A stretch of DNA of 64,000 nt from the NCBI GenBank assembly GCA_024680915.1, contig JAILBN010000097.1, positions 41,699 through 105,698 of the forward strand, written 5' to 3'. The notes beneath the pieces were generated by a model. It did not search any database. It was given only the letters and a program-made list of their open reading frames with translations, and was not told the DNA's origin. Positions 1 through 64,000 of this stretch are shown piece by piece. The DNA comes from Treponemataceae bacterium (GTDB lineage Bacteria > Spirochaetota > Spirochaetia > Treponematales > Treponemataceae). How positions within the stretch are numbered: the first letter of the stretch is position 1; each line of letters opens with the position of its first letter. The translations under genes were made by a program, and so were the position numbers.

Positions 1-138
1 CTTGAGGGAACTAACCTGGCAGCTCAGAATCTTAAGTATTTGACGGTTCCAAACAGTTCTTATGAGCCTGAAATATATACCTCCATTCCGAGAGTTCTTT
101 ATGGAGAAAAAATGTTGAGTCAGCCCGATTTTGAATGA
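1..138 (+). CDS. C-terminal fragment of an unidentified protein
   Basis: Frame 1 is open from the window edge and ends with TGA at 136-138, giving 45 residues that end GEKMLSQPDFE. It is too short to be listed in the ORF track. No family could be recognised from this tail. It runs in the same direction as the next gene and ends 41 bases before it, so the two could share a transcript, although a candidate -10 box (TATACT at 153-158) lies between them. Confidence 0.5.
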   Translation, partial: LEGTNLAAQNLKYLTVPNSSYEPEIYTSIPRVLYGEKMLSQPDFE

Positions 139-179
139 CGGTTTGAGCAGAGTATACTTCTTCTTCTGATGGTGATGCA

Positions 180-851
180 ATGAAAAAGTTTATGGACAGA
201 ATAAAAAAAATCAGACCGACAGGGTGCAGACTTTATGAGAGCGGGCTTGCCGGAATTGAGCAGCGAAAACGTTTCTATACTATAGCCAAAGAGTTGTTCA
301 GAAAATTGATACACATGGGGACGGCTTTTGTTCCTCTGGTCCTATATTTTTCCAGGAGTCTTATAATATTCCTTCTTATAGCGGCTCTTGTGCTTTATTC
401 CGCATCTGAGTTTCTCCGCCTTTCCGGCAAGACCGTTCCTGTAGTTTCTAAGATTACGGAAGCTGCCGCTCGTAAACGAGATTCCGATAAATTCGTTCTA
501 GGGCCTGTAACCTTGTGCTTGGGTGTGCTTTCAACTGTCCTTATGTTCGACTTTAAGACCGCATCTGCCGGTATTTTCGCCCTTGCCTTCGGAGACGGTC
601 TTGCCAGTCTTTCCGGAAAGTTCATGGGGCAGTGCGTAATTCCATTTACCCATGGAAAAACTGCGGCAGGAAGCCTGGCCTGTTTTATCGCCATCTTTAT
701 CTCTTCCTATGCGGTTTTCGGCTCATGTTCTTTGTCTTTGACAGTGGCTGCGGTCGGAATGCTGATAGAGCTGCTTCCACTCCGTGATTTTGATAATTTG
801 CTTATTCCTCTGGCAGTATCGTCAGTTATTCGTTTCGGCCTCTTTTTTTGA
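180..851 (+). CDS. Dolichol/phytol kinase-family membrane protein (COG0170-like)
   Basis: A 223-residue protein with several hydrophobic segments. It carries the pattern of the SEC59/phytol kinase family: an early KELFRKLIHMG stretch, a central FGDGLASLSGK motif, KTAAGSLA, and a late ELLPLRDFDNLLIPL. Members phosphorylate polyprenols or phytol using a nucleotide triphosphate at the membrane. The substrate here is unknown, and undecaprenol or another isoprenoid alcohol is only an inference. The first 25 residues are basic and soluble. The start is preceded by GGTGAT, which can pair with the end of 16S rRNA. A TATACT box lies about 20 nt upstream. It converges with the next gene. Confidence 0.75.
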   Translation: MKKFMDRIKKIRPTGCRLYESGLAGIEQRKRFYTIAKELFRKLIHMGTAFVPLVLYFSRSLIIFLLIAALVLYSASEFLRLSGKTVPVVSKITEAAARKRDSDKFVLGPVTLCLGVLSTVLMFDFKTASAGIFALAFGDGLASLSGKFMGQCVIPFTHGKTAAGSLACFIAIFISSYAVFGSCSLSLTVAAVGMLIELLPLRDFDNLLIPLAVSSVIRFGLFF

Positions 852-936
852 AAAAGCACAAGGGTAAAATTGAAGGTGCCCCAAGGATTTGGAGCAAGTT
901 TTGAAGGTATGCTTCAGGACTCTGTTTCCAAAGTTT

Positions 937-1755
937 TTATTTCCAAAGATAGTAGGTATGAAGCACCTTGAAATAGAAGATTGTTCCTGTTGATATTAGG
1001 ATAAGGCCTGTAGCTACCGGAAAAATACTGCTCGTCAGTGTCAGACATACATATCCTGAAAAAAGCAGTATATAGGCTATCATCGTTTTGATTTTTCTAT
1101 TGAATAAAAAGGCAAAGACCGTCACTGCGGCAAGAAAAAAGAACATTATGTATAGGATTTGGTGAAAACTCGTCCTGACCATTATGGAGGGAAGTATCGT
1201 TCTTGTATCTATGGCCACCGCAGAGGCAAGTATGAAAGAGATCGCCAGGGCTATTACGATGTTTCTGTCCGCTTCCTGAATCTTATCATCCGCTGAAAAA
1301 ACCGAAGAGAAGAGAAGACTGAGCACTGCAAGTATTCTACCGGCAAAAACGAATTTTCCTATGTATATCAGGAAATCGGAATAGCCGTCCCACAGATTGA
1401 AGAGGGGTATGCATAGCCTAAGTGGCTCGAACATGCAGCCTGCAAGGAAACCCAGAAAATACAATATCTCAGGAGACTGCGTTTTCTCGAAGACGTATGT
1501 TATTATCATGCATGTAAGAGGTGTGTATATGGCGAGTATGGCTACGGCTCCCAGGGCTGCATATGAATAAGGCTGGAAAAAAGAATGGACTATTGATTTT
1601 ACAGAACTGTTGTCAAGGATGAAATCTGTGAATTCCAAGGGTATGTTATGCTCTGTGAAAAGACGGTACAGAAAGAAAGCTAGGAATATGATGAACTGGC
1701 TCACAGAAATAGTTGAAAGAGTTTTCATGAGCCTGTTTCGGGAATTCAGTGTCAT
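937..1755 (-). CDS. Multi-pass membrane protein of unknown function
   Basis: About 272 residues with seven or so hydrophobic segments and short loops. No catalytic motif or known transporter signature was recognised. The ORF track starts at a GTG at 1794, but that codon has no Shine-Dalgarno sequence and lies within the promoter region. A promoter TTTACA-17-TATTCT ends 6 nt before the ATG at 1755, so I place the start there on a predicted leaderless mRNA. A second ATG at 1728 has AGG too close to be convincing. It diverges from the exported protein at 1896 and looks like a lineage-specific spirochaetal membrane protein. Confidence 0.6.
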   Translation of the reverse strand: MTLNSRNRLMKTLSTISVSQFIIFLAFFLYRLFTEHNIPLEFTDFILDNSSVKSIVHSFFQPYSYAALGAVAILAIYTPLTCMIITYVFEKTQSPEILYFLGFLAGCMFEPLRLCIPLFNLWDGYSDFLIYIGKFVFAGRILAVLSLLFSSVFSADDKIQEADRNIVIALAISFILASAVAIDTRTILPSIMVRTSFHQILYIMFFFLAAVTVFAFLFNRKIKTMIAYILLFSGYVCLTLTSSIFPVATGLILISTGTIFYFKVLHTYYLWK

Positions 1756-1761
1756 ATTTAA

Positions 1762-1790
1762 AGAATAACCGTAAGATAAATTTATGTAAA
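1762..1790 (-). promoter_or_regulatory. Promoter of the membrane protein gene, leaderless type
   Basis: On the minus strand TTTACA (1785-1790), a 17-nt spacer and TATTCT (1762-1767) are followed by exactly 6 nt and then ATG at 1755. Transcription would begin at or next to the start codon. Confidence 0.55.
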
Positions 1791-1827
1791 GCACGTTATT
1801 ATAAAAACCGAAAATAAAAGGAGATAT

Positions 1828-1857
1828 GATAAGGATTGTGTCTGAGTGATCCTTATC
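1828..1857. promoter_or_regulatory. Inverted repeat between divergent genes
   Basis: GATAAGGAT and ATCCTTATC form a perfect 9-bp inverted repeat separated by 12 nt. It lies between the divergent genes starting at 1755 and 1896, upstream of a TATAAT box at 1869-1874. It may be an operator or a 5' structure of an upstream transcript. There is no T-tract, so it is not a standard terminator. Confidence 0.35.
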
Positions 1858-1895
1858 GACTCTTTTTATATAATGATTTTCTTGGGAGTGTTCTT

Positions 1896-2606
1896 ATGAA
1901 GCGTGTTTTATTTCTTGTTTTTAGCTTTTGTTTTTTTTGCGGAACGCTTTTTGCAGGAGATGTGGCTGTATTCGATGATATAGGCTTTTCTGCGGACGGA
2001 AAGACATACCTGTTCGGTCAGTATGGTACGACGGATAAGACTTTCTGCGGATATGCCGAGATTTATGCCGTTGATATAGAAAGCAATTCCTTTAAAACAA
2101 ACGGTATCTATAGGACCAATGCGACAGAGGCGACTGCTGGAAAAAGTGGGGCATCTATTTATGACAGTCTTAAGAAGAAGAATGCTGCTTGGCTTGATTC
2201 CTGGAAATCGACTCCTGCGGAGCTCAGCGAGGTTCTTTATATAAGACCCTATAACACGAAAGCTGCGGAGGATGAGGTCCTTGTCAGGGATTTCGAGCAT
2301 TCCTCCTCTGCCAATACGATTCAGTACAGTTTTAAGCTTATGCCCTATAAGGAAGGGACAGGAGCTTCTATTTATTCTTCTTTTTATATAACAGTGGAGA
2401 AAAGAGATTCAGCTGGAAAGCTCTTGGGGAAAACCGTGGCTGGCAGTCCTGATGTAAAGCGACGCGGTATCAGTGGTTACGCTATAGAGAAAATAATGTG
2501 TGACAAGACAGGAACTAAGTTCGTTATCGTCATAGAGAAAATAAGCGAGGAAGAGAATGCTGCTCCCTCCGTACGTTATATGGTTGAGACCTTCGTGCTG
2601 AAATAA
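1896..2606 (+). CDS. Exported protein, DUF2259-like
   Basis: A 236-residue protein that begins with a clear signal peptide (MKRVLFLVFSFCFFCGTLFA, then GDV). The ORF track begins 20 residues earlier, but GGGAGTG sits just before the ATG at 1896. The mature part starts with FSADGKTYLFGQYGTTD and continues with a strand-rich sequence. This resembles, from memory, the predicted secreted family DUF2259 (COG5497), where the opening reads like one blade of a beta-propeller. The function is unknown and a periplasmic location is inferred. It converges with luxS; a short hairpin near 2616-2643 lies between the two. Confidence 0.6.
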   Translation: MKRVLFLVFSFCFFCGTLFAGDVAVFDDIGFSADGKTYLFGQYGTTDKTFCGYAEIYAVDIESNSFKTNGIYRTNATEATAGKSGASIYDSLKKKNAAWLDSWKSTPAELSEVLYIRPYNTKAAEDEVLVRDFEHSSSANTIQYSFKLMPYKEGTGASIYSSFYITVEKRDSAGKLLGKTVAGSPDVKRRGISGYAIEKIMCDKTGTKFVIVIEKISEEENAAPSVRYMVETFVLK

Positions 2607-2641
2607 GATTGAGAGTTCTGAAAAGCACTAAGGTCATGCTT

Positions 2642-3115
2642 TCAGTCTGCCGGGTATTCGAAACAGGGGTCTGTCTTGAGTATTCCGGCATATTTTTTTG
2701 CCTCATACTTTGCCACAGCAAGGTTGTGGAGCAGATAGTTCCCACAGGCTTCCGGGCTTGTTCCTGGAATTTCTCCTGTAAAGTCCCCAGCATATTCAAA
2801 AGCCTTTATCATCAGATCTCCTATCTCACTGCATTCATACTTTCCCTTTATGATCAGGTAGAAGCCTGTCAGGCAGCCCATGGGTCCCCAGTAAATGATG
2901 CGGTCTTTCCATTCATCATTGTTCCTGAGGTATGTGGCTATCAAATGTTCCAGAGTATGAATGGCAGGAAGGTTTACACAAGGCTCTATGTTTGGTTTTT
3001 TCATCCTTATGTCATATGTTGTGATTTCCTCATCTCCTGCCCTGTCGATCCTTGATACATAGACTCCGGGCTTCAGTTTCGTATGGTCAACGGTAAAGCT
3101 TGGTATGAGTTTCAT
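2642..3115 (-). CDS. luxS: S-ribosylhomocysteine lyase LuxS
   Basis: A 157-residue enzyme that splits S-ribosylhomocysteine into homocysteine and DPD, the precursor of autoinducer-2, in the activated methyl cycle. The zinc motif HTLEH is at residues 53-57, the catalytic cysteine lies in GPMGC (81), and the third metal ligand is in PEACGN (124). The length is normal for the family. The ORF track starts at a GTG inside the ribosome binding site. The true start is the ATG at 3115, with AAGGAGGTG about 7 nt upstream. It follows the gene at 3135-3575 with a 19-nt gap, so the two form an operon. No nucleosidase gene (pfs) is adjacent. Confidence 0.97.
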   Translation of the reverse strand: MKLIPSFTVDHTKLKPGVYVSRIDRAGDEEITTYDIRMKKPNIEPCVNLPAIHTLEHLIATYLRNNDEWKDRIIYWGPMGCLTGFYLIIKGKYECSEIGDLMIKAFEYAGDFTGEIPGTSPEACGNYLLHNLAVAKYEAKKYAGILKTDPCFEYPAD

Positions 3116-3134
3116 ATAAAGCACCTCCTTAGAT

Positions 3135-3575
3135 TTATTCTTTTTTTCCTTCTATCTCTCTGAAAAGCTGGCATACTTTCTTGTCGCCTTCAATCAGCGT
3201 CCTTAAGTAAACCCTGTCTTTAAGCGGAATTTCTTGCCAGGAGGCTTCCAAGAAAAGGGCCTCCGCTGCTTTTCCGCACATTTCCTTTTTTTCATCTTTC
3301 TCATTATTGCCAAGAAAGAACTGTACGAACAGATACTTGCCCGCAGGTATTATCCCCTCTGGAGTTTTCCCTTCCTTCAGCCTTGCTCCTGGTTCAAGAC
3401 CATATCCGCACCATTCTTCATCTGTAAGGAAACACTTCCTGTCAGGATTCATGTCTTTCATGCTGACCCTGTTCGTAAAAATAGAAAGCTCCTCTGTTCT
3501 CATAATCGCAGTTTCCTGGTCTTCTGTGAAAAGGAGGTCTTGGTATAGCGTAAGGTTTTTTATTTCAAAAGTCAT
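3135..3575 (-). CDS. Small protein upstream of luxS, possibly GyrI/effector-binding-like
   Basis: The ORF track gives 239 residues, but the first 93 overlap the divergent gene at 3730 and read as noise. The ATG at 3575 gives 146 residues beginning MTFEIKNLTLYQDLLF. A TATACT box ends 6 nt before this ATG and there is no Shine-Dalgarno sequence, so a leaderless start is likely. The central IIPAGKYLFVQFF resembles a core strand of GyrI-like/AraC effector-binding domains, but the match is weak and the family is not certain. Its job in the luxS operon is unknown; small-molecule binding is only a guess. Confidence 0.6.
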   Translation of the reverse strand: MTFEIKNLTLYQDLLFTEDQETAIMRTEELSIFTNRVSMKDMNPDRKCFLTDEEWCGYGLEPGARLKEGKTPEGIIPAGKYLFVQFFLGNNEKDEKKEMCGKAAEALFLEASWQEIPLKDRVYLRTLIEGDKKVCQLFREIEGKKE

Positions 3576-3581
3576 ACCATA

Positions 3582-3611
3582 AGTATACAGTTTGTGACCT
3601 AGAAAGATAAA
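3582..3611 (-). promoter_or_regulatory. Promoter of the luxS operon, leaderless type
   Basis: TATACT (3582-3587, minus strand) lies 6 nt before the ATG at 3575. The -35 is poor (TTTATC at 18 nt, or TTATCT at 17 nt). Confidence 0.4.
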
Positions 3612-3729
3612 GAGAATTTCAAGGAGTTTTTTTTGTAAAAGATGAAAAAATCGAAAAACACATTCGTATAAGTATAGAAATGATATTTTTTGAAATTGAC
3701 TTGAATATCTGTAAAAAACAGGAGGTAAT

Positions 3730-4860
3730 ATGTCTAAGGAAAGACTTTTCAGATTTCTTGGCGAGATAGCCATTATTGCGGGGACTGTATCGGCTCTTTG
3801 TTTTCCGGTAACAGCTGCTTCTTGCAGGGTCAGTCCTGAAGGAGTGACTATCATCGGAGGCGACTATGTTTCCCCAAAATTGCTGGATTTTGTCGTAACC
3901 GGAAGGGATTCTCTCAAGCTTGTTTTTACTGATGAAATTCAGCTGAACAGTATGTATATAAGTCCCTCCTCAGCTGATGCTTCAGCCTTCGAGGCTTCAA
4001 GGATAGATATGAATATCCTTGATATAGAAAAAACAAACGTGGATGAAGGTGTGGAGTATAAGCTTATTATGCCTGAAAAAACAGTGAGTGGAAAAGAATA
4101 TGTGCTTTTTGCCGAGGCTGAGGACAGTAAGGGTAATACTCTTTCTTTTTCTTCTGCCTTTTATGGATATAACGAACTTGTCCCTAAGCTTATTTTAAGC
4201 GAGGTTAGGACAGAAGCTTCAAAGCCCAAGCCGGAATTCGTGGAATTCTACTGCCTTTCAGAAGGAAATACAGGAGGAATGGTGATTGAGATGGTTTATA
4301 AATCGGCTTCTTTCAAATATACCTTTCCTCCTGCCTATGTTCACGCCGGCGAGTATATAGTACTTCACCTACGGAGCTACGATGATCAGAAAGCATCCTG
4401 TCTGGATGAGACTGAGTCTGATGTCTTGTCCCTCTCCTCCTCTTCAGCCGCGGACTCCTGTCCCAATGCCAGGGATTTCTGGTGCCCGGAAAATAACAAA
4501 GTCATAGGTAAAACTTCTGTTTTCCTCTTGTGGGAGAGGAGTCGTGGCAGGATGATAGATGCCCTTCTTATTGCTGAATCGGAGAAGGAGAGCTGGCCTT
4601 CAGCCGCGGCCGGCGATGCGGCCCAAAAGGCTGTCCTTGCTGACGTGTGGATAGATGGACCTTCTGTTACTGATGCGGTTTGTTCTGACAAGGTGACGGC
4701 TACCAGGACTGTCTCAAGACAGAATATAGCTGAAATTGCGGATTCTTTACCTGATCCCGATTTTATCTGGCCTGTTCCTGTTTCAGCCTCTGACTGGATT
4801 GTCGTAGCGACAAGCCAGGCGACTCCTGGAAAGGAGAATTCCTCTAAGCCCCATTATTAA
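3730..4860 (+). CDS. Exported protein with a lamin-tail-like domain
   Basis: A 376-residue protein with an N-terminal signal peptide (hydrophobic up to about residue 29, ending VTAASC). The first half contains Ig-like strands. A second domain begins near residue 155 with LILSEVRTEASKPKPEFVEFY, which resembles the start of lamin-tail domains (typically NEV...EFVEL). These domains occur in secreted bacterial proteins, and no enzymatic site was seen. GGAGG 5 nt before the ATG fixes the start. A hairpin follows the stop codon. It is probably a cell-envelope or surface protein; the function is unknown. Confidence 0.65.
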   Translation: MSKERLFRFLGEIAIIAGTVSALCFPVTAASCRVSPEGVTIIGGDYVSPKLLDFVVTGRDSLKLVFTDEIQLNSMYISPSSADASAFEASRIDMNILDIEKTNVDEGVEYKLIMPEKTVSGKEYVLFAEAEDSKGNTLSFSSAFYGYNELVPKLILSEVRTEASKPKPEFVEFYCLSEGNTGGMVIEMVYKSASFKYTFPPAYVHAGEYIVLHLRSYDDQKASCLDETESDVLSLSSSSAADSCPNARDFWCPENNKVIGKTSVFLLWERSRGRMIDALLIAESEKESWPSAAAGDAAQKAVLADVWIDGPSVTDAVCSDKVTATRTVSRQNIAEIADSLPDPDFIWPVPVSASDWIVVATSQATPGKENSSKPHY

Positions 4861-4900
4861 AAAAATCCCTCCGGTATTTTTTTACTGCCGGAGGGACCTT
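4859..4900. terminator. Bidirectional terminator between convergent genes
   Basis: The stem TCCCTCCGG/CCGGAGGGA (4866-4874 with 4888-4896) has seven A residues on its left, which give a T-tract on the minus strand, and CCTTTT on its right. It serves both the exported protein gene and the minus-strand pair ending at 4959. Confidence 0.8.
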
Positions 4901-4958
4901 TTGAAGGGTAAACTTATGAGCTGTCAGAGCTTATCGTCGAGATGCCCTGCTTGCTTGA

Positions 4959-6359
4959 TCAGTCTTGTACTGGACGTTTTTTATAATTCCTTATGCTGCA
5001 GATCAAAGCATGAAGGCTACAAAGGCATAGTACAACGATTACCAGTGGTGCGGTTGATTTTATCAAGGCGATGATAAAAGCTCCGGACAGGAGTTTCGCT
5101 CCGTTATATTGAGGATTACCAAGGATTACGGAATAATCTGGCAATATCATCTCGTTATAGGCTTGCAGCATCTCTTTGAAGGTTCCGAAAAGCTCGTTTG
5201 TTTTCTTATCTACTGTGCTTATGATGGACATAATATCATTTGCTGGGGAGCCTTCATTGGCTGAATTAAGTTTTTCCAGATAAAGCTCATATCTGTCCAT
5301 ATCGGCATCAATTTCTACCAGGTCATCAGAAAGGGTTCTTTTTCTGTCTACCAAGCTTTCATAGGTAATCTTGGAGTTACTGTCGATTTTTACCATAGAA
5401 TCGCCAGAACCGATATAAAGGACTTGATCCGTTTGGTAAGAATTGATCAAAGCTTCAAGCTCCTTGAGGTTTTCTTCCTTATAGGTCTTTTCATTTTCCA
5501 AAAGCTGGAGCTCATATTCATACTGATTGCGTAGTCTGTCTTTGGAAGTTGTTATTCCATCCGTTATTATGACCGCTTCTGTATTAAGGATATAGTCATT
5601 CGCAATACTGTTGCAACGGAGAATAAGATCATTGAAGCTCATTCCATTATATTTGAAGGAGGAATCCAGGTCGGAAAGCTCCCTGGCATATCGTTTCAGC
5701 AGGTTGAACTTCATCTTGAGGATTTTTGTACGTTGGAAATAATCGTAGTCATCGAGGATAAGAAGTTTATTGAATTCTGATATATCCAGCACATATACAT
5801 ATTCTTTCATAAAGGCTTCTTTGTAGGTCTCTGCGATTGTTTTTACGATTTTCTCCAAATCCCCGTCTGATATGGATGGGTCGAAATCATCATAGAGTTT
5901 TATGCTGTAAGCTGTAGGATAGTAATTATTCTGCGATACGGAACGGCTCTCTGAAAAATTGTAGAGTGAATTGAATTCTTTTATTTTTTCTATCACGTCC
6001 TTGGGATAAAGACCATCAGTGGACATGTTTTGTATTATTTGCTGGGGAGTGTATTTTCCTGAGAAGCCGGCGGCGGTCAATGCTTTTGAGATAAGGTTCT
6101 CATCCTTGATTGTATCTATGGAGAAAGCGTCGCCTGTGGGAGTCAGCTTGTAAGTCGCTCCTTCGTAAGCAAACTCTATATTGACCGAAGAGTTTCTTAG
6201 CGGTCTGTTGATGACGAAATATCCTATGCTGGCCGTTATTATTCCGACCAATACCGCACAAGCGATTACACAAATATAAATTCTGAATGCTTTCGGCATC
6301 TTGTTGTTTTTCTCGTTTTTCATAGTCGATACCTTTGTCTTTTTTGATGTTGAGCTCAT
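4959..6359 (-). CDS. Wzz/chain-length-determinant-like membrane protein, second of pair
   Basis: A 466-residue protein with one transmembrane segment near residues 27-50, a long helical extracytoplasmic region with coiled-coil stretches (roughly 290-370), and a second segment near 430-450. This matches the topology of polysaccharide co-polymerases (Wzz family), which set glycan chain length, but it has no tyrosine-kinase domain and the similarity is mainly architectural. Its ATG overlaps the TGA of the upstream gene (ATGA), with GAGG just before it, so the two are translationally coupled. No glycosyltransferase or flippase gene is nearby. Confidence 0.55.
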   Translation of the reverse strand: MSSTSKKTKVSTMKNEKNNKMPKAFRIYICVIACAVLVGIITASIGYFVINRPLRNSSVNIEFAYEGATYKLTPTGDAFSIDTIKDENLISKALTAAGFSGKYTPQQIIQNMSTDGLYPKDVIEKIKEFNSLYNFSESRSVSQNNYYPTAYSIKLYDDFDPSISDGDLEKIVKTIAETYKEAFMKEYVYVLDISEFNKLLILDDYDYFQRTKILKMKFNLLKRYARELSDLDSSFKYNGMSFNDLILRCNSIANDYILNTEAVIITDGITTSKDRLRNQYEYELQLLENEKTYKEENLKELEALINSYQTDQVLYIGSGDSMVKIDSNSKITYESLVDRKRTLSDDLVEIDADMDRYELYLEKLNSANEGSPANDIMSIISTVDKKTNELFGTFKEMLQAYNEMILPDYSVILGNPQYNGAKLLSGAFIIALIKSTAPLVIVVLCLCSLHALICSIRNYKKRPVQD

Positions 6360-7882
6360 GCTTGCCTCTTTTCTTCAGATTTTTCCTTCTTTTGAGGAGA
6401 GCTTCTCTTCATCTCCTCGATTAGTCCGTCCATCCCCCATATAATGACTGCTAGGAATAAGCCTATGGCCAGACCTATGAGCACTTTTTTTATATTTTCT
6501 GCGTTGAAAATTGAGCTTCCTGTATCCTGAGCCTCTATGTAATGCATATAGGAAGCTTTATATGTAGTGCTCTCGATTATTTCAGTGGCATGATGTCTTA
6601 TAAGCTCGAAAAGGACATTGCAGGTCTCGGTTATATCTTCCATGGCACTTTCTGTGTATGAAATCCATTCCTGATTTCTATCTATTTCCTCAAAGCCAGC
6701 TATTTTATATTTAAGATTGGCAATCTGCTCTCCCAAATCTGCCTTTCTAGTGTAATTGCTTACCTGGTCCATTATGAGGTTGTTGTAATAATCCGTTACG
6801 GATGAGCTTATTGTGTCTACTCCCTCTTCTTGCTTGCTGACGGCTATGCTGTCATTCTTGTATTCACGGAGGAGCTGCTCATTGTTCTTTATAATCGTAA
6901 GGACTGAATTGAAAGTTCTCTCTGTGTTCTGAAGATTGTATTTGTACTTTGTGACTGTGGTCAAATCACCTTTCGTGATGTTGTTTGCGAACACGTAAGC
7001 ATATAAATAATCGATAATTATATCTTTCGCGAGTATTATGAAATCATTATAGTCCAGGAAAGATAGTCCTGTGTTTTTGGAGCGGTAGTAAAGATAACTG
7101 CCTTTTTTCTGATCCGTACAGTAACGTGACAGGGAAATGAAGAGAGACACAGCCTCGTCAAGTCTTTCTATATAATCCAGGTCTGTGTTGTTTATACTGT
7201 CAAGATTACCGTCAGGAAGCTCTATGTTTTTATATGTGTCGAAAAAATAGCTGTCGTATGTGGATATTATATTGTTCAGGAGGGTGGTAAGCTCGTTTCC
7301 TGATAAATAAACCTTGTTTTTTTCCATGCCGAAGCCGTTCGTCAGGGTTATGATATATCTTCCATCATACTTATAGTCCAGATTGAGCACTTGTGAATAA
7401 TCTTTACCGTCCTTGCTCAGCTCCGTGACTTTTTGTATTACTTCCAGGCTTTGTCTTGTGGATTCCGTAAGCAGCCTTTCTATTGAAATATTTTTCTCCA
7501 AGGAACCTATGGTGATATTCTCAGACAATTTTGTCATTTTCAAAGCCTGCTGAAGTATATAGGAGGATGTCAGATACTTTACGTTGAGGCTTGTGCCGTC
7601 CGGTGCCAGTCCTGAGCTTGCGCCAGGATACTGGAATGAAATCATCGCAGAGACAGTATCCTCGTCTTTCGTGTTCTCCACTATGAGCATCTGGACTGCG
7701 ATTCCTATGAGCATGAATAAAAGGATAACCCATAAATAAATGCCCTTCTTTCTGCCCATGTTGTAGAATACTTTGACCAAATCAAGCTCCCCTGCGGTCT
7801 CCTCGGCTTCCCGTTTCACGACTAGCTCGACTTTCTGGTTTTTCCCAAGTTCAGGAAGATTAGTCTTATCAATTTCTGCCAT
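6356..7882 (-). CDS. Wzz/chain-length-determinant-like membrane protein, first of pair
   Basis: A 508-residue protein with a cytoplasmic N-terminus, a transmembrane segment near residues 50-72, a large helix-rich extracytoplasmic region and a C-terminal segment near 462-484 followed by a charged tail. Both pair members open their external domain with a similar strand (SAMISFQYPGASSGLAPDG here; VNIEFAYEGATYKLTPTGD in the partner), which suggests an old duplication. AGAGGAAAAA just before the ATG supports the start. A heteromeric co-polymerase or a scaffold for envelope glycan or teichoic-type polymer is a reasonable inference, not a demonstrated function. Confidence 0.55.
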   Translation of the reverse strand: MAEIDKTNLPELGKNQKVELVVKREAEETAGELDLVKVFYNMGRKKGIYLWVILLFMLIGIAVQMLIVENTKDEDTVSAMISFQYPGASSGLAPDGTSLNVKYLTSSYILQQALKMTKLSENITIGSLEKNISIERLLTESTRQSLEVIQKVTELSKDGKDYSQVLNLDYKYDGRYIITLTNGFGMEKNKVYLSGNELTTLLNNIISTYDSYFFDTYKNIELPDGNLDSINNTDLDYIERLDEAVSLFISLSRYCTDQKKGSYLYYRSKNTGLSFLDYNDFIILAKDIIIDYLYAYVFANNITKGDLTTVTKYKYNLQNTERTFNSVLTIIKNNEQLLREYKNDSIAVSKQEEGVDTISSSVTDYYNNLIMDQVSNYTRKADLGEQIANLKYKIAGFEEIDRNQEWISYTESAMEDITETCNVLFELIRHHATEIIESTTYKASYMHYIEAQDTGSSIFNAENIKKVLIGLAIGLFLAVIIWGMDGLIEEMKRSSPQKKEKSEEKRQA

Positions 7883-8065
7883 TTTTTCCTCTGTTAAGTT
7901 CCATCTTGTTTTGTCTCAAAAGATATGGATCTTTTTCGATATTTCGTTTCAGTGTATCATAATCCCTTTTTTTAGGGAACTGCTTAAGGAAGAAAAGTAC
8001 TTTCCGTTTTCGTGGGAAGCTTTCGCCTTTTAATATAGTGTAAGGACTCCTCTCGTTTTCCAGAG

Positions 8066-8095
8066 TTGTCAGAAATGTGCTTTTTCTGATAAAAT
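8066..8095 (+). promoter_or_regulatory. Promoter of the U32 gene, leaderless type
   Basis: TTGTCA (8066-8071), an 18-nt spacer and TAAAAT (8090-8095), then 8 nt to the ATG at 8104. No Shine-Dalgarno sequence is available in such a short leader. Confidence 0.5.
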
Positions 8096-8103
8096 ATGTG
8101 GAT

Positions 8104-10365
8104 ATGTCAGAATTACTTGCCCCTGCCGGGAATATAGAAGCTTTGGATGCAGCCTTCGGTGAAGGCGCAGACGCTGTTTATATGGGATTGAAAAGTTTCA
8201 ATGCCCGTATGCGGTCATCAAATTTCGCATGGAATCAGTTTGAGGCGGCTGTTAATGCAGCTCATAAACGCGGGAAAAAAATATACGTCACAGTGAACAC
8301 CGTGGCTGAGGAAGCTGAGACAGAACGTCTTTACCGGTTTTTGGCCTACCTTGACAGCGTCGGTCCTGACGGACTTATAGTACAGGATTTCGGTGTGGTC
8401 CGTATGGTCCAGGAGTTTTTCCCTAAGCTGGAGCTTCATGCCTCTACACAGATGAACTGCGCCAGTGCTGCTGCCGTAAACCTTCTCAGCCGGGAAGGCT
8501 TTAAGCGTGTCGTTTTGGCCCGTGAGCTTTCCCTTGATGAAATAAAAGCTGTAAAAGCCTCCTCCTCCGCTGAGCTTGAGGTCTTCGTTCACGGAGCCCT
8601 CTGTGTCAGCGAATCCGGTCTCTGTCTTTTCTCCAGCTATCTGGGAGGAAAGTCTGCCAACAGGGGTATGTGTACCCAAGCCTGCCGCCGTTTGTACACA
8701 GCTGACTCCGACGGTGTCGAGAAAAGCGGTTATTTCTTCTCTCCCCATGACCTTCAGCTTATTGACCGTATTCCGGATCTTATGCAGGCAGGGGTTGAGT
8801 CCTTCAAGATTGAAGGCCGCATGAAAAGCGCAGAGTATGTGGGCAGCGTAACAGCAGCATACCGCTATGTCATGGACAATTGGGAAAAAGATAAAAAGGG
8901 TGCCATCGCTACAGGAAAGCGTATGCTCGCCACTGATTTCGCCCGGGCAAAGACCCGCTACTGGTACGATAGCAGCGACGCGGAGAATTTCCTTAACCCT
9001 GACCAGGCCGGTGGTACCGGTATTTACTTAGGTAAGATACAGACTCTTCGTAAAGAAGAGATGAATGTGAGGAACGGAGACAAAATAGAGACAGAGCGTG
9101 TGACCTTCGCTGATATCCGTGGTGGAACTTATGAACCTGATGCCGGGGATTCCATAAGACTGCATAGAAAAGACGACTCCGGACGGGAGAGTCACAAGAT
9201 AAAGCATGTGAAGATGCTTGACGGAAACCGTTGGATTGATATTCCAGAAGGCTTTGCCCAAGGCGATTCCGTATATCTTCTTCAGACCAAGGCCATGTCC
9301 AAGCGTTATCCCAGGGTACTTCCCTCAGATCTTTCTCCCTTCAGAAAACAGCCGGGAGCCCAGCTGCTTCCTGTCCTTGATCTTACTCCGGTTCCGAAAA
9401 ATGGTGTGGAAGGCTTCCCTGACGGGATTTATGTCCAGGTCTCCACGCTGAAGGACATGTTCACAGTTCTTGGAGAAAGACAGATCCGTGTGATCCTTGA
9501 ACTCAACGGGGAGACTTCCTATGATCTCTTGGAGAAGAAAAGTACTCTTCCTTATTCGAAAAAACAGATTTTTATCTCCCTTGATCCCTTCTGTCCTGCG
9601 GAGTCCGAGGAGCAGCTTTCCCAAAAGCTCGATGCTCTTATAGCAGATGGGTTCCGCCAGTTCGTGGTGAACAATCCTGCTCACATAAATATGCTGCGTG
9701 GCAAGAATGTGATGCTGCTGGGGGGACCCTACCTTTATACCTTCAATAGGTGGGCAGCTTCCTGGCTTGAGAATCAGAATATCGACTGTTTCATAACACC
9801 CATAGAGAACTCAAGGAAAAACCTTGAGGCCACCTTTGAGCCAAAAGTAAGACGTAAGGTTATGGTGACCCTTTTTGCCTATCCTGCTCTCTTCCGTATG
9901 AGGTTCAGGCTGCCGGAATCCTATGATTTCACTTATTTCACAGACAAGGAAGGCACTGTATTCAAGACTCTTTCCACTCCGTCAGACGGTTCCTTCGTCA
10001 TGCCGGAGAAGCCCTTCTCCATAGTCGACAACAAGACCCGGCTGGAAAGGGAGGGCTTCTCTCACTTCCTTATTGATTTCTCCAGAACTCAGGTTCGTAA
10101 GCCTGATTTCAAGTTCATAATGAGAGCCCTCTTCAAGGGTGATATACTTCCCGATTCTGACCGCTTCAACTGGAAGGACGGCTTCTATTCCCCTGAGAAA
10201 ATTGAAGCCTATAAGGCTGCTGCCCAACGCAATGAGCTTTCTGCCTCAAATAGCGGCAGGGGAGGCAAGGGAAGACAAGGAGCTCATGGTAATGGAGGAC
10301 AGGGCAGAAAGTCCCGTCAGGGGTATGGCCGTGGCGGCCAGCAGGGCAGGACCCGTGGCCGCTGA
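8104..10365 (+). CDS. Peptidase U32-family protein (RlhA-like) with glycine/arginine-rich tail
   Basis: About 753 residues from MSELLAPAGN, the usual start of this family; the ORF track adds nine residues. The N-terminal half is a U32 domain with the signature GRMKSAEYV and clustered cysteines (CVSESGLC and RGMCTQAC). In characterised relatives such cysteines bind an iron-sulfur cluster used for RNA or ubiquinone hydroxylation. The long second half is consistent with the RlhA type (23S rRNA C2501 hydroxylation) rather than the shorter TrhP type. The last 40 residues (SGRGGKGRQGAHGNGGQ and similar) form an RGG-like basic tail that probably contacts RNA. A strong terminator follows. Confidence 0.82.
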   Translation: MSELLAPAGNIEALDAAFGEGADAVYMGLKSFNARMRSSNFAWNQFEAAVNAAHKRGKKIYVTVNTVAEEAETERLYRFLAYLDSVGPDGLIVQDFGVVRMVQEFFPKLELHASTQMNCASAAAVNLLSREGFKRVVLARELSLDEIKAVKASSSAELEVFVHGALCVSESGLCLFSSYLGGKSANRGMCTQACRRLYTADSDGVEKSGYFFSPHDLQLIDRIPDLMQAGVESFKIEGRMKSAEYVGSVTAAYRYVMDNWEKDKKGAIATGKRMLATDFARAKTRYWYDSSDAENFLNPDQAGGTGIYLGKIQTLRKEEMNVRNGDKIETERVTFADIRGGTYEPDAGDSIRLHRKDDSGRESHKIKHVKMLDGNRWIDIPEGFAQGDSVYLLQTKAMSKRYPRVLPSDLSPFRKQPGAQLLPVLDLTPVPKNGVEGFPDGIYVQVSTLKDMFTVLGERQIRVILELNGETSYDLLEKKSTLPYSKKQIFISLDPFCPAESEEQLSQKLDALIADGFRQFVVNNPAHINMLRGKNVMLLGGPYLYTFNRWAASWLENQNIDCFITPIENSRKNLEATFEPKVRRKVMVTLFAYPALFRMRFRLPESYDFTYFTDKEGTVFKTLSTPSDGSFVMPEKPFSIVDNKTRLEREGFSHFLIDFSRTQVRKPDFKFIMRALFKGDILPDSDRFNWKDGFYSPEKIEAYKAAAQRNELSASNSGRGGKGRQGAHGNGGQGRKSRQGYGRGGQQGRTRGR

Positions 10366-10373
10366 TGCTTGCG

Positions 10374-10420
10374 AAAAGCTGCAGACCCTCCCTCTTTGTG
10401 GAAAGCCTGCAGCTTTTTTC
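10374..10420 (+). terminator. Rho-independent terminator
   Basis: An 11-bp stem AAAAGCTGCAG/CTGCAGCTTTT runs into a T-rich tract. The left A-run lets it also work for the minus-strand ssb gene. Confidence 0.88.
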
Positions 10421-10422
10421 TT

Positions 10423-10881
10423 TTAGAATACTAAAGCAGCCTCCCTTTCTTCCACAATCTCATTCTGTGTCGCTTTCGAGTCTATAAATGCATTACGCCC
10501 CTGCATATCCATGGATTTCTCTTCTTCTTCCACGGTTTTTTCCTCTTTCTGGAAAACAGGCTTTAGCTCCACATGCTCTGCAATAATGGTTACCTTCGAG
10601 TGGTTTTTTCCTGCCTGGTCTGTCCATCTACCTTGCTTAAGCCTTCCTACCACCCTTACACCTCTTCCTCTTACGCATTGCTGGCTGCATATGATAGCAA
10701 GCTGTCCCCAGGCTTCTACATCGAAGAAAGAAACTTCCTTGTCAAAGGATCCGGATTCAGAACGATAGCTTCTGTTCGATGCTATTGAAAAAGTACAGAC
10801 AGAAGTTCCTTTTGGTGTTTCCCGGAGATCCGGGGTCTTTACGACATTGCCTTCCAGCAGAATTGAATTGAGAGGATTCAT
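10423..10881 (-). CDS. ssb: Single-stranded DNA-binding protein
   Basis: A 152-residue SSB with one OB-fold (about residues 1-108): MNPLNSILLEGNVVKTPDLRETPKG, FSIASNRSYRS, FFDVEAWGQLA and RVVGRLKQGRW are typical family segments. It coats single-stranded DNA during replication and repair. The C-terminus is short, about 44 residues, and ends EEREAALVF instead of the usual acidic DDDIPF tip that recruits partner proteins; it keeps only some acidity and the final phenylalanine. CAGGAG lies about 10 nt before the ATG. No rpsF or rpsR neighbour is present, so this may be a stand-alone or secondary SSB. Confidence 0.92.
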   Translation of the reverse strand: MNPLNSILLEGNVVKTPDLRETPKGTSVCTFSIASNRSYRSESGSFDKEVSFFDVEAWGQLAIICSQQCVRGRGVRVVGRLKQGRWTDQAGKNHSKVTIIAEHVELKPVFQKEEKTVEEEEKSMDMQGRNAFIDSKATQNEIVEEREAALVF

Positions 10882-11043
10882 TTTCTACATGCTCCTGATA
10901 AATAAAATTCGTACATAAGATGTACGTAATACTTATTGACGTCGCATCGCAAAAAAATGATGAATTCAGATTGATATTCAAAAGAAAAAGAAAAAAAAAT
11001 CTTGTTTTTCCTAGTATCTGGAGATATTGGAGATACGGCTTCC

Positions 11044-12981
11044 CTAATTCAGGTTTTTCACCAGCTTTATTATATAAAGCTGGATATACATGGTAAGCTC
11101 TTCCTGATCCTTTATTCTCTGTAATGAAGGTGTCTTTGCCAAAGTCTCTGCTAATCCTCTTACCCTTTCATCAGTAAAGCTGCTGCCTTGTATGGTCCTT
11201 ATCGTTTTACGCACATAGTCCCGGATCAGGGAATTCACATCTTCTGTAAGATCCTGGGCCAGCTTTTTGTTTATAAGCATATTCCATTGATGCTCGTAAG
11301 AGTGAAGCTCCCTGTCCAGGGTGGAGCCTTGGGGGATTATTTTTTCTTCCAACGCTTTTGCCGCATTTATAAGATCTTTTTTTCTGTCTCCGGATCTTGC
11401 GGGAGACTTGAATGTCTGATTCTGAAGCTCTGAATCTTTCACGTCCTTAATTGCCCTGCTTCTCTGGGCCTTTCTTTTCATGGCATCCTTCTTTGATGGC
11501 CGCATAAAAAGAGCCATGAACCAGGATATTATAGGTGTCGTATACCAGAAGGGCAGCAGAATACGGGCATCCGTGGCTATTTCGTGACGGGAGAGCAGAA
11601 GAAGCTCGCTATAGGGTTGAAGTTTACCGTTTACGAAAAGCGTTATTCGCTCTGCGGAAGGATCGTGGGCCATACGGGCTTCGTAATGTACCAACGAGAG
11701 GAAATTGGAATTCAGCAGCGCATGAAGGATTGGGGATACTGTCTTGACTTCCTGCTCCAGCTTCAGTTCGAAAGCATTCTGATTCGACATTTCAGGAACG
11801 GTGTCAAAATCCTGATAAACCTCATACCATTCTTTCGTTATTTTATCCTTCAAGGTTTCTCTTGCATCGGTACAGAGCCTTATGACAAGGGGTAGTACCT
11901 TGCTTTTCTCGATGTACATACGTTGGTCTGACATAAAGGCCTTGAAGGTAAGCAATTCAGGCAGCTCGTTGGACTCGACTTTTGTGGTTTTCTCTTTCAG
12001 GAAAGCGTTCAAATCCTCTTCTGAGTATTGCCCTATAAGAGGGACACCTTTTGCATCAGTGAATTTCAGGATCGTGGGATGGTCAAAATAATAGGGTGGT
12101 TTCGACAACCGGGTTTCCAGCATTTTCAGTGCTGTCTGCCTTTGCGCCGTCTGCTGTGATTTATTCTTGAAATAGGATATGGCTATTTCGGTTATTATGA
12201 CACTTTGTAATATTGCTATGTCTTCAGCTGTGTAATCTTTAACCTTGTCATAATCCTGTCTGATGAAGAAGCATAGCTGACTCCAAAAATAGAAGGCATC
12301 TCCCGAGGTCTTGAGAGTCTCAAGCGCATCTACAGGCTTGGTTATGAACTGGGTGAAAAAATTCTTGACAGATATTTCTTTGCCAGGATTGGAGATTTTT
12401 AATTTTTTAAGGAAATACTCATGATACTCGTCTTTATGAAGCATCTGGCGTATTTTGTTCATGCTTATGTCAAGAAGCAGATTTGCTGAGATTGATGAAG
12501 GAAAAAGAATCACCGGCATTTCTCTCGGCATTACGAGGCCGAAAAGGGTCTCTTCGTCATAGGTGTTCTTGCCTTCGAAAAGCGGCATTAAAAATTCTGA
12601 TACAGCTTGTTTTTGGATTACTTCCTGGGGAATCCTCTTTGACAAATCTGTCGAAAGTGGGAAAGGAATAGTCGGGTTATTGGCTATCTCCTTGTATTTC
12701 GCCGCAAGTTTGTCAACTATAAAGGGAATGACAAAAATTACCTCATTACCGGCTTTGTCTACAGTCGAAGCGATTTTATGGGAGTTGGTAAGCAAGGTAA
12801 TCTCGTTGGAGAGAGGATCAGAAGTTTGTCCCATGAAGGGTATGAGTTCTGTCTGTTCATTTGCATGTTTCTGGGCGTAGCGACGTATATAATCCTGGAA
12901 ATCGTTGAATTGCACTGTCGCTGAATTTTGATGAATAGCAAAAGATTTTAAGAGGGTATAAATACTTGTTTCTGTAGACAT
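11044..12981 (-). CDS. Unidentified 645-residue, mostly cytoplasmic protein
   Basis: A long, helix-rich protein with no signal peptide and no recognised catalytic motif. One hydrophobic stretch (PFWYTTPIISWFMALFMRP, about residue 500) could be a membrane anchor, and it is followed by a very basic segment (SKKDAMKRKAQRSRAIKD). The rest is charged helix. The ATG is preceded by TTGAAA-16-TATAAT and only 6 nt, with no Shine-Dalgarno sequence, so a leaderless mRNA is predicted. It diverges from hisC. It is probably a conserved spirochaetal hypothetical. Confidence 0.65.
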   Translation of the reverse strand: MSTETSIYTLLKSFAIHQNSATVQFNDFQDYIRRYAQKHANEQTELIPFMGQTSDPLSNEITLLTNSHKIASTVDKAGNEVIFVIPFIVDKLAAKYKEIANNPTIPFPLSTDLSKRIPQEVIQKQAVSEFLMPLFEGKNTYDEETLFGLVMPREMPVILFPSSISANLLLDISMNKIRQMLHKDEYHEYFLKKLKISNPGKEISVKNFFTQFITKPVDALETLKTSGDAFYFWSQLCFFIRQDYDKVKDYTAEDIAILQSVIITEIAISYFKNKSQQTAQRQTALKMLETRLSKPPYYFDHPTILKFTDAKGVPLIGQYSEEDLNAFLKEKTTKVESNELPELLTFKAFMSDQRMYIEKSKVLPLVIRLCTDARETLKDKITKEWYEVYQDFDTVPEMSNQNAFELKLEQEVKTVSPILHALLNSNFLSLVHYEARMAHDPSAERITLFVNGKLQPYSELLLLSRHEIATDARILLPFWYTTPIISWFMALFMRPSKKDAMKRKAQRSRAIKDVKDSELQNQTFKSPARSGDRKKDLINAAKALEEKIIPQGSTLDRELHSYEHQWNMLINKKLAQDLTEDVNSLIRDYVRKTIRTIQGSSFTDERVRGLAETLAKTPSLQRIKDQEELTMYIQLYIIKLVKNLN

Positions 12982-12987
12982 AGCTTT

Positions 12988-13015
12988 ATTATATTCTAAA
13001 TGGCCTTTATTTCAA
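12988..13015 (-). promoter_or_regulatory. Promoter of the 645-residue gene, leaderless type
   Basis: On the minus strand TTGAAA (13010-13015), 16 nt, then a perfect TATAAT (12988-12993) that ends 6 nt before the ATG at 12981. Confidence 0.6.
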
Positions 13016-13077
13016 GATACTGACAGCCGATAAAAAAGGCATTTATTAGACTTATGTGGAGAAAGCTCACATTTGAA

Positions 13078-13107
13078 TTGACTTATTGAGCAAGTATGGA
13101 ATAGAAT
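13078..13107 (+). promoter_or_regulatory. Promoter of hisC, leaderless type
   Basis: TTGACT (13078-13083), 18 nt, TAGAAT (13102-13107), then 6 nt to the ATG at 13114. It is back to back with the promoter of the divergent gene. Confidence 0.55.
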
Positions 13108-13113
13108 CTGTCT

Positions 13114-14232
13114 ATGCTCTCTAAGCGAATGAATGATCTTAAGCCTTATAAGCCGGGCGAGCAGCCTTCGGACAGGATCTACGTCAAGTTGAACGCGAAC
13201 GAGAATCCATATCCGCCTTCACCAGAATGTGCGGTGCGGGTGAAGCGTTTGCTTGCCGACGACTTGCGGAAAATGGCTCTTTATCCTGATCCAGATGCGA
13301 CTGCCCTGCGTAAGGAAATTGCGGCTCACCTGAATGAAACGGGGGGAGTCCTGGCGAATGATGATGCCGGAAAAAAACTGGGATTTAAAATAAGTCCCGA
13401 TATGATTTTTTGCGGAAATGGTTCTGATGAGGTCTTGTCATTCCTCTTCTATGCTTTTTTTGACAGTGACAAGCCTGTGGTAGTCCCCGAGTTTTCCTAC
13501 AGCTTCTATCCTGTCTATGCCGGGTACTACGATATTCCGCTTACGAAAGTTCCTTTGTCATCAGATTTTTCTATTGACGCGGATGCTATGGTCGCTGCTG
13601 CCCATGATTCATCGGGGCTTATTTTTGCCAACCCTAACGCACCCACTGGAATCGCACTTTCTTGTGAGGCTGTTCGGAAAATGCTTCTGACCTTTCCCAA
13701 GGACAAGGTTTTCGTGGTCGATGAAGCCTATGCCGATTTTGGAAGCGAATCCGTGCTTCCTTTGCTGCTGGACTTCCCGAATCTTGTCGTAGTCCGGACT
13801 TTCTCCAAATCCCTCGCTTTTGCCGGAATGAGAATGGGCTATATTGTTGCTTCTCCTGAACTCAGGAATGCGGTCACGACAGTAAAGAATTCCTTCAACC
13901 ATTTTCCGGCAGACAATATATGTCAGGAAGCGGCTAAGGCTGCTGTCTCCGATATCGCCTATTACCGGTCCATCACGAAGCAGATAGTGAAGGACAGGGA
14001 TTCTTTTAGAAAGACTTTGATTGATGCAGGATATGAGGTTCTGCCGTCTGCCACGAACTTTGTTTTCGTGCGCCATAAGTCGCTTTCGGGGAAGCAGGTT
14101 TACGAGCTTGTGAAAAAAGAAGGAATCCTTATCCGCCATTTTGATATTCCGGGCGTTGAGGATTTCGTACGTATAACGATAGGAACGGCGGAGCAGATGA
14201 AACAGCTTGCTGCCGTGATGAAGAATCTTTAA
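13114..14232 (+). CDS. hisC: Histidinol-phosphate aminotransferase
   Basis: A 372-residue fold-type I PLP aminotransferase that interconverts imidazole acetol phosphate and histidinol phosphate in histidine synthesis. LNANENPYPPSP near residue 26 and GNGSDE at 101-106 are HisC hallmarks. FANPNAPTG contains the PLP-contacting asparagine, VVDEAY the aspartate, and RTFSKSLAFAGMRMGY the Schiff-base lysine (232). A short insertion near residues 75-93 (ETGGVLANDDAGKK) is unusual. No other histidine gene is adjacent. It could also use other aromatic substrates, as HisC-like enzymes sometimes do. Confidence 0.93.
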   Translation: MLSKRMNDLKPYKPGEQPSDRIYVKLNANENPYPPSPECAVRVKRLLADDLRKMALYPDPDATALRKEIAAHLNETGGVLANDDAGKKLGFKISPDMIFCGNGSDEVLSFLFYAFFDSDKPVVVPEFSYSFYPVYAGYYDIPLTKVPLSSDFSIDADAMVAAAHDSSGLIFANPNAPTGIALSCEAVRKMLLTFPKDKVFVVDEAYADFGSESVLPLLLDFPNLVVVRTFSKSLAFAGMRMGYIVASPELRNAVTTVKNSFNHFPADNICQEAAKAAVSDIAYYRSITKQIVKDRDSFRKTLIDAGYEVLPSATNFVFVRHKSLSGKQVYELVKKEGILIRHFDIPGVEDFVRITIGTAEQMKQLAAVMKNL

Positions 14233-14326
14233 GGGTGGGTGTTTATTTTTTTGTCAGACGCGGTTTCGTCCGGTGTCTCTTGGAAGAGTTTCCGGGCGGC
14301 TGCTAAAAGTGAACGATGGAGGATTT

Positions 14327-15031
14327 ATGAGATTTTTAGTTTTATCAGACATACACGGAGATACGGGTTACATAGAGATGCTTGACGAGGAATTCGCCGC
14401 TGCCGATGCCGTTATTTTTATCGGTGATTTCGCGAGGTTCGAGGCTCCTGAAACAGGGCTTCCGATACTGAACACGCTCGTAAAAAAGCACGACGACATT
14501 TTTGCGGTTATTGGCAACTGTGATGAGCCGGAATTTTTGGAGGAGCTTGAGAAGCTTGATATTTCGGTGCAGGGAGACGTGATCTTCCGCGATGGTCTGG
14601 CCTTCGCCGGCTCAGGAGGAGCCCTTAAGTTCACCGGAACAACGCCGAACGAGCGTACGGATGACGAGCTTATCTCTGATCTTTCGATCGTTGCCGAGCA
14701 GGAAAGTGAGGAAGGCTACGGTGAGAAAGAGTGGAACAATCTTATTCTGATAACTCACCAGCCGCCTTTTGATACCGGAATGGATAAGATTTCCGTGGGA
14801 ATAAGCACAGGCTCTAAGAATATAAGGGCTTTTATAGAGGAGCATCAGCCTCTGGTCGCTCTCAGCGGGCATATACATGAGTCTTTCGCTGTGGGCAAAT
14901 TGGGAAAGACCGTCCTTATGAATCCAGGAGCACTTATAGATGGCCGTTATGGTATTCTTGAAGTTGAGCAGGGAGACGACGGCACTTGGAAAGTGACGAC
15001 CTGCGAGCTCAGAGAGCTTAAGGCAGAATAG
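14327..15031 (+). CDS. Metallophosphoesterase, YfcE/calcineurin-like
   Basis: A 234-residue two-metal phosphoesterase. The metal motifs occur in the expected order: SDIHGD, GDF, GNCDEPE, THQPP and SGHIHE. Relatives hydrolyse phosphodiesters or phosphomonoesters, and the physiological substrate is not known. The ORF track begins 18 residues upstream at a GTG, but GGAGG immediately before the ATG at 14327 sets the start. It follows hisC after 94 nt and ends in a terminator. Confidence 0.85.
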   Translation: MRFLVLSDIHGDTGYIEMLDEEFAAADAVIFIGDFARFEAPETGLPILNTLVKKHDDIFAVIGNCDEPEFLEELEKLDISVQGDVIFRDGLAFAGSGGALKFTGTTPNERTDDELISDLSIVAEQESEEGYGEKEWNNLILITHQPPFDTGMDKISVGISTGSKNIRAFIEEHQPLVALSGHIHESFAVGKLGKTVLMNPGALIDGRYGILEVEQGDDGTWKVTTCELRELKAE

Positions 15032-15034
15032 GAA

Positions 15035-15073
15035 GGGGAAGCCTTGAGGCGGGGCCTTCCCCGCTTTTTTTTT
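15035..15073 (+). terminator. Rho-independent terminator with alternative stems
   Basis: GCGGGG-CCTT-CCCCGC (15049-15064) is followed by a long T-run. GGGGAAG (15035-15041) can pair instead with CTTCCCC. It lies directly after the phosphoesterase stop codon. Confidence 0.85.
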
Positions 15074-15119
15074 GGTTCAGCGCGTCTTCTTTTCATGCCC
15101 TTGATTTCACTTCAGCTTT

Positions 15120-15866
15120 ATGGAAAAAATAGAGACACTTCATTCGGGAAATTTCCGCTTTATTCAAGACCCTGACAGATTCTGTTTCGGTATTGATGCA
15201 GTGCTTCTGGCAGACTTCGCCTCTGCCAGATGTACTGCAAGCAAAAGTCATGTGGTTGATTTGTGCACCGGTAATGGGATCGTACCTTTTTTACTGGCGG
15301 CAAAGCTTCTTGAAAAGCCTGTGCGGAAGGGCCGCCTGACAGGTCTGGAAATCCAGCCGGCCGCGGTGGACATGGCCCGGCGAAGTGTAGCTCTGAACAA
15401 GCTTGAGAATCTTATAGAAATAATCGAATGTGACATAAAGAATGTGTTCTCCGTATTGCCAAAGAACTGCGCCGACCTTGTAACCGCAAATCCACCCTAT
15501 ATGCCTTATAACCACGGAAAAAAGAGTCCGTCAGAGGATATGGCCATTGCCCGCCACGAAATTCTTTGCAGCCTTGAGGACGTAGTGGTCGCTGCTGCGG
15601 GTCTGCTTAACTCCAACGGACTTTTTTTCATGATCCACCGTCCGGAGCGGTTGGCTGAGATAATGGAGTCCCTAGTCCGCAACAAGCTGGAACCAAAACG
15701 CCTTCGGTTCGTGCAGCCTTATGAAGGAAGCCCGCCCACCATGGTTCTCATAGAGTCAAAAAAGTGCGCTTCCCACGGACTTGTTATAGAAAAGCCTCTG
15801 GTCGTGTACAGCGGCAAAAAAATCTATTCGCCCGAAATGCAGAAAATCTACGGTAAAGCCGAGTAG
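15120..15866 (+). CDS. tRNA1(Val) adenine-N6 methyltransferase-like protein (TrmN6 family)
   Basis: A 248-residue Rossmann-fold methyltransferase of the COG4123 type. The SAM-binding motif is VVDLCTGNGIVP and the catalytic motif of N6-adenine enzymes is NPPYMP. The N-terminal HSGNFRFIQDPDRFCFGIDAVLLADF is typical of the TrmN6 group, which methylates A37 of valine tRNA in E. coli. No ribosome binding site or promoter could be seen just before the ATG, which is odd because the N-terminal family motif leaves little room for another start. An 11-bp hairpin follows the stop. Confidence 0.85.
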   Translation: MEKIETLHSGNFRFIQDPDRFCFGIDAVLLADFASARCTASKSHVVDLCTGNGIVPFLLAAKLLEKPVRKGRLTGLEIQPAAVDMARRSVALNKLENLIEIIECDIKNVFSVLPKNCADLVTANPPYMPYNHGKKSPSEDMAIARHEILCSLEDVVVAAAGLLNSNGLFFMIHRPERLAEIMESLVRNKLEPKRLRFVQPYEGSPPTMVLIESKKCASHGLVIEKPLVVYSGKKIYSPEMQKIYGKAE

Positions 15867-15875
15867 AGGGAACAA

Positions 15876-15905
15876 ATAAGGTGAGAATAAAGTGTCTCAC
15901 CTTAT
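15876..15905 (+). terminator. Hairpin after TrmN6-like gene, without T-tract
   Basis: ATAAGGTGAGA and TCTCACCTTAT form a perfect 11-bp stem with an 8-nt loop, 9 nt after the stop codon. It is followed by A-rich sequence, so it may stabilise the mRNA end rather than terminate on its own. Confidence 0.5.
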
Positions 15906-15915
15906 AGAAGAAAAA

Positions 15916-16133
15916 ATGAAAAAAGTCTCTATGTTTACAAAGGAAACGTCCGGAGATGTCCAGCCCCTATGTCATCCCTTTTGACCTGGAAAAGCAAATA
16001 GCAGTTATAAAAAGCTCAATCTGTACAGGTGGGCAAGTGGCGGGTTAAAAACAAAGACGACGGATGCTTTACGGAAGTGATCTTTAGCCTTCCCCGGAAG
16101 AAAACGCCGTTTCATGAGGCTGTACAAACTTGA
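15916..16133 (+). pseudogene. Decayed small gene, frameshifted twice
   Basis: Translated pieces join across three frames: MKKVSMFTKETSGDVQP, then YVIPFDLEKQIAVIKSSICTGGQVAG, then KNKDDGCFTEVIF up to a stop at 16131. Assembled, they read like a small protein of about 70 residues with an SSICTG..VAG.K...G.FTEV core. From memory this resembles a family of short conserved proteins in gut anaerobes that is often mis-annotated as aspartate dehydrogenase. No single frame spans it, so it is probably a broken gene. Its 3' end overlaps the promoter of the next gene. Confidence 0.45.
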
Positions 16134-16158
16134 CTCTGCAAAGACTGAATATTAATAT
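16130..16158 (+). promoter_or_regulatory. Promoter of the aldo/keto reductase, leaderless type
   Basis: TTGACT (16130-16135), 17 nt, TAATAT (16153-16158), 6 nt, ATG at 16165. No Shine-Dalgarno sequence is present. Confidence 0.55.
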
Positions 16159-16164
16159 TTCAAT

Positions 16165-17349
16165 ATGCAGTACAGGAAAAACAAAAAAGGCGAAGATATT
16201 TCCGTTCTTGGTTATGGCTGTATGCGTTTTTCAACAAAAGCGGGAAAAATCGATGTTGAGAAAACAGAAAAAGAGATTCTTGCGGCGGTTGAAGCCGGTA
16301 TAAATTATTTTGACACGGCGTACATATACCCCGGAAGCGAAGCCGTGCTCGGCGAGATAGTCGAACGTAACGGACTCCGTGAGAAAATCAACATTGCGAC
16401 GAAACTTCCCCAGTACCTTATCTCAAACAGAACCGCAATCGACAAGTATTTTACGGAGGAGCTTTCCCGCCTGCGCACGAATTACGTGGACTATTATTTG
16501 ATGCATCATCTTACGGACTATTCGCAGTGGGAAAAACTCAAGGTCATCGGCATTGAGGATTGGATCAAGCAAAAAAAAGAAAGCGGTGAGATTCGGAATA
16601 TCGGTTTTTCCTTCCACGGTACGACGGAGATGTTCAGAAAGATTCTTGATGACTACGACTGGGATTTTTGCCTTATCCAGTATAACTATTTGGACAAAGT
16701 TTCACAGGCTGGCGTTGACGGCGTAAAAGCCGCGAATGGGAAAGGTATTCCTGTCATGATAATGGAGCCTCTTCGTGGCGGAAAGCTCGTGAATTTGCTG
16801 CCAGAGTCCGCAAAAAAAATGATTGCGTCGAATCCGCACGGCTGGTCGCCCGCAGAGTGGGGTTTCCGCTGGCTTTTCAACCAGAGCGAGGTTACATGTG
16901 TGCTTTCGGGTATGAACAGCTTGGAAATGGTTCATGAAAACTGCCGTATAGCGGCCGATGTCAAAGCCGGTCATTTTACCGATGTGGATTTTGCCTTCAT
17001 CGACAGGATTATTGCGGAAATAAAGCGGACGGAAAAGGTCGGCTGCACTGGATGCCGCTACTGTATGCCATGTCCCAAAGGAATCGATATTCCTGGCATT
17101 TTCCGCGGCTGGAACTTGATGTATTCTGAAAACAGGGTCTCCGGCTTAAGCGACTATTTCCAGACGACGATTTTGCGCAAAGACTCTTCGTTCGCAACTG
17201 CTTGTGTGGGATGCGGAAAATGCGAAAAGCACTGTCCCCAGAACATACCGATCCGGGAGATGCTCAAAAAAGCTGATAAGGCACTCCGGCCTTGGTATTT
17301 GAAGCCTGTTATGCACGTCGCACGGAAGTTCTTGCTGCGCGGAAAATAA
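16165..17349 (+). CDS. Aldo/keto reductase with C-terminal ferredoxin domain
   Basis: A 394-residue protein of the COG1453 type. Residues 1-280 form an aldo/keto reductase barrel: GYGCMRFSTK, FDTAYIYPGSE with the catalytic aspartate and tyrosine, ATKLP with the lysine and YLMHHL with the histidine. The last 110 residues carry two cysteine clusters, CTGCRYCMPCPKG and CVGCGKCEKHCPQ, that bind [4Fe-4S] clusters. Such enzymes are common in strict anaerobes and probably exchange electrons with ferredoxin; the natural carbonyl substrate is unknown. It appears to be a single-gene transcript. Confidence 0.88.
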   Translation: MQYRKNKKGEDISVLGYGCMRFSTKAGKIDVEKTEKEILAAVEAGINYFDTAYIYPGSEAVLGEIVERNGLREKINIATKLPQYLISNRTAIDKYFTEELSRLRTNYVDYYLMHHLTDYSQWEKLKVIGIEDWIKQKKESGEIRNIGFSFHGTTEMFRKILDDYDWDFCLIQYNYLDKVSQAGVDGVKAANGKGIPVMIMEPLRGGKLVNLLPESAKKMIASNPHGWSPAEWGFRWLFNQSEVTCVLSGMNSLEMVHENCRIAADVKAGHFTDVDFAFIDRIIAEIKRTEKVGCTGCRYCMPCPKGIDIPGIFRGWNLMYSENRVSGLSDYFQTTILRKDSSFATACVGCGKCEKHCPQNIPIREMLKKADKALRPWYLKPVMHVARKFLLRGK

Positions 17350-17365
17350 TAAAGGAATGATACGG

Positions 17366-17425
17366 GGCTCGGAGTTTGCCACCGAATTTCAGTGGGCAAA
17401 AAGACCGAGGCGGAGGAGCCGAGCC
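17366..17425. repeat. Structured intergenic inverted repeat
   Basis: GGCTCGG (17366-17372) pairs with CCGAGCC (17419-17425), and the inner TTTGCCAC pairs with GTGGGCAAA with one bulge. Farther on, CTCCGCAC and GTGCGGAG form another inverted pair reaching the paaK promoter. It has a layout like the element at 25302 and no coding capacity. Confidence 0.45.
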
Positions 17426-17522
17426 ACGAAAGACCGGAAAAGGGAGTAGGTCGAGAATCGACCGTGTGCTCCGCACCATATAAAAACTTTAATAAAATTT
17501 AAAAAATTCAGTATATTTAATA

Positions 17523-17551
17523 TTGTGCGGAGAAATAACTTGTAGTATACT
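17523..17551 (+). promoter_or_regulatory. Promoter of the phenylacetate-CoA ligase gene, leaderless type
   Basis: TTGTGC (17523-17528), 17 nt, TATACT (17546-17551), 6 nt, ATG at 17558. Confidence 0.5.
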
Positions 17552-17557
17552 TTGACC

Positions 17558-18859
17558 ATGATTTGGAATCCAGAATATGAATGTATGTGCGAGGATGCTT
17601 TAAAGATGCTTCAGCTCGCTCGCCTTAAGAATCTTGTGGAACATGTTTATACATCTGTTCCCTTTTATAAAGCAAAGCTTGATGCTGCAGGAGTAAAACC
17701 TTCGGACATCAGGAGTCTTGATGATATCGCGAAATTGCCTTTCACTACGAAAGCAGATTTGCGCGAGACCTATCCATACGGTCTTCTTGCAGTACCCCAG
17801 TCGGATATAGTCGAAGTCCATATGTCGTCCGGCACGACAGGAACTCCGGTTGTAGATGCCTACACTGAGAAAGACATGCAGGATTGGTCGGAGGGTATAG
17901 CCCGTACTCTTTCTGGTGCCGGCGCCACCCATAATGATACTCTTCAGAATGCCTTTGGTTACGGCCTTTTTACCGGCGGTATGGGATTCCATCATGGAGG
18001 ACGCATGATGGGTATGACAGTTATTCCTATATCCTCAGGAAATACTCAGAAACAGCTTACTCTTATGAAGGATTTTGGTACTGACATTTTCACTTGTACT
18101 CCCTCCTATGCCATGTATATGGCCGAACAGGCAAAGACCTTCGGAATCGATTTGAAGAGTCTCAAGGTCCGGGCGGCCTGTTTCGGAGCAGAGCCTTGGT
18201 CCGAGAATATGCGCAAGCAGATTGAGGAAGAGTGGGGCATAAAGGCTTATGACGTTTATGGACTTACAGAGATAACAGGTCCTGGCGTGGCTTTTGAGTG
18301 CGATGCCCAGGAAGGCATGCATGTCAATGAGGATATGTGGTATCCCGAGATTATCGACCCGGAGACAGGCAAGCCTCTTCCTGACGGAGAGAAGGGTGAG
18401 CTTGTCATAACGACTATAACTAAGGAAGGAACCCCTCTTATCCGCTATAGGACCCGTGATATAACCTATATAATTCCGGAGCGCTGTTCTTGCGGCCGTA
18501 CCACACGTCGTATCCATCGTTTATACGGAAGAACCGATGATATGCTTATTCTCCGTGGTGTCAATGTATTCCCCAGCCAGATTGAGAATGCTCTTGTCGA
18601 TCTGGGCTTGAGACCGGATTACCTTATCAAGGTGGATAGAAGCGAGACGACCCATCTTGATGAGGTCGAGCTTGATGTTGAGGTAAGCGCTGAGCAGTTC
18701 GACGATGAGACCAAGGGATTGGAAGCTCTTCGCAATAAGATTGCCAATTACATGAAGAGCAAGCTTGGCATCATGCTTAAGATTAAGCTCGTGGAGCCGC
18801 AGTCGCTGCCACGTTTTGAAGGAAAATCAAAACGTGTAATCGACAACAGAAAAATCTAG
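17558..18859 (+). CDS. paaK: Phenylacetate-CoA ligase family enzyme
   Basis: A 433-residue adenylate-forming enzyme that activates phenylacetate or another aryl acid with ATP and CoA. MSSGTTGTPVVDAY is the phosphate-binding loop and YGLTEITGPGVAFEC the second core motif. RYRTRDITY and ILRGVNVFPSQIE belong to the small C-terminal domain. The ORF track starts two codons earlier at a TTG; the ATG at 17558 begins MIWNPEYE and is placed exactly for a leaderless mRNA. An ACT-domain gene follows, a pairing seen in anaerobes that ferment aromatic amino acids via arylpyruvate oxidoreductases. Confidence 0.92.
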   Translation: MIWNPEYECMCEDALKMLQLARLKNLVEHVYTSVPFYKAKLDAAGVKPSDIRSLDDIAKLPFTTKADLRETYPYGLLAVPQSDIVEVHMSSGTTGTPVVDAYTEKDMQDWSEGIARTLSGAGATHNDTLQNAFGYGLFTGGMGFHHGGRMMGMTVIPISSGNTQKQLTLMKDFGTDIFTCTPSYAMYMAEQAKTFGIDLKSLKVRAACFGAEPWSENMRKQIEEEWGIKAYDVYGLTEITGPGVAFECDAQEGMHVNEDMWYPEIIDPETGKPLPDGEKGELVITTITKEGTPLIRYRTRDITYIIPERCSCGRTTRRIHRLYGRTDDMLILRGVNVFPSQIENALVDLGLRPDYLIKVDRSETTHLDEVELDVEVSAEQFDDETKGLEALRNKIANYMKSKLGIMLKIKLVEPQSLPRFEGKSKRVIDNRKI

Positions 18860-18927
18860 TTGTATAATAATACAAGCTATAATACAGATGCTTTTAGTGA
18901 GCTTGTGCTTCTAAAAAGGAGGATTTT

Positions 18928-19344
18928 ATGAAGATTAAGCAGATTTCTATTTTTCTTGAGAATACAGCAGGCCGTATTGCGGATGTTACGAAAGTCCTTA
19001 AGGACAACGGTGTGAATCTACGTGCCATAATGATAGCGGATACTGCCGATTTTGGTATCCTCCGCATTATTACGGATGATTCTCAGAAAGCTCTGGAAGT
19101 TCTTACTAATGCTCGTTATACAACCCGGACGACTGATGTTCTTGGTGTTCTTATAAAAGATGAGGTAGGTGCTTTGTATAATGTCATGTCTCTTTTCCAG
19201 ACGAATGGAATAAACATAGAGTACTTGTATGCGTCTCTGGAAAAGACTGATAACACGGCTGTAGTTATCTTCAAGGTAGAGGATGTGGACAAGGGACTTA
19301 AAGTTATCGAGGAGAATGGAATTTCCGGAGTTGGAAAATTCTGA
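18928..19344 (+). CDS. Tandem ACT-domain protein
   Basis: A 138-residue protein made of two ACT domains: ISIFLENTAGRIADVTKVLKDNGVNLRAI and then GVLIKDEVGALYNVMSLFQTNGINIEYLY. ACT domains bind amino acids as allosteric signals. Lying 68 nt after the paaK-like gene, it probably senses an aromatic or branched amino acid and modulates that enzyme or its pathway. AAAAGGAGG before the ATG is a strong ribosome binding site. A terminator follows the stop. Confidence 0.88.
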   Translation: MKIKQISIFLENTAGRIADVTKVLKDNGVNLRAIMIADTADFGILRIITDDSQKALEVLTNARYTTRTTDVLGVLIKDEVGALYNVMSLFQTNGINIEYLYASLEKTDNTAVVIFKVEDVDKGLKVIEENGISGVGKF

Positions 19345-19366
19345 TAGTCGGAACCTTTTCTTTCAT

Positions 19367-19397
19367 TGCGTCGGGTACTTCCTGGCGCATTTTTTTT
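19367..19397 (+). terminator. Rho-independent terminator
   Basis: TGCGTCGGG pairs with CCTGGCGCA (with G-U pairs) around a 5-nt loop, followed by eight T residues. Confidence 0.85.
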
Positions 19398-19463
19398 ATC
19401 AATTCATTTTTCTTATTGTCAAATGTAAAATTTGTTTTTATACTTCATTCTATTGGTAAGCCT

Positions 19464-20606
19464 ATGAAAAAGAAAATTCCTATAAAGACGATTTTATTGA
19501 TAATGTTAATTCTTTGTGCCGCTGTTTATGTGTATCTGACTTTTTTCTCCTCTTCTCCTGATACTACGGATTATTCTTCCTTTTATAATTCCGTTGAGAA
19601 AGGTGATGTGATATCAGTGTCTATTAAGACAGAGAGTATCGATTACGTGCTGAGAAACGGAAGGGAATTATCTACCAAGAATCCTGATTCTCCTACTTTG
19701 AAGGAATTCCTCCTTCTTCATAATGTGGATGTGGAGGAATCTGGCAGTTTTGATCAGTTGTTGTCCACGGTTTTTGATATTATTTTTTATGTATTCTTTT
19801 TCGGTCTTATTATAATTGCCTTCAGAAAATTCATCAGTCCGAATACCTTCAAAACTGTTCATAGAACCGGGGTCAGCTTTGATGATGTAATCGGCATGGA
19901 TGGACTAAAAAGAGATATGATGCAGATCGCGGAAATTATGAAGCATTCCGAAGAGTATAAAAAGAAAGGCATTCGGATGCCTAAGGGCATACTGCTTGAG
20001 GGCGCCCCGGGCAACGGAAAGACACTTTTTGCCCGTGCTCTCGCGGGCGAGGCCAAAGTGAATTTTATTCCTGCCAAGGCGACTGATTTTGAGAGTATGT
20101 TTATGGCGATAGGTCCTCTCAAGGTGAAGCTTCTTTTCGCGAAGGCAAGGAAGAAGGCTCCCTGTATAGTGTTCATAGATGAGTTCGATGGTATAGGAAC
20201 CAAGAGAAACTATTCCGGTTCTGCTATAGAGACGGAGAATACTCGTATTGTGACTGCCTTGCTTAATGAGCTTGACGGCTTTACCCAGAACGATGGAATA
20301 CTGGTGCTTGCCGCCACAAACAGCAGGGCTGCCCTTGACGAGGCTCTTATAAGACCTGGACGCTTCGATGCTAAGTATATAGTACCATATCCTGATGATG
20401 ACGCCCGCAGAAAGCTTGCTTCTTATTATCTGACCGGAAAGAAAGTGTCTTCTGATTGTACGCCTGAAGTGCTTGCTCCTATTTTCAAAGGCTTCAGCTG
20501 CGCTCAGATTGAGTCTGTTTTGAACCGGGCTCCTATGATCGCTTCCCAGCAGGGAAAAGACACCTTTGGTATTGCCGAAGTCCGTCTTGCAATGAAAGAA
20601 CATTAA
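19464..20606 (+). CDS. FtsH-like AAA ATPase lacking the protease domain
   Basis: About 380 residues from the ATG at 19464. There is a transmembrane segment near residues 8-28, an FtsH-type extracytoplasmic domain beginning DTTDYSSFYNSVEKGDVISV, a second membrane segment near 108-124, then an AAA domain. The AAA domain has Walker A GAPGNGKT, Walker B CIVFIDEFD, a pore-loop phenylalanine in ESMFMAIG and the second region of homology ATNSRAALDEALIRPGRFD. The protein ends with the AAA lid. The zinc metalloprotease domain with HEXXH is absent, and no remnant was seen downstream. It probably unfolds or extracts membrane proteins without cutting them. The upstream promoter is TTGTCA-17-TATACT (19416-19444). 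Confidence 0.85.
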   Translation: MKKKIPIKTILLIMLILCAAVYVYLTFFSSSPDTTDYSSFYNSVEKGDVISVSIKTESIDYVLRNGRELSTKNPDSPTLKEFLLLHNVDVEESGSFDQLLSTVFDIIFYVFFFGLIIIAFRKFISPNTFKTVHRTGVSFDDVIGMDGLKRDMMQIAEIMKHSEEYKKKGIRMPKGILLEGAPGNGKTLFARALAGEAKVNFIPAKATDFESMFMAIGPLKVKLLFAKARKKAPCIVFIDEFDGIGTKRNYSGSAIETENTRIVTALLNELDGFTQNDGILVLAATNSRAALDEALIRPGRFDAKYIVPYPDDDARRKLASYYLTGKKVSSDCTPEVLAPIFKGFSCAQIESVLNRAPMIASQQGKDTFGIAEVRLAMKEH

Positions 20607-20653
20607 GAATTCAGATTTTTTGATGAATTTGTCAAAATTTAATGTTTTAGAGA

Positions 20654-20682
20654 TTTACAAAAAGGGTAAATAGTCTTATAAT
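20654..20682 (+). promoter_or_regulatory. Sigma-70 promoter
   Basis: TTTACA (20654-20659), 17-nt spacer, perfect TATAAT (20677-20682). It gives a leader of about 58 nt to the gene at 20747. Confidence 0.75.
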
Positions 20683-20746
20683 TAAGATGAGAGAAAATTT
20701 TGTATCTTTCTTCTTATAACATTCGTCAGGAGAATGGTATCTTATT

Positions 20747-21022
20747 ATGAGTCTTTGTGAACGATTTGTAAAATGTCCTTTCTATCAAGACAAAATGGTT
20801 ATTGAGACTGGGGTGGGGAGTATCCTGAAGAAGAAATACTGTGAGTCTAATAAGCATAAGTGTGCTCGGTACAAGGTCCTGTGTGAGCTGGGGCCGGAGT
20901 ATGTTGACAATACGCTTTTCCCTTATATGAAGGATAGGGCATTGGAGCTTATACAACTGAATAAGAATGATGCTGAAGCCTTGGAAGAGGACTGTTTCGT
21001 CGCTGTTCTTGAGCCTGTGTGA
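20747..21022 (+). CDS. Small cysteine-rich protein of unknown function
   Basis: A 91-residue soluble protein starting MSLCERFVKCPFYQDKM, with cysteines at about positions 4, 10, 32, 39 and 46, plus one near residue 83. The CX5C...CX6CX6C spacing could bind zinc or an iron-sulfur cluster, but no named family was recognised. AGGAG lies rather far (about 14 nt) upstream of the ATG. A strong promoter precedes it and the next gene follows after 46 nt, so both are probably cotranscribed. Confidence 0.65.
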   Translation: MSLCERFVKCPFYQDKMVIETGVGSILKKKYCESNKHKCARYKVLCELGPEYVDNTLFPYMKDRALELIQLNKNDAEALEEDCFVAVLEPV

Positions 21023-21068
21023 TTGAGGAGGTCATGCTTCCTTTTTTACTGAATAGGAGAAGTGCTGC

Positions 21069-21650
21069 ATGGAGAATAGTGGAAACGATATTACGGAAGC
21101 TGTCAGAAAGCTGACGGAAAAGCTCCGTCGCTTCAAGAATTCCGAGCCCGAAGGAATCCGTACGGAGCCGTTACGGAAAGAAAGCATAATTCAACAGAAA
21201 ATTAAAGAGACAGAAGAAAGTATGCGGAAAAAAACGGCGGGTATCTATAGGGGATACATGTCTCCCTTGGATACCTTCGGGCCTGATTCTCAAAGGGCAT
21301 CTGCTGTTCTGAGGGATACCGATGAGCTTTTAAAAGCATACAAGCTCTACAAGGCGGTCATGGAAGCATCAAAACCTTTGTCTGATAATGATGTGTATTT
21401 ATCCCATATTGAGATAGAGACTCCGCTTTCTAAGAACGAATCATACACGACAGGGGGTATGTTCATATATCTCCAGCTGTGGTTGATATTTGAGCAGTGC
21501 GTTGAGGATTATATACCTGTAATGGTGCAGGAGCAGGGGGGGAGGTACCACCTTTCTTTCGAAAGTCTCCAAAGTCATTATTTCTCCTCTCAGGAAAAAG
21601 AATTGCTGGCATCTGTAAAAAATACATTTTATTTAATTAAAAAAGTCTGA
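21069..21650 (+). CDS. Hypothetical soluble protein
   Basis: A 193-residue protein with a charged, helical N-terminal half (TEAVRKLTEKLRRFKNSEPE and IIQQKIKETEESMRKKTAG) and a more ordered C-terminal half containing GGMFIYLQLWLIFEQCVED. No family was recognised. AGGAGAAG precedes the ATG. It follows the cysteine-rich gene in what looks like a two-gene operon, and there is no other clue to its role. Confidence 0.6.
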   Translation: MENSGNDITEAVRKLTEKLRRFKNSEPEGIRTEPLRKESIIQQKIKETEESMRKKTAGIYRGYMSPLDTFGPDSQRASAVLRDTDELLKAYKLYKAVMEASKPLSDNDVYLSHIEIETPLSKNESYTTGGMFIYLQLWLIFEQCVEDYIPVMVQEQGGRYHLSFESLQSHYFSSQEKELLASVKNTFYLIKKV

Positions 21651-21654
21651 AAAG

Positions 21655-21682
21655 TTGATTCCCAAAAAAAATGTGTTATAAT
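21655..21682 (+). promoter_or_regulatory. Promoter ahead of a non-coding stretch
   Basis: TTGATT (21655-21660), 16 nt, TATAAT (21677-21682). Apart from short shadows no gene follows for almost 500 nt. A T-rich, terminator-like hairpin (CCCT..GAA with TTC.AGGG, then a T-run) lies near 21707-21746. Confidence 0.55.
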
Positions 21683-21689
21683 TTTATTC

Positions 21690-21981
21690 GAATGGAAATA
21701 TTCCCTTGAAAGACTTCCTAGAATAAAAACTTCCAGGGGGCTTTTTTCATTCTCCTTATCTATTTTATTCTATAACGAACGGAGGGTTTTTATAGGAAGG
21801 TTGAGTCTGAAGGCCTGTTACCGGCCTTAGGATTGTTCTTAAGGCCGGAAAAGGTAAAAGATTGATTATTCTGTTATTAAGCTCCGTATGTATTATGTTT
21901 GCAAGATATAGCAAGCTTTAGTCTAGGAAGAAGAGTGTTTAGAAAGCTGCCCTTATTATTATTTATGGGCAGCTTTTTTTA
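21690..21981 (+). ncRNA. Possible non-coding RNA or long leader
   Basis: This 290-nt stretch lies between a promoter and a perfect terminator and encodes nothing convincing. It contains a 9-bp hairpin CCGGCCTTA/TAAGGCCGG (21821-21848), enclosed by ACGGAG (21779-21784) and CTCCGT (21882-21887), which could close a multi-branch fold. It does not show the conserved boxes of RNase P RNA or tmRNA. A 6S-like or lineage-specific small RNA is possible. Confidence 0.35.
21943..21981 (+). terminator. Strong Rho-independent terminator
   Basis: A 10-bp stem AAAGCTGCCC/GGGCAGCTTT is followed by further T residues. No protein gene ends just before it; the nearest stop codon is nearly 300 nt upstream. Confidence 0.9.
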
Positions 21982-22017
21982 TTCTGATTGAAGCGGATGA
22001 AAAGAAGTAAAAAAAAG

Positions 22018-22046
22018 ATGACAATATAGGGAAATCGTATTATAAT
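22018..22046 (+). promoter_or_regulatory. Promoter of the four-helix membrane protein gene
   Basis: ATGACA (22018-22023), 17 nt, TATAAT (22041-22046), giving a leader of about 120 nt to the gene at 22174. Confidence 0.6.
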
Positions 22047-22173
22047 TCAGAAATTGCGCAAAAAAAAAATATGCGATATAGATAAAAAATAATTTATATA
22101 TTATTAAAATAAAAGCTCTTGAACGGGGTTATAAGGTGCGAAGGGGACCTTGTTGAGGTCTTGTAAGGAAAAT

Positions 22174-22761
22174 ATGCTGTCGAGATATAAAAATTGGGTA
22201 AAGAGTGCGGAAAGACCTGATGAGGCTGATTTTCTGGTACTGCCTTTCGGTGTTGCCGAAAAGAGGAGAAAAGCTGTCCTTAACATTACTTTCTGTATTC
22301 TTCTTCTCTTTTTGCAAATTTTTGGGGGCTCTTTGAATCAAAGCTCGTCAAGGACTGCTTGGATTTTTTACCCCTATGTCATCCTTTTTCTGCCGATTGC
22401 TTATTTCTTTTCAGGAGCACTCTTTTTTTTCAAAGTCTCCGAAAGCTTATCCCGTAAGGAATGGGAAAAATCCCTGGCCAGATGCAAGCATTCAGGTATA
22501 GCTCTGCTTGTTTTGTCTGCTCTTAATGCCGTCTTGGAGCTGGTCTATATCATTTTGAACCGTGGTGCGCTTTTTGCCAGCGCCTCTGGGGCTTTATCCG
22601 GTGCACTTCCTGGCGTGAAAGCCGGAGAAACCTTGGCCGGCGGGATCTCAGGGCTTATGGACATAATTTATTTAGCCGTTTTTATCTTTATGTCTCTTGT
22701 TTGTTTGCTATACGGTATTTTTTTTGATAGAAATTTCTCAAGGGCAAAACCAGTTCTTTGA
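22174..22761 (+). CDS. Membrane protein with about four transmembrane segments
   Basis: 195 residues from the ATG at 22174 (AAGGAAAAT just upstream); the ORF track begins eight residues earlier at a TTG. Hydrophobic segments lie near residues 43-58, 70-90, 112-132 and 165-185, with a small-residue loop (SASGALSGALPGVKAGETLAGG) before the last. No family was recognised. It precedes the peptide-binding protein gene by 75 nt in the same direction, but that gene has its own -10 box, so a functional link is uncertain. Confidence 0.6.
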   Translation: MLSRYKNWVKSAERPDEADFLVLPFGVAEKRRKAVLNITFCILLLFLQIFGGSLNQSSSRTAWIFYPYVILFLPIAYFFSGALFFFKVSESLSRKEWEKSLARCKHSGIALLVLSALNAVLELVYIILNRGALFASASGALSGALPGVKAGETLAGGISGLMDIIYLAVFIFMSLVCLLYGIFFDRNFSRAKPVL

Positions 22762-22783
22762 GAATTCTATAATATTTTAAGTT

Positions 22784-22830
22784 TCGGGTTGCCTTTATTA
22801 CAGAACCCGTAAATAAACTTAGGAGGAAAA
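22784..22830 (+). promoter_or_regulatory. Leader hairpin and ribosome binding site of the peptide-binding protein
   Basis: CGGGTT pairs with AACCCG and the flanking AAGTTT with AAACTT, forming a stem just before TAGGAGGAAAAA. A TATAAT at 22768-22773 is the likely -10 box, with a poor -35. The hairpin may protect this highly expressed message. Confidence 0.45.
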
Positions 22831-22836
22831 AACAAA

Positions 22837-25074
22837 ATGAAAAAGGTCTTTCTTGTGACTGTCACACTTTTGCTTGCAGTTTCAATGTGTTTCTGCGGTG
22901 GAAGGACAGAGAAAAAGACGGCTGAAGATGATTCTAAGAATATCATCGTTTTCGCTAACAACGCAATGAGCGAAAAATTCAGTCCATTCTTTCAGGAATC
23001 AGTTCCTGATATGCATGTTGTTGATTCAACGACTATCCAGCTTTTGTATCCGAACCGCAACGGCTCACTTGTATACAAGGGAATAGAGGGAGAGACAACT
23101 TCCTACAACGGAACGAACTACACATACACCGGTCCTGCAAATCTCGTTGTTACAGAGAACAAGGACGGAACAGTATTCTATGACTACACTCTCCGCAAGG
23201 ATCTTAAATGCTCTGACGGCGTAGCTCTTACAGCCGATGACATGATTTTCTCTCTTTATGTATATTGTGACCCGACTTATGATGGTTCTACATCTGTTTA
23301 CTCTCTGCCAATCCTCGGAATGGAAGAGTACAGAAGCGGAATGGAGTCTCTTTTCAGCCTTCTTTCTGCAGCTGGTCGTGACAATAAAGATTTCACATAC
23401 TGGGATAAAGCAACACAGGACGCTTTCTGGGCAGACGTTGACCAGGCAGGTGTTAAGTTCGTCAGAGATATCTGCGATTACTGTATAGCAGCAGGCTACG
23501 GAAAGGCTGAGGACCCTGTGGGCACAATCATGGCCAACTGGGGCTTCCCTGCAGATGCTTCTGCTACAGAGGCTGACATTTTCAAGATCATGTATGATGC
23601 CTATGAGGGTGACCTTGTCACACTCAGCGATACTGAAAAAGCAAACAGCAGCCTTACAGCCCTTATGAATGACTATTCAACTTATACAAAGGGTGTCAAG
23701 ACAGGTGACTCCGCTGACTATGTCAAAGGTTTCCAGAAGACAGGCGACTACTCAGTACGTATCGTTCTTACAGAAGTCAACGCTCCTGCAGCTGACCTTA
23801 TGGACATCTACATTGCTCCTCTCCACTACTACGGAGACAAGGCTCAGTACGACTACAAAAACAACAAATTCGGTTTCCCGAAAGGTGACCTTTCTATGAT
23901 AAGGGCAAAGACAAGAGTTCCTTTCGGAGCTGGTCCTTATAAGTTCGTATCATATGAGAACAAGACAGTCTATCTTGAGGCCAACCCATACTTCTATAAG
24001 GGAGCACCTAAGACAAAATACATCCAGTGGAAAGAGACAAACTCACAGGAAGAGGTTCTTGGTATTACACAGGGAACAATCGATATTTCTGACCCCACAG
24101 TATCAAAGGACAGACTTGAGCAGATCGCTTCCTTCAACTCAAACGGACAGATCACTGGCGACAAGCTTGCTACCTATCTTGTTGACTACAACGGATACGG
24201 ATACATCGGTATCAACGCACAGAATGTAAAAGTTGGTGACGACCGCGCATCTGAAGCTTCAAAGAACCTTAGAAAGGCAATCGCCACTGTACTTTGCGTA
24301 TACAGAGACGTTGTAATCGACTCTTACTATGGAAACGCAGCTTCTGTTATCAACTATCCTATTTCTAACTGCTCATGGGCAGCTCCTCAGAAATCAGATT
24401 CTGACTACAAAGTTGCTTTCTCAACTGATGTTAAAGGAAACCCAATTTACAAAGCAGGTATGACAGAAGATGAAAAATACGCAGCAGCTCTTAATGCTTC
24501 TCTCGGTTTCTTCGAGGCCGCCGGATACACAGTTAAGAACGGAAAGGTTACAGCCGCTCCTGCTGGTGCAAAGATGGCTTACAACCTTATGATCGCTGGT
24601 GATGGTGTCGGTGATCACCCATCATTCGGTATTGTTTCACAGGCTTCTGAAGCTCTCTCTAAGATCGGCTTCACACTTATCATCGATGACCTTACAGACT
24701 CTGCAAAACTTTGGGACACAATCAACGGTGGTACACATGAACTTTGGTGCGCTGCATGGCAGGCAACAATGGATCCTGATATGTTCCAGATTTACCACAC
24801 AGATGGTGGTTCTTCATATCACTACAACATCGATATGCCAGAGCTTGACGAGCTTGTAGTTGAAGGACGCACAAGCACGAACCAGGCTTTCCGCAAGGCT
24901 ATCTACAAAGAAGCTCTTGATTACATCGTAGACTTCGCTGTTGAGGTTCCTGTCTATCAGAGACAGAACGGACACCTTGTGAGCTCAGACCGTATTGACA
25001 TTAACAGTGTTCCCAAGGACATAACAACTTACTACGATTACTATAACGAGCTTGAAAACCTTAAGCTTAAGTAA
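22837..25074 (+). CDS. Peptide ABC transporter substrate-binding lipoprotein (family 5)
   Basis: A 745-residue extracytoplasmic binding protein. It has a lipoprotein-type signal (MKKVFLVTVTLLLAVSMCFCGG), then a long family 5 fold: YDYTLRKDLKCSDGVALTADD is the usual early signature and AFRKAIYKEALDYIVDFAVEVPVY sits near the end. It would bind oligopeptides or a similar solute for the permeases that follow. It is longer than most OppA/DppA proteins (about 530) because of an insertion near residues 165-300. Codon choice (frequent ACA, AAC, GGA) is more biased than in neighbours, consistent with strong expression. Confidence 0.9.
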   Translation: MKKVFLVTVTLLLAVSMCFCGGRTEKKTAEDDSKNIIVFANNAMSEKFSPFFQESVPDMHVVDSTTIQLLYPNRNGSLVYKGIEGETTSYNGTNYTYTGPANLVVTENKDGTVFYDYTLRKDLKCSDGVALTADDMIFSLYVYCDPTYDGSTSVYSLPILGMEEYRSGMESLFSLLSAAGRDNKDFTYWDKATQDAFWADVDQAGVKFVRDICDYCIAAGYGKAEDPVGTIMANWGFPADASATEADIFKIMYDAYEGDLVTLSDTEKANSSLTALMNDYSTYTKGVKTGDSADYVKGFQKTGDYSVRIVLTEVNAPAADLMDIYIAPLHYYGDKAQYDYKNNKFGFPKGDLSMIRAKTRVPFGAGPYKFVSYENKTVYLEANPYFYKGAPKTKYIQWKETNSQEEVLGITQGTIDISDPTVSKDRLEQIASFNSNGQITGDKLATYLVDYNGYGYIGINAQNVKVGDDRASEASKNLRKAIATVLCVYRDVVIDSYYGNAASVINYPISNCSWAAPQKSDSDYKVAFSTDVKGNPIYKAGMTEDEKYAAALNASLGFFEAAGYTVKNGKVTAAPAGAKMAYNLMIAGDGVGDHPSFGIVSQASEALSKIGFTLIIDDLTDSAKLWDTINGGTHELWCAAWQATMDPDMFQIYHTDGGSSYHYNIDMPELDELVVEGRTSTNQAFRKAIYKEALDYIVDFAVEVPVYQRQNGHLVSSDRIDINSVPKDITTYYDYYNELENLKLK

Positions 25075-25086
25075 TTTATACGTAAA

Positions 25087-25224
25087 ACGAATGTAGTAGA
25101 GATAAGTAACAAGTGGAAAGGGGGTTCCTCCACGAAGCTTCTAGCAAGCCTTTTTCGTCGGTGGCTTCCCCTTGGAAGCTTGTTACTCAAACTCGTTATT
25201 TAATCCTTTTATAACTACATTCGT
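25087..25224 (+). repeat. Nested inverted-repeat element between binding protein and permease genes
   Basis: ACGAATGTAGT (25087-25097) is the exact complement of ACTACATTCGT (25214-25224). Inside, GTAACAAG pairs with CTTGTTAC and CCaCGAA with TTCGtcGG. The element begins 13 nt after the binding protein stop. It may act as a processing or stabilising structure that keeps binding-protein mRNA above permease mRNA, or may be a small mobile inverted-repeat element. Confidence 0.55.
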
Positions 25225-25301
25225 GAAATGAGTAAAAGACCTGTTTATAGATAAGCCGGTTTTACGGTCTGAGGTGTCAAAAGCAGTAAATAGTTGCGTA
25301 G

Positions 25302-25370
25302 CCGGAGTTTTGAAACGAGAAACCTCTGCACAAGCGAAGCGCGGAAGCCGTTTCTCGGAGCAAAATCCGG
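25302..25370 (+). repeat. Second inverted-repeat hairpin upstream of the permease gene
   Basis: CCGGAGTTTTG...CGAGAAAC (25302-25323) pairs with GTTTCTCG...CAAAATCCGG (25350-25370), an imperfect stem of about 21 bp. The loop contains AAGCGAAGCGCGGAAGCC. It resembles the element at 17366 (both have CGGAGTTT in the left arm). Confidence 0.5.
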
Positions 25371-25473
25371 AGAGAGCAGCTGTTTGTTGGTTGTGATATT
25401 TTGCTTCCTATCTGAATTATCTGTTCACAGTTCTTTTAGTGATTTCATAAAAAAATGCAAGGTGTGCGTAATT

Positions 25474-26460
25474 ATGAGAAAATTTATTGTTAGACGCTTG
25501 CTTATTTCCGTACTTATCCTCTTCTTTGTTGCGCTGATTATCTACGGAATTATGCGGTGTATGCCCACGAGCTTTATCGAGCAGCGTGCGATGACGCTTG
25601 CTTCCCGCCCAGGCTCCAAGTCCTATCAGGAGTGGCTGACGCAGTTCACGGCGGACTACGGTTTTGACTGCGGAATAATACAAGGCTTTTTCCGATGGGC
25701 TTCAAAGGCAATCCGGCTGGATTTCGGTGAAAGCTGGTACTTCAACCAGCCTGTTATAGAAAAATTCTCCAGTGTTATTTGGTATTCATTTGCTTTAAGT
25801 CTTGTAGCCTTTCTTTTGGAAATTGTCATAGCTATTCCCTCCGGCATCGCTGCTGCACGCAAGCAGTATTCGCGCACGGATTACGCCGTTACTGTGTTCG
25901 CTCTTATCGGTATTTCGCTGCCATCCTTTTTCTTTGCGACAATTCTGAAATGGATTTTCTCCGTCAAACTGAACTGGTTCGACCTATACGGTATCGCAAG
26001 CCGTGAGCACATGCAGCTTTCTCGTTTTGAGCAGATTCTAGATATTGCAAAGCATTTCGTGCTGCCGGCTATTACGCTGACAATAATAAGTGTCGGTTCT
26101 CTCATGCGTTTCACCCGCGCGAACATGCTGGAGGTTCTTAACAGCGACTACATCCGTACTGCACGGGCAAAAGGCGTTCCAGAAAAGCGAGTTATCCATC
26201 ACCATGCTTTCAGAAATACGCTTATCCCGATTGTTACCTTGCTCGGCGGCACTCTGCCTGGTCTTTTTAGCGGAGCAATGATAACGGAAACTCTCTTCCA
26301 GATTCCGGGAATTGGCTACACATCTTATATCGCAGTAAGACAGGGCGATATTCCCTTCGTGATGTTCTACATGGTATTCAGCGCAATGCTCATACTGCTC
26401 GGAAACATTATCACTGATATTCTGTACGCGGTCATTGATCCGCGGGTACGTGTCAATTAA
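25474..26460 (+). CDS. Peptide ABC transporter permease, DppB/OppB type
   Basis: A 328-residue inner-membrane permease. It starts MRKFIVRRLLISVLILFFVALIIYGIMRCMP, the usual first transmembrane helix. The ORF track extends 60 residues upstream through the repeat element, which is not credible. AAGGTG precedes the ATG at 25474. The coupling loop contains YIRTARAKGVPEKRVIHHHAFRNTLIP, the EAA-type motif that contacts the ATPases. It forms the channel with the next permease in a binding protein-permease-permease-ATPase-ATPase operon. Confidence 0.93.
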   Translation: MRKFIVRRLLISVLILFFVALIIYGIMRCMPTSFIEQRAMTLASRPGSKSYQEWLTQFTADYGFDCGIIQGFFRWASKAIRLDFGESWYFNQPVIEKFSSVIWYSFALSLVAFLLEIVIAIPSGIAAARKQYSRTDYAVTVFALIGISLPSFFFATILKWIFSVKLNWFDLYGIASREHMQLSRFEQILDIAKHFVLPAITLTIISVGSLMRFTRANMLEVLNSDYIRTARAKGVPEKRVIHHHAFRNTLIPIVTLLGGTLPGLFSGAMITETLFQIPGIGYTSYIAVRQGDIPFVMFYMVFSAMLILLGNIITDILYAVIDPRVRVN

Positions 26461-26470
26461 GGAATAAAAT

Positions 26471-28024
26471 ATGTCAGACAAAATGAATGAAACAAAAAAA
26501 CTTGATGATGCGACCCGCGTAAAGGTTTTGTCGCCGGGAATGCTTGTAGCGAAGCGCTTTTTCCGGAACAAGCTTGCGATCGTGGGCCTTGTAATCCTTG
26601 TGTGCATGTTCCTGTTCGCCTTTTTGGGCGGCCTTGTGATATCTTATTCAGAAACGGACGTCTTCTATACGACGGATGTGCTCAGAAAAGACTTTGCCGG
26701 ATGCGCATATATCACAGATTTTGAGTATGTTCCAAAACCCGGTACAAAAGTACCGTCAGATTTGCAGTCAAAGTTTATCCGCGCCTTAATGGGAAAAACT
26801 GTCCAAACTGAATTCGAAACCCGTGACGGCACAGCTATCGTGCTTGAATCTCCCGCTGAAAATATGTACATAGCCTACAGCTCAGAAGGCGGAAAGCTTT
26901 CCGAGCTGGCATTTTTCTGTAAATACGCCTTCTCCGCATATACAGAGGACGTAAGTTTTTCCTACGATTTCCAAAAAGAGGCACTTACTGCTCTCGGCCT
27001 TGGGCATGAATCTTTCACCGCTGACGGAGCCACCTACTCGATTGATGCATCAGGTGAAAACGCTGCCATGATAAAAACTTCTGAAGGAAAGAACTTCGCC
27101 TATGTTTCCAACCTTAAGATTAACTGCGTCATAAGCGGGCTTTTCATAACCCCTGACTTTAAAGAAAAGGCAACCATCTCCATTGCGGACGGCGCGGAGT
27201 CTTTTGACTACACGGATGCTGAAGGCGTAAAGGACACCTATCTTATTTTCAATAAAAACGGTGAGTACACCATTCAGAGATATCAGGAAACCCGCGTTAT
27301 GGATACCTACGCTGCCCCTTCCAGCGAGCATCCTGTGGGAACGGATTCCAACGGTATGGACTTGCTGGCCCGCCTTATGTTCGGTGGCCGCGTATCCCTC
27401 ACCATCGGATTTATCGTCGTTATAATCGAGCTTTTGATAGGTGTTGTTATCGGCGGTTTCTCCGGCTATTTCGGCGGCTGGATCGATACAATCCTCATGC
27501 GTGTCGTCGATATAATCTACTGTATTCCGTCTTTGCCCCTCTATCTTATACTGGGTTCCATAATGGACTACTTAAAAGCAAGCTCCGGCGTGCGTATGTT
27601 CGCCCTTTGCTGCGTATTAGGCCTTTTGGGCTGGGTAGGAATTGCGCGCATCGTCCGTGGTCAGATCCTTTCTTTCCGCGAGCAGGAATTTATGACAGCG
27701 GCAGAAGCAACTGGTATAAGTGTTCGCCGCCGCATTTTCAAGCATCTTATTCCCAACGTCGTTCCTCAGCTTGTGGTTTACGCCAGTATGGATATCGGTT
27801 CCATAATCCTTGTTGAATCAACGCTCAGCTTCTTGGGCCTGGGTATAAAATATCCGTCCGCAAGCTGGGGAAGTATCATAAACGCCGTAACAGACCCTTA
27901 CATAATGGCAAATTATCCCTTCGTGTGGGTTCCTGCAGGTTGTTTGATTCTTCTTACGGTTCTGGCTTTCAACTTTATTGGTGACGGATTACGCGACGCA
28001 TTTGATCCAAAAATGAAACGGTAG
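26471..28024 (+). CDS. Peptide ABC transporter permease, DppC/OppC type, with large extracytoplasmic insertion
   Basis: A 517-residue permease. The N-terminal segment (MLVAKRFFRNKLAIVGLVILVCMFLFAFLGG) and the C-terminal channel region from about residue 285 (HPVGTDSNGMDLLARLMFGGRVSLTIGF onward, with FMTAAEATGISVRRRIFKHLIPN as coupling motif) are standard. Between them lie about 210 extra residues, whereas a typical DppC of about 300 residues has only a short loop. The insert should face outside the membrane and may dock the enlarged binding protein. AAGGAA precedes the ATG, 10 nt after the previous stop. Confidence 0.92.
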   Translation: MSDKMNETKKLDDATRVKVLSPGMLVAKRFFRNKLAIVGLVILVCMFLFAFLGGLVISYSETDVFYTTDVLRKDFAGCAYITDFEYVPKPGTKVPSDLQSKFIRALMGKTVQTEFETRDGTAIVLESPAENMYIAYSSEGGKLSELAFFCKYAFSAYTEDVSFSYDFQKEALTALGLGHESFTADGATYSIDASGENAAMIKTSEGKNFAYVSNLKINCVISGLFITPDFKEKATISIADGAESFDYTDAEGVKDTYLIFNKNGEYTIQRYQETRVMDTYAAPSSEHPVGTDSNGMDLLARLMFGGRVSLTIGFIVVIIELLIGVVIGGFSGYFGGWIDTILMRVVDIIYCIPSLPLYLILGSIMDYLKASSGVRMFALCCVLGLLGWVGIARIVRGQILSFREQEFMTAAEATGISVRRRIFKHLIPNVVPQLVVYASMDIGSIILVESTLSFLGLGIKYPSASWGSIINAVTDPYIMANYPFVWVPAGCLILLTVLAFNFIGDGLRDAFDPKMKR

Positions 28025-28033
28025 GGTAGGGAA

Positions 28034-29182
28034 ATGGCAATCAAGAAAAAGAATGAGAATTATATATCTGCAAAGGAATCCCGCAGGATTTCAAAAGAGA
28101 ACAGAAAGATAACGGCGGCTATAGAGAAAAAGCGCAACCGCAAGTTTATACCGGAAAACGAGTATGTTACGGTTATGAAAAACCCTGACAACTGTGTCGA
28201 GTTTGACAATGTTCATACCTACTTTTTCACTGATATCGGTACGGTAAAGGCTGTGGACGGAGTTTCCTTCGAGGTTCCCCAGGGCAAGACCGTGGGTATA
28301 GTAGGAGAGTCCGGCTGCGGAAAGTCTGTTACCAGCCTTTCTTTGATGCAGCTCGTCCAGCGTCCCACAGGACAGACTGTTGAGGGCGAAATCCGCTTTA
28401 ACACCGGCGATAAAGTTTACAACATCGTCAACACGCCGACGCCTGTTATGCAGACCCTTCGCGGAAGCTATATGTCCATGATTTTCCAGGAGCCTATGAC
28501 CTCCCTGAACCCAGTCCTCAGGATTGGTGAGCAGGTTGATGAGGTGATTATCCTACATCATCCGGAGTATTCCAAGGAGGATGTCCGTAACAGAACCCTG
28601 GAGATGTTCGATAAGGTTGGAATAGCCAACAAAGAGGGTGTGTACAGAATGTATCCCCATGAGCTTTCCGGTGGTATGAGGCAGCGCATAATGATAGCCA
28701 TGGCCCTTGCCTGCGACCCCAGACTCATAATAGCCGATGAGCCTACCACAGCCCTGGACGTTACTATTCAGGCCCAGATTCTTGACCTTCTTAGAGGTCT
28801 TAAGGAAAAGATAAACAGCTCTATCATGCTCATAACTCATGATTTGGGTGTTGTAGCCGAAATGGCAGACTACGTCATAGTCATGTATGCGGGGCGGGTC
28901 GTAGAGAAGGGTACAGCCCGTGAGATATTCAAGGATCCCCGCCATCCTTACACCATAGGCCTTATGAATTCCAAGCCTGTGGTGGGCAAGCATGTGGATA
29001 AGCTTTACAGCATTCCAGGAAACGTTCCTAATCCTATTGAGATGCCTAATTACTGCTATTTCAAGGACAGGTGCGAGATGTGCGTCAAGGGCTGTGACGG
29101 AGAGTATCCCCAGGAGTATCATGTTTCACCGACTCATGTGGTCAGTTGTTACCGTTACCAGAATGAAGGAGTGGCAAAATGA
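28034..29182 (+). CDS. Peptide ABC transporter ATP-binding protein, DppD type
   Basis: A 382-residue ATPase of the oligopeptide/nickel class. Walker A is GESGCGKSV, the ABC signature LSGGMRQR, Walker B LIIADEPT, the switch histidine is in LITHDLG, and the C-terminal oligopeptide domain ends with CYFKDRCEMCVKGCDG, a cysteine cluster that binds [4Fe-4S] in some relatives. The first 50 residues form a basic extension not usual for DppD. It starts 9 nt after the permease and its stop overlaps the next start (ATGA), so the two ATPases are coupled. Confidence 0.93.
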   Translation: MAIKKKNENYISAKESRRISKENRKITAAIEKKRNRKFIPENEYVTVMKNPDNCVEFDNVHTYFFTDIGTVKAVDGVSFEVPQGKTVGIVGESGCGKSVTSLSLMQLVQRPTGQTVEGEIRFNTGDKVYNIVNTPTPVMQTLRGSYMSMIFQEPMTSLNPVLRIGEQVDEVIILHHPEYSKEDVRNRTLEMFDKVGIANKEGVYRMYPHELSGGMRQRIMIAMALACDPRLIIADEPTTALDVTIQAQILDLLRGLKEKINSSIMLITHDLGVVAEMADYVIVMYAGRVVEKGTAREIFKDPRHPYTIGLMNSKPVVGKHVDKLYSIPGNVPNPIEMPNYCYFKDRCEMCVKGCDGEYPQEYHVSPTHVVSCYRYQNEGVAK

Positions 29183-30189
29183 GCGGAAAAGCAGCAAAGC
29201 CTTATATAAATGACTTGGAAAGCCGTGACAATATACTTGAGGTCTCCCACCTTAAGAAATACTTTCCCATAAAGGGTGGGTTCTTCGGAGGTGTGACAGG
29301 CAATGTGAAGGCTGTGGATGATGTCTCCTTCTCTATAAAAAGAGGAACAACCATGGGGCTGGTAGGTGAGTCAGGCTGCGGAAAATCCACCACAGGCCGC
29401 TCAATACTGCGCCTTATAGGAAAAACCTCCGGTGATATTCTTTTCAACGGGAAAGAGGTTTATGCGGCCAATAAAAAAGAGCTTAGAGAGCTGCGGACGA
29501 AAATGCAGATAATCTTCCAGGACCCCTATTCATCCCTCTCTCCCAGAATGCCAATAGGTGAGATTATAGGTGAGGCTGTAAGGGAGCATGGCATCGTTCC
29601 TGTGTCCGAATATAACGACTATCTTTCAGGAATCATGAAGGACTGCGGTCTTATGGAGTATTACAAGGACAGATATCCCCATGAGTTCTCAGGCGGCCAG
29701 CGCCAGAGGATCTGTATAGCCCGTGCCCTTGCCCTGAACCCGGAGTTCATAGTCTGTGATGAGCCTGTCTCAGCCCTGGATGTGTCTATCCAGGCTCAGA
29801 TCATCAACCTTTTGTGGGAGCTGCAGGAAAAGAGAAAGCTTACCTATCTCTTTATATCCCATGATCTTTCCGTTGTTGAGCATATTTCTGACACTGTGGG
29901 TGTTATGTACTTGGGAGGCCTTGTGGAGACAGGGGCAACCAACGATATATTCGAGAATCCTCTCCATCCTTATACCCAGGCCCTGTTCAGCGCCATTCCT
30001 GTACCTGACCCGGATCTGAAAAAGGACCGGATTATTCTTCAGGGGGATATCCCCTCACCGGCAAATCCGCCGGCGGGCTGCAAGTTCCATACCCGCTGCA
30101 GTAAGTGCATGAAGATATGTAAGGAAGTGGCGCCTGAAACAAAGGACATGGGTAACGGCCATTTTGTTCGATGCCACCTCTACGACTAG
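29179..30189 (+). CDS. Peptide ABC transporter ATP-binding protein, DppF type
   Basis: A 336-residue partner ATPase. The N-terminal KKYFPIKGGFFG.V.G.VKAVDDVSF segment is characteristic of DppF/OppF. Walker A is GESGCGKST, the signature FSGGQRQR, Walker B FIVCDEPVSALD, and the H-loop FISHDLSV. The C-terminal CKFHTRCSKCMKIC carries clustered cysteines. It completes the transporter and would power uptake as a heterodimer with the preceding ATPase. Confidence 0.93.
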   Translation: MSGKAAKPYINDLESRDNILEVSHLKKYFPIKGGFFGGVTGNVKAVDDVSFSIKRGTTMGLVGESGCGKSTTGRSILRLIGKTSGDILFNGKEVYAANKKELRELRTKMQIIFQDPYSSLSPRMPIGEIIGEAVREHGIVPVSEYNDYLSGIMKDCGLMEYYKDRYPHEFSGGQRQRICIARALALNPEFIVCDEPVSALDVSIQAQIINLLWELQEKRKLTYLFISHDLSVVEHISDTVGVMYLGGLVETGATNDIFENPLHPYTQALFSAIPVPDPDLKKDRIILQGDIPSPANPPAGCKFHTRCSKCMKICKEVAPETKDMGNGHFVRCHLYD

Positions 30190-30210
30190 GGCGGAAATCT
30201 GAAGCTGGGG

Positions 30211-30314
30211 CTTGGCTGTTGCCGGGCCTTGCCCTAAGCCTGACGAAAACAACACCTGGTCTTGGCTGTTGACGGGCAGCACACACCGAAGCTGGGTAGG
30301 GGGAAGCCCCCTAT
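30211..30314. repeat. Short direct repeat and hairpin between convergent genes
   Basis: CTTGGCTGTTGCCGGGC (30211-30227) recurs at 30261-30277 with one change. A near-perfect palindrome TAGGGGG/CCCCCTA follows around 30296-30312. It could terminate the dpp transcript, although no T-run is present. Confidence 0.4.
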
Positions 30315-30331
30315 CCATAGCCCGCCACTTT

Positions 30332-32353
30332 TTACAAGCCTTTGAAAACAGGTATGTACTCGATTGGGGCTTTTACCGTCACTGTTCTTGCCCCTTCCAG
30401 CACCTCTCCAGTGTGGATATTCTCCCATTTTCCCTTAGGCAGGTAGACTGAACGTTCCCTTTCGCCCAAATGAAGCACCGGAGCCACAAGATATCTGCTG
30501 CCCAGCATATACTGATCCTTCAAAAGCCAGCAATGCTGGTCCTCGGGGAACTGGTAGAACATGGTTCTCATTACGGGGCTGCCCTTCTCTGAAGCTTCCT
30601 TCATCACCTCTGCCAAATATGGCTTTATCTTTTCCCTGAGTTTTATCTGCTCTGTCATTATTTTCTGGGCTTCTTCTCCGTAGGACCATATCTCGTTGTC
30701 CCGGCCTGTGAAAAGGTAGCCGCCACCGTAGCCCCTCTCCGGGTCTTTGTCCAGAGGGGGAATGTCGTGGGGGTCACGGTCGCCGTGCAGCCTCATCACC
30801 GGGGAGAAAGTACCGAACTGGAACCAGCGCAGCAGAAGCTCCTTGAAGGCCAGATCCTCCACATTTCCCCACATGAAGCCGCCTATGTCCGTGGTCCACC
30901 AGGGGATGCCAGCAAGGCCCATGTTCAGTCCTTCTGTTACTGAGTCGGCAAGACACTCCCAGGAGGACTGGATGTCGCCGTTCCATATTACCTGACTGTA
31001 TTTTTGGGAACCTACCCAGGCACAGCGCTCCAGATTGACGAAGTTCTTTTTACCGGCGGCTTTCATGCCCTCGTAGAAGGTCTGGCTGTAAAGCTTTGGG
31101 TAGATGTTGGAGCATTCCAGGGCACTCCCCAGCTGGTAGCGGTAGTTGCTGAAGTCGTATACATTATAGTCCGGCTCTGAGTTATCAAGCCAGAACATAT
31201 CTATTCCGTAATCGGCGTAATTTTTTTTGCAGATATTCCAAAGATATTCCCTGGCTTCGGGGTTAGTGGCGTCAAAGGTAAGACAGTCCCCGTTGAAGTC
31301 GTAGGTCTGGTTGGAGCCGGCCTCTGTCCTCACCAGGTAGCCCTTATCGAGCATTTCGTAGTAGTGGGAGCATTTTTTGTCCACGCTGGGCCATACTGAG
31401 ACCATAACCTTTGTGCCCATGGCATGAAGCTCATCGCACATAGCCTTGGGGTCGGGCCAGTATTCTTTGTCGAAGCACCAGTCCCCCTGCCTGGGCCAGT
31501 GGAAAAAGTCTATTACTATCACGTCCAGGTGGATGCCCAGCTCCTTGTATTTACGGGCTACGGTAAGGACTTCCTCCTGAGTGCGGTAGCGGAGCTTGCA
31601 CTGCCAGAAGCCCAGATAGTCCTCTGTTAGTACGGGAGCCCTACCTGTCACAGCCGTATAGTTTGCTACGATTTCTGCAGGACTGTCGCCGGCTGTTATC
31701 CAGTAGTCCATTTCCTGGGTGCACTCGGCTTTCCATTCCGTCATGTTTTTGGCGAAGCTGACCTGTCCTACGGCAGGATTGTTCCAGAGAAAACCGTAGC
31801 CCAGGGAGGAAAGGGCGAAGGGAATGGAAATCTGGCTGTTGCGCTGTACAAGCTCGAGGGAGCAGCCTTTCATATCAAGGTAGGGGATAGGGTACTGTCC
31901 CATACCGAAAATCTTCTCGTCGTCATTGGCTTCAAAGCGTACAGTAAGCTTGTAGGCTCCTCCGGGAATACCCTTGAATTCCCTGGCCGTCACCTTAGTG
32001 CAGCAGGAATGCTTTGTGGCCTGGGAATCATAACAGCGGAAATGCTCCTGCAAAATGAGCTTATCCCCTTTGTAAAAGGAAAGAAAGCCGTTTTGGCTGA
32101 TGCAGGCTTTTATCCTGCCATTGGTGATGACCCCGCAGCTTGAGAGAGGATTCTGCTTTGTCTCTCCCTTACCATCGGGCAGCCTTATCTCTGCTTTTAT
32201 TTCTTCTACAGGCTCCGTCAGTCCATGAAGTTTTTCACGGAAAGTCGGGTTCAGCGTGGATCTTATACGAAGGCTGTCCTTTCCCCAGGCTTCTATCCTG
32301 AGACTTTCGTTACCTTTTTTCAGGATGATAGCATTGTCTTCGATTTTCAGCAT
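30332..32353 (-). CDS. Glycoside hydrolase family 31 enzyme (alpha-glucosidase/alpha-xylosidase)
   Basis: A 673-residue retaining glycosidase. The catalytic nucleophile lies in MFWLDNSEPD (about residue 390) and the acid/base in WNGDIQSSWE (about 460). Other GH31 landmarks are FGMGQYP, VIVIDFFHWP and FGTFSPVMRLHGDRDPHD. No signal peptide is present, so it acts on imported oligosaccharides. AAGGAG 6 nt before the ATG at 32353 sets the start; the ORF track begins at a TTG eight residues earlier. Xyloglucan or isoprimeverose-type sugars are possible substrates, but motifs alone do not separate alpha-xylosidase from alpha-glucosidase. Confidence 0.92.
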   Translation of the reverse strand: MLKIEDNAIILKKGNESLRIEAWGKDSLRIRSTLNPTFREKLHGLTEPVEEIKAEIRLPDGKGETKQNPLSSCGVITNGRIKACISQNGFLSFYKGDKLILQEHFRCYDSQATKHSCCTKVTAREFKGIPGGAYKLTVRFEANDDEKIFGMGQYPIPYLDMKGCSLELVQRNSQISIPFALSSLGYGFLWNNPAVGQVSFAKNMTEWKAECTQEMDYWITAGDSPAEIVANYTAVTGRAPVLTEDYLGFWQCKLRYRTQEEVLTVARKYKELGIHLDVIVIDFFHWPRQGDWCFDKEYWPDPKAMCDELHAMGTKVMVSVWPSVDKKCSHYYEMLDKGYLVRTEAGSNQTYDFNGDCLTFDATNPEAREYLWNICKKNYADYGIDMFWLDNSEPDYNVYDFSNYRYQLGSALECSNIYPKLYSQTFYEGMKAAGKKNFVNLERCAWVGSQKYSQVIWNGDIQSSWECLADSVTEGLNMGLAGIPWWTTDIGGFMWGNVEDLAFKELLLRWFQFGTFSPVMRLHGDRDPHDIPPLDKDPERGYGGGYLFTGRDNEIWSYGEEAQKIMTEQIKLREKIKPYLAEVMKEASEKGSPVMRTMFYQFPEDQHCWLLKDQYMLGSRYLVAPVLHLGERERSVYLPKGKWENIHTGEVLEGARTVTVKAPIEYIPVFKGL

Positions 32354-32432
32354 GGTCTGCTCCTTTTTGCCCGGCAAGCTCCGCCGGCTTTTGCGCGCCC
32401 CGATTCGTCAGCGGTCTGCGCCTTCTGCGTCT

Positions 32433-32469
32433 TTAAAAAAAAGCCCCGTGAAAAACATTTCCGGGGCTT
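32433..32469 (-). terminator. Terminator of the plsC-like/earP/efp operon
   Basis: The stem AAGCCCCG/CGGGGCTT (32441-32448 with 32462-32469) is preceded on the plus strand by a run of A, giving a T-tract on the minus strand. Confidence 0.85.
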
Positions 32470-32501
32470 GCACTATAAGTTTCCAGCAAAGATGAATTGT
32501 C

Positions 32502-33068
32502 TTATTTTGCCCGTTCTACGAATGTTCCGTCACGAGTATCTACGACGATTTTCTCATCGGTGTTGCAGAACAAAGGAACGGAGATTTCGATGCCTGTATC
32601 CAGAGTGGCTGGCTTTGTGGTCTTGCCGCTGGTGTCGCCCTTTACGCCAGGCTCACAGTATGTGATAGTGCGTACGACATTTATCGGGAGCTTTATACCG
32701 ACAGCTTTTCCTTCATAGAATGTGATATCAACGTCGATATCATCATCTGGTGTCACATAGCCGGCATTGTCACCTATATCGTCCTTAGGAAGCTCGAACT
32801 GCTCATAAGTCTCCTGGTCCATGAATACGTATGTATCCCCGTCGATGTAGGAAAGACGTGTCTTGTGGAACTCCAGATCAACCTCATCGAATTTTTCTCC
32901 AGAATCAAGACCAAGATCCATTGTCTGACCTGTGACGATATTCTTTACACGTAATTTACTTACCTGACCACCACGTCCTGAGCGGACTCCGAGAAAACGC
33001 TGTACTATAAGGGGGGAACCTTCGTACATGAATGCGGTTCCTACTTTTAATTGTGATGTTGCTAACAT
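32502..33068 (-). CDS. efp: Elongation factor P, arginine-type
   Basis: A 188-residue EF-P that relieves ribosome stalling at polyproline stretches. Its three beta-barrel domains are complete, from MLATSQLKVGTAFMYEGSP to NTDEKIVVDTRDGTFVERA. The tip loop reads RSGRGGQ and places an arginine at residue 32. That is the position glycosylated with rhamnose in Pseudomonas-type EF-P, rather than the lysine of the E. coli type. The gene directly upstream encodes the matching rhamnosyltransferase EarP. The ORF track starts three residues early at a TTG; CAGGAG lies 9 nt before the ATG at 33068. Confidence 0.96.
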   Translation of the reverse strand: MLATSQLKVGTAFMYEGSPLIVQRFLGVRSGRGGQVSKLRVKNIVTGQTMDLGLDSGEKFDEVDLEFHKTRLSYIDGDTYVFMDQETYEQFELPKDDIGDNAGYVTPDDDIDVDITFYEGKAVGIKLPINVVRTITYCEPGVKGDTSGKTTKPATLDTGIEISVPLFCNTDEKIVVDTRDGTFVERAK

Positions 33069-33134
33069 TTCAATCAACTCCTGATATGCTAAATGAGTTT
33101 TTATGTCCTAAATAAATCTAGACCTTTCTGTATT

Positions 33135-34427
33135 CTACACTATTTCTTCGATAAAAGTCATCAGGTGGTCAGCCAGGTTTCCGTTTTTTAACAGACTTTT
33201 GCTGAATGCTGTGAATGATTCTTTCATTTTGTCGTAGCGTATAAGAATCTCAAGCAGGGCAGCCTTGCTGTCGTATTCTTTGTTTTCGTTTTTTCCGTTG
33301 TACCAAAGCCAGTAGTCCCTTAAGAGAATGAAATCCTCATGGGAAAAGTGCCTTTCCATACGATCCAGAAGAGCTTGTACCTTCACAAGATGATACATCT
33401 CAGACTGAGGATAGGCCTGCCAGACAAAGGGCTTGCCGGAAAGACAGGCTCTTGAAAGGGAGTCCTCTCCCCGTATAAATAGAAAGTCAGCCTGATAAAG
33501 CATTTTGTCCCATTGGTCTTGGGGCAGAAAGGGGAGCTCCTCTGGTGAGGGGCTTCTTTTTCCCCAGGCCTGACTGAAGGGTATTCGGCTTTTTCCCGGG
33601 GCAGAGAGGAGCCTGATTTTCCTTGTTCCGTAAGAGTCGGAGGACAAGGTCTTGGAGTGCAGGACGGACAGCAGTGAAGAGTTGTCCTGGCAGAGTTTAT
33701 CGGAGAAGGCGGCCAGAGCTTCTGCTATGGTGGTAAAATCACGCTGGTAGCTGAATATCAGGACAGAGAAGGTGTTATTATCGCAGGTCTCAGGCAGGAG
33801 AGAGTCTTTGCAGTCCGATGGAGCCGGGACTTTTCCCTCTGTGCTTTTCCCGGGGGCTGCTTTGCTCCCGTCTGGATTGGACGCTTTGCCACATGGGGCG
33901 GCCTGTACATTTTCATCCAGGATGAGACCGCCGGTTTTCTCTGTGAAGCCCGGCATAAAATTGACCTTCCTTACTTGTGCTGAGCGGGTCAGGGACTGCA
34001 GCTTGTGGAAGTCCTCGGCATAGGGCTCAGCTGTAAGATACTCAAGGTTGATGATCTGTACAGGCTTGGGGCGCCGGGCTTGAAGAGTTTTGTCAAAAAG
34101 AAGGTCGTCAAGCCATTCCGGACGGCCGCAGGCAAAGCATTCAAGAATTACCAGGGGGGGGACTTTTTCGTACAGAGCCCGGCCTTCCTCTGCCGCATCC
34201 CATTGGCAGACGGTCCAGCCTCTGTGCTTTTGTACCTTCTTTGACGGGTCCAAGCCCGGAGACAGCTCAGAGAAGGTGGTAAGATTGTCCACTATCAGTC
34301 TTAGCCCGGCGCCCTTTTCAGGAAGAATCTTAGAAAGAGCCTTGGCCAGTCTGAATACGACACCTATGTCCCCGTAGTTGTCAATTACCCGGCAAAGCAG
34401 GGTTATATCAGTGTTTTTTATAGGCAT
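33135..34427 (-). CDS. earP: EF-P arginine rhamnosyltransferase EarP
   Basis: A 430-residue glycosyltransferase of the DUF2331/GT104 family that transfers rhamnose from dTDP-rhamnose to an arginine of EF-P. The N-terminus has LLCRVIDNYGDIGVVFRLAKAL, with the catalytic aspartates at about 16 and 20. LVILECFACGRPEWL and INLEYLTAEPY follow, and FIRGEDSLSRACLSGKPFVWQ is the nucleotide-sugar site. A low-complexity insert of about 40 residues in the middle (CGKASNPDGSKAAPGKSTEG) makes it longer than the usual 375-390. It lies between the acyltransferase gene (9-nt gap) and efp (66-nt gap), all one direction. Confidence 0.93.
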   Translation of the reverse strand: MPIKNTDITLLCRVIDNYGDIGVVFRLAKALSKILPEKGAGLRLIVDNLTTFSELSPGLDPSKKVQKHRGWTVCQWDAAEEGRALYEKVPPLVILECFACGRPEWLDDLLFDKTLQARRPKPVQIINLEYLTAEPYAEDFHKLQSLTRSAQVRKVNFMPGFTEKTGGLILDENVQAAPCGKASNPDGSKAAPGKSTEGKVPAPSDCKDSLLPETCDNNTFSVLIFSYQRDFTTIAEALAAFSDKLCQDNSSLLSVLHSKTLSSDSYGTRKIRLLSAPGKSRIPFSQAWGKRSPSPEELPFLPQDQWDKMLYQADFLFIRGEDSLSRACLSGKPFVWQAYPQSEMYHLVKVQALLDRMERHFSHEDFILLRDYWLWYNGKNENKEYDSKAALLEILIRYDKMKESFTAFSKSLLKNGNLADHLMTFIEEIV

Positions 34428-34436
34428 GCTTTTCTG

Positions 34437-35711
34437 CTATGCGTCCTTTTGTCTGCTGAGCTTGTATAGCTCTTCCGTTGCTATACGTGTCTTCGCCACT
34501 ATATCGCCGGCTTCCTTTTTAGGAAAGCAGTAGTATAGAATTTTCATGTTTCCTATACATATCATATCACCTATCTCATACCAGTAATAGTCGGAATAAA
34601 GACTATAAGAAAACTTTGGATCCTGCCTGTAGCTGAGCTTGCCGTCACAGCCTGTTAGGACGAAGCCGTCCTTGTCGTGATGCAGGTGTCCGGAACCCAC
34701 CTTGTAGATTGCCTTCATGTCCTTCATCACGCATATTTCCACATCAACATCCAGCTTGTAGCTTCCTTCCTCCAGCTCTTTCCTCACTTCACTTCTTTCC
34801 CACTTATACCAGTCGGGGACACTGGTGAAGTCTGCTTGTCCGTCCTCTGCTTTCAGAAAGCCGTCTTCCGTAAGCTCGTGTTTTTTCCCGCAGTTCCCGC
34901 ATATTATATGGATTCCCTTTCCTTCCATCTTTCCTTCCGCTTTGCAGGAGGGGCATTTGAAAAGCACCCTGTTTAGGAAGTCTGCCCGGAAAGGCTCTTT
35001 TACAAGCACCTTGTTCTCCTGCTGCCATTTGAAGTTATCAAAGGAAAACTGCTCCTGTATGCGGTGGTTTATAGCTTCCACTGATAAATCGTTTATCTCC
35101 CGGGGGGATAAGAGGTACTTCACATCGGCCGCTACCTTTACTTTCCTGACCTGAAGATTGTTATAGAGAGGATCCCGGGCGAAGGCTCCGTAGGTTTTTA
35201 TCATAATGACAGGAACTCCCAGCAGCTTTGCGCATTTACCCAGGGAATCGGGCAGGGGAGTGGCTGTACCGTCGAAGGAGTAGCTGGCCTCAGGATACAT
35301 GAGGATAGAGCTTTTCAGCTTCTGTATGGCATACCTCATGTTTCTTACCAGGGTAATGTCTGTGACGAATTTGTTTGTGGGAATACAGCCTATAAGGCGC
35401 ATAAGGAGCTCTTTTCCCACGAAGCCGTCTGAGGTGCAGACTATGCTCAAGGGTCTTGGAAACATTATTGACTCTGCTATCTCCAAGTCTATGAAGGCAG
35501 AATGATTCATAAGGATAAGGCAGGGCTCTTTTTTCCCCAGCTTCTCCATGCCGATACGGTTATATGTGAAGTTTGTTTCTTTTAGATCCTTTTTTGCAAG
35601 AATCTTTATAAGAAGTCTCCAGAACATACCGGGTTTTAGGGGGTTTTTCAGCTTCCTTTCCGGTAGTTTCATAACTTGTTCGAAGGTGAGTGTCTTTGTT
35701 TTTATTTTCAT
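34437..35711 (-). CDS. PlsC-like acyltransferase with zinc ribbon and C-terminal domain
   Basis: A 424-residue protein. Residues 60-225 form a glycerolphosphate acyltransferase domain: NHSAFID is the HX4D catalytic motif and MYPEASYSFDG matches the substrate-binding EGTR-like block. Near residues 250-275 CPSC...CGNCGKK is a zinc ribbon, and the last 150 residues form a separate domain of unknown function (YRQDPKFSYSLYSDYYWYEIGD). AGAGG precedes the ATG and TTGATT-16-GATAAT (35732-35759) lies upstream. It probably makes phosphatidic acid or acylates a related lipid; the ribbon is unusual for PlsC. Confidence 0.8.
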   Translation of the reverse strand: MKIKTKTLTFEQVMKLPERKLKNPLKPGMFWRLLIKILAKKDLKETNFTYNRIGMEKLGKKEPCLILMNHSAFIDLEIAESIMFPRPLSIVCTSDGFVGKELLMRLIGCIPTNKFVTDITLVRNMRYAIQKLKSSILMYPEASYSFDGTATPLPDSLGKCAKLLGVPVIMIKTYGAFARDPLYNNLQVRKVKVAADVKYLLSPREINDLSVEAINHRIQEQFSFDNFKWQQENKVLVKEPFRADFLNRVLFKCPSCKAEGKMEGKGIHIICGNCGKKHELTEDGFLKAEDGQADFTSVPDWYKWERSEVRKELEEGSYKLDVDVEICVMKDMKAIYKVGSGHLHHDKDGFVLTGCDGKLSYRQDPKFSYSLYSDYYWYEIGDMICIGNMKILYYCFPKKEAGDIVAKTRIATEELYKLSRQKDA

Positions 35712-35731
35712 GAGAACCTCTAAGATGCTGG

Positions 35732-35759
35732 ATTATCAGACTCATTTATATAAAATCAA
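35732..35759 (-). promoter_or_regulatory. Promoter of the acyltransferase/earP/efp operon
   Basis: On the minus strand TTGATT (35754-35759), 16-nt spacer, GATAAT (35732-35737). It overlaps the end of the upstream gene. Confidence 0.5.
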
Positions 35760-37405
35760 TTATATGTGTATGTTGTCACGGAATATGGAATGTCTTTGTA
35801 TTCTCCATCTATATACTGGATTTCATATTCTTGAATTGTAGAAATATTCCCAAGCTCATCATAGCTGTATATTTTTTTCTCCCGGAAGGAGTCATATTCC
35901 GTCATTTCTGTATAATCTATGTCATCCATGTATCTATAGGATTTTTCTGCATATAGCTCAGTCCCGTCAATATGCTTCGTTATAAGGGATAAAAGAACCT
36001 CCCTTCCTTCCTCATCATAGTCGTAGAATTCGATTTCTTTCCGGTCATCGTATAGGGTTTCTTTACGGCTCAGTAAACCTTCCTGGTTATAGAAAAAAAT
36101 ACTTTCAGCCTTTGAGGAGAACTGGCTCGTTTTTTTAGGTTGCTCGTCGATAATTATACGCCAGATTTGCGTATATTGTGTTTTTGCGGCAGAGCCATCC
36201 TCGTTGTAGGAATATTCCTCAATACCAGTGTAGAACAAAGACTCGTCTTCTATACAGCATAATTTTGACATAAGCTGATTCTCATCATTCCAGGAGTAGT
36301 AATTTTTTTCGTTGGGTTCGTTTGCTGCTTCTGAAACGAAAAGATTCCCATAATCATCGTATGTGAAGATTATTCTTTCCGTCTCGTTTCCTGTCTCGTT
36401 ATATGAGACTATCTGGGTAAGGGCGGCATCATTGTTATATAAGTATTCGTCTGTATTGGAAGAGTATCCTGTGGGGTTTTCCTCCGAAGGAGAGGTCCAG
36501 CGTTCTGTATGAATCTCCGCGAGTTTGCCATCGTAACGATATGAAAGCCAGGAGAGTGTTATGTTACTGTTCCTTCTTTCCTCAGATGAGACGAAATCCC
36601 CTCTTTCATTGAACCATTTCTCGTTTTGCTTGGTGAAACGGCCTGAAATCAGTTCTTTTATACGGCCTTTATCATCCAGGATGCTCTCTGTGGTGTATGT
36701 TATTTCTGTAGTGGGGATATCCTTCTGCATTATCATCCCGGAGTCTGGAAAGCTGTATATTTTTACCGCGGACTCGAAACCGTAGCTGTCGTAGATTTTC
36801 TCGGACCATGAATTCTCATTGTTCGCTACGAACTCTTCGAGTAGAACTCCCTTGGGACTGAAAGTATAGGAGATCGAATTGTCTTCGTTTTTTACTACAG
36901 TGTTACCATTCATATCGACAGTATAGAACCAGCTGGAGATAATGTTGTCTTTCTCGTCTGTCCTGTTCATGCATACGATGTTTCCGTCTGAGCTGTATGT
37001 GTATGTATCTTTTATTATGATTTTCCCAGCTGAGTTGTAGGAAATATACTCATTAAGGGTACCATCCTCGTTGAAGGTCGCTTTTGTAGTTACATTGCCG
37101 TCCGTAGTAGCGGTGAAGCTGTCCTTCGTATAGGCATATTTTACCAAAAGATTACCGGTCCTCATCGAAGTGCGTCTGCCTTTTTTGTCATATGTTATTT
37201 CTGTTGTTGCCTCGGCTCCAGGATCTTCCCCACCGTCGTTAATCCTTGTCTTCGAAATTGTCACCTTGTTTATGGGACCTATGTAACCATCCTCCCGTCT
37301 GTTTGACCCTGTGTAACCAGAAAGGCTTTGTGCAATAAGGACGGAGACCGTAAAAAAAAGGATAAACACAGATATTATCAGTTTTCTATATGAAAAAGCT
37401 ATCAT
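35756..37405 (-). CDS. Exported YD/RHS-repeat-like protein
   Basis: A 549-residue protein with an uncleaved or cleaved signal at residues 8-28. It is filled with degenerate repeats of about 20-25 residues rich in Y, D, G and N: ITYDKKGRRTSM, FTYDDYGNLFVSE, YSYNEDGSAAKT, YSYDELGNISTIQEY. These match the YD-repeat style of RHS/wall-associated proteins, which build beta-cage or superhelical shells. No toxin domain follows; the protein ends in TTYTYN. It is probably an outer-surface or periplasmic protein. The ATG is preceded by TTTACT-17-TATACT and 9 nt. Confidence 0.7.
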   Translation of the reverse strand: MIAFSYRKLIISVFILFFTVSVLIAQSLSGYTGSNRREDGYIGPINKVTISKTRINDGGEDPGAEATTEITYDKKGRRTSMRTGNLLVKYAYTKDSFTATTDGNVTTKATFNEDGTLNEYISYNSAGKIIIKDTYTYSSDGNIVCMNRTDEKDNIISSWFYTVDMNGNTVVKNEDNSISYTFSPKGVLLEEFVANNENSWSEKIYDSYGFESAVKIYSFPDSGMIMQKDIPTTEITYTTESILDDKGRIKELISGRFTKQNEKWFNERGDFVSSEERRNSNITLSWLSYRYDGKLAEIHTERWTSPSEENPTGYSSNTDEYLYNNDAALTQIVSYNETGNETERIIFTYDDYGNLFVSEAANEPNEKNYYSWNDENQLMSKLCCIEDESLFYTGIEEYSYNEDGSAAKTQYTQIWRIIIDEQPKKTSQFSSKAESIFFYNQEGLLSRKETLYDDRKEIEFYDYDEEGREVLLSLITKHIDGTELYAEKSYRYMDDIDYTEMTEYDSFREKKIYSYDELGNISTIQEYEIQYIDGEYKDIPYSVTTYTYN

Positions 37406-37414
37406 ACGGTTTTA

Positions 37415-37443
37415 AGTATAAAATGGTACATCTGAAAAGTAAA
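37415..37443 (-). promoter_or_regulatory. Promoter of the YD-repeat gene, near-leaderless
   Basis: TTTACT (37438-37443), 17 nt, TATACT (37415-37420) on the minus strand, ending 9 nt before the ATG at 37405. The predicted leader is two or three nucleotides. Confidence 0.5.
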
Positions 37444-37528
37444 GTGAAGGGATAAATATCATATTTTTAATTTCTAAAACGGAAAATTCTAAGGAATTTG
37501 CTCTGTTTTCTGGGAAAAAAGCCGGTTC

Positions 37529-38191
37529 TCAGCCACTGCAAGCTATTATTTTTTCCTCAGTGATTATGCAGCACACTTTCTTGTCATGATCTTCGCATGG
37601 AATTTCTTCTGATAATTGAAAATTGAAGGCATAACCCGCAAGAATAGTTTTATCCGGAATGAGTGATATGTATCTGTCATAGTATCCTTTCCCTTTGCCG
37701 AGTCTTGCTCCTTCTTTTGAGAAAGCCAGGCCTGGCACAAGGATGACACTTCCTTCAGGAAGTTTGTCCGGCTCGATTTCCACAAGCTCTCCTATAGGTT
37801 CTTCTATGCCGTAATTTCCACACTGTAGTTGAGCTTTTATAGGAAGGTCATAAGAGAGTAGTCTGAAAGTCATGGATGTGTCTCCGGTCTCCGGTACGGC
37901 GATTTTTTTCTTATCCTGCATCATTCTTTCAATGAGGAAATGGGTGTCTATCTCCCTTTTAAGGGAGACGAAGGCAAGTACCATAGGGGCCTTCTTATAT
38001 AGATCCGATGACAGAAAGAGAAGGGCTGCCTTCTGGCTGTATTCATCGTAAAGATCACTTTCCCGGAAGGAGGCAAGCTTTTTCCTCATTGATGCCCTCA
38101 ATTGTGCTTTTTTTACGGCTGTTATTGATTTTTCCTCACTTTTTCCTGCCTTTTCTGCCGTTTTTTCTTTGTCATAAGTCCTGTCCGTCAT
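37529..38191 (-). CDS. 5-formyltetrahydrofolate cyclo-ligase
   Basis: A 220-residue enzyme that converts 5-formyl-THF to 5,10-methenyl-THF with ATP. The family motifs are KAQLRASMRKKLASF near the start, FVSLKREIDTHFLI, and LVPGLAFSKEGARLGKGKGYYDRYI, which holds the substrate and phosphate loop. The ORF track starts at 38224, but GGGAAGGGTGGG just before the ATG at 38191 sets the start, overlapping the hydrogenase gene by 20 nt. The first 35 residues are a charged extension. It is last in the sensory-hydrogenase operon, where a folate link is unexplained. Confidence 0.93.
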   Translation of the reverse strand: MTDRTYDKEKTAEKAGKSEEKSITAVKKAQLRASMRKKLASFRESDLYDEYSQKAALLFLSSDLYKKAPMVLAFVSLKREIDTHFLIERMMQDKKKIAVPETGDTSMTFRLLSYDLPIKAQLQCGNYGIEEPIGELVEIEPDKLPEGSVILVPGLAFSKEGARLGKGKGYYDRYISLIPDKTILAGYAFNFQLSEEIPCEDHDKKVCCIITEEKIIACSG

Positions 38192-39605
38192 TTTTCCCAC
38201 CCTTCCCGAAAAGCATCTGTTCATACTGGGCTTTCAGGATTATAACACAATCCTCTTTGACAGCCTGTTTCCTTACGATATCTTCCGCAAGAGCCCTGCA
38301 ATTAGGCGCTCCGCAGGAGCCGCAGTCCAGTCCTCCAAGCTGTGTGACTAATTCCTCCATCTGCTGCATTTTTTTCCGGGCAGCTGCGAAATCTGTATCC
38401 AGCAATCTGCCGGGCCGAGGGATTATGGGCTCTGAGAAGGAGAGCTCTTTGAAGCTTTGCGGATGCTCTGTCTGGGCTTCCTCTTCCTTTGATAAGGCAT
38501 CCTGGGCTGAAATGTTAGTTACCGATTTCATCAAGGCTCTTGTCTTGCCTTTTCCGCTGGAATTTCGTGCGCTTCTCCGGAGGGCGGAAGCAGCGGCCGG
38601 TGCCGGGGTTACTGTCAAGGGGCCTCCCAGACAGCCACCTGTACATGCACTTATCTCTAAGAAGTCAAAATTGTCAAATTGCCCGTCTTCTGTTTCTTCC
38701 AGGATTTTTACTGCTTGCGGAAGACCGTCTGCATAAAGCCAGCGGCAGTCTTCTCCGTACTGCTTCAGGTGGGCCTCCAGAGCCTCCGCTTCTCCTGCGG
38801 CCCGGCACCACTGTATGTGTGCAGGGAAAAGGTCCTTTTCGCCTCTTGTTCCTGTAATTTCAGTCCTATCTGTTCCGGCAACGGCTTCCTCCTCCGGTTG
38901 TGACGCAGGCGGAACCTTTTTCAGAGCCTGAAGGACCGGCAGGTACACGGCGTTCATGGAAAATACCCCGTTTATCTCTGATTTTGCATACCCCAGAGGG
39001 GCTCTGGTCACTGTGACTTTTGCCGGACAGGGCGAGATAAAGAATATTCCTGCCTCCGGATGAAGTAATCTTGCTTTTCGGGCTGCGTTCTCTGACGGCG
39101 GGATTATGGGAAGAATATGCTCTATAAGGGAAGGAAAACGTATCTGTATAAGCTTTAGTATAGCTGGACAGGAGGAGGAAATAAGGGGTGCCTCGTATTC
39201 TCCGGTCCTTTTGTTCTCTCGGATAAAGTCTGCCGTAGCTTGGGAAACCTCACCTGCCGCTCCTGATATATCGTAGGCGTAATCAAATCCTATAAGCTTT
39301 ACTGCTTCAATAATTGTTTGACGTGGGGTCTGCTCACTGAACTGGGCAAAGAATGCGGGTGCCAGAAGGGCAACCTTTGTCTTGTAGTTTGAAAGCTCTG
39401 AGAGGGGGGTGGTCAGGGCATACTTGGCGTGGCTGGGACACTTTCGTATACATTCTCCGCAGTCTATGCAAAGCTTCTCAAGAATATGAGCTTTACCGCC
39501 ATGTACCCGGATTGCCTCTACAGGACAGGATGTGACGCATATCGTACATCCCTTGCAGTTCTCATCGCGCAGTTCTACGGAATGGAAGTCTGATATTCCG
39601 TTCAT
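38172..39605 (-). CDS. [FeFe]-hydrogenase-like protein of sensory type
   Basis: A 477-residue protein. Two [4Fe-4S] ferredoxin clusters lie at residues 17-27 and 46-56. The H-cluster domain follows with L1 SSSCP (146), L2 SPCPAK (193) and L3 ACTGGCLGG (321, 325), so all four cluster-binding cysteines are present. The proton-relay cysteine of catalytic enzymes (TSCCP) is a serine, as seen in sensory or low-activity groups. A C-terminal CGSCGAPNC...C module (428-453) adds another cluster. No PAS or kinase domain is fused; the neighbouring ATPase may supply the output. GGAG precedes the ATG, which overlaps the upstream stop. Confidence 0.88.
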   Translation of the reverse strand: MNGISDFHSVELRDENCKGCTICVTSCPVEAIRVHGGKAHILEKLCIDCGECIRKCPSHAKYALTTPLSELSNYKTKVALLAPAFFAQFSEQTPRQTIIEAVKLIGFDYAYDISGAAGEVSQATADFIRENKRTGEYEAPLISSSCPAILKLIQIRFPSLIEHILPIIPPSENAARKARLLHPEAGIFFISPCPAKVTVTRAPLGYAKSEINGVFSMNAVYLPVLQALKKVPPASQPEEEAVAGTDRTEITGTRGEKDLFPAHIQWCRAAGEAEALEAHLKQYGEDCRWLYADGLPQAVKILEETEDGQFDNFDFLEISACTGGCLGGPLTVTPAPAAASALRRSARNSSGKGKTRALMKSVTNISAQDALSKEEEAQTEHPQSFKELSFSEPIIPRPGRLLDTDFAAARKKMQQMEELVTQLGGLDCGSCGAPNCRALAEDIVRKQAVKEDCVIILKAQYEQMLFGKGGKNDGQDL

Positions 39606-40063
39606 CAGCCAGCTCCCTCTGTCTTTGCAGCTTGCATTGAAGATTCTTGTTGTGACAAGTTTATCTTCATCGTTACGGTTGTCCCTATGCCAACCCTGCT
39701 GTCTATGGTCATAAAGTCTGAATTCCGCTTCATGTTCGGGAGCCCCATACCTGCTCCGAACCCTAGCTCCTGGACCAGCTGGGGGGCTGTGGAGAAGCCT
39801 TCCTGCATAGCCTGCTCTATATCAGGGATACCGTTGCCATGGTCTTTCATTACGATTATAATCTGATTATCCAGAATATCGATGTCGGCTTCTCCTCCGC
39901 CTGCATGTACCACCATGTTTATCTCTGCTTCATACATGGCTACGGCAGTCCTTTTTACTATATCAAAAGGAATACCGAGCTGTTTCAGCTTTTTTTTCAT
40001 TTCAGCTGAAGCGCTGCCTGCGCAAGAGAAGTCATCACCTGGTACATTGTAATGGAAGTGCAT
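39605..40063 (-). CDS. Anti-sigma-factor-type ATP-binding protein (GHKL, RsbW-like)
   Basis: A 152-residue stand-alone GHKL ATPase. The N-box is YEAEINMVVHA, G1 is DHGNGIPD and G2 is GAGMGLPNMKR. Proteins of this type (SpoIIAB/RsbW) phosphorylate or sequester small regulatory partners. Its stop overlaps the start of the hydrogenase-like gene, so the two are coupled and probably act together, with hydrogen or redox state read by the iron-sulfur protein and passed on through this kinase-like domain. No cognate sigma factor is seen in the window. Confidence 0.85.
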   Translation of the reverse strand: MHFHYNVPGDDFSCAGSASAEMKKKLKQLGIPFDIVKRTAVAMYEAEINMVVHAGGGEADIDILDNQIIIVMKDHGNGIPDIEQAMQEGFSTAPQLVQELGFGAGMGLPNMKRNSDFMTIDSRVGIGTTVTMKINLSQQESSMQAAKTEGAG

Positions 40064-40104
40064 TGTCAGTAAGCTCTGTCCGTAATCCTGTTTACGAAAA
40101 GCCG

Positions 40105-40461
40105 TTATATCTCACGGACTCCGTAACCAGTAAGGCCTGCGGAGTACAGTTTTCCACATGCAGGGAAGAGAGGGAGCTTAGTGGCCATAAGTATAATTCC
40201 AAGCTCTTTTGCCATTGAGACCATTTCCTCCGTCGGCTGTTTGCCCCTGACGAAGCAGATTGCCCCTATGTCCATGAGGTTCGCGGTACGTATTACCTGT
40301 ACGTTTATAAGGCCTGTAAGAAGAAGGACCTGTTCCTTTACGAATGCCATTACATCGCTCATGAGGTCAGATCCACATGCTGAGGAAACTTCAAGATCCT
40401 GAAGCTGGTCATTGCATAATATTTGCGCATCAATTGTCTGCGCTGCCTGTGCTATAGTCAT
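40105..40461 (-). CDS. DRTGG-domain protein
   Basis: A 118-residue protein resembling DRTGG domains, the small regulatory domain also found with CBS domains and in phosphotransacetylases: FVKEQVLLLTGLINVQVIRTANLMDIGAICFVRGKQPTEEMVSMAKELGIILMATK. In anaerobe genomes such genes often sit with a GHKL ATPase and a sensory-type hydrogenase, as here. It may bind a nucleotide or act as the partner of the ATPase. The ATG has no Shine-Dalgarno sequence and follows TTGCCA-17-TATCAT by 6 nt, so the operon mRNA should be leaderless. Confidence 0.75.
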   Translation of the reverse strand: MTIAQAAQTIDAQILCNDQLQDLEVSSACGSDLMSDVMAFVKEQVLLLTGLINVQVIRTANLMDIGAICFVRGKQPTEEMVSMAKELGIILMATKLPLFPACGKLYSAGLTGYGVREI

Positions 40462-40467
40462 GGGATA

Positions 40468-40496
40468 ATGATAGCACGATTTTCAGCAAGTGGCAA
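40468..40496 (-). promoter_or_regulatory. Promoter of the sensory-hydrogenase operon, leaderless type
   Basis: TTGCCA (40491-40496), 17 nt, TATCAT (40468-40473) on the minus strand, then 6 nt to the ATG at 40461. Confidence 0.5.
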
Positions 40497-40520
40497 AGTT
40501 TTATTTTCGCAGGTTTTAAT

Positions 40521-40549
40521 TTTACATTTTCTGTTTTTTCGAAGATAAT
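40521..40549 (+). promoter_or_regulatory. Promoter of the CDF transporter gene
   Basis: TTTACA (40521-40526), 17 nt, GATAAT (40544-40549). It diverges from the hydrogenase operon promoter. Confidence 0.6.
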
Positions 40550-40576
40550 GGAAACATGATTTAGGAGGTTATTCAT

Positions 40577-41728
40577 ATGGAAATTGATGATAAAGAAAAG
40601 ACGGAGGCTGCCAAAGAGCAGGCAGGCGATCGTGATTCCGTAATTATACGGACAAGTATTCTAGGTATAGTCGCCAATGTTTTCCTTTCTGCCTTCAAGG
40701 CTGCTGTCGGAATCTTGTCCAATTCCATAGCTGTGGTGCTGGATGCCGTAAACAATCTTTCAGATGCTCTTTCTTCTGTCATTACGATTGTGGGTACAAA
40801 GCTGGCCTCAAGATTCCCTGACAAAAAGCACCCCCTGGGATATGGAAGGATAGAGTATATGAGTGCCTTGCTGGTTGCCGCTATCATTCTGTATGCAGGG
40901 GCGACCTCGGCCGTGGAATCCGTGAAAAAGATAATAGAACCGGAGAAGGCTGATTATTCGGCAGTTTCTCTTGTCATAATAGCTTCCTCTGTATTGGTAA
41001 AGCTTTTGCTGGGATTCTACGTAAGGCATCAGGGCAAAAAAACTAAATCCGGTGCCTTGACCTCTTCCGGTTCCGATGCCTTGTTCGATGCCGTGCTGTC
41101 TCTGTCAGTTCTTTTGTCCGCTGTCATTTATCTTCTTACGGGTCTTTCTCTTGAAGCCTATGTGGGTGTTCTGATTTCTGTTTTTATCATAAAAGCTGGT
41201 ATAGAGATGATGAAGGATACTCTTGATGAAGTCATCGGTAAAAGAGCGGATTCAGAGCTTACCAAAAAAATCAAGAAGCTTATAACAGCAGAAGAGGGTG
41301 TCCGGGGTGCCTATGATCTTATCCTTAACAATTATGGTACGGACAGGAATTATGCCTCTGTTCATGTGGAGCTCCCTGACTCAATGACAGTGGATCAGGT
41401 GGATGTGCTCACAAGAAAGCTGGAGATGAAGGTTTACAAAGAGACGGGCGTAATCCTTACCAGTGTGGGAGTTTATTCTTACAATACAAAGGATGATGAG
41501 TCCTCTGCCATAAGGGAAAAAGTCCTGGGAATAGTAAAAGCTCATGACTGGGCTATTCAGCTCCATGGTTTTTATGTGGATTTGCAGTCAAAAATTATCA
41601 GGTTCGATGTGGTTATGAGTTTCGAAATAAAATTCTCGGAGGGGCTTAAAATCCTTTGTGACGAGATAAAAACAGAATTCCCGGCATATAAAGTTATTAT
41701 TGCTCCTGATGTCGATATCTCTGATTGA
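40577..41728 (+). CDS. Cation diffusion facilitator transporter
   Basis: A 383-residue CDF-family exporter with six transmembrane segments in the first 215 residues. The transport-site motifs are DAVNNLSDA in helix 2 and SDALFD in helix 5. FPDKKHPLGYGRIEYMSAL is a strong CDF landmark. The cytoplasmic C-terminal domain is longer than usual, about 165 residues, as in manganese- or iron-type CDFs of Firmicutes. It would expel Zn, Mn or Fe; the N-x-x-D variant of the first site hints at manganese but does not prove it. TAGGAGG before the ATG is a good ribosome site. Confidence 0.92.
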   Translation: MEIDDKEKTEAAKEQAGDRDSVIIRTSILGIVANVFLSAFKAAVGILSNSIAVVLDAVNNLSDALSSVITIVGTKLASRFPDKKHPLGYGRIEYMSALLVAAIILYAGATSAVESVKKIIEPEKADYSAVSLVIIASSVLVKLLLGFYVRHQGKKTKSGALTSSGSDALFDAVLSLSVLLSAVIYLLTGLSLEAYVGVLISVFIIKAGIEMMKDTLDEVIGKRADSELTKKIKKLITAEEGVRGAYDLILNNYGTDRNYASVHVELPDSMTVDQVDVLTRKLEMKVYKETGVILTSVGVYSYNTKDDESSAIREKVLGIVKAHDWAIQLHGFYVDLQSKIIRFDVVMSFEIKFSEGLKILCDEIKTEFPAYKVIIAPDVDISD

Positions 41729-41756
41729 TATGCAGTTTTTCCTTTGTAGATTTTTA

Positions 41757-41799
41757 TTGACGGTTTGTCTGCTTTGCTTTATTATTGAAAACGGTTTCA
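41757..41799 (+). promoter_or_regulatory. lacI-type gene promoter with autoregulatory operator
   Basis: TTGACG (41757-41762), 17 nt, TATTAT (41780-41785). The palindrome TGAAAACGGTTTCA (41786-41799) immediately follows and covers the predicted start site. It matches the operator at 43423 in 12 of 14 positions. Confidence 0.75.
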
Positions 41800-41830
41800 A
41801 AAATATTGCACATATTGGAGTTTTTGTGAT

Positions 41831-42871
41831 ATGGCGGAGAAAAATGATGTTACTATATATGATATTGCTGCGGAGGCTGGCGTTTCCGTCGCGACGGTGT
41901 CCAGGGTCCTTACAGGGAATGCCCGTGTCCGTCCGGACAAAAAGGAACGTGTAGAGTCTCTTATCCGTAAGTATGATTTCCGCCCTAATACTTTCGCGCG
42001 GAATCTCAGTAACTCCAAGACAAGGATTATAGGCATTATTTCCGCGGATATCCGAAATCCCTTTTATTCCAACATGGTCGTAGAGTGTGAGATCGCGGCC
42101 GATGCCCTGGGCTATACTCTTATGATCTGTAACTCCTTGGGCAAAAAGGAGAACGAGTATAAGCTTTTGGACAAGCTTGAGCAGCAGCAGGTTGAGGCTG
42201 TGATTCTTATCGGTGGCTCAGTGGATCAGCTTGTGACCGACCTTGACTATGCTGAAAGGATAAATAGGCTTCAGGAGAAAATTCCTGTCATCATCAAGGG
42301 GAAGCTTGATGGAACTGACTGTTACCAGGTAAATATCGATGAAGGGAAGAATCTTTCGTTTGCGATGGAACATATCATTTCTTTAGGACATAAGGATATA
42401 GCTTTTTTAGGTGGAAGAGATGACGTAAAGTCCACCGTGGACAAGCGTCTTCGCTACAGGCAGATGCTCCGACGCTATGGAATCCCCTTCCGGGAGGAAT
42501 ATATCATAAATGCTGCCCGTTATGATAATGAAGGGGGATACGAGGCTACCCAAAAGCTCTTTGAGCTGAAAAAAATGCCTTCCGCAATAATCTCCATAAA
42601 TGATTTTACAGCTGTCGGTATCCTGCATGCCCTTGCGGAAAAAGGCTATTCCGTGCCTAAGGATATTTCTCTTGTAAGTTTTGACAATACCTTTGTCTCG
42701 GAGTTGTCAATTCCGCGTCTGACTTCTGTGGGCTATAACTATAAGACTTTCGGTGAGCAGCTTGTGCGTTGTGCTGTGGAGGCTGCAGAGGGTAAAGCTC
42801 CGTCCCACAGTATTTTAATAGCACCAGATGCACTGGTTATCCGGGATTCATGCCGTAACTACGAGCAATGA
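41831..42871 (+). CDS. LacI-family transcriptional regulator of the sugar locus
   Basis: A 346-residue repressor. The helix-turn-helix is VTIYDIAAEAGVSVATVSRVL, the hinge helix ARNLSNSKTRIIG, and the rest is a periplasmic-binding-protein fold for a sugar effector (DIRNPFYSNMV, KDISLVSFDNTFVSELSIPRLTSV). LacI operators near its own start site and near that of the following transporter indicate that it represses both. GGAG lies about 12 nt before the ATG. The final codons (YEQ, TGA) fall inside the first unit of a 38-bp tandem repeat. Confidence 0.93.
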   Translation: MAEKNDVTIYDIAAEAGVSVATVSRVLTGNARVRPDKKERVESLIRKYDFRPNTFARNLSNSKTRIIGIISADIRNPFYSNMVVECEIAADALGYTLMICNSLGKKENEYKLLDKLEQQQVEAVILIGGSVDQLVTDLDYAERINRLQEKIPVIIKGKLDGTDCYQVNIDEGKNLSFAMEHIISLGHKDIAFLGGRDDVKSTVDKRLRYRQMLRRYGIPFREEYIINAARYDNEGGYEATQKLFELKKMPSAIISINDFTAVGILHALAEKGYSVPKDISLVSFDNTFVSELSIPRLTSVGYNYKTFGEQLVRCAVEAAEGKAPSHSILIAPDALVIRDSCRNYEQ

Positions 42872-42974
42872 AGCAGTGAAGTGCGGTGCGTTGTAACAAC
42901 GAACGATGAAGCAGTGAAGTGCGGTGCGTTGTAACAACGAGCAATGAAGCGATGAAGTGCTGTGCGTTAAGGGA
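42861..42974 (+). repeat. 38-bp tandem repeat, three units
   Basis: Units beginning ACGAGCAATGAAGC start at 42861, 42899 and 42937, exactly 38 nt apart. Units one and two differ at only three positions (42865-42868, GCAA against ACGA); the third has diverged and is shortened. The first unit contains the end of the lacI-type gene, so the array arose by duplication of sequence at the gene's 3' end. Confidence 0.85.
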
Positions 42975-42981
42975 TTGCTTT

Positions 42982-43206
42982 CGCTGTCACTCCTGTATGG
43001 TGACGCGAGTTCCTCACTTCGTTCGTCAAGCGTCACCCACAGGCGGTGTCAGCTGCGCAATCCCTTGCAGCGCAAGACCGTGCACGATGTTGGCGTGTCA
43101 TCCCGCGAAGCCTCCCACATACAACCGCACAGCATCCCGCACGGCCTCCTGCTCACCATCCCGCACAACATACCGCTGTCACTCCTGTATGGTGACGCGG
43201 GTTCCT
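42982..43206 (+). repeat. Intergenic hairpin repeats of about 30 bp
   Basis: CGCTGTCACTCCTGTATGG followed by TGACGCG(A/G)GTTCCTC occurs at 42982 and again about 192 nt later at 43174. Each copy can fold through GTCAC/GTGAC. Between them, GCGTCACCCACAGGCGGTGTC can pair with the first copy, and AAGGGATTGC (from 42969) pairs with GCAATCCCTT around 43057. Short CATCCCGCAC units also recur. The short ORFs in the track here are by-products of the repeats. From 43260 to 43384 the sequence is A+T-rich with no gene. Confidence 0.7.
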
Positions 43207-43384
43207 CCCACCTGTACACCGCTTGCAATTGCTTTGAAATCGTTTTCTTTGTTTTTCTTTTGCCCTAAAATTATTTCATAAGATTTAATAAATTGAACCT
43301 TATGAAAGTTTATTATGAAAACTAACCTTTATTGTTTGTTATAGAATAAAATACAAAATAAATCAATAAAATGAAAAATAACAT

Positions 43385-43436
43385 TTGACAAGGCGAGAAT
43401 TATGGTCATATAATCAAATATATGAAACGGGTTTCA
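43385..43436 (+). promoter_or_regulatory. Promoter and LacI-type operator of the sugar transporter operon
   Basis: TTGACA (43385-43390), 18 nt, TATAAT (43409-43414): a near-consensus promoter. The palindrome TGAAACGGGTTTCA (43423-43436) sits at the predicted start site and overlaps the first codons of the permease ORF. Confidence 0.82.
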
Positions 43437-44417
43437 AAGGAAATGAATGCACCTGAGCAGACTCAGGAACAAGTGGCGGTCATTAGACCGTATATCAACA
43501 AAAAACCGACCTTCCTCCAGAATATCATCAGGTATAGGACTCTTCTTTTTATGTGTCTTCCTGCTGTTTTGTTCTTTATCGCTTTCAGTTATGCTCCTCT
43601 TCCTGGAATATGGGTCGCTTTCGTGAAATATAATTATCGCGATGGCATATTCGGAAGCAAGTTCATAGGACTTGATAACTTCAAATTCCTCTTTTCCTCT
43701 GGAAAGCTTACCATGCTTACCCGCAATACTCTGCTTTATAATTTGGCCTTCATCCTTACCGAGAATGTAATCGCGGTTTTTATGGCTATTCTTATAAATG
43801 AGATCAGGAGCTATTGGTTCAAGAAAATCTCGCAGACGGTCATGTTCCTTCCTTATTTTATTTCAGCCGTTCTGGTCGGACTTCTTGTCTACAATATTTT
43901 CAACTATGATTATGGTTTCCTGAACTCCCTCCTCGTTAAGATGGGTGCGGAACGCTGGGCTCCTTATTCAGAGACGAGCTGCTGGCCCTGGCTTATCGTT
44001 ATAATCAACCTCTGGCAGAAAACAGGGTATAACTCCATCGTATACTTCGCGGCGATAATGGGTATCGATTCCTCTATTATCGAGGCTGCTGAGATAGACG
44101 GAGCCAACGGATTCCAGCGTATACGCTACATAATCCTGCCAAGTCTCAAACCTACCATGGTAATACTGCTCCTCTTCGCTATGGGCGGCATTATAAAAGG
44201 TAATTTCGGCCTTTTCTATAACATCGTCGGTAAAAACTCCTTACTCTATCCTGTGACGGATATCATTGAGACATATGTGTACCGTGCGACTATGAATGAT
44301 TTTAATTTCTCCACGGCTAGTGCGGTCGGCCTGTATCAGTCGGTATTCGGTTTCGTGATCGTCATGGTCTGTAACTGGGTCGTAAAGAAGATAGAGCCTG
44401 ATTATTCATTGTTCTAA
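43422..44417 (+). CDS. Sugar ABC transporter permease, LplB/UgpA type
   Basis: A 331-residue inner-membrane permease with six transmembrane segments. After a soluble N-terminus the first helix is LLFMCLPAVLFFIAFSYAP. The EAA coupling loop reads EAAEIDGANGFQRIRYIILPSLKPT. The ATG at 43422 lies 7 nt after the -10 box and inside the operator, so it would be a leaderless start. Internal starts at 43443 (ATG) or 43473 (GTG, after AGGA) are possible if the mRNA has a short leader. No ATPase gene is present; a shared MsmX-like ATPase encoded elsewhere probably powers the system. Confidence 0.9.
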   Translation: MKRVSKEMNAPEQTQEQVAVIRPYINKKPTFLQNIIRYRTLLFMCLPAVLFFIAFSYAPLPGIWVAFVKYNYRDGIFGSKFIGLDNFKFLFSSGKLTMLTRNTLLYNLAFILTENVIAVFMAILINEIRSYWFKKISQTVMFLPYFISAVLVGLLVYNIFNYDYGFLNSLLVKMGAERWAPYSETSCWPWLIVIINLWQKTGYNSIVYFAAIMGIDSSIIEAAEIDGANGFQRIRYIILPSLKPTMVILLLFAMGGIIKGNFGLFYNIVGKNSLLYPVTDIIETYVYRATMNDFNFSTASAVGLYQSVFGFVIVMVCNWVVKKIEPDYSLF

Positions 44418-44433
44418 GAGGAGGAATGGAAAA

Positions 44434-45330
44434 ATGTCCGTAAAAGTAAAAAGAACGACTTCAGATATCATCATAAAATGGCTGGCATACATCCTTGTCA
44501 CTATATACGCAGTGGCCTGTGTGGTGCCTTTCCTCCTCATAATAGGAACCTCCTTCAGCTCTGAGGATCTTGTCCACCAGACTGGATTTACCCTTATACC
44601 GAAAGGGGCCACCTTGGAGGCCTACAAGACTCTTTTTATGCATGGAAGCACCATAGGCGGCTCTTATGTGGTCACTATTCTGCTTACTGCAGTCGGTACG
44701 GTCTGCGGTCTTTGGATAATCACCATGACGGGTTATGCCTTGCAGCGCCGTGACTTTCCCTTCCGCAATGTCATCTCTTTTTTCATTTATTTCACCAGCC
44801 TTTTCTCAGCTGGACTTGCACCATACTATCTGCTGATGACGCAGACCTATCATCTGAAGGATAACTATCTTGCCGTTCTTCTTCCCCTTATGATGTCACC
44901 TTGGCTGATAATCCTGATGAAGAATTTCGTCAAATCCGTTCCTCATGAGATAACGGAATCCGGTAAGATAGACGGGGCGGGCGATTTTAAGATTTTTGTC
45001 TCCTTGGTGCTGCCTATGCTTAAGCCGGCTCTGGCCACAATCGGCCTCTTCCTGGCACTGGGGTACTGGAACGAGTGGTATCAGTCATCTCTCTTCCTCA
45101 GCTCCAGAATTACTTACAAGCCACTTCAGTACAATTTGTACGAGGCTGTGAACAGGGTAGCCTTCTTGAAGAACTCCATTGCCAGCTCCTACGTCACCTT
45201 TGAGGATTTCCCCCAGGAGACCTTGAAAATGGCAACGGCCGTCATGTCCACAGGGCCTATCATCCTTGTATATCCCTTCGTGCAGCGGTATTTCATAAGC
45301 GGAATTACCGTTGGAGCCGTAAAGGGCTGA
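44434..45330 (+). CDS. Sugar ABC transporter permease, LplC/YtcP type
   Basis: A 298-residue second permease. It starts MSVKVKRTTSDIIIKWLAYILVTIYAVACVVPFLLIIGTSFSSE, contains APYYLLMTQTYHLKDNY, the EAA loop ITESGKIDGAGDFKIFVSLVLPMLKPA, and ends YPFVQRYFISGITVGAVKG, all typical of the YtcP group. GAGGAGG before the ATG and a 16-nt gap to the previous stop place it in the operon. It forms the channel with the preceding permease for an oligosaccharide, judged by the binding protein and glycosidase that follow. Confidence 0.93.
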   Translation: MSVKVKRTTSDIIIKWLAYILVTIYAVACVVPFLLIIGTSFSSEDLVHQTGFTLIPKGATLEAYKTLFMHGSTIGGSYVVTILLTAVGTVCGLWIITMTGYALQRRDFPFRNVISFFIYFTSLFSAGLAPYYLLMTQTYHLKDNYLAVLLPLMMSPWLIILMKNFVKSVPHEITESGKIDGAGDFKIFVSLVLPMLKPALATIGLFLALGYWNEWYQSSLFLSSRITYKPLQYNLYEAVNRVAFLKNSIASSYVTFEDFPQETLKMATAVMSTGPIILVYPFVQRYFISGITVGAVKG

Positions 45331-45498
45331 TTTTTTTGCGTGAGTGCGCATTTGATAAAGTGCAGTTCGTCTGTTTTCGTGCAGACTGCAAATAAATGGG
45401 CTGCTTCCTTGTAAAGATAAGGATGCTTGCCTGCGGCAAAATTGCGATCCGGTGCATTGCTGCTCTGTCGCCGCCGCGAAGAAATTATAGGAGGAACT

Positions 45499-47034
45499 AT
45501 GAAAAAAACTCTTACCGTGTTGCTTGCTCTTCTCTGCATCGCAGGAATAGCATTTGCTGGAGGAAAGAAAGAAGCTCCCAAAACAGGAGACGATCTTTCT
45601 AAACATGTCGTAATCACTTACATGACAACTGGTGACAAGCCTACGAACGGCGCAACGGAGAAAATGTTGGAAAAGCTCAATAAGATTCTTACTGAGAAAC
45701 TTAATGCAGAGCTTGAGATTTACTATATCGAATGGACGGATTATCTTACGAAATATAACCTGACACTTGCCCAGATGGACGGAACCGTTGATCTGGTCGG
45801 AACAGCTACGGACTGGCTGGACGCATGGCCTAACTGCCAGAACGGTGCCTTCCTTCCTCTTTCAGAGGATATGCTCAAGACATACGCTCCTAAAACATGG
45901 GCTTCTGTTTCAAAAGAGCACTGGGATATGTGTAAATTCGGTGGTGATATCTACCTTATGCCTGAAGACAACTATGCGCAGTGGACCAACCACGGTTTCA
46001 TGTACCGCGGCGACTGGGCTCGTGAAGCGGGTCTGGCCAACGGCGTTCACAGCTGGGAAGACCTTACGGCTTACTTCAAGTATGTAAAGGCCAACAAGCC
46101 TGGTGTCATCCCGTGGGATTCAGATGCCGCCAAATCACTTCAGAACCAGATGTCATGGGGATATATCGTCTCTCATAAGCCATACGTTACTCTTGATGGT
46201 GTAGGAATCGATATATTCGGTGCAAACCGTGACAACCTCAAGAAAATCTATTCTCCATACTATGAGGGAGACGAGCTGGTTGAGTTTGCAAAGCTCATGA
46301 AAGAATGGGATACGCTGGGTGTTTGGAAGACAGACGTTCTCAACAACTCTTCAAGTAACCGTGATGAGTTCTATCTTGGACAGACAGCTTCTGACCAGCA
46401 CCATACAGAGACCTGGTACGGTTCTGTAAGACCTAAGATGGATAAAGAGCAGCCTGGTTCAGACGTTGGTTTCTTCTGGTTCGGTGAGGAAATCGGAAAC
46501 GTAACAGGTATATCTATCACACACGGTGCAATGGCTATTTCTGCTGGATCAAAGAATCCTGAAAGAGCTCTGGCTGTTTATGACCTTCTCCGTAACGATC
46601 CTGAGTGCTACAATCTCTTCTGCTACGGTATCGAAGGTGTTCAGTACAAGCTGAATGCTGATGGTACACGTTCTGAGGCTGACGGCTACAACAGTGACCT
46701 TGATGCTATCACCACAAACTACTGGTGGGGACGTAACGATAACCTTGAGATCCGTGACTCTGCCCGCGCTTGGGCTCAGTATGACGAGATCCAGAAGGCT
46801 TACGACAAGGTCAAGATCGACTATCCTTTCGGACAGTTCATCGTTGACAAGGATCCTGTCGATTCTGAGATTGCTAACCTTAACGACGTGTTCAGTAACT
46901 ACATGCCTCTTATCTGCTACGGAAAGACAAATGATCCTGTCAAGACTGTAGCTGACTTCCGCGCAGCTCTCAAGGCTGCCGGCGTAGAGAAAGTTATTGC
47001 TGAGCTTCAGCGCCAGTTGGACGCCCTTAAATAA
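45499..47034 (+). CDS. Sugar-binding protein of the ABC transporter (LplA-like)
   Basis: A 511-residue binding protein. The signal peptide MKKTLTVLLALLCIAGIAFAGGKKEA is of the spirochaetal FAGGKKE type. The body matches large LplA-type binding proteins of the family 1 class: KLNAELEIYYIEWTDYLTKYN and MYRGDWAREAGLANGVHSWEDL. The ORF track begins 24 residues upstream, but AGGAGG just before the ATG at 45499 is decisive. Codon bias is strong, suggesting high expression. The 168-nt gap to the permease has no clear promoter. A strong terminator follows. Confidence 0.92.
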   Translation: MKKTLTVLLALLCIAGIAFAGGKKEAPKTGDDLSKHVVITYMTTGDKPTNGATEKMLEKLNKILTEKLNAELEIYYIEWTDYLTKYNLTLAQMDGTVDLVGTATDWLDAWPNCQNGAFLPLSEDMLKTYAPKTWASVSKEHWDMCKFGGDIYLMPEDNYAQWTNHGFMYRGDWAREAGLANGVHSWEDLTAYFKYVKANKPGVIPWDSDAAKSLQNQMSWGYIVSHKPYVTLDGVGIDIFGANRDNLKKIYSPYYEGDELVEFAKLMKEWDTLGVWKTDVLNNSSSNRDEFYLGQTASDQHHTETWYGSVRPKMDKEQPGSDVGFFWFGEEIGNVTGISITHGAMAISAGSKNPERALAVYDLLRNDPECYNLFCYGIEGVQYKLNADGTRSEADGYNSDLDAITTNYWWGRNDNLEIRDSARAWAQYDEIQKAYDKVKIDYPFGQFIVDKDPVDSEIANLNDVFSNYMPLICYGKTNDPVKTVADFRAALKAAGVEKVIAELQRQLDALK

Positions 47035-47164
47035 GAATCGGAGAAAACTTCTTCCCCCGGTTTTGTATATGCTTTTATGAATCCGTGGGGCTGGAGGTTT
47101 TCATAGTGTTTCAGAGCTGCCGTCTTTTTTTTCCGGCAGTCTTGATTTCAGCCTACAAACTCTT

Positions 47165-47213
47165 AAGGACTGTTCTGCTTTTCCTTTGTAGAGCAGGCAG
47201 TCCTTGTTTTTTT
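47165..47213 (+). terminator. Rho-independent terminator after the binding protein gene
   Basis: AAGGACTG pairs with CAGTCCTT (47165-47172 with 47198-47205), with an inner TTCTGC/GAGCAG, followed by seven T residues. Two further hairpins (GAAAAC..CCCC, and CTGCCG/CGGCAG) lie at 47043-47147, so the 300-nt gap is mostly structured RNA. Confidence 0.85.
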
Positions 47214-47349
47214 GCCTGCTAAGGCATTCTTTGCGTTTTTTCTCAACGTATTGGTTTTGCTCCTTACGTATGTGATATAGCTTTTTGAAGCGGAGCGTGA
47301 GCCCTTTTTTTCGGGACACTGAATTATTGAACCCTATGGGGAAATGAAT

Positions 47350-49782
47350 ATGAAGACAGAACTTACTGATTGGAAGTTTAAATATATAGAGGGGTCTTGT
47401 ACACTGGGAAGGCCGGAGAATGGAAATGTTGTGACCCTTCCTGCGGAAGGTACTGTAACGGGATTGGGAAAAACCGGAGATGCTTTTTTCGGAGGTTACG
47501 ATGATTCCTCCTGGAAAAAAGTCTCTGTCCCACACGACTGGGCTGTGACCATGCCCTTCAGTAAATCCTATTCCAGCGGGACGGGATATTTAGCAGGAGG
47601 CATAGGCTGGTACCGCTGTCATTTTACACTTACCGAGGAAGAGGCAAAAAAACATGTCCGCCTTTTCTTTGAGGGGGTTTATAAGAAGAGTGCGGTATGG
47701 TGCAACAGTAATTATCTTGGAAAATGGGCTTATGGCTTTACTCCCTTTGAGTTCGACCTTAGTGGACTTGTCCGTCCTGGTGACAACATCATAGCCGTAA
47801 AGGTTATGCATCCTGATATAGCAGATTCCAGATGGTATACCGGCTCAGGAATAATACGCAAGGTTTATCTGAATATAACGGATGATATGTTCGTGAAAAC
47901 AGACGGAGTATTCTTCTCTGTGGAAGATGTGAAGGAAGGTTTTGCTTCTGTTGCAGTTTCTGCCGAGGTCAGAAACGACGGTCCTGAGACAAGGGAAAAA
48001 AGACTTGTCCATGAGCTTTCAGACCCGGCCGGAAAAAGTGTCCTTGTTCTGGAGTCTTCTGTGAAGCTTTCGCCTGGCGAAGAGAAAACCGTGCTTCTGA
48101 AGGGAAGTGTCAAGAATCCTAGGCTTTGGACTTTGGAGCGACCCTCTTTATATACCCTCAGGACCTCTCTTTCTGGAGACGATGTGGTCGAGAACTCCGT
48201 GGGAATAAGGACAATCCGCTTCGATGCGGATAAAGGCTTCTTCCTTAATGGAAAATCTGTCAAATTCAAAGGAGTCTGCGTCCATGATGACGCCGGCTGC
48301 CTTGGAAATGCTGTTCCTGCCGCTGTCTGGCGGAGACGTCTGGATATACTAAAAGAATGCGGCTGCAATGCCATCCGTATGGCTCATAATCCTCATCTCC
48401 GGGAGCTTTACCATCTTTGTGATCAGATTGGCTTCCTTGTTATGGATGAAGTCTTTGACGAGTGGGAAGGGTGTAAGAACAAGTGGTCTACGGGACATAA
48501 CGTATATCCTCCGGTACATCAGGGCTACGCTGAGGATTTCCATGAGTGGTATGCGAAAGATGTGGCCGCTTTCGTACGGAGGGCTCGTAACTGCCCGTCC
48601 GTCGTGATGTGGAGCATCGGCAATGAGATAGACTATCCCAATGATCCTTATGTTCATCCTTCCTTTGCAAAAATGACAGGAAACAATGATGCGAACAAGC
48701 CTGAGGCTGAAAAACAATACAATCCGCAGAAGCCTGATATAGAGAGGCTTTCTGTCATAGCCGCCAGGCTTGCGGCAGAGGTAAGGAAGCACGATGTCAC
48801 AAGGCCGGTGACCCTGGCTTCCGCTTTCCCTGAACTTACTTCCACCACAGGTTATTTCAAGGCCCTTGACTTGGTAGGTTATAACTACAAGGAGCATTTG
48901 TACGAAAAGGACCATGCCAGGTTCCCTCTGCTTCCTATTTTTGGCAGTGAGAACAGCCATGGGTATGAGCAATGGAAGCTTGCCCGGGACAAGGAGTATA
49001 TTTCGGGTCAATTTATCTGGACAGGCATAGATTTTCTTGGAGAGACTGTAGGCTGGCCTTGTCATGGTTCTAAGGCAGGTATCCTTACCACGGCAGGTTT
49101 TAAGAAAACTCAGTTCTGGCACAGAAAAAGCATGTGGAGTGCGGAGCCCTTCGTGAAAATAGTCGCGGCTCCTGCCATTCTGTCATCCGAGGCTGATGTG
49201 GTTCCCAAGCTGCCTGAATATCGCTGGAACTCAGATTTTGAGCCTGTCTGGAGCTTCAAGCAAGGCCAGAAAATTGACCTCCGTGTATTCTCTACAGCTG
49301 AGACTGTCACCCTTTATTTGGGAGAGTCTGATGTCGGTATGTTCAGGAAAGACGAGCAAACAGGGTATATCTCTGTGACCATGGATTATCAGGCTCTTCC
49401 TCTGAAGGTGGTCGGCGATGACGGTGCTTCTGATTGTCTTGCTCCTGAAGGAGATCCTTCCTGCCTTGAAGCTTCTGTTTATGAGGGGGGATGTGATTCT
49501 GAAAAGGCTGAGGTCCTCCAGGTGGAGCTTTCTCTTAAGGATAAGGATGGGAATGTGGTTCATGGTGCTGCTTGCTCCGTATCTGTAGAGGTGTCTTCCG
49601 GGACTCTTCTGGGCATCGACAACGGGGATCAGTCTGATAATACCTCATATTCTTCACGAACCAAAACCTTCTATAAAGGGCACATGGTGGTCTATGTACG
49701 TCCTGATTCCCTTGCTGAAAATTGCATTGTGACTTTTAATCCAGACCTTTCACTCTGTCCTCTTCGTGTACGGCTCCGCTGA
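47350..49782 (+). CDS. Glycoside hydrolase family 2 enzyme (beta-galactosidase type)
   Basis: An 810-residue cytoplasmic glycosidase. It has an N-terminal jelly-roll domain (DWAVTMPFSKSYSSGTGYLAGG, ARWY-like DSRWYTGSGIIRKV), an Ig-like middle domain, and a TIM barrel with CNAIRMAHNPH. The acid/base glutamate lies in WSIGNEIDYP and the nucleophile probably in FGSENSHGYEQW. C-terminal Ig-like domains follow. GGGGA has better spacing to the ATG at 47350 than to the one at 47344. It lies after the LacI-controlled transporter and probably cleaves the imported beta-galactoside or related sugar; exact specificity cannot be read from motifs. A hairpin (GCTCCGC/GCGGAGC) spans its stop codon. Confidence 0.9.
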   Translation: MKTELTDWKFKYIEGSCTLGRPENGNVVTLPAEGTVTGLGKTGDAFFGGYDDSSWKKVSVPHDWAVTMPFSKSYSSGTGYLAGGIGWYRCHFTLTEEEAKKHVRLFFEGVYKKSAVWCNSNYLGKWAYGFTPFEFDLSGLVRPGDNIIAVKVMHPDIADSRWYTGSGIIRKVYLNITDDMFVKTDGVFFSVEDVKEGFASVAVSAEVRNDGPETREKRLVHELSDPAGKSVLVLESSVKLSPGEEKTVLLKGSVKNPRLWTLERPSLYTLRTSLSGDDVVENSVGIRTIRFDADKGFFLNGKSVKFKGVCVHDDAGCLGNAVPAAVWRRRLDILKECGCNAIRMAHNPHLRELYHLCDQIGFLVMDEVFDEWEGCKNKWSTGHNVYPPVHQGYAEDFHEWYAKDVAAFVRRARNCPSVVMWSIGNEIDYPNDPYVHPSFAKMTGNNDANKPEAEKQYNPQKPDIERLSVIAARLAAEVRKHDVTRPVTLASAFPELTSTTGYFKALDLVGYNYKEHLYEKDHARFPLLPIFGSENSHGYEQWKLARDKEYISGQFIWTGIDFLGETVGWPCHGSKAGILTTAGFKKTQFWHRKSMWSAEPFVKIVAAPAILSSEADVVPKLPEYRWNSDFEPVWSFKQGQKIDLRVFSTAETVTLYLGESDVGMFRKDEQTGYISVTMDYQALPLKVVGDDGASDCLAPEGDPSCLEASVYEGGCDSEKAEVLQVELSLKDKDGNVVHGAACSVSVEVSSGTLLGIDNGDQSDNTSYSSRTKTFYKGHMVVYVRPDSLAENCIVTFNPDLSLCPLRVRLR

Positions 49783-49845
49783 TTGCGGAGCTTGAACAGT
49801 CATATATTTTCCTCCTCTATACTAGGAAAAAATTTGTTTTTTCCG

Positions 49846-49873
49846 TTGTATTTTATTGTAATTCGTATATAAT
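49846..49873 (+). promoter_or_regulatory. Promoter of the cyclase operon
   Basis: TTGTAT (49846-49851), 16 nt, TATAAT (49868-49873). Transcription would start about 15 nt before the GTG start codon, leaving room for GGAG. Confidence 0.6.
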
Positions 49874-49894
49874 ATAGTAGATTTGGAGTCTCAT

Positions 49895-51988
49895 GTGAAA
49901 AATGTATCAGAAAAAAAGTCCAGGAACGTCAAGTATTCAATTGGTTTTAAGCTAATATTCATTATATCGGTACTTGTAGTCGTTTCTCTTGGTACTGTAA
50001 CTTTTCTTGTAAGTTACTTGATAAGCCGTGACCTTCAGGTTTCAACGGAGTCGAGCAACTTTGATTCTACTTTGAAAGCAGCTACCACTGTAGAAAATGA
50101 ATTATCTACTATAAGGACGAATGTCTTCCTCATGCTTGATATGCTTAATGCTGCCGGATCTTCTGGTATGCTTATGAGGCAGACTTCTGCATACTTCTTT
50201 GAGCGCAACCAGAACATAGCCGCAGTCGTCGTTCCCGGCAACAGGAATCTTGTGAACAATCGTTTTTTTCTGTCCAATGAGCTTGATCAGTCTCTTGTCG
50301 ATGACTATCTTGCCCTTCACTCTGATGAGATTTCCCGTTCCGAGCAGGGTGAGTCTTTCGTCCTGAATGCGGCTCCTTCTTTCGGGCTTCCTGTCCTTGT
50401 CATGATGTACCCTTGGAAAGGGAGCGGCCTTGATGAGACCGCTGTTATTTTCTTTACCAGTTCTCTTTTGACCAGTACCTTCACAGGAACTTCCAATGTT
50501 TCCTTCATGATAAACCATGATGGGGATCTTCTCGTTCACTCTGATTTCGAGCTGACGAAAGCTGGAGCCAGCATGGCGAAATCTCCGCTGGTTCAGCAGA
50601 TGCGAGCCAATAATGACGAGAACAGGCAGGTTCTTTTTACCGACGAGGACGGAAAAGAATATTTCGGCTCCTATTGTAAGATTTCTCCTGCTGATATAGG
50701 TGTTCTTTCTATGGTCGAAAAGGAGAAGGCACTGAAACCTGTTACTAACCAGACTCGGTTGAATATATATTTGGCCATTGCCGTTCTTTTCCTGGCAATC
50801 CTGTTCATCTTCTTCTATTCTAAGACTTTGAGTAAGCCCCTTTCCCTTCTTACTAACATCGCTGATGAGATAAACCAGGGTAATTTCGAGACGAAGCTTT
50901 TTGATAAGCTTACGACCAAGCGGGGGGACGAAATAGGTGTTCTTTTCGAAAGTACTAAGAATGAGCAGCAGATTCTTAACACCGTAAGTAAGCTTACCAA
51001 CAAGGGTGTTGCTAAGGCTATAGTACGTAAAGAGATAAATTTCGAGCCCCACTTGAAGGATGTAACGATCTTTTTCAGTGATATCCGTGGTTTCACTGCT
51101 ATAAGTGATGGCTTCAACAAACGTTTTGGCAAAGATTCTCCGCGTGAGATTATAGGATTCTTGAATGACTATATGAGCCGCATGGTCAACTGTATCACCC
51201 TGACCGGAGGCAACGTCGATAAGTTCGAAGGTGACGCGGTCATGGCCGTATGGGGTGTATTGAGGGATGACAGCCTTGAATATGAGGATATGGCGGACAA
51301 CAATCCTCTCAAAAAAGAGCTTAAGGAAAAACACGAAAGACATATCAAAGCTGATGCCATAAACGCTATCCGTGGAACTATAGCAATGCGCTATGCGCTG
51401 ATGGAATATAACAAGGAAGCCGAAGCTTTCACTAAGGCCCATGAGAAAGAACCGCTGGCAAAATATAAGCCTCATATAAGGATCGGTTGTGGTCTGAATT
51501 CCGGTCGTGCCACCGTTGGTTTCATGGGTTCCTATGATAAACTTGAGTTTACCTCCATCGGAGATGCGGTAAACCTTGCCTCCCGTACAGAAAGTTCGAA
51601 CAAGCCTTGTGGTACGGATGTTCTTATTACGGAGGATACCTATAATCTTCTTAAATATGATTTCATAAAATCAGAGTTCAACAATTTCAAAATTAAGGAA
51701 GAAAACAAAAAGGACGAGATAATCGTTGAGGTAATTCCTGTTACCTTTGAGGTCAAAGGAAAGGGAAAGCAGCACTTCTATGGTGTAGTCAATATGCCTC
51801 AGTTCGATATAGAAGCCTTCTTTAGGGAAGGTGATCCGAATTTCGTTCTTGATTCCGATTGTGCGAAATCTGTTGGGCCAGACGGACCAAAAACTTTGGA
51901 AGAAGTTAGGAGATTGCTTGGAATTGCCACACCGGATTTCGGCGGAGTGAACTTGGATGCAGAAGAAAACAAAGTCACGGCTAGTTGA
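49895..51988 (+). CDS. Membrane-bound class III adenylate cyclase
   Basis: 697 residues from a GTG start with GGAG 6 nt upstream; the ORF track uses a TTG that overlaps this site. A transmembrane helix near 20-45 is followed by an extracytoplasmic sensor domain (to about 285, Cache-like by layout), a second helix near 292-312, a HAMP-like linker and the cyclase domain. Metal aspartates lie in IFFSDIRGFT and DKFEGDAVMAVWG, and the transition-state residues in TSIGDAVNLASR. The lysine in DKFEGD favours ATP over GTP. An insert rich in K and E splits the catalytic domain. The gene overlaps the FecR gene by 32 nt. Confidence 0.9.
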   Translation: MKNVSEKKSRNVKYSIGFKLIFIISVLVVVSLGTVTFLVSYLISRDLQVSTESSNFDSTLKAATTVENELSTIRTNVFLMLDMLNAAGSSGMLMRQTSAYFFERNQNIAAVVVPGNRNLVNNRFFLSNELDQSLVDDYLALHSDEISRSEQGESFVLNAAPSFGLPVLVMMYPWKGSGLDETAVIFFTSSLLTSTFTGTSNVSFMINHDGDLLVHSDFELTKAGASMAKSPLVQQMRANNDENRQVLFTDEDGKEYFGSYCKISPADIGVLSMVEKEKALKPVTNQTRLNIYLAIAVLFLAILFIFFYSKTLSKPLSLLTNIADEINQGNFETKLFDKLTTKRGDEIGVLFESTKNEQQILNTVSKLTNKGVAKAIVRKEINFEPHLKDVTIFFSDIRGFTAISDGFNKRFGKDSPREIIGFLNDYMSRMVNCITLTGGNVDKFEGDAVMAVWGVLRDDSLEYEDMADNNPLKKELKEKHERHIKADAINAIRGTIAMRYALMEYNKEAEAFTKAHEKEPLAKYKPHIRIGCGLNSGRATVGFMGSYDKLEFTSIGDAVNLASRTESSNKPCGTDVLITEDTYNLLKYDFIKSEFNNFKIKEENKKDEIIVEVIPVTFEVKGKGKQHFYGVVNMPQFDIEAFFREGDPNFVLDSDCAKSVGPDGPKTLEEVRRLLGIATPDFGGVNLDAEENKVTAS

Positions 51989-54900
51989 TTTTTTAGTTAT
52001 GCTTGTCTGTCTTGCAGGTTCCGCCGTCAGTGTCTGGCAGTTTTGGCAGGAACTCAACAAGACTCTTGTAAAACTCAATGAAGAACCGATAGCGACTATA
52101 ACATTTAAACAGAATACAGCTCAGCGTAAGTTTTCTGATGATTTCGTATGGGACAGGTTACGTCAGAATTCCCCTGTATATAACGGGGATACTATACGAA
52201 CGGCAGAGCTGTCTGAAGCGACTATATATTTCAACGACGGCAATATAATGGATCTGAGTGAGAACACTATGGCCCGCATTTCCCTTGGTAAAGAGGGTGA
52301 GACTGCCGTCGATTTCTCTGGTGGTCAGATTGCCGTTCAGGCTGCTGAAAGCGGCTTGACCATCACATCCGGTTCCTCCGTAGTTGATATAACTAAAGGT
52401 GCTTCTGTAACGGCAAGCTCTGTTGCATCCGATAGTGGAAGTGCTTCGCAGGCAGGAGCTGCCGGCGCTGCTCCTGCAGAGGAGGTTTTCCGTGTTCAGG
52501 TCCAGTCAGGAACTGCTGCCGTGTCTACTGGGAAAGAAGAAGTTTCTCTTTCTGCCGGAAAGACTGCTGATTTGAAAGGGGATGGACAGGTTGAGAAAAA
52601 ACTGCTTTCTGTTATATCCCCAAATCCTGAGACAAAAATCATAAGCTTCGATGAGGAGGCTTATCCGGTTGATTTCCGTTGGGATTCAGAGGGGGCGGAT
52701 GTAAAGCTTGAGTTTTCGGATACAAAGACCTTTGCTGACATAAAAAAATCTTATGAGTATTCCGGAATCGAAAATGTAACTATGAGACTTTCTTCCGGCA
52801 CCTATTACTGGCGCTTGACAGCTGGGAAAGAGTCTCTCAATGGTAAAATCACTATATATGAATCGAAGAGACCTTCTGTAATAGCTCCTGTACCTGACTA
52901 TACCGCATATTACCGTACGGTAAAGCCTTCCATCCGTTTTATCTGGTCTGAAAGCGAGAAGGCTACGACCTATTCTTTTGAAGTCGCTGATAACGCGAAT
53001 ATGGAAAACCCTGTTATTTCCCAGAGGGTTCAGCAGAATTCCAGTATTGTCACCACCCTTTCCGAGGGAAAGTGGTACTGGCGTGTCACTCCTTTTTATA
53101 CGATCAATAACATAGGTTTCTCTCATCCTTCGGATGTGAATTCCTTCATTATAGAAAAGAGCGGCGATCTTGTCGCTCCTGAGCTGCAGATGCCTAAGGC
53201 TGGTTCTGTGGTGAGTACTAAGGTTCCTGGTACGTCCGGAGCTGAGTCTCAGAATATTTTGTTCTCTTGGAAAGATGATGTGGAAGCCACATCTTATACA
53301 GTGACCATCATTCCGGATTCTCCTGCCTACGGCTCTACGGTGACACAGACTGTCAATACAAACTTCTTCTCCCTTGACACATCTCAGTATCAGATCGGAA
53401 ACGGAAGCTGGAAATGGTATGTAGAGATGAAAGATGTGGAGGGAAATTCCGTAAAAACCGAAAGTATTCCGTTCTTTGCAATGGATTCGGAAATTTCTCA
53501 GAAGCCTTTGTTCCCTTCCAACGGATATTGTCTTGCTTCTTCTCGTGTTCATGATACGACCTTCGTTTGGCGCTCAAATATTTCTTCCGAAATGGAAGTT
53601 CAGTTTGCCTCAGACCCGGCCTTCAATAATATAGCTACCTCGCTTACTACCAAGAATACCTCTGCCTCTGGAATTGACCTTCCTGTAGGAACCTACTACT
53701 GGCGCATCGTAACAAGGAATGATGCTGGTGATTTTATCTCTGAGACAGCTCAGTTTGAGGTGGAGGCACCTCTGGCTGCTCCTGAATGTCTTATTCCTGA
53801 GGATGGAATCCGTTTCGTCGTGGCTGAGGACAGGACTGTCGGTTTGTCATGGAAGCCTGTTGAGACCGCTGACTATTATCAGCTCAGGGTTTATGGTTCA
53901 GAGGATTTGAGTGATATCATCTACGAGAATACCTATATAGAAGACGACGGTAGTGATGAATATTCCGAGAAGGTTTTTTTTGATGGTATGGATGAGAAGA
54001 CCTATTACTGGAGTGTTCAGGCCTATCGTGAGGAATCTGAGACAAGATCCAGGTCTGTAGGCCTTTTGGGTAAATATTCTTTCTTCCTTCGCATACTTAA
54101 GCCGATTACACTTGCATCTCCCGGTGATGGAGCCGTCCTCGAAGGACTGGATGTGGTCATGAATCCCCCCGATATGGAGTGGGAATCAATAGATGAGCTG
54201 AACAGCTCTGAGCTCCGTATTTATAAGAATTCTGTTGACGAAAAAAATATGGTTGCCGTCATTGACAACCCGGAAATGAAGGTCGAGATGCCCCGGCTTT
54301 ATGAAGGCACCTATTTCTGGACGGTGAGTGGTATCACTTGGGATAATCTTGACGCTTCCTCAAAGCAAGTCATGAATTTCCGTGTAAACAAGATTCCTCC
54401 TATGAATGCTCCCGTTCAGGTTTCACCCCTTGTGACGGATGTGTTCAGTACCGCATACTTTGATAAGACTCTGGACATAACCTTCAGCTGGAATCCTATC
54501 ATGTATGCGACCAAATACATATTCACTCTTAAAGATACCGACGGAAAAGTGCTCAGGACAGAAGAAGTAGCCAGCCCAAGGACATCATGCAGCGTTGATT
54601 TCAGGGACATTATCCATGAGGGGACTTATTCTTGGACTGTAGAAGCACGGACAGTATTCGATGACGGAGTGATAAGGTATGGAAATATCAGCACGTCAGA
54701 CTTTTCCATTTCTTTGCCCCAGATGGAAGTTCCTGTAAAGAATCCTGTGAGCAAAAATAATACATTCGATGAAGGCCTGTATTACGATGAAAGAGCCATC
54801 AATTTCAGTTGGATTCCTGTTCCCTATGCTGATGAATATGTGTTCACGCTGAAAGATTCCCATGGACAAATAATTAAAGAAGAGTATTTTAGAAACCGCA

Positions 54901-57389
54901 ACGCTCTTCCATCTTCAGAGCTTGATGAGCCGGAGAACTCCTATGTATTTACGGATGTGGAAAGCCTTATGCCGGGTTCCTACATCTGGATGGTGGAGGC
55001 AAGAAATTATATAAATGGAGAACTGAGGCAGAAGGGAAAAGTCATAGGCAACAGTTTCTATATAAAAGTCAACGAGCTGAGTCCTCCTGTGAAGGAATAT
55101 CCTGCTGAGGACGGAGTTTTAGCTTATGAGCTGTTTGATCGTGATGAAGAACTCCGTTTTGTATGGCAGCCTGTCAGATTCGCCGATGAGTATATTTTCT
55201 GCCTCTACGATGGTGACGGAAACCTTATGATCAAAGAATCCATGGAGGAAACAGAATTCTCTTATATGGATTTGGATTCTTTGACGGAAGGAAGATATAT
55301 ATGGACAGTGGAAGCCCTGTCTCATCTAAGAGGAAAGGTCCTTCAATCTGGAAGAGTGGAAGAGTCTGCCTTCGAGATCTCTTTCCCGGAGCTGGAGCCC
55401 CCTGAAAAAGTATTGCCGGAAGAGAATTATGTCATTGATGCAGAATTTATTCTTGCTGACAAGGATCTCGTATTCTCTTGGAATAGTGTTCAATACGCAG
55501 ATGAGTATATCCTTACTGTTAAGGATCCTTATGGTAGCATTATAAGGGAAGTCAGCATAACAGAAGGGGGTGAAGAATCCTCTCTATCCTATACAATTCC
55601 TGCCTTCGATCTTATGACTCAAGGTACCTACCTATGGACTGTGGAAGCTTTGTCCCATTACCATGGAAGGCTTTTGCAGAGAGGTCGTGTAGAAGAAAGC
55701 TCCTTTGCTGTGACCATACTTGAACTTGATGCTCCCGAAAGTGCCGCTCCTGCTTCTGGATATATCTTTGATACTGCTTTCTTCAAAAAGGATGAGCCTC
55801 TTGTTTTCAGCTGGGATCCTGTACCACTGGCGGGAGATTATCAGTTCACCTTGCTTGATTCCACGGGGACTGTGCTGGAACAGAGCACTGTTTCTGAAAC
55901 TTCTGTATCTGTGGATCCTGCGAAATTCATAGCTCCAGGTGAATATAGCTGGACCGTGGAAGCTCATTCTTACTATAAAGAGAAGCTTTTCCAGAATGGA
56001 AAGAAAGCTGTCACGTCCTTCCATACAGAGATTCCTCTCTTGGATATGCCCGCTCTTGTATTGCCGGCAGCAGACGAGACTTATGATACTTCCTATTTCA
56101 AACGGGAGACATCCCAGTCCTTCACTTGGGAAAGTGTTCCCCTTGCTGATGAATATGTATTCAGATTGGAGAATCCGAATGGTGCGGTTATAGAGGAAGA
56201 AATCTTGCCTGCGGATACGCTCACTTTCTCTGTTGATACTGAGAGATTCTCCTATGAGGGTGTATACAAGTGGACCATTGAGCCAAGGACATATTTCAGG
56301 GAAAAGCTTCTTCAGGTCGGGGTAAAAGCCAGTCGGTCTTTCTCTGTGGTAATGCCAATTCTTCCTCAGCCTGCTGACAGGCTCCCTGCGAACGGTACTG
56401 AATACGGAGTTGCCCTTTTCAAGACCGTGGATGCCGTTGATTTCTCTTTGCATAATGTCGATACTGCTGATTGTTATTCCTTTATAGTGAGAAAAGAAGA
56501 CGGTAGCCGTATTTTTGATACCATCATACCGGCCGATAGTGCTGATGATGCAGGTGTCATAAGATACAGGATGAAGGCCTCTGATTTCATGACGGAAGGC
56601 AGGTACCTATGGTCTGTAGAAGCCAGGGTTCTGTATAAGGATCGTATCGTTCAGTCAAGCGAAATTGAGGAAGACTTCTTCACCGTGAAGCTGCCCCTTG
56701 TTCCTGCTCCTGAAATAACTTCTGGTCTTTCACAGCTGGTCGATTATGATTACATAAATGCCTACAATGATATCCTGCTTCAATGGGATTCTGTGAAATA
56801 CGCAGATGAATATAAGTTTACGATATTCAATCCGGATGATTCTGTTCGCGATGAAAAGACTCTTCCTGCCGGCTCTTACTTGCGTTACATAGTACCTGTA
56901 TCCTCTTTCGCAGCCTCAGGAGATTACAAGTGGAAGGTAGAGGCAATCGTATCATACCAAGGTAGTGATTTTGTACACGGAAATGAAGCTGAGGGCTGTA
57001 TTACCATTGCTTTGCCGGAACTTGCTGCGGCAGAAGTGATTTCTCCTGAAAACGGAGTAGTTCTTAATGCTTCTTATTTCCGAAAGAACAGGGAGATTGT
57101 TTTTAGTTGGACTCCTGTTCCTTATACATCGGGATATAACTTCACTCTTTATGGAGCAGATGGAAATATCCTTGAAAGCTATTCTCTTGGACCTGATGTG
57201 ACTGAGATTGTGTTCACCGATTTGAAGCAGCTCTCTTCGGGCGTCTTCAAATGGACCGTGGGAACATATTACTCAAAGGGTGATAAAGTGATTGTTGAAG
57301 GTACGCCTTCTGAAAACGAATTCTCTATAGATCTGCCGACTTTGAAAGCTCCTTCTGTCGGTAACACAGGCAGGTTATATGGAAATTAA
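51957..57389 (+). CDS. Giant FecR-domain protein with tandem fibronectin-like modules
   Basis: An 1810-residue protein with one N-terminal transmembrane helix (LVDFLVMLVCLAGSAVSVWQF). A FecR domain follows (about 45-190: VYNGDTIRTAELSEATIYFNDGN), with a serine/alanine-rich linker inside it. The rest is a chain of beta-sandwich modules. About five shorter ones carry the pattern TYYWRL/KWYWRV, and then come about nine of 105-115 residues built as FSWxPVxYADEYxFTLKD...GxYxWTVEA. It must extend far into the periplasm or beyond. The start lies inside the cyclase gene, with GGAG 10 nt before it. A structural or sensing link from inner membrane to the outer-membrane barrel encoded next is inferred. 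Confidence 0.85.
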   Translation: MQKKTKSRLVDFLVMLVCLAGSAVSVWQFWQELNKTLVKLNEEPIATITFKQNTAQRKFSDDFVWDRLRQNSPVYNGDTIRTAELSEATIYFNDGNIMDLSENTMARISLGKEGETAVDFSGGQIAVQAAESGLTITSGSSVVDITKGASVTASSVASDSGSASQAGAAGAAPAEEVFRVQVQSGTAAVSTGKEEVSLSAGKTADLKGDGQVEKKLLSVISPNPETKIISFDEEAYPVDFRWDSEGADVKLEFSDTKTFADIKKSYEYSGIENVTMRLSSGTYYWRLTAGKESLNGKITIYESKRPSVIAPVPDYTAYYRTVKPSIRFIWSESEKATTYSFEVADNANMENPVISQRVQQNSSIVTTLSEGKWYWRVTPFYTINNIGFSHPSDVNSFIIEKSGDLVAPELQMPKAGSVVSTKVPGTSGAESQNILFSWKDDVEATSYTVTIIPDSPAYGSTVTQTVNTNFFSLDTSQYQIGNGSWKWYVEMKDVEGNSVKTESIPFFAMDSEISQKPLFPSNGYCLASSRVHDTTFVWRSNISSEMEVQFASDPAFNNIATSLTTKNTSASGIDLPVGTYYWRIVTRNDAGDFISETAQFEVEAPLAAPECLIPEDGIRFVVAEDRTVGLSWKPVETADYYQLRVYGSEDLSDIIYENTYIEDDGSDEYSEKVFFDGMDEKTYYWSVQAYREESETRSRSVGLLGKYSFFLRILKPITLASPGDGAVLEGLDVVMNPPDMEWESIDELNSSELRIYKNSVDEKNMVAVIDNPEMKVEMPRLYEGTYFWTVSGITWDNLDASSKQVMNFRVNKIPPMNAPVQVSPLVTDVFSTAYFDKTLDITFSWNPIMYATKYIFTLKDTDGKVLRTEEVASPRTSCSVDFRDIIHEGTYSWTVEARTVFDDGVIRYGNISTSDFSISLPQMEVPVKNPVSKNNTFDEGLYYDERAINFSWIPVPYADEYVFTLKDSHGQIIKEEYFRNRNALPSSELDEPENSYVFTDVESLMPGSYIWMVEARNYINGELRQKGKVIGNSFYIKVNELSPPVKEYPAEDGVLAYELFDRDEELRFVWQPVRFADEYIFCLYDGDGNLMIKESMEETEFSYMDLDSLTEGRYIWTVEALSHLRGKVLQSGRVEESAFEISFPELEPPEKVLPEENYVIDAEFILADKDLVFSWNSVQYADEYILTVKDPYGSIIREVSITEGGEESSLSYTIPAFDLMTQGTYLWTVEALSHYHGRLLQRGRVEESSFAVTILELDAPESAAPASGYIFDTAFFKKDEPLVFSWDPVPLAGDYQFTLLDSTGTVLEQSTVSETSVSVDPAKFIAPGEYSWTVEAHSYYKEKLFQNGKKAVTSFHTEIPLLDMPALVLPAADETYDTSYFKRETSQSFTWESVPLADEYVFRLENPNGAVIEEEILPADTLTFSVDTERFSYEGVYKWTIEPRTYFREKLLQVGVKASRSFSVVMPILPQPADRLPANGTEYGVALFKTVDAVDFSLHNVDTADCYSFIVRKEDGSRIFDTIIPADSADDAGVIRYRMKASDFMTEGRYLWSVEARVLYKDRIVQSSEIEEDFFTVKLPLVPAPEITSGLSQLVDYDYINAYNDILLQWDSVKYADEYKFTIFNPDDSVRDEKTLPAGSYLRYIVPVSSFAASGDYKWKVEAIVSYQGSDFVHGNEAEGCITIALPELAAAEVISPENGVVLNASYFRKNREIVFSWTPVPYTSGYNFTLYGADGNILESYSLGPDVTEIVFTDLKQLSSGVFKWTVGTYYSKGDKVIVEGTPSENEFSIDLPTLKAPSVGNTGRLYGN

Positions 57390-58677
57390 AAAGATAAAGA
57401 TTCTATTCTATATATTATTGATTCTTCTTTCTCTTCCCTGCTTTTCTCAAGTCGCTGAGAATATGGATGAACCTTTGGAAGATGAGGGTTCTTTCTATAT
57501 CATGGTTGATGAGGAGAATAACACTACTATCGTTCAGCATTTTTCCTGGGAAGCCTCGGAAGATGTTTTCATGTACCAGTTCGTGTTGGAGAAAATGAAT
57601 GAGAACGGTGAGTTCGAAGAATATGATGTTCAGGATATAGAAGAGAACTTTGTTGATTATACCCTAAGTGCGGGAGAATATCGCTACAAAATAGGCCTCT
57701 ACAATTTTCTTGATATCATTGAGGTTGAGACTCCTTGGACGGAAGTTTCTATCATAAAGGCTATAAAACCTGCGATAAATGATGTTTCACCTAGTCTTGT
57801 GTATATTGATACAGGTTTTGACGGGGAATTCACTGTTAAAGGTAAAGACTTGAGTGAGGATATAAGCTTTAAGCTCATAAATGAAGAAACAGGACTTGTT
57901 CTTGCTGCTGATGTTTTGGAAAAAGACATGGAGAAGAACCGGTTCACCATAAAGATAGACCCCCTTCAGGTGGAGCCTGGTACATATACTCTTTCCGCGA
58001 GGAATGACGGAGGTCTTACTTTCGAGTACTCTCCGCTTACCTTGATTTTCAGTGATAACTTCGACATCTGTGTCTCTCTGGGGGCTGCTTATCCTTTATC
58101 TTTGCAGAAAGAGCTGATGACCGATTATTGGAATTGGGAATCATTTAGCAAGCAAAGTCAGACTTCGATGAGATATAATGCACATTTTACGTTTGTTCCC
58201 TTTAAGATGCGGCTTAATTATATAGGTTTTACCTTAAATGCTTCAGCCTTCGCTTTTGCATACGACTATTATGAGAATGAGCCTGAGGAGTGGAGTCTTG
58301 GTAACCTGAATATGTTCTTATTTACGACTTGGAAAGATCAATTGACTGCTGATGACCATCCTCTTTATAGGATATTAGCGACCCTTTATCCTGTGAATAT
58401 AATGGTGAATTATCAACGTATGTTGAGTCCTTACTTCATACTTGATACTCATATTGGTGCTGGTCTTACATTGATAGATATGTCTATAGAATATCCTGTA
58501 GGAGACACTGCAGTGTTTAAAACCTTTGGAATCAGTGCGACAGGTGGTGTCGGTATTCAATATTCTCCTTGGCAGCATTTTTATATGGAACTTGCTGGCG
58601 ACTATACATTTACCCTTTGTCCCACTTTCAATATTCAGTATTTTACTCCTGCCTTCTCTTTGGGTTGGCGTTTCTGA
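57379..58677 (+). CDS. Exported protein with FN3-like domain and outer-membrane beta-barrel
   Basis: A 432-residue protein with a signal peptide ending PCFSQ. Residues 35-130 repeat the style of the FecR modules (FSWEASEDVFMYQFVLEKM, AGEYRYKIGLYN). An IPT-like segment follows (PAINDVSPSLVYIDTG). The last 220 residues alternate polar and aromatic strands and end ...PAFSLGWRF; a terminal phenylalanine is typical of outer-membrane barrels. The start overlaps the giant gene by 11 nt, so all three proteins are produced together. From memory, Treponema pallidum has a cyclase gene near the fibronectin-binding TP0483, which may be the equivalent locus; this needs checking. Confidence 0.75.
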   Translation: MEIKKIKILFYILLILLSLPCFSQVAENMDEPLEDEGSFYIMVDEENNTTIVQHFSWEASEDVFMYQFVLEKMNENGEFEEYDVQDIEENFVDYTLSAGEYRYKIGLYNFLDIIEVETPWTEVSIIKAIKPAINDVSPSLVYIDTGFDGEFTVKGKDLSEDISFKLINEETGLVLAADVLEKDMEKNRFTIKIDPLQVEPGTYTLSARNDGGLTFEYSPLTLIFSDNFDICVSLGAAYPLSLQKELMTDYWNWESFSKQSQTSMRYNAHFTFVPFKMRLNYIGFTLNASAFAFAYDYYENEPEEWSLGNLNMFLFTTWKDQLTADDHPLYRILATLYPVNIMVNYQRMLSPYFILDTHIGAGLTLIDMSIEYPVGDTAVFKTFGISATGGVGIQYSPWQHFYMELAGDYTFTLCPTFNIQYFTPAFSLGWRF

Positions 58678-58736
58678 CAGATTTATTGATTCAGGCGGTA
58701 CCGTATGGTACCGTAGATTTTTACGGAGGTGTTATA

Positions 58737-59111
58737 ATGAAGTTTTATGTTTGTAAGCATTGTGGTAAGATTATCGTGATGCTCAAGGAAACCGCGGTTC
58801 CGACTATGTGTTGTGGAGAAGCCATGAGTGAGATTATCCCTGGAACTACAGATGCCGCTGTTGAAAAACATGTCCCGGTAATTGTAAGGGAAGGAAACAA
58901 AGTCACGGTGACTGTCGGTTCTGTTGCCCATCCGATGGCAGAGGAGCATCATATTGAATGGATTCTGCTGAATACGGATAAAGGAAACCAACGAAAGCTG
59001 TTAAAAGCAGGAGAGGAACCTAAAGCTGAGTTTATGCTGCTTGACGGCGAGAATCCTGTTGCTGCATATGAATACTGTAACCTTCATGGCTTGTGGAAGG
59101 GAGAGGTATAA
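58737..59111 (+). CDS. dfx: Desulfoferrodoxin (superoxide reductase)
   Basis: A 124-residue two-iron protein that reduces superoxide to hydrogen peroxide without releasing oxygen, suited to anaerobes. The rubredoxin-like FeCys4 centre is CKHCGKII...PTMCCGEAM. The active iron is held by histidines in EKHVPV and HPMAEEHHIEWI and by CNLHGLW. ACGGAGGTG lies just before the ATG at 58737; the ORF track wrongly extends back into the barrel gene. A repeated GGTACCGTATGGTACC palindrome lies 25 nt upstream and could be a regulator site. A strong terminator follows. Confidence 0.96.
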   Translation: MKFYVCKHCGKIIVMLKETAVPTMCCGEAMSEIIPGTTDAAVEKHVPVIVREGNKVTVTVGSVAHPMAEEHHIEWILLNTDKGNQRKLLKAGEEPKAEFMLLDGENPVAAYEYCNLHGLWKGEV

Positions 59112-59121
59112 TAAGGAGGAT

Positions 59122-59167
59122 AGCCGTTTTTCAGAGCTTTTCGCTCTGAGAAACGGCTTGTTTTTTT
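59122..59167 (+). terminator. Terminator of dfx, abutting the next start codon
   Basis: A 16-bp near-perfect stem AGCCGTTTTTCAGAGC/GCTCTGAGAAACGGCT (59122-59137 with 59143-59158), then TG and seven T. The ATG of the thioesterase gene follows 3 nt later. AAGGAGGA lies just before the stem (59113-59120). Confidence 0.85.
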
Positions 59168-59170
59168 GTC

Positions 59171-59908
59171 ATGGAAAATAATTTAGTTTACGAGATTCCC
59201 CGTACTATTTCGTCTGCCTATATTGACAGTACTGTTCGCCTGGGTGTTGCCCAAACATGGCTTCTTGTTCAGGACAATGTTACGGAATGCCTTGGAAGAA
59301 TAGAATGTGATGGTGTTGTCTATAAAAAGAGATTCAATGCCTTTTGGGTTTTCACGAAAATTAAGATTCATTTTGAGAAAAGACCTGACTGGAGGGAAAT
59401 CGTCTCTACCCGGACTTTCCCGGTGGATAACAGCGGGCTTAGAACTCACATCAATACAGAGGCGTTTGATAAGGATGGTTCCCTCGCCTTTGCCGCCAAT
59501 TATGAAGCCTGTGTCCTCAGCTTTGACAACCATAGACCTTTGAAGCTTACCACTCTAGGGTATCCTGCTGATAATTTTCCCAGACCTGTTTTCAATGCAC
59601 AATTCTCCCGCTTCCCGGCTTTTCTTGGAGAAGATGCTTTCCTTTTTGAGCAGGTCGTGCGTTTTTGTCATATTGACATGTCCCAGCACATGAATAATGC
59701 TGAGTACACAAAGCTTGCCTTGAGTGTATTCACCAATGAGTATCTGAAAGAACACGATATTTCTGATATTGAGGCTCATTACACAGGAGAATGTAAGGAA
59801 GGTCAGATACTCAGGGTTTATCGGTATGAAGCTGATGGTAATGTGTATGTTTATATAAAAGAAGGTGAGCGTACCGTTTATGAATGTTCGATTACCTTCA
59901 AAAATTAA
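59171..59908 (+). CDS. Acyl-ACP thioesterase (FatA/FatB-like)
   Basis: A 245-residue double hot-dog thioesterase that frees fatty acids from acyl carrier protein. The N-terminal domain contains NAFWVFTKIKIHFEKRPDWREIV, the usual acyl-ACP thioesterase block. The C-terminal hot-dog starts FCHIDMSQHMNNAEYTKLAL, with catalytic asparagine and histidine. The start codon follows the T-tract of the dfx terminator with no adjacent Shine-Dalgarno sequence. Either ribosomes reach it across the hairpin from AAGGAGGA, or a cryptic promoter inside dfx is used. Confidence 0.9.
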   Translation: MENNLVYEIPRTISSAYIDSTVRLGVAQTWLLVQDNVTECLGRIECDGVVYKKRFNAFWVFTKIKIHFEKRPDWREIVSTRTFPVDNSGLRTHINTEAFDKDGSLAFAANYEACVLSFDNHRPLKLTTLGYPADNFPRPVFNAQFSRFPAFLGEDAFLFEQVVRFCHIDMSQHMNNAEYTKLALSVFTNEYLKEHDISDIEAHYTGECKEGQILRVYRYEADGNVYVYIKEGERTVYECSITFKN

Positions 59909-59961
59909 GATTTTCTAGGCCTTGTTAAGCTGGCTTTATCTTCAGCTGGCTGTCTTGTGAC

Positions 59962-59994
59962 AAAAAAAGCCTCCGTTCTTGGCGAACGGAGGCT
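59962..59994 (-). terminator. Terminator of the xylulokinase gene
   Basis: AGCCTCCGTTC pairs with GAACGGAGGCT around a 5-nt loop. Seven A residues on the left give a T-run for minus-strand transcripts. It may also end the plus-strand thioesterase message. Confidence 0.85.
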
Positions 59995-60050
59995 AAGCTT
60001 TTGTGGTTCTGTTCCACATGTTTTTGTTCTGAGGTTTGGAAGTCAGAACC

Positions 60051-61541
60051 TTATTTATATAGAGGCATCACTGCCTGAAGTACCTTATTGTATTCCTCGT
60101 AGGCTTTGTCGTAGGCTTTTACTGTCTCTGGATTTGGCATAGCCACCTTTTCTGCATCAATCTTTATATGCTCTGCACAGAGGGCAGCCATGTCGGCTTC
60201 TTTGCCGGTTTTTCCTGATTCAAGGCACCACAAAGCCTGAACGGCGGCTCCCAGGGCGGCCGCTTCATCCAGAACAGGAACCCGGATAGGCAGGTTCATT
60301 ATGTCTGCGGCAATCTGGCGCCAGGTAGCACTCTTGGAGCCACCTCCGATAAGCCTTATTTCTTTTGGCTGGAAGCCAAGCTTCCTGAAGGCATCCAAGC
60401 CTCCGCGCATTGCGAATACAGCGCTTTCCAAGGAAGCCCTGGCGATATTCTCACGATTGGTGTTGGCTGTGGTAAGACCTGTTATGCTGGCACGGCCATT
60501 GGGAAGGTTGGGGGTACGTTCTCCGTTGAAGAAGGGCAGGACTATGACTCCGTCCGCACCAGGATTTGCCTTTGATGCTGCCTCATCAAGCTCTTTTACG
60601 CCAAGCTGGAAAAGACCGCGGACGAATTCTGTCGCTACCGTGCAGTTCATTGTGCAAAGAAGAGGCAGCCAGCCACCTGAGGAAGAGCAGAAGCCTGAAA
60701 GTCCGTTCTCAGGGTCGGATATGGGCTTTGCGGAGAAGCCGTAGAGAGTTCCGGAAGTTCCCATGCTCATTGTAAGGAAGCCATCGCAGACAGTTCCTGT
60801 ACCGATGGCACCCATCATGTTGTCGCCACCACCTGCGGAAACTGGGATACCAGCAGGAATACCATATTCAGCAGCTGCTTCTTTAGAAACAGAGCCTGCT
60901 CTATCGTAGGGCTTGATGAGCTTTGGAAGAAGCCCGTAAAGCTTTTCATCTATCGCCGCACAGATTTTTTTTGACCATTCGCGGTTCTTTGAGTCGAAAA
61001 TGGCTGTTCCTGAGGCGTCACCGTATTCCATGACGTATTCCCCTGTGAGCTTCCAGTTGATGTAGTCATGAGGCAACATGATATAGCGGATCTTATCCCA
61101 AGCTTCTTTCTTGTGTCTCTTGAGCCAGAGAATTTTTGGTGCTGTGAAGCCCGGCAGCATGAGGTTTCCTGTGGCAGAAATAACAGCGTCTTTACCACCT
61201 GCGGCTTCTGTTATCAGGGCACATTCCTCTGTAGTGGATGTGTCATTCCAGAGCTTTATGTTGTATAGAGCCTCCCCCTTCTCTGACAGAGGGACGAAGC
61301 CGTGCTGCTGTCCTGAGACACCTATTGCCTCTATGGAAGCCTTCGCTTGGGCGGAAAGCTCGGAGAAGCATTTTTTCATGGCAGCGTCGTACCATTCTGT
61401 TTTCTGCTCACGAGTTCCGTCATTCTCGGAAATCAATTCCAGCGGACAGGATTTTTTTTCTATAATCTCTTTCTTCTCGTAGTCGTATATGACTACCTTT
61501 ATACTTTGAGTTCCTAAGTCTATACCACAAACTGTTTTCAT
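60051..61541 (-). CDS. xylB: Xylulokinase
   Basis: A 496-residue FGGY-family sugar kinase that phosphorylates D-xylulose for the pentose phosphate pathway. The first phosphate loop is GIDLGTQSIKVVIYD. The substrate-proximal motif SGQQHGFVPL is typical of XylB, and GGGDNMMGAIGTGTV and IRLIGGGSKSATWRQIAADI form the ATP-binding signature. GGAGG precedes the ATG. It is a single gene on its strand; no xylose isomerase or transporter is adjacent. The family also includes kinases for other ketopentoses, but the motifs favour xylulose. Confidence 0.92.
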   Translation of the reverse strand: MKTVCGIDLGTQSIKVVIYDYEKKEIIEKKSCPLELISENDGTREQKTEWYDAAMKKCFSELSAQAKASIEAIGVSGQQHGFVPLSEKGEALYNIKLWNDTSTTEECALITEAAGGKDAVISATGNLMLPGFTAPKILWLKRHKKEAWDKIRYIMLPHDYINWKLTGEYVMEYGDASGTAIFDSKNREWSKKICAAIDEKLYGLLPKLIKPYDRAGSVSKEAAAEYGIPAGIPVSAGGGDNMMGAIGTGTVCDGFLTMSMGTSGTLYGFSAKPISDPENGLSGFCSSSGGWLPLLCTMNCTVATEFVRGLFQLGVKELDEAASKANPGADGVIVLPFFNGERTPNLPNGRASITGLTTANTNRENIARASLESAVFAMRGGLDAFRKLGFQPKEIRLIGGGSKSATWRQIAADIMNLPIRVPVLDEAAALGAAVQALWCLESGKTGKEADMAALCAEHIKIDAEKVAMPNPETVKAYDKAYEEYNKVLQAVMPLYK

Positions 61542-61848
61542 AGATGAGCCTCCGTTTTCTTTATTCTGTAAGCCTTTTCTTGCGGCTTATCATTCTGATA
61601 TGTAATGCAATAGCCTGTCCGGCGTGTGCCTTTTCCGCATTCCTGCTTTAACCTCGTCCTGGACCGGTTTTGCCTGCTGGGTTACTTACTCAGAATATCA
61701 TATCTATAATTATGGTACATACATTGTATCACAACAATCGGGAAAAAGTATGAAAAAACAGATTATTCATTTGCTCTGTACTGTCGTCTTGTTTTATGTT
61801 AAAATCCTCTCAGTAAGGCCGGTCATGCTTTTGTCTGGCCGAGTAATC

Positions 61849-62077
61849 GGTGCCTCTTTGTGTTTATGTGTTTGCTGTCGCAGAAGGGGTTAAAAGGGAA
61901 ACAGGTGAAAGTCCTGTACGATCTCGTCACTGTAATAGGGGAGTGAGAGCCATATTTTTGTCACTGGAAAGCATTTCTTGCGATATTGGTCAAACATCAA
62001 GCTTGTTTGGCTTGTACGCGGGCTTGTGTCTGGGAAGGCAGGCTGTCATGATAATCCTTAAGCCAGGAAACCTGCCG
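61849..62077 (+). promoter_or_regulatory. Cobalamin (adenosylcobalamin-class) riboswitch
   Basis: The conserved order is present: GGTGCC, then AAAAGGGAAACAGGTG with AAGTCCTGTACG, CACTGTAATAGGGGAGTGAG, GTCACTGG, GGGAAGGCAGGC, and AAGCCAGGAAACCTGCC near the 3' end. These are the B12-box, the receptor elements and the closing pair. It lies in the 776-nt gap after xylB and reads toward the gene at 62318, with a further 240 nt of leader that holds the undetermined expression platform (a small GTTTGC/GCAAAC hairpin near 62280 is one candidate). The part of the gap before 61800 holds the xylB promoter region and nothing else clear. Confidence 0.93.
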
Positions 62078-62317
62078 CTTATAATAGTACAGGAAGAAAT
62101 TCCAGATCACGAGTAATTGGTCGTACTGATAGGTTGTTTTTCCTCTCTTTGCCCCGGAGCATGTCTGGTGGAATAGTGCAAGAATTCTTTTATCCCGACA
62201 GAAGTCTTGTATTTTTCCCTCAGTGTCTTTTCTGATACTCGTTCTTCTGTTTTCTTTATGTACTTTTGTCCGCTTTTCGGTTTGCTTAGCAAACTTAAGA
62301 AAATATGGAGGTATATG

Positions 62318-62710
62318 ATGAAAAAAAAGATTGTTCTAGCCTTTTTAGTGATTATGGGCCTTATGGTGCTTTCAAGCTTCACTGGCGTAGATGGCAAAAA
62401 GCTTGCCGATGGCACTTACAGCGTGGATGTGACCTTTGAGGGAGGCTCAGGAAAGGCAAAAATCCTTTCTCCCGCGGTACTTACTGTAAAAGATGGAGAG
62501 GCAGTGGTTACTGTCACTTGGAGCAGCAAGAATTACGACTATATGATAGTCGATGGCGAAAAGTACCTGAATCTTACTCCAGGCAAATCCTCATCCTTTT
62601 CTTTCCCTATAAAAGAGCTTGGTAAAGTTATGGACGTAATCGGTAATTCTGTTGCCATGAGTAAACCTCACGAAATCGACTACAAGCTGACTTTCACTCT
62701 GTCAGAATAG
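62318..62710 (+). CDS. Small exported ligand-binding-like protein under B12 riboswitch
   Basis: 130 residues from the second ATG of a pair (GGAGG 6 nt upstream); the ORF track begins 37 residues earlier. The signal peptide MKKKIVLAFLVIMGLMVLSSFTG has no lipobox cysteine. The mature domain starts KKLADGTYSVDVTFEGGSGKAKI and includes SSKNYDYMIVDGEKYLNL and MSKPHEIDYKLTFTL. Similar domains, from memory, occur beside iron, haem or corrinoid ABC transporters in Firmicutes and have an immunoglobulin-like fold. With the riboswitch upstream and a BtuF-like gene 3 nt downstream, corrinoid capture or hand-off is the likely role. Confidence 0.75.
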   Translation: MKKKIVLAFLVIMGLMVLSSFTGVDGKKLADGTYSVDVTFEGGSGKAKILSPAVLTVKDGEAVVTVTWSSKNYDYMIVDGEKYLNLTPGKSSSFSFPIKELGKVMDVIGNSVAMSKPHEIDYKLTFTLSE

Positions 62711-62713
62711 GTC

Positions 62714-64000
62714 ATGACCTTAGATATAAAAAATAGTTTTTATGTGACGGTTTTTTCAGCAGTTCTTCTGTGTGTACTGGTGTGGGGTTTTACAGGCTGC
62801 GACAAAAAAGGAGAGGCATCGGCCCTCCCTTCAGGCAGCCTTTCTGCTGCTGACTCCAGTGTGAACAGAGAATCGGGAGTATCGGACGAAGCTTACGAAA
62901 TAGGTGAACTTGGCGGACCGTCTTTTTCTTCCCTCATCAAAGCTGGGAGTATGAGTCTGCGCTATGCCACTCAGTTCTCGGTGGATGATTATATGCTGGA
63001 AGCTGTTGCCTTAGAAGCCCCCGCTGGCCGAAGTGACGGGGGCTCTCCTGAGGGGACCGGTAGGATCGCCGGAGCAGGCGGCAGTTCAGGTGGGGCATCG
63101 CCAATCTACAAGCTGGTGAATATCGCCGATACCGACAAGTTTCTTCTTGTGCCTGAGGGTTTTCCTGTCCCCGCTGATATTCCGCCTGATATAAAGCCTT
63201 TGCTTCTCCCTCTGGATGGTGTTTATGTAGTGGCCTCTGCCGCAATGGATCTGATAAATGAGACTGGCTCTTTGGATAAGGTGCTTTTTTCTGGAACCAA
63301 GGCTAAGGATTGGAGCATTCCTGCTGTGTCCGCTGCCATGGAGAATGGGAAAATAGCCTATGCAGGAAAGTACAGTGCCCCTGATTACGAGCTTCTTACC
63401 GCCAATGGCTGTGACTTTGCCATTGAGAACACCATGATTTACCACAAGCCTGAGGTAAAGGAGAAGCTTGAGGAGCTGGGAATTCCGGTTCTTGTGGAAT
63501 ACTCCTTTTATGAGCCTCATCCTCTGGGAAGGCTTGAGTGGATAAAGCTCTACGGCCTTCTTTTCGGCAGCGAGGAAAGGGCTGTCTCTTATTATGATGA
63601 CCAGCTTAGACGGATAGAACCCATCATGGAGAAAAAGCCTTCTGGAAAGAGCGTGGCTTTCTTCTATGTGAACAATAATGGTGCTGTGAACGTGCGTAAG
63701 CCCAATGATTACGTGGTAAAGATGATAAGTCTTTCCGGCGGCAGATATGCCCTGGAAGACCTTCTTGTGGAGGAGGAGAATTCTCTTTCCACAATGAACA
63801 TGATGATGGAGGATTTCTATGTTTCCTGCGTCAACTCTGATATACTCATTTATAACGGCACTATAGATTCTGAGTTTTCCTCTATCGAGGATTTATTCGC
63901 TAAAAGCGAGCTTTTCCGTGACTTTGCCGCAGTGAAGAATAAAAAGGTTTATTTCGTCTCCAAGGATTTTTATCAGCAGACCACAGGAATCGCTGATTTT
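62714..64000 (+). CDS. BtuF/FepB-like substrate-binding lipoprotein, partial at window edge
   Basis: An open frame of 429 codons runs off the window, which is why the ORF track omits it. It begins MTLDIKNSFYVTVF and has a lipobox WGFTGC. The body fits a cluster A-2 periplasmic binding protein: SMSLRYATQFSVDDYML, YAGKYSAPDYELLTANGCDFAIENTMI, LGIPVLVEYSFYEPHPLGRLEWIKLYGLLFG, and NKKVYFVSKDF. It would deliver a corrinoid to a BtuCD-type permease expected beyond the edge. A glycine/serine-rich insert near residue 105-125 (GRSDGGSPEGTGRIAGAGGSSGG) is unusual. It starts 3 nt after the previous stop. Confidence 0.85.
   Translation, partial: MTLDIKNSFYVTVFSAVLLCVLVWGFTGCDKKGEASALPSGSLSAADSSVNRESGVSDEAYEIGELGGPSFSSLIKAGSMSLRYATQFSVDDYMLEAVALEAPAGRSDGGSPEGTGRIAGAGGSSGGASPIYKLVNIADTDKFLLVPEGFPVPADIPPDIKPLLLPLDGVYVVASAAMDLINETGSLDKVLFSGTKAKDWSIPAVSAAMENGKIAYAGKYSAPDYELLTANGCDFAIENTMIYHKPEVKEKLEELGIPVLVEYSFYEPHPLGRLEWIKLYGLLFGSEERAVSYYDDQLRRIEPIMEKKPSGKSVAFFYVNNNGAVNVRKPNDYVVKMISLSGGRYALEDLLVEEENSLSTMNMMMEDFYVSCVNSDILIYNGTIDSEFSSIEDLFAKSELFRDFAAVKNKKVYFVSKDFYQQTTGIADF

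Follow-up and report, generated by a model that had tools for sequence, protein, structure and literature searches.

The analysis of the window, the whole 64,000-nucleotide stretch of Treponemataceae DNA considered here, reveals three genes on one strand with overlapping frames, in the order cyclase, FecR/Ig-rod protein and barrel protein; all coordinates below refer to the + strand. The first gene (49895..51988) encodes a class III adenylate cyclase of 697 aa and opens with a GTG at 49895, preceded by a ribosome-binding-like GGAG. The second (51957..57389) encodes an 1810-aa FecR/Ig-rod protein with one membrane segment, a FecR domain and about 15 beta-sandwich modules, and the third (57379..58677) encodes a predicted outer-membrane barrel protein of 432 aa, composed of a signal peptide, two Ig-type domains, an 8-stranded barrel and a GWRF end. 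The cyclase and FecR genes share 32 nt (51957..51988) in a frame that is kept in relatives, and the FecR and barrel genes share 11 nt (57379..57389), the barrel ATG lying inside the codons of the FecR C-terminal residues Y-G-N. The original prediction had described three genes with overlaps of 32 and 11 nt, and the same-strand open reading frames were recovered where it had placed them. A terminator-like hairpin with a T-rich stretch behind it (58695..58714), identified by a consensus scan only, begins 17 nt past the barrel stop and is probably the operon end; a promoter scan returned sites no commoner than in shuffled sequence. The genome to which the window belongs measures 3.15 Mb, and its nearest named relatives are Treponemataceae of ruminant and other gut samples. 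The neighbours of the module, a family 2 glycosyl hydrolase upstream and a desulfoferrodoxin and an acyl-ACP thioesterase downstream, are unrelated to it.

Anatomy of the three proteins

The cyclase carries two hydrophobic segments (residues 21-39 and 289-307) enclosing a periplasmic region with the extracytoplasmic sensor domain (50012..50758, residues ~40-288), followed by a HAMP domain (50813..50950, residues 307-352), the catalytic domain (51053..51703, residues 387-603) and a conserved C-terminal tail. The two membrane segments, HAMP and class III domain bear out the earlier description of a cyclase with an extracytoplasmic sensor. Across 30 relatives, the catalytic-domain residues D396, D447, K443, T553, N560 and R564 are invariant, and this set is characteristic of class IIIb adenylate cyclases, in which we take D396 and D447 to be the metal ligands, K443 and T553 the Lys/Thr adenine pair typical of class IIIb enzymes, and N560 and R564 the transition-state pair. 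The closest solved structures to this domain are CyaB and other adenylate cyclases, and from K443 and T553 we infer that the product is cAMP. As for the sensor, dCache matches were obtained in 5 of 30 relatives (best E 1.7e-6) and also in Leptospira-like members, with dCache_1 scores in the relatives that, where shown, fall under the 45-bit curated cut-off; the sensor of the window cyclase gave no dCache_1 match at E 0.05.

The FecR protein begins with a signal-anchor membrane segment (51981..52037, residues 9-27) that leaves only eight residues before it and hence almost no cytoplasmic part, followed by the FecR domain PF04773 (52188..52400, residues 78-148), for which the full-length protein gives 21.5 bits and the isolated N-terminal domain 28 bits (cut-off 24). 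This agrees with the single-span FecR protein of 1810 residues that had been proposed. PF04773 was matched by 25 of 27 relatives, and a sequence search of the FecR domain against solved structures gave no match. Together, the anchor and the FecR domain suggest a periplasmic place for the protein. Seven core beta-sandwich modules follow (52578..54707, residues 208-917), and residues 1-926, comprising the FecR domain and these modules, are collinear with entire 930-aa relatives. The second half of the protein consists of eight added modules (54708..57386), all of the seventh and last core type, so that the earlier count of about 14 modules is corrected to about 15. Most FecR relatives measure 920-1000 aa, within an overall range of rod lengths of about 350 to 1914 aa, and the exceptional 1810 aa of the window protein are, judged by these alignments, a lineage-specific expansion. 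Great length was accordingly rejected as a defining feature of the family, since most relatives are far shorter and the extra half is made of eight modules of one type. A 938-aa relative from Ca. Treponema caballi (L141) was modelled with a pLDDT of 86 as a helix (residues 9-37), a FecR domain and successive beta-sandwiches, and a fold search with this model led to multi-domain Ig and FN3 proteins; its pTM of 0.43 means that the arrangement of the rod domains relative to each other is uncertain.

The barrel protein of the window, modelled with 53 relatives (pLDDT 85.9), shows a signal peptide, two Ig-type domains (57493..58047), FN3-like at residues 39-125 and IPT/TIG-like at residues 132-223, and an OmpA/OmpX/Ail-like 8-stranded beta-barrel (58063..58674, residues 229-432), the eight strands spanning residues 229-431 of the model and the chain ending in the aromatic residue F432. 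The best solved matches in a fold search were OmpA, Ail, OmpX and NspA. By its predicted fold, the third protein is thus an OmpA/OmpX-type outer-membrane barrel, and the model and the fold search agree on the outer-membrane barrel originally proposed. In a profile-profile comparison, the Ig pair of the barrel protein aligned with the two final modules of the FecR rod (E 2.3e-7), which substantiates the resemblance previously noticed between the N-terminal domain of the barrel protein and the rod modules and indicates, at the level of sequence profiles, that the two are of common ancestry. Both ends of OmpA/OmpX-type barrels face the periplasm, and the Ig pair is therefore expected to point towards the rod.

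Conservation and coupling of the module

The co-conservation of the three genes was examined from each member in turn. In the named collection, where loci were found with the FecR domain through a narrower FecR alignment, a sensor-cyclase lies directly upstream in 78 of 80 loci and a barrel directly downstream in 68 of the 71 loci that could be evaluated, and the non-adjacent flanking ORFs included only two sensor-cyclases and three barrel-like ORFs. Conversely, a search that began from the sensor domain found a FecR domain downstream in 27 of 30 loci; the three misses comprise a contig end, a flank that is too short (L276, the same place being intact in L061) and one real absence (L282). Searching with the barrel protein gave a match in 33 of 79 relative genomes, with FecR and cyclase genes upstream at most of these loci. 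Across the phylum, the FecR domain is present in 209 of 393 genomes, and the same gene order was seen, with few exceptions, in other families, orders and classes (40 sampled neighbourhoods, plus 12 chosen with the Leptospira LIC11435 family). The profile of this family, NF047756, matches the barrel proteins of the module, and its best matches adjoin FecR and cyclase genes, directly downstream of them; the window barrel, at 25.5 bits, is far below the family cut-off of 380 bits, which none of the 393 phylum genomes passed.

Also in favour of one unit, the 11 genomes of the family without FecR or barrel matches had cyclase matches confined to the HAMP and catalytic parts. The exceptions are few: FecR genes without an adjoining cyclase were found at three loci (L094, L095 and L210), and barrel-like genes standing alone at four (L043, L065, L066 and L068). 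Distances of the FecR protein correlate with those of the barrel protein at r 0.92, compared with 0.84 and 0.83 for each of them against the cyclase, which is the most conserved of the three members. With over 100 loci showing it, the arrangement is not due to chance, and the original prediction, which had asked about the gene order in other spirochaetes and would have been undermined had the genes parted company in other Treponema, is strengthened by co-conservation far beyond that genus.

The overlaps are similarly constant. With starts taken from the longest ORFs in the named loci, the cyclase/FecR overlap ranges over 29-77 nt in one constant frame and equals 35 nt in 48 of 78 loci. The barrel ATG precedes the FecR stop by 11 nt in 57 loci and by 14 nt in 6 (63 of 72 named loci), the 11-nt overlap recurs in the Leptospira-like loci L229, L231 and L234, and a ribosome-binding-like stretch stands ahead of the barrel ATG in 88 of 113 loci overall. 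A conserved x-Y-G-x at the FecR C-terminus was dismissed as a protein motif, being at least partly the barrel ATG and its ribosome-binding site read in the other frame. Gene fusions were likewise rejected as proof of contact, as only one looks real: in L213, a clean 25-nt deletion removes the FecR stop and the barrel start and creates one long frame, an apparent FecR-barrel fusion that would fit joint action without proving it. The cyclase-FecR fusion in L101 depends on six consecutive A and may be a sequencing error, as may the fusion in L046/L160, whose genome has a broken cyclase as well. What the gene order and coupling establish is that the three proteins are produced together; they do not show that these act together.

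The module in Treponema pallidum

One genome of the collection (G025, one contig of 1,139,633 bp) is presumably a match to T. pallidum, Nichols. Its locus L133 holds, in this order, the cyclase, a FecR protein (at most 671 aa) and the barrel, the cyclase having intact catalytic residues and the barrel ATG lying 14 nt before the FecR stop, which gives a barrel protein of 374 aa. The reported length of TP0483 is the same 374 aa (PMC10118025), and the module genes correspond to TP0485-TP0484-TP0483. The T. pallidum TP0483-TP0485 region, singled out at the outset as a place to look, thus has the order and domains of the window module, with about four rod modules in its FecR protein versus 15 in the window. 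A search of this genome with the single barrel sequence of the window gave no match, and profiles were needed. These three proteins have so far been described singly, as a cyclase, a host mimic and a fibronectin-binding protein, and in the literature open to our search, which excluded subscription journals, we found no paper treating them as one system.

The T. pallidum-like genome contains one class III cyclase domain only, within the module, and gave no match to CYTH or class I cyclases; it also gave five cNMP-binding matches. By domain searches, the module cyclase is therefore its only recognisable adenylate cyclase. TP0262, a CRP homologue, has been reported to bind tpr promoters (PMC10118025, PMC7864442), and the cAMP that TP0262 would read probably comes from the module.

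A possible trans-envelope route to cAMP

We consider it probable that the module is a trans-envelope sensor of the outer envelope that changes cellular cAMP, the contacts, direction and stimulus being inferred. The barrel would be inserted in the outer membrane, its two Ig-type domains projecting into the periplasm, and the FecR protein, anchored in the inner membrane, would extend outwards as a rod of Ig modules whose outer end contacts the Ig domains of the barrel, which are of the same module type. At the other end, close to the inner membrane, the FecR domain would touch the sensor that the cyclase exposes to the periplasm. A trigger at the barrel, either a ligand or envelope strain or spacing, could then cause a change that travels down the rod and through the HAMP domain to the catalytic domains, altering cAMP. 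The first suggestion, a FecR protein spanning the gap between the membranes and coupling the state of the envelope to cAMP synthesis, fits the anatomy and is our best reading. A strict, fixed-length ruler is unlikely, given that rods run from about 350 to 1914 aa and that 15 modules placed in line probably exceed the width of the periplasm. A complication for the bridge is that the sensor domain might recognise a small ligand unaided.

Several other explanations were weighed against this reading. The FecR rod and barrel may chiefly tether the two membranes to each other mechanically, with the cyclase kept for co-regulation or placement; a single-span Ig rod with an outer-membrane barrel bearing periplasmic Ig domains would suit such a role, as would the closer correlation of FecR and barrel distances with each other than with the cyclase. 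Yet a pure tether needs no adjoining cyclase across the phylum, the sensor domain accompanies the FecR gene, rod lengths vary strongly, and conservation is highest in the cyclase; the invariance of all its catalytic residues makes a scaffold reading less likely, and we regard the tether as unlikely overall. We find it rather improbable that the barrel and rod act at the surface or bind the host, as adhesins or mimics co-transcribed with the cyclase by chance. Such a role would agree with reports of in vitro binding of TP0483 to fibronectin and laminin (PMC10118025), of an Anosmin-1-like model of TP0484 that was read as possible host mimicry (PMC5956850), and of fibronectin binding by Leptospira LIC11436, a putative FecR protein whose number adjoins LIC11435 (PMC11350617). 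However, the module occurs in many gut Treponema and in termite-gut and other spirochaetes of unrelated habits, the membrane anchor and FecR domain point to the periplasm, and for TP0483 itself reports on an outer-membrane location disagree and immunisation gave no protection (PMC10118025).

The complication raised above can be extended to a cyclase sensor that itself detects a periplasmic small molecule, which the FecR and barrel proteins deliver or admit. The dCache-like matches in 5 of 30 relatives and in Leptospira-like members lend themselves to this view, although their scores lie under the curated cut-off, OmpX-type 8-stranded barrels usually have no wide pore and the rod would be left unexplained; we judge it quite improbable. 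A degenerate Fec-type sigma-regulator system, for which the PF04773 domain and an outer-membrane partner might speak, is scarcely conceivable and was rejected: the eight residues before the membrane segment leave no room for an anti-sigma part, the barrel is 8-stranded and not a TonB receptor, and neither an ECF sigma factor nor a TonB-dependent receptor was found among the nine flanking proteins scanned or in the conserved order, the neighbours of the FecR gene in relatives being the cyclase and the small barrel. In setting the module apart from Fec systems, the original prediction was well founded.

Returning to the trans-envelope sensor, we tentatively put forward a further possibility, which we hold to be somewhat doubtful, that a three-part spirochaete cAMP receptor reports surface events to CRP-type regulators and, as the only cAMP source of T. 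pallidum, acts as the upstream switch of tpr surface-antigen expression via TP0262. A trans-envelope sensor of this kind would let spirochaetes relay events at the outer surface straight to a second messenger, a link not described in the searchable literature. It would also recast TP0483, a possible adhesin, and TP0484, a possible host mimic, as parts of a signalling device common to gut and other spirochaetes not known as pathogens.

Among known systems, FecA-FecR-FecI of the E. coli type shares with the module a protein that crosses the inner membrane once and has its FecR domain in the periplasm, and the FecR protein of the module may likewise listen to an outer-membrane protein. The output is a sigma factor in the one and a cyclase in the other, and the module differs further in its 8-stranded barrel with Ig domains, its long Ig rod and its lack of an anti-sigma part. 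CyaB and CyaC, of class IIIb, have catalytic residues and closest solved structures in common with the window cyclase, without its sensor and its two partner proteins. A FecR protein beside a non-sigma sensor and an Ig protein beside a cyclase are already known, and the rod-and-barrel arrangement appears in neither case as far as the available parts of the two sources go. In a Burkholderia operon, a FecR(LysM) protein is encoded beside a CHASE2 histidine kinase (PMC5192318), which resembles the module in placing FecR next to a non-sigma membrane sensor; there, the kinase with CHASE2 takes the place of the cyclase, LysM that of the Ig rod, and an outer-membrane barrel does not figure. In Magnetospirillum, MtxA, an exported Ig-domain protein, is encoded directly before a CHASE2 adenylate cyclase (PMC4439547); the accessible part of that source describes TPR and one Ig domain with a CHASE2 sensor and reports no FecR rod or barrel. 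Like the module, this system combines an exported Ig protein with an adenylate cyclase bearing an extracytoplasmic sensor, and in our searches the Ig family of MtxA weakly matches the Ig domains of the barrel protein.

Rod length and gene fusion

The analysis of the giant FecR protein reveals that the last type of beta-sandwich rod module has expanded to nine copies in the window's lineage (the added copies lie at 54708-57386 in the window). The FecR proteins at loci L137 and L138 reach 1914 aa, while that of Ca. Treponema caballi (G002, locus L141), from the same genus as the window, is still only 938 aa. At another locus, L213, alignment with L207-L209 revealed a 25-nt deletion (~9830-9890) in which the stop codon of FecR and the start codon of the barrel gene are both lost, joining the two genes in frame and leaving the signal peptide of the barrel internal.

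Split, partial and rearranged modules

In genome G068, two sensor-cyclases lie on a different contig from the FecR gene, and the module therefore seems to be split apart there.

Module-family FecR proteins without an adjoining cyclase were observed at L094 (4788-7562), L095 (6411-9278) and L282. Barrel-like genes adjoining neither FecR nor cyclase occur at L043 (12687-13916, preceded by a Clp-type ATPase gene), L065 (3479-4873), L066 (5830-7095) and L068 (3787-4893). Other layouts include a tandem pair of cyclases preceding FecR (L096, 2844-5886), a barrel gene on the opposite strand (L238, 3423-4421) and a tandem pair of barrels (L239, 2925-5761). Some phylum members (G116, G106, G281) carry many module copies, with up to 7 FecR matches, and G116 holds 32 class III cyclase domains.

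The right end of the window

At 62207-64000, a small secreted protein without a Pfam match directly precedes a Peripla_BP_2 substrate-binding protein, whose gene is interrupted by the window end; together these possibly constitute a metal or cofactor uptake operon.

Cyclic nucleotide genes in the T. pallidum-like genome

In the T. pallidum-like genome (G025), which has five cNMP-binding matches, the module cyclase (locus L133, G025:C1:508000-523000) is the sole recognised adenylate cyclase.
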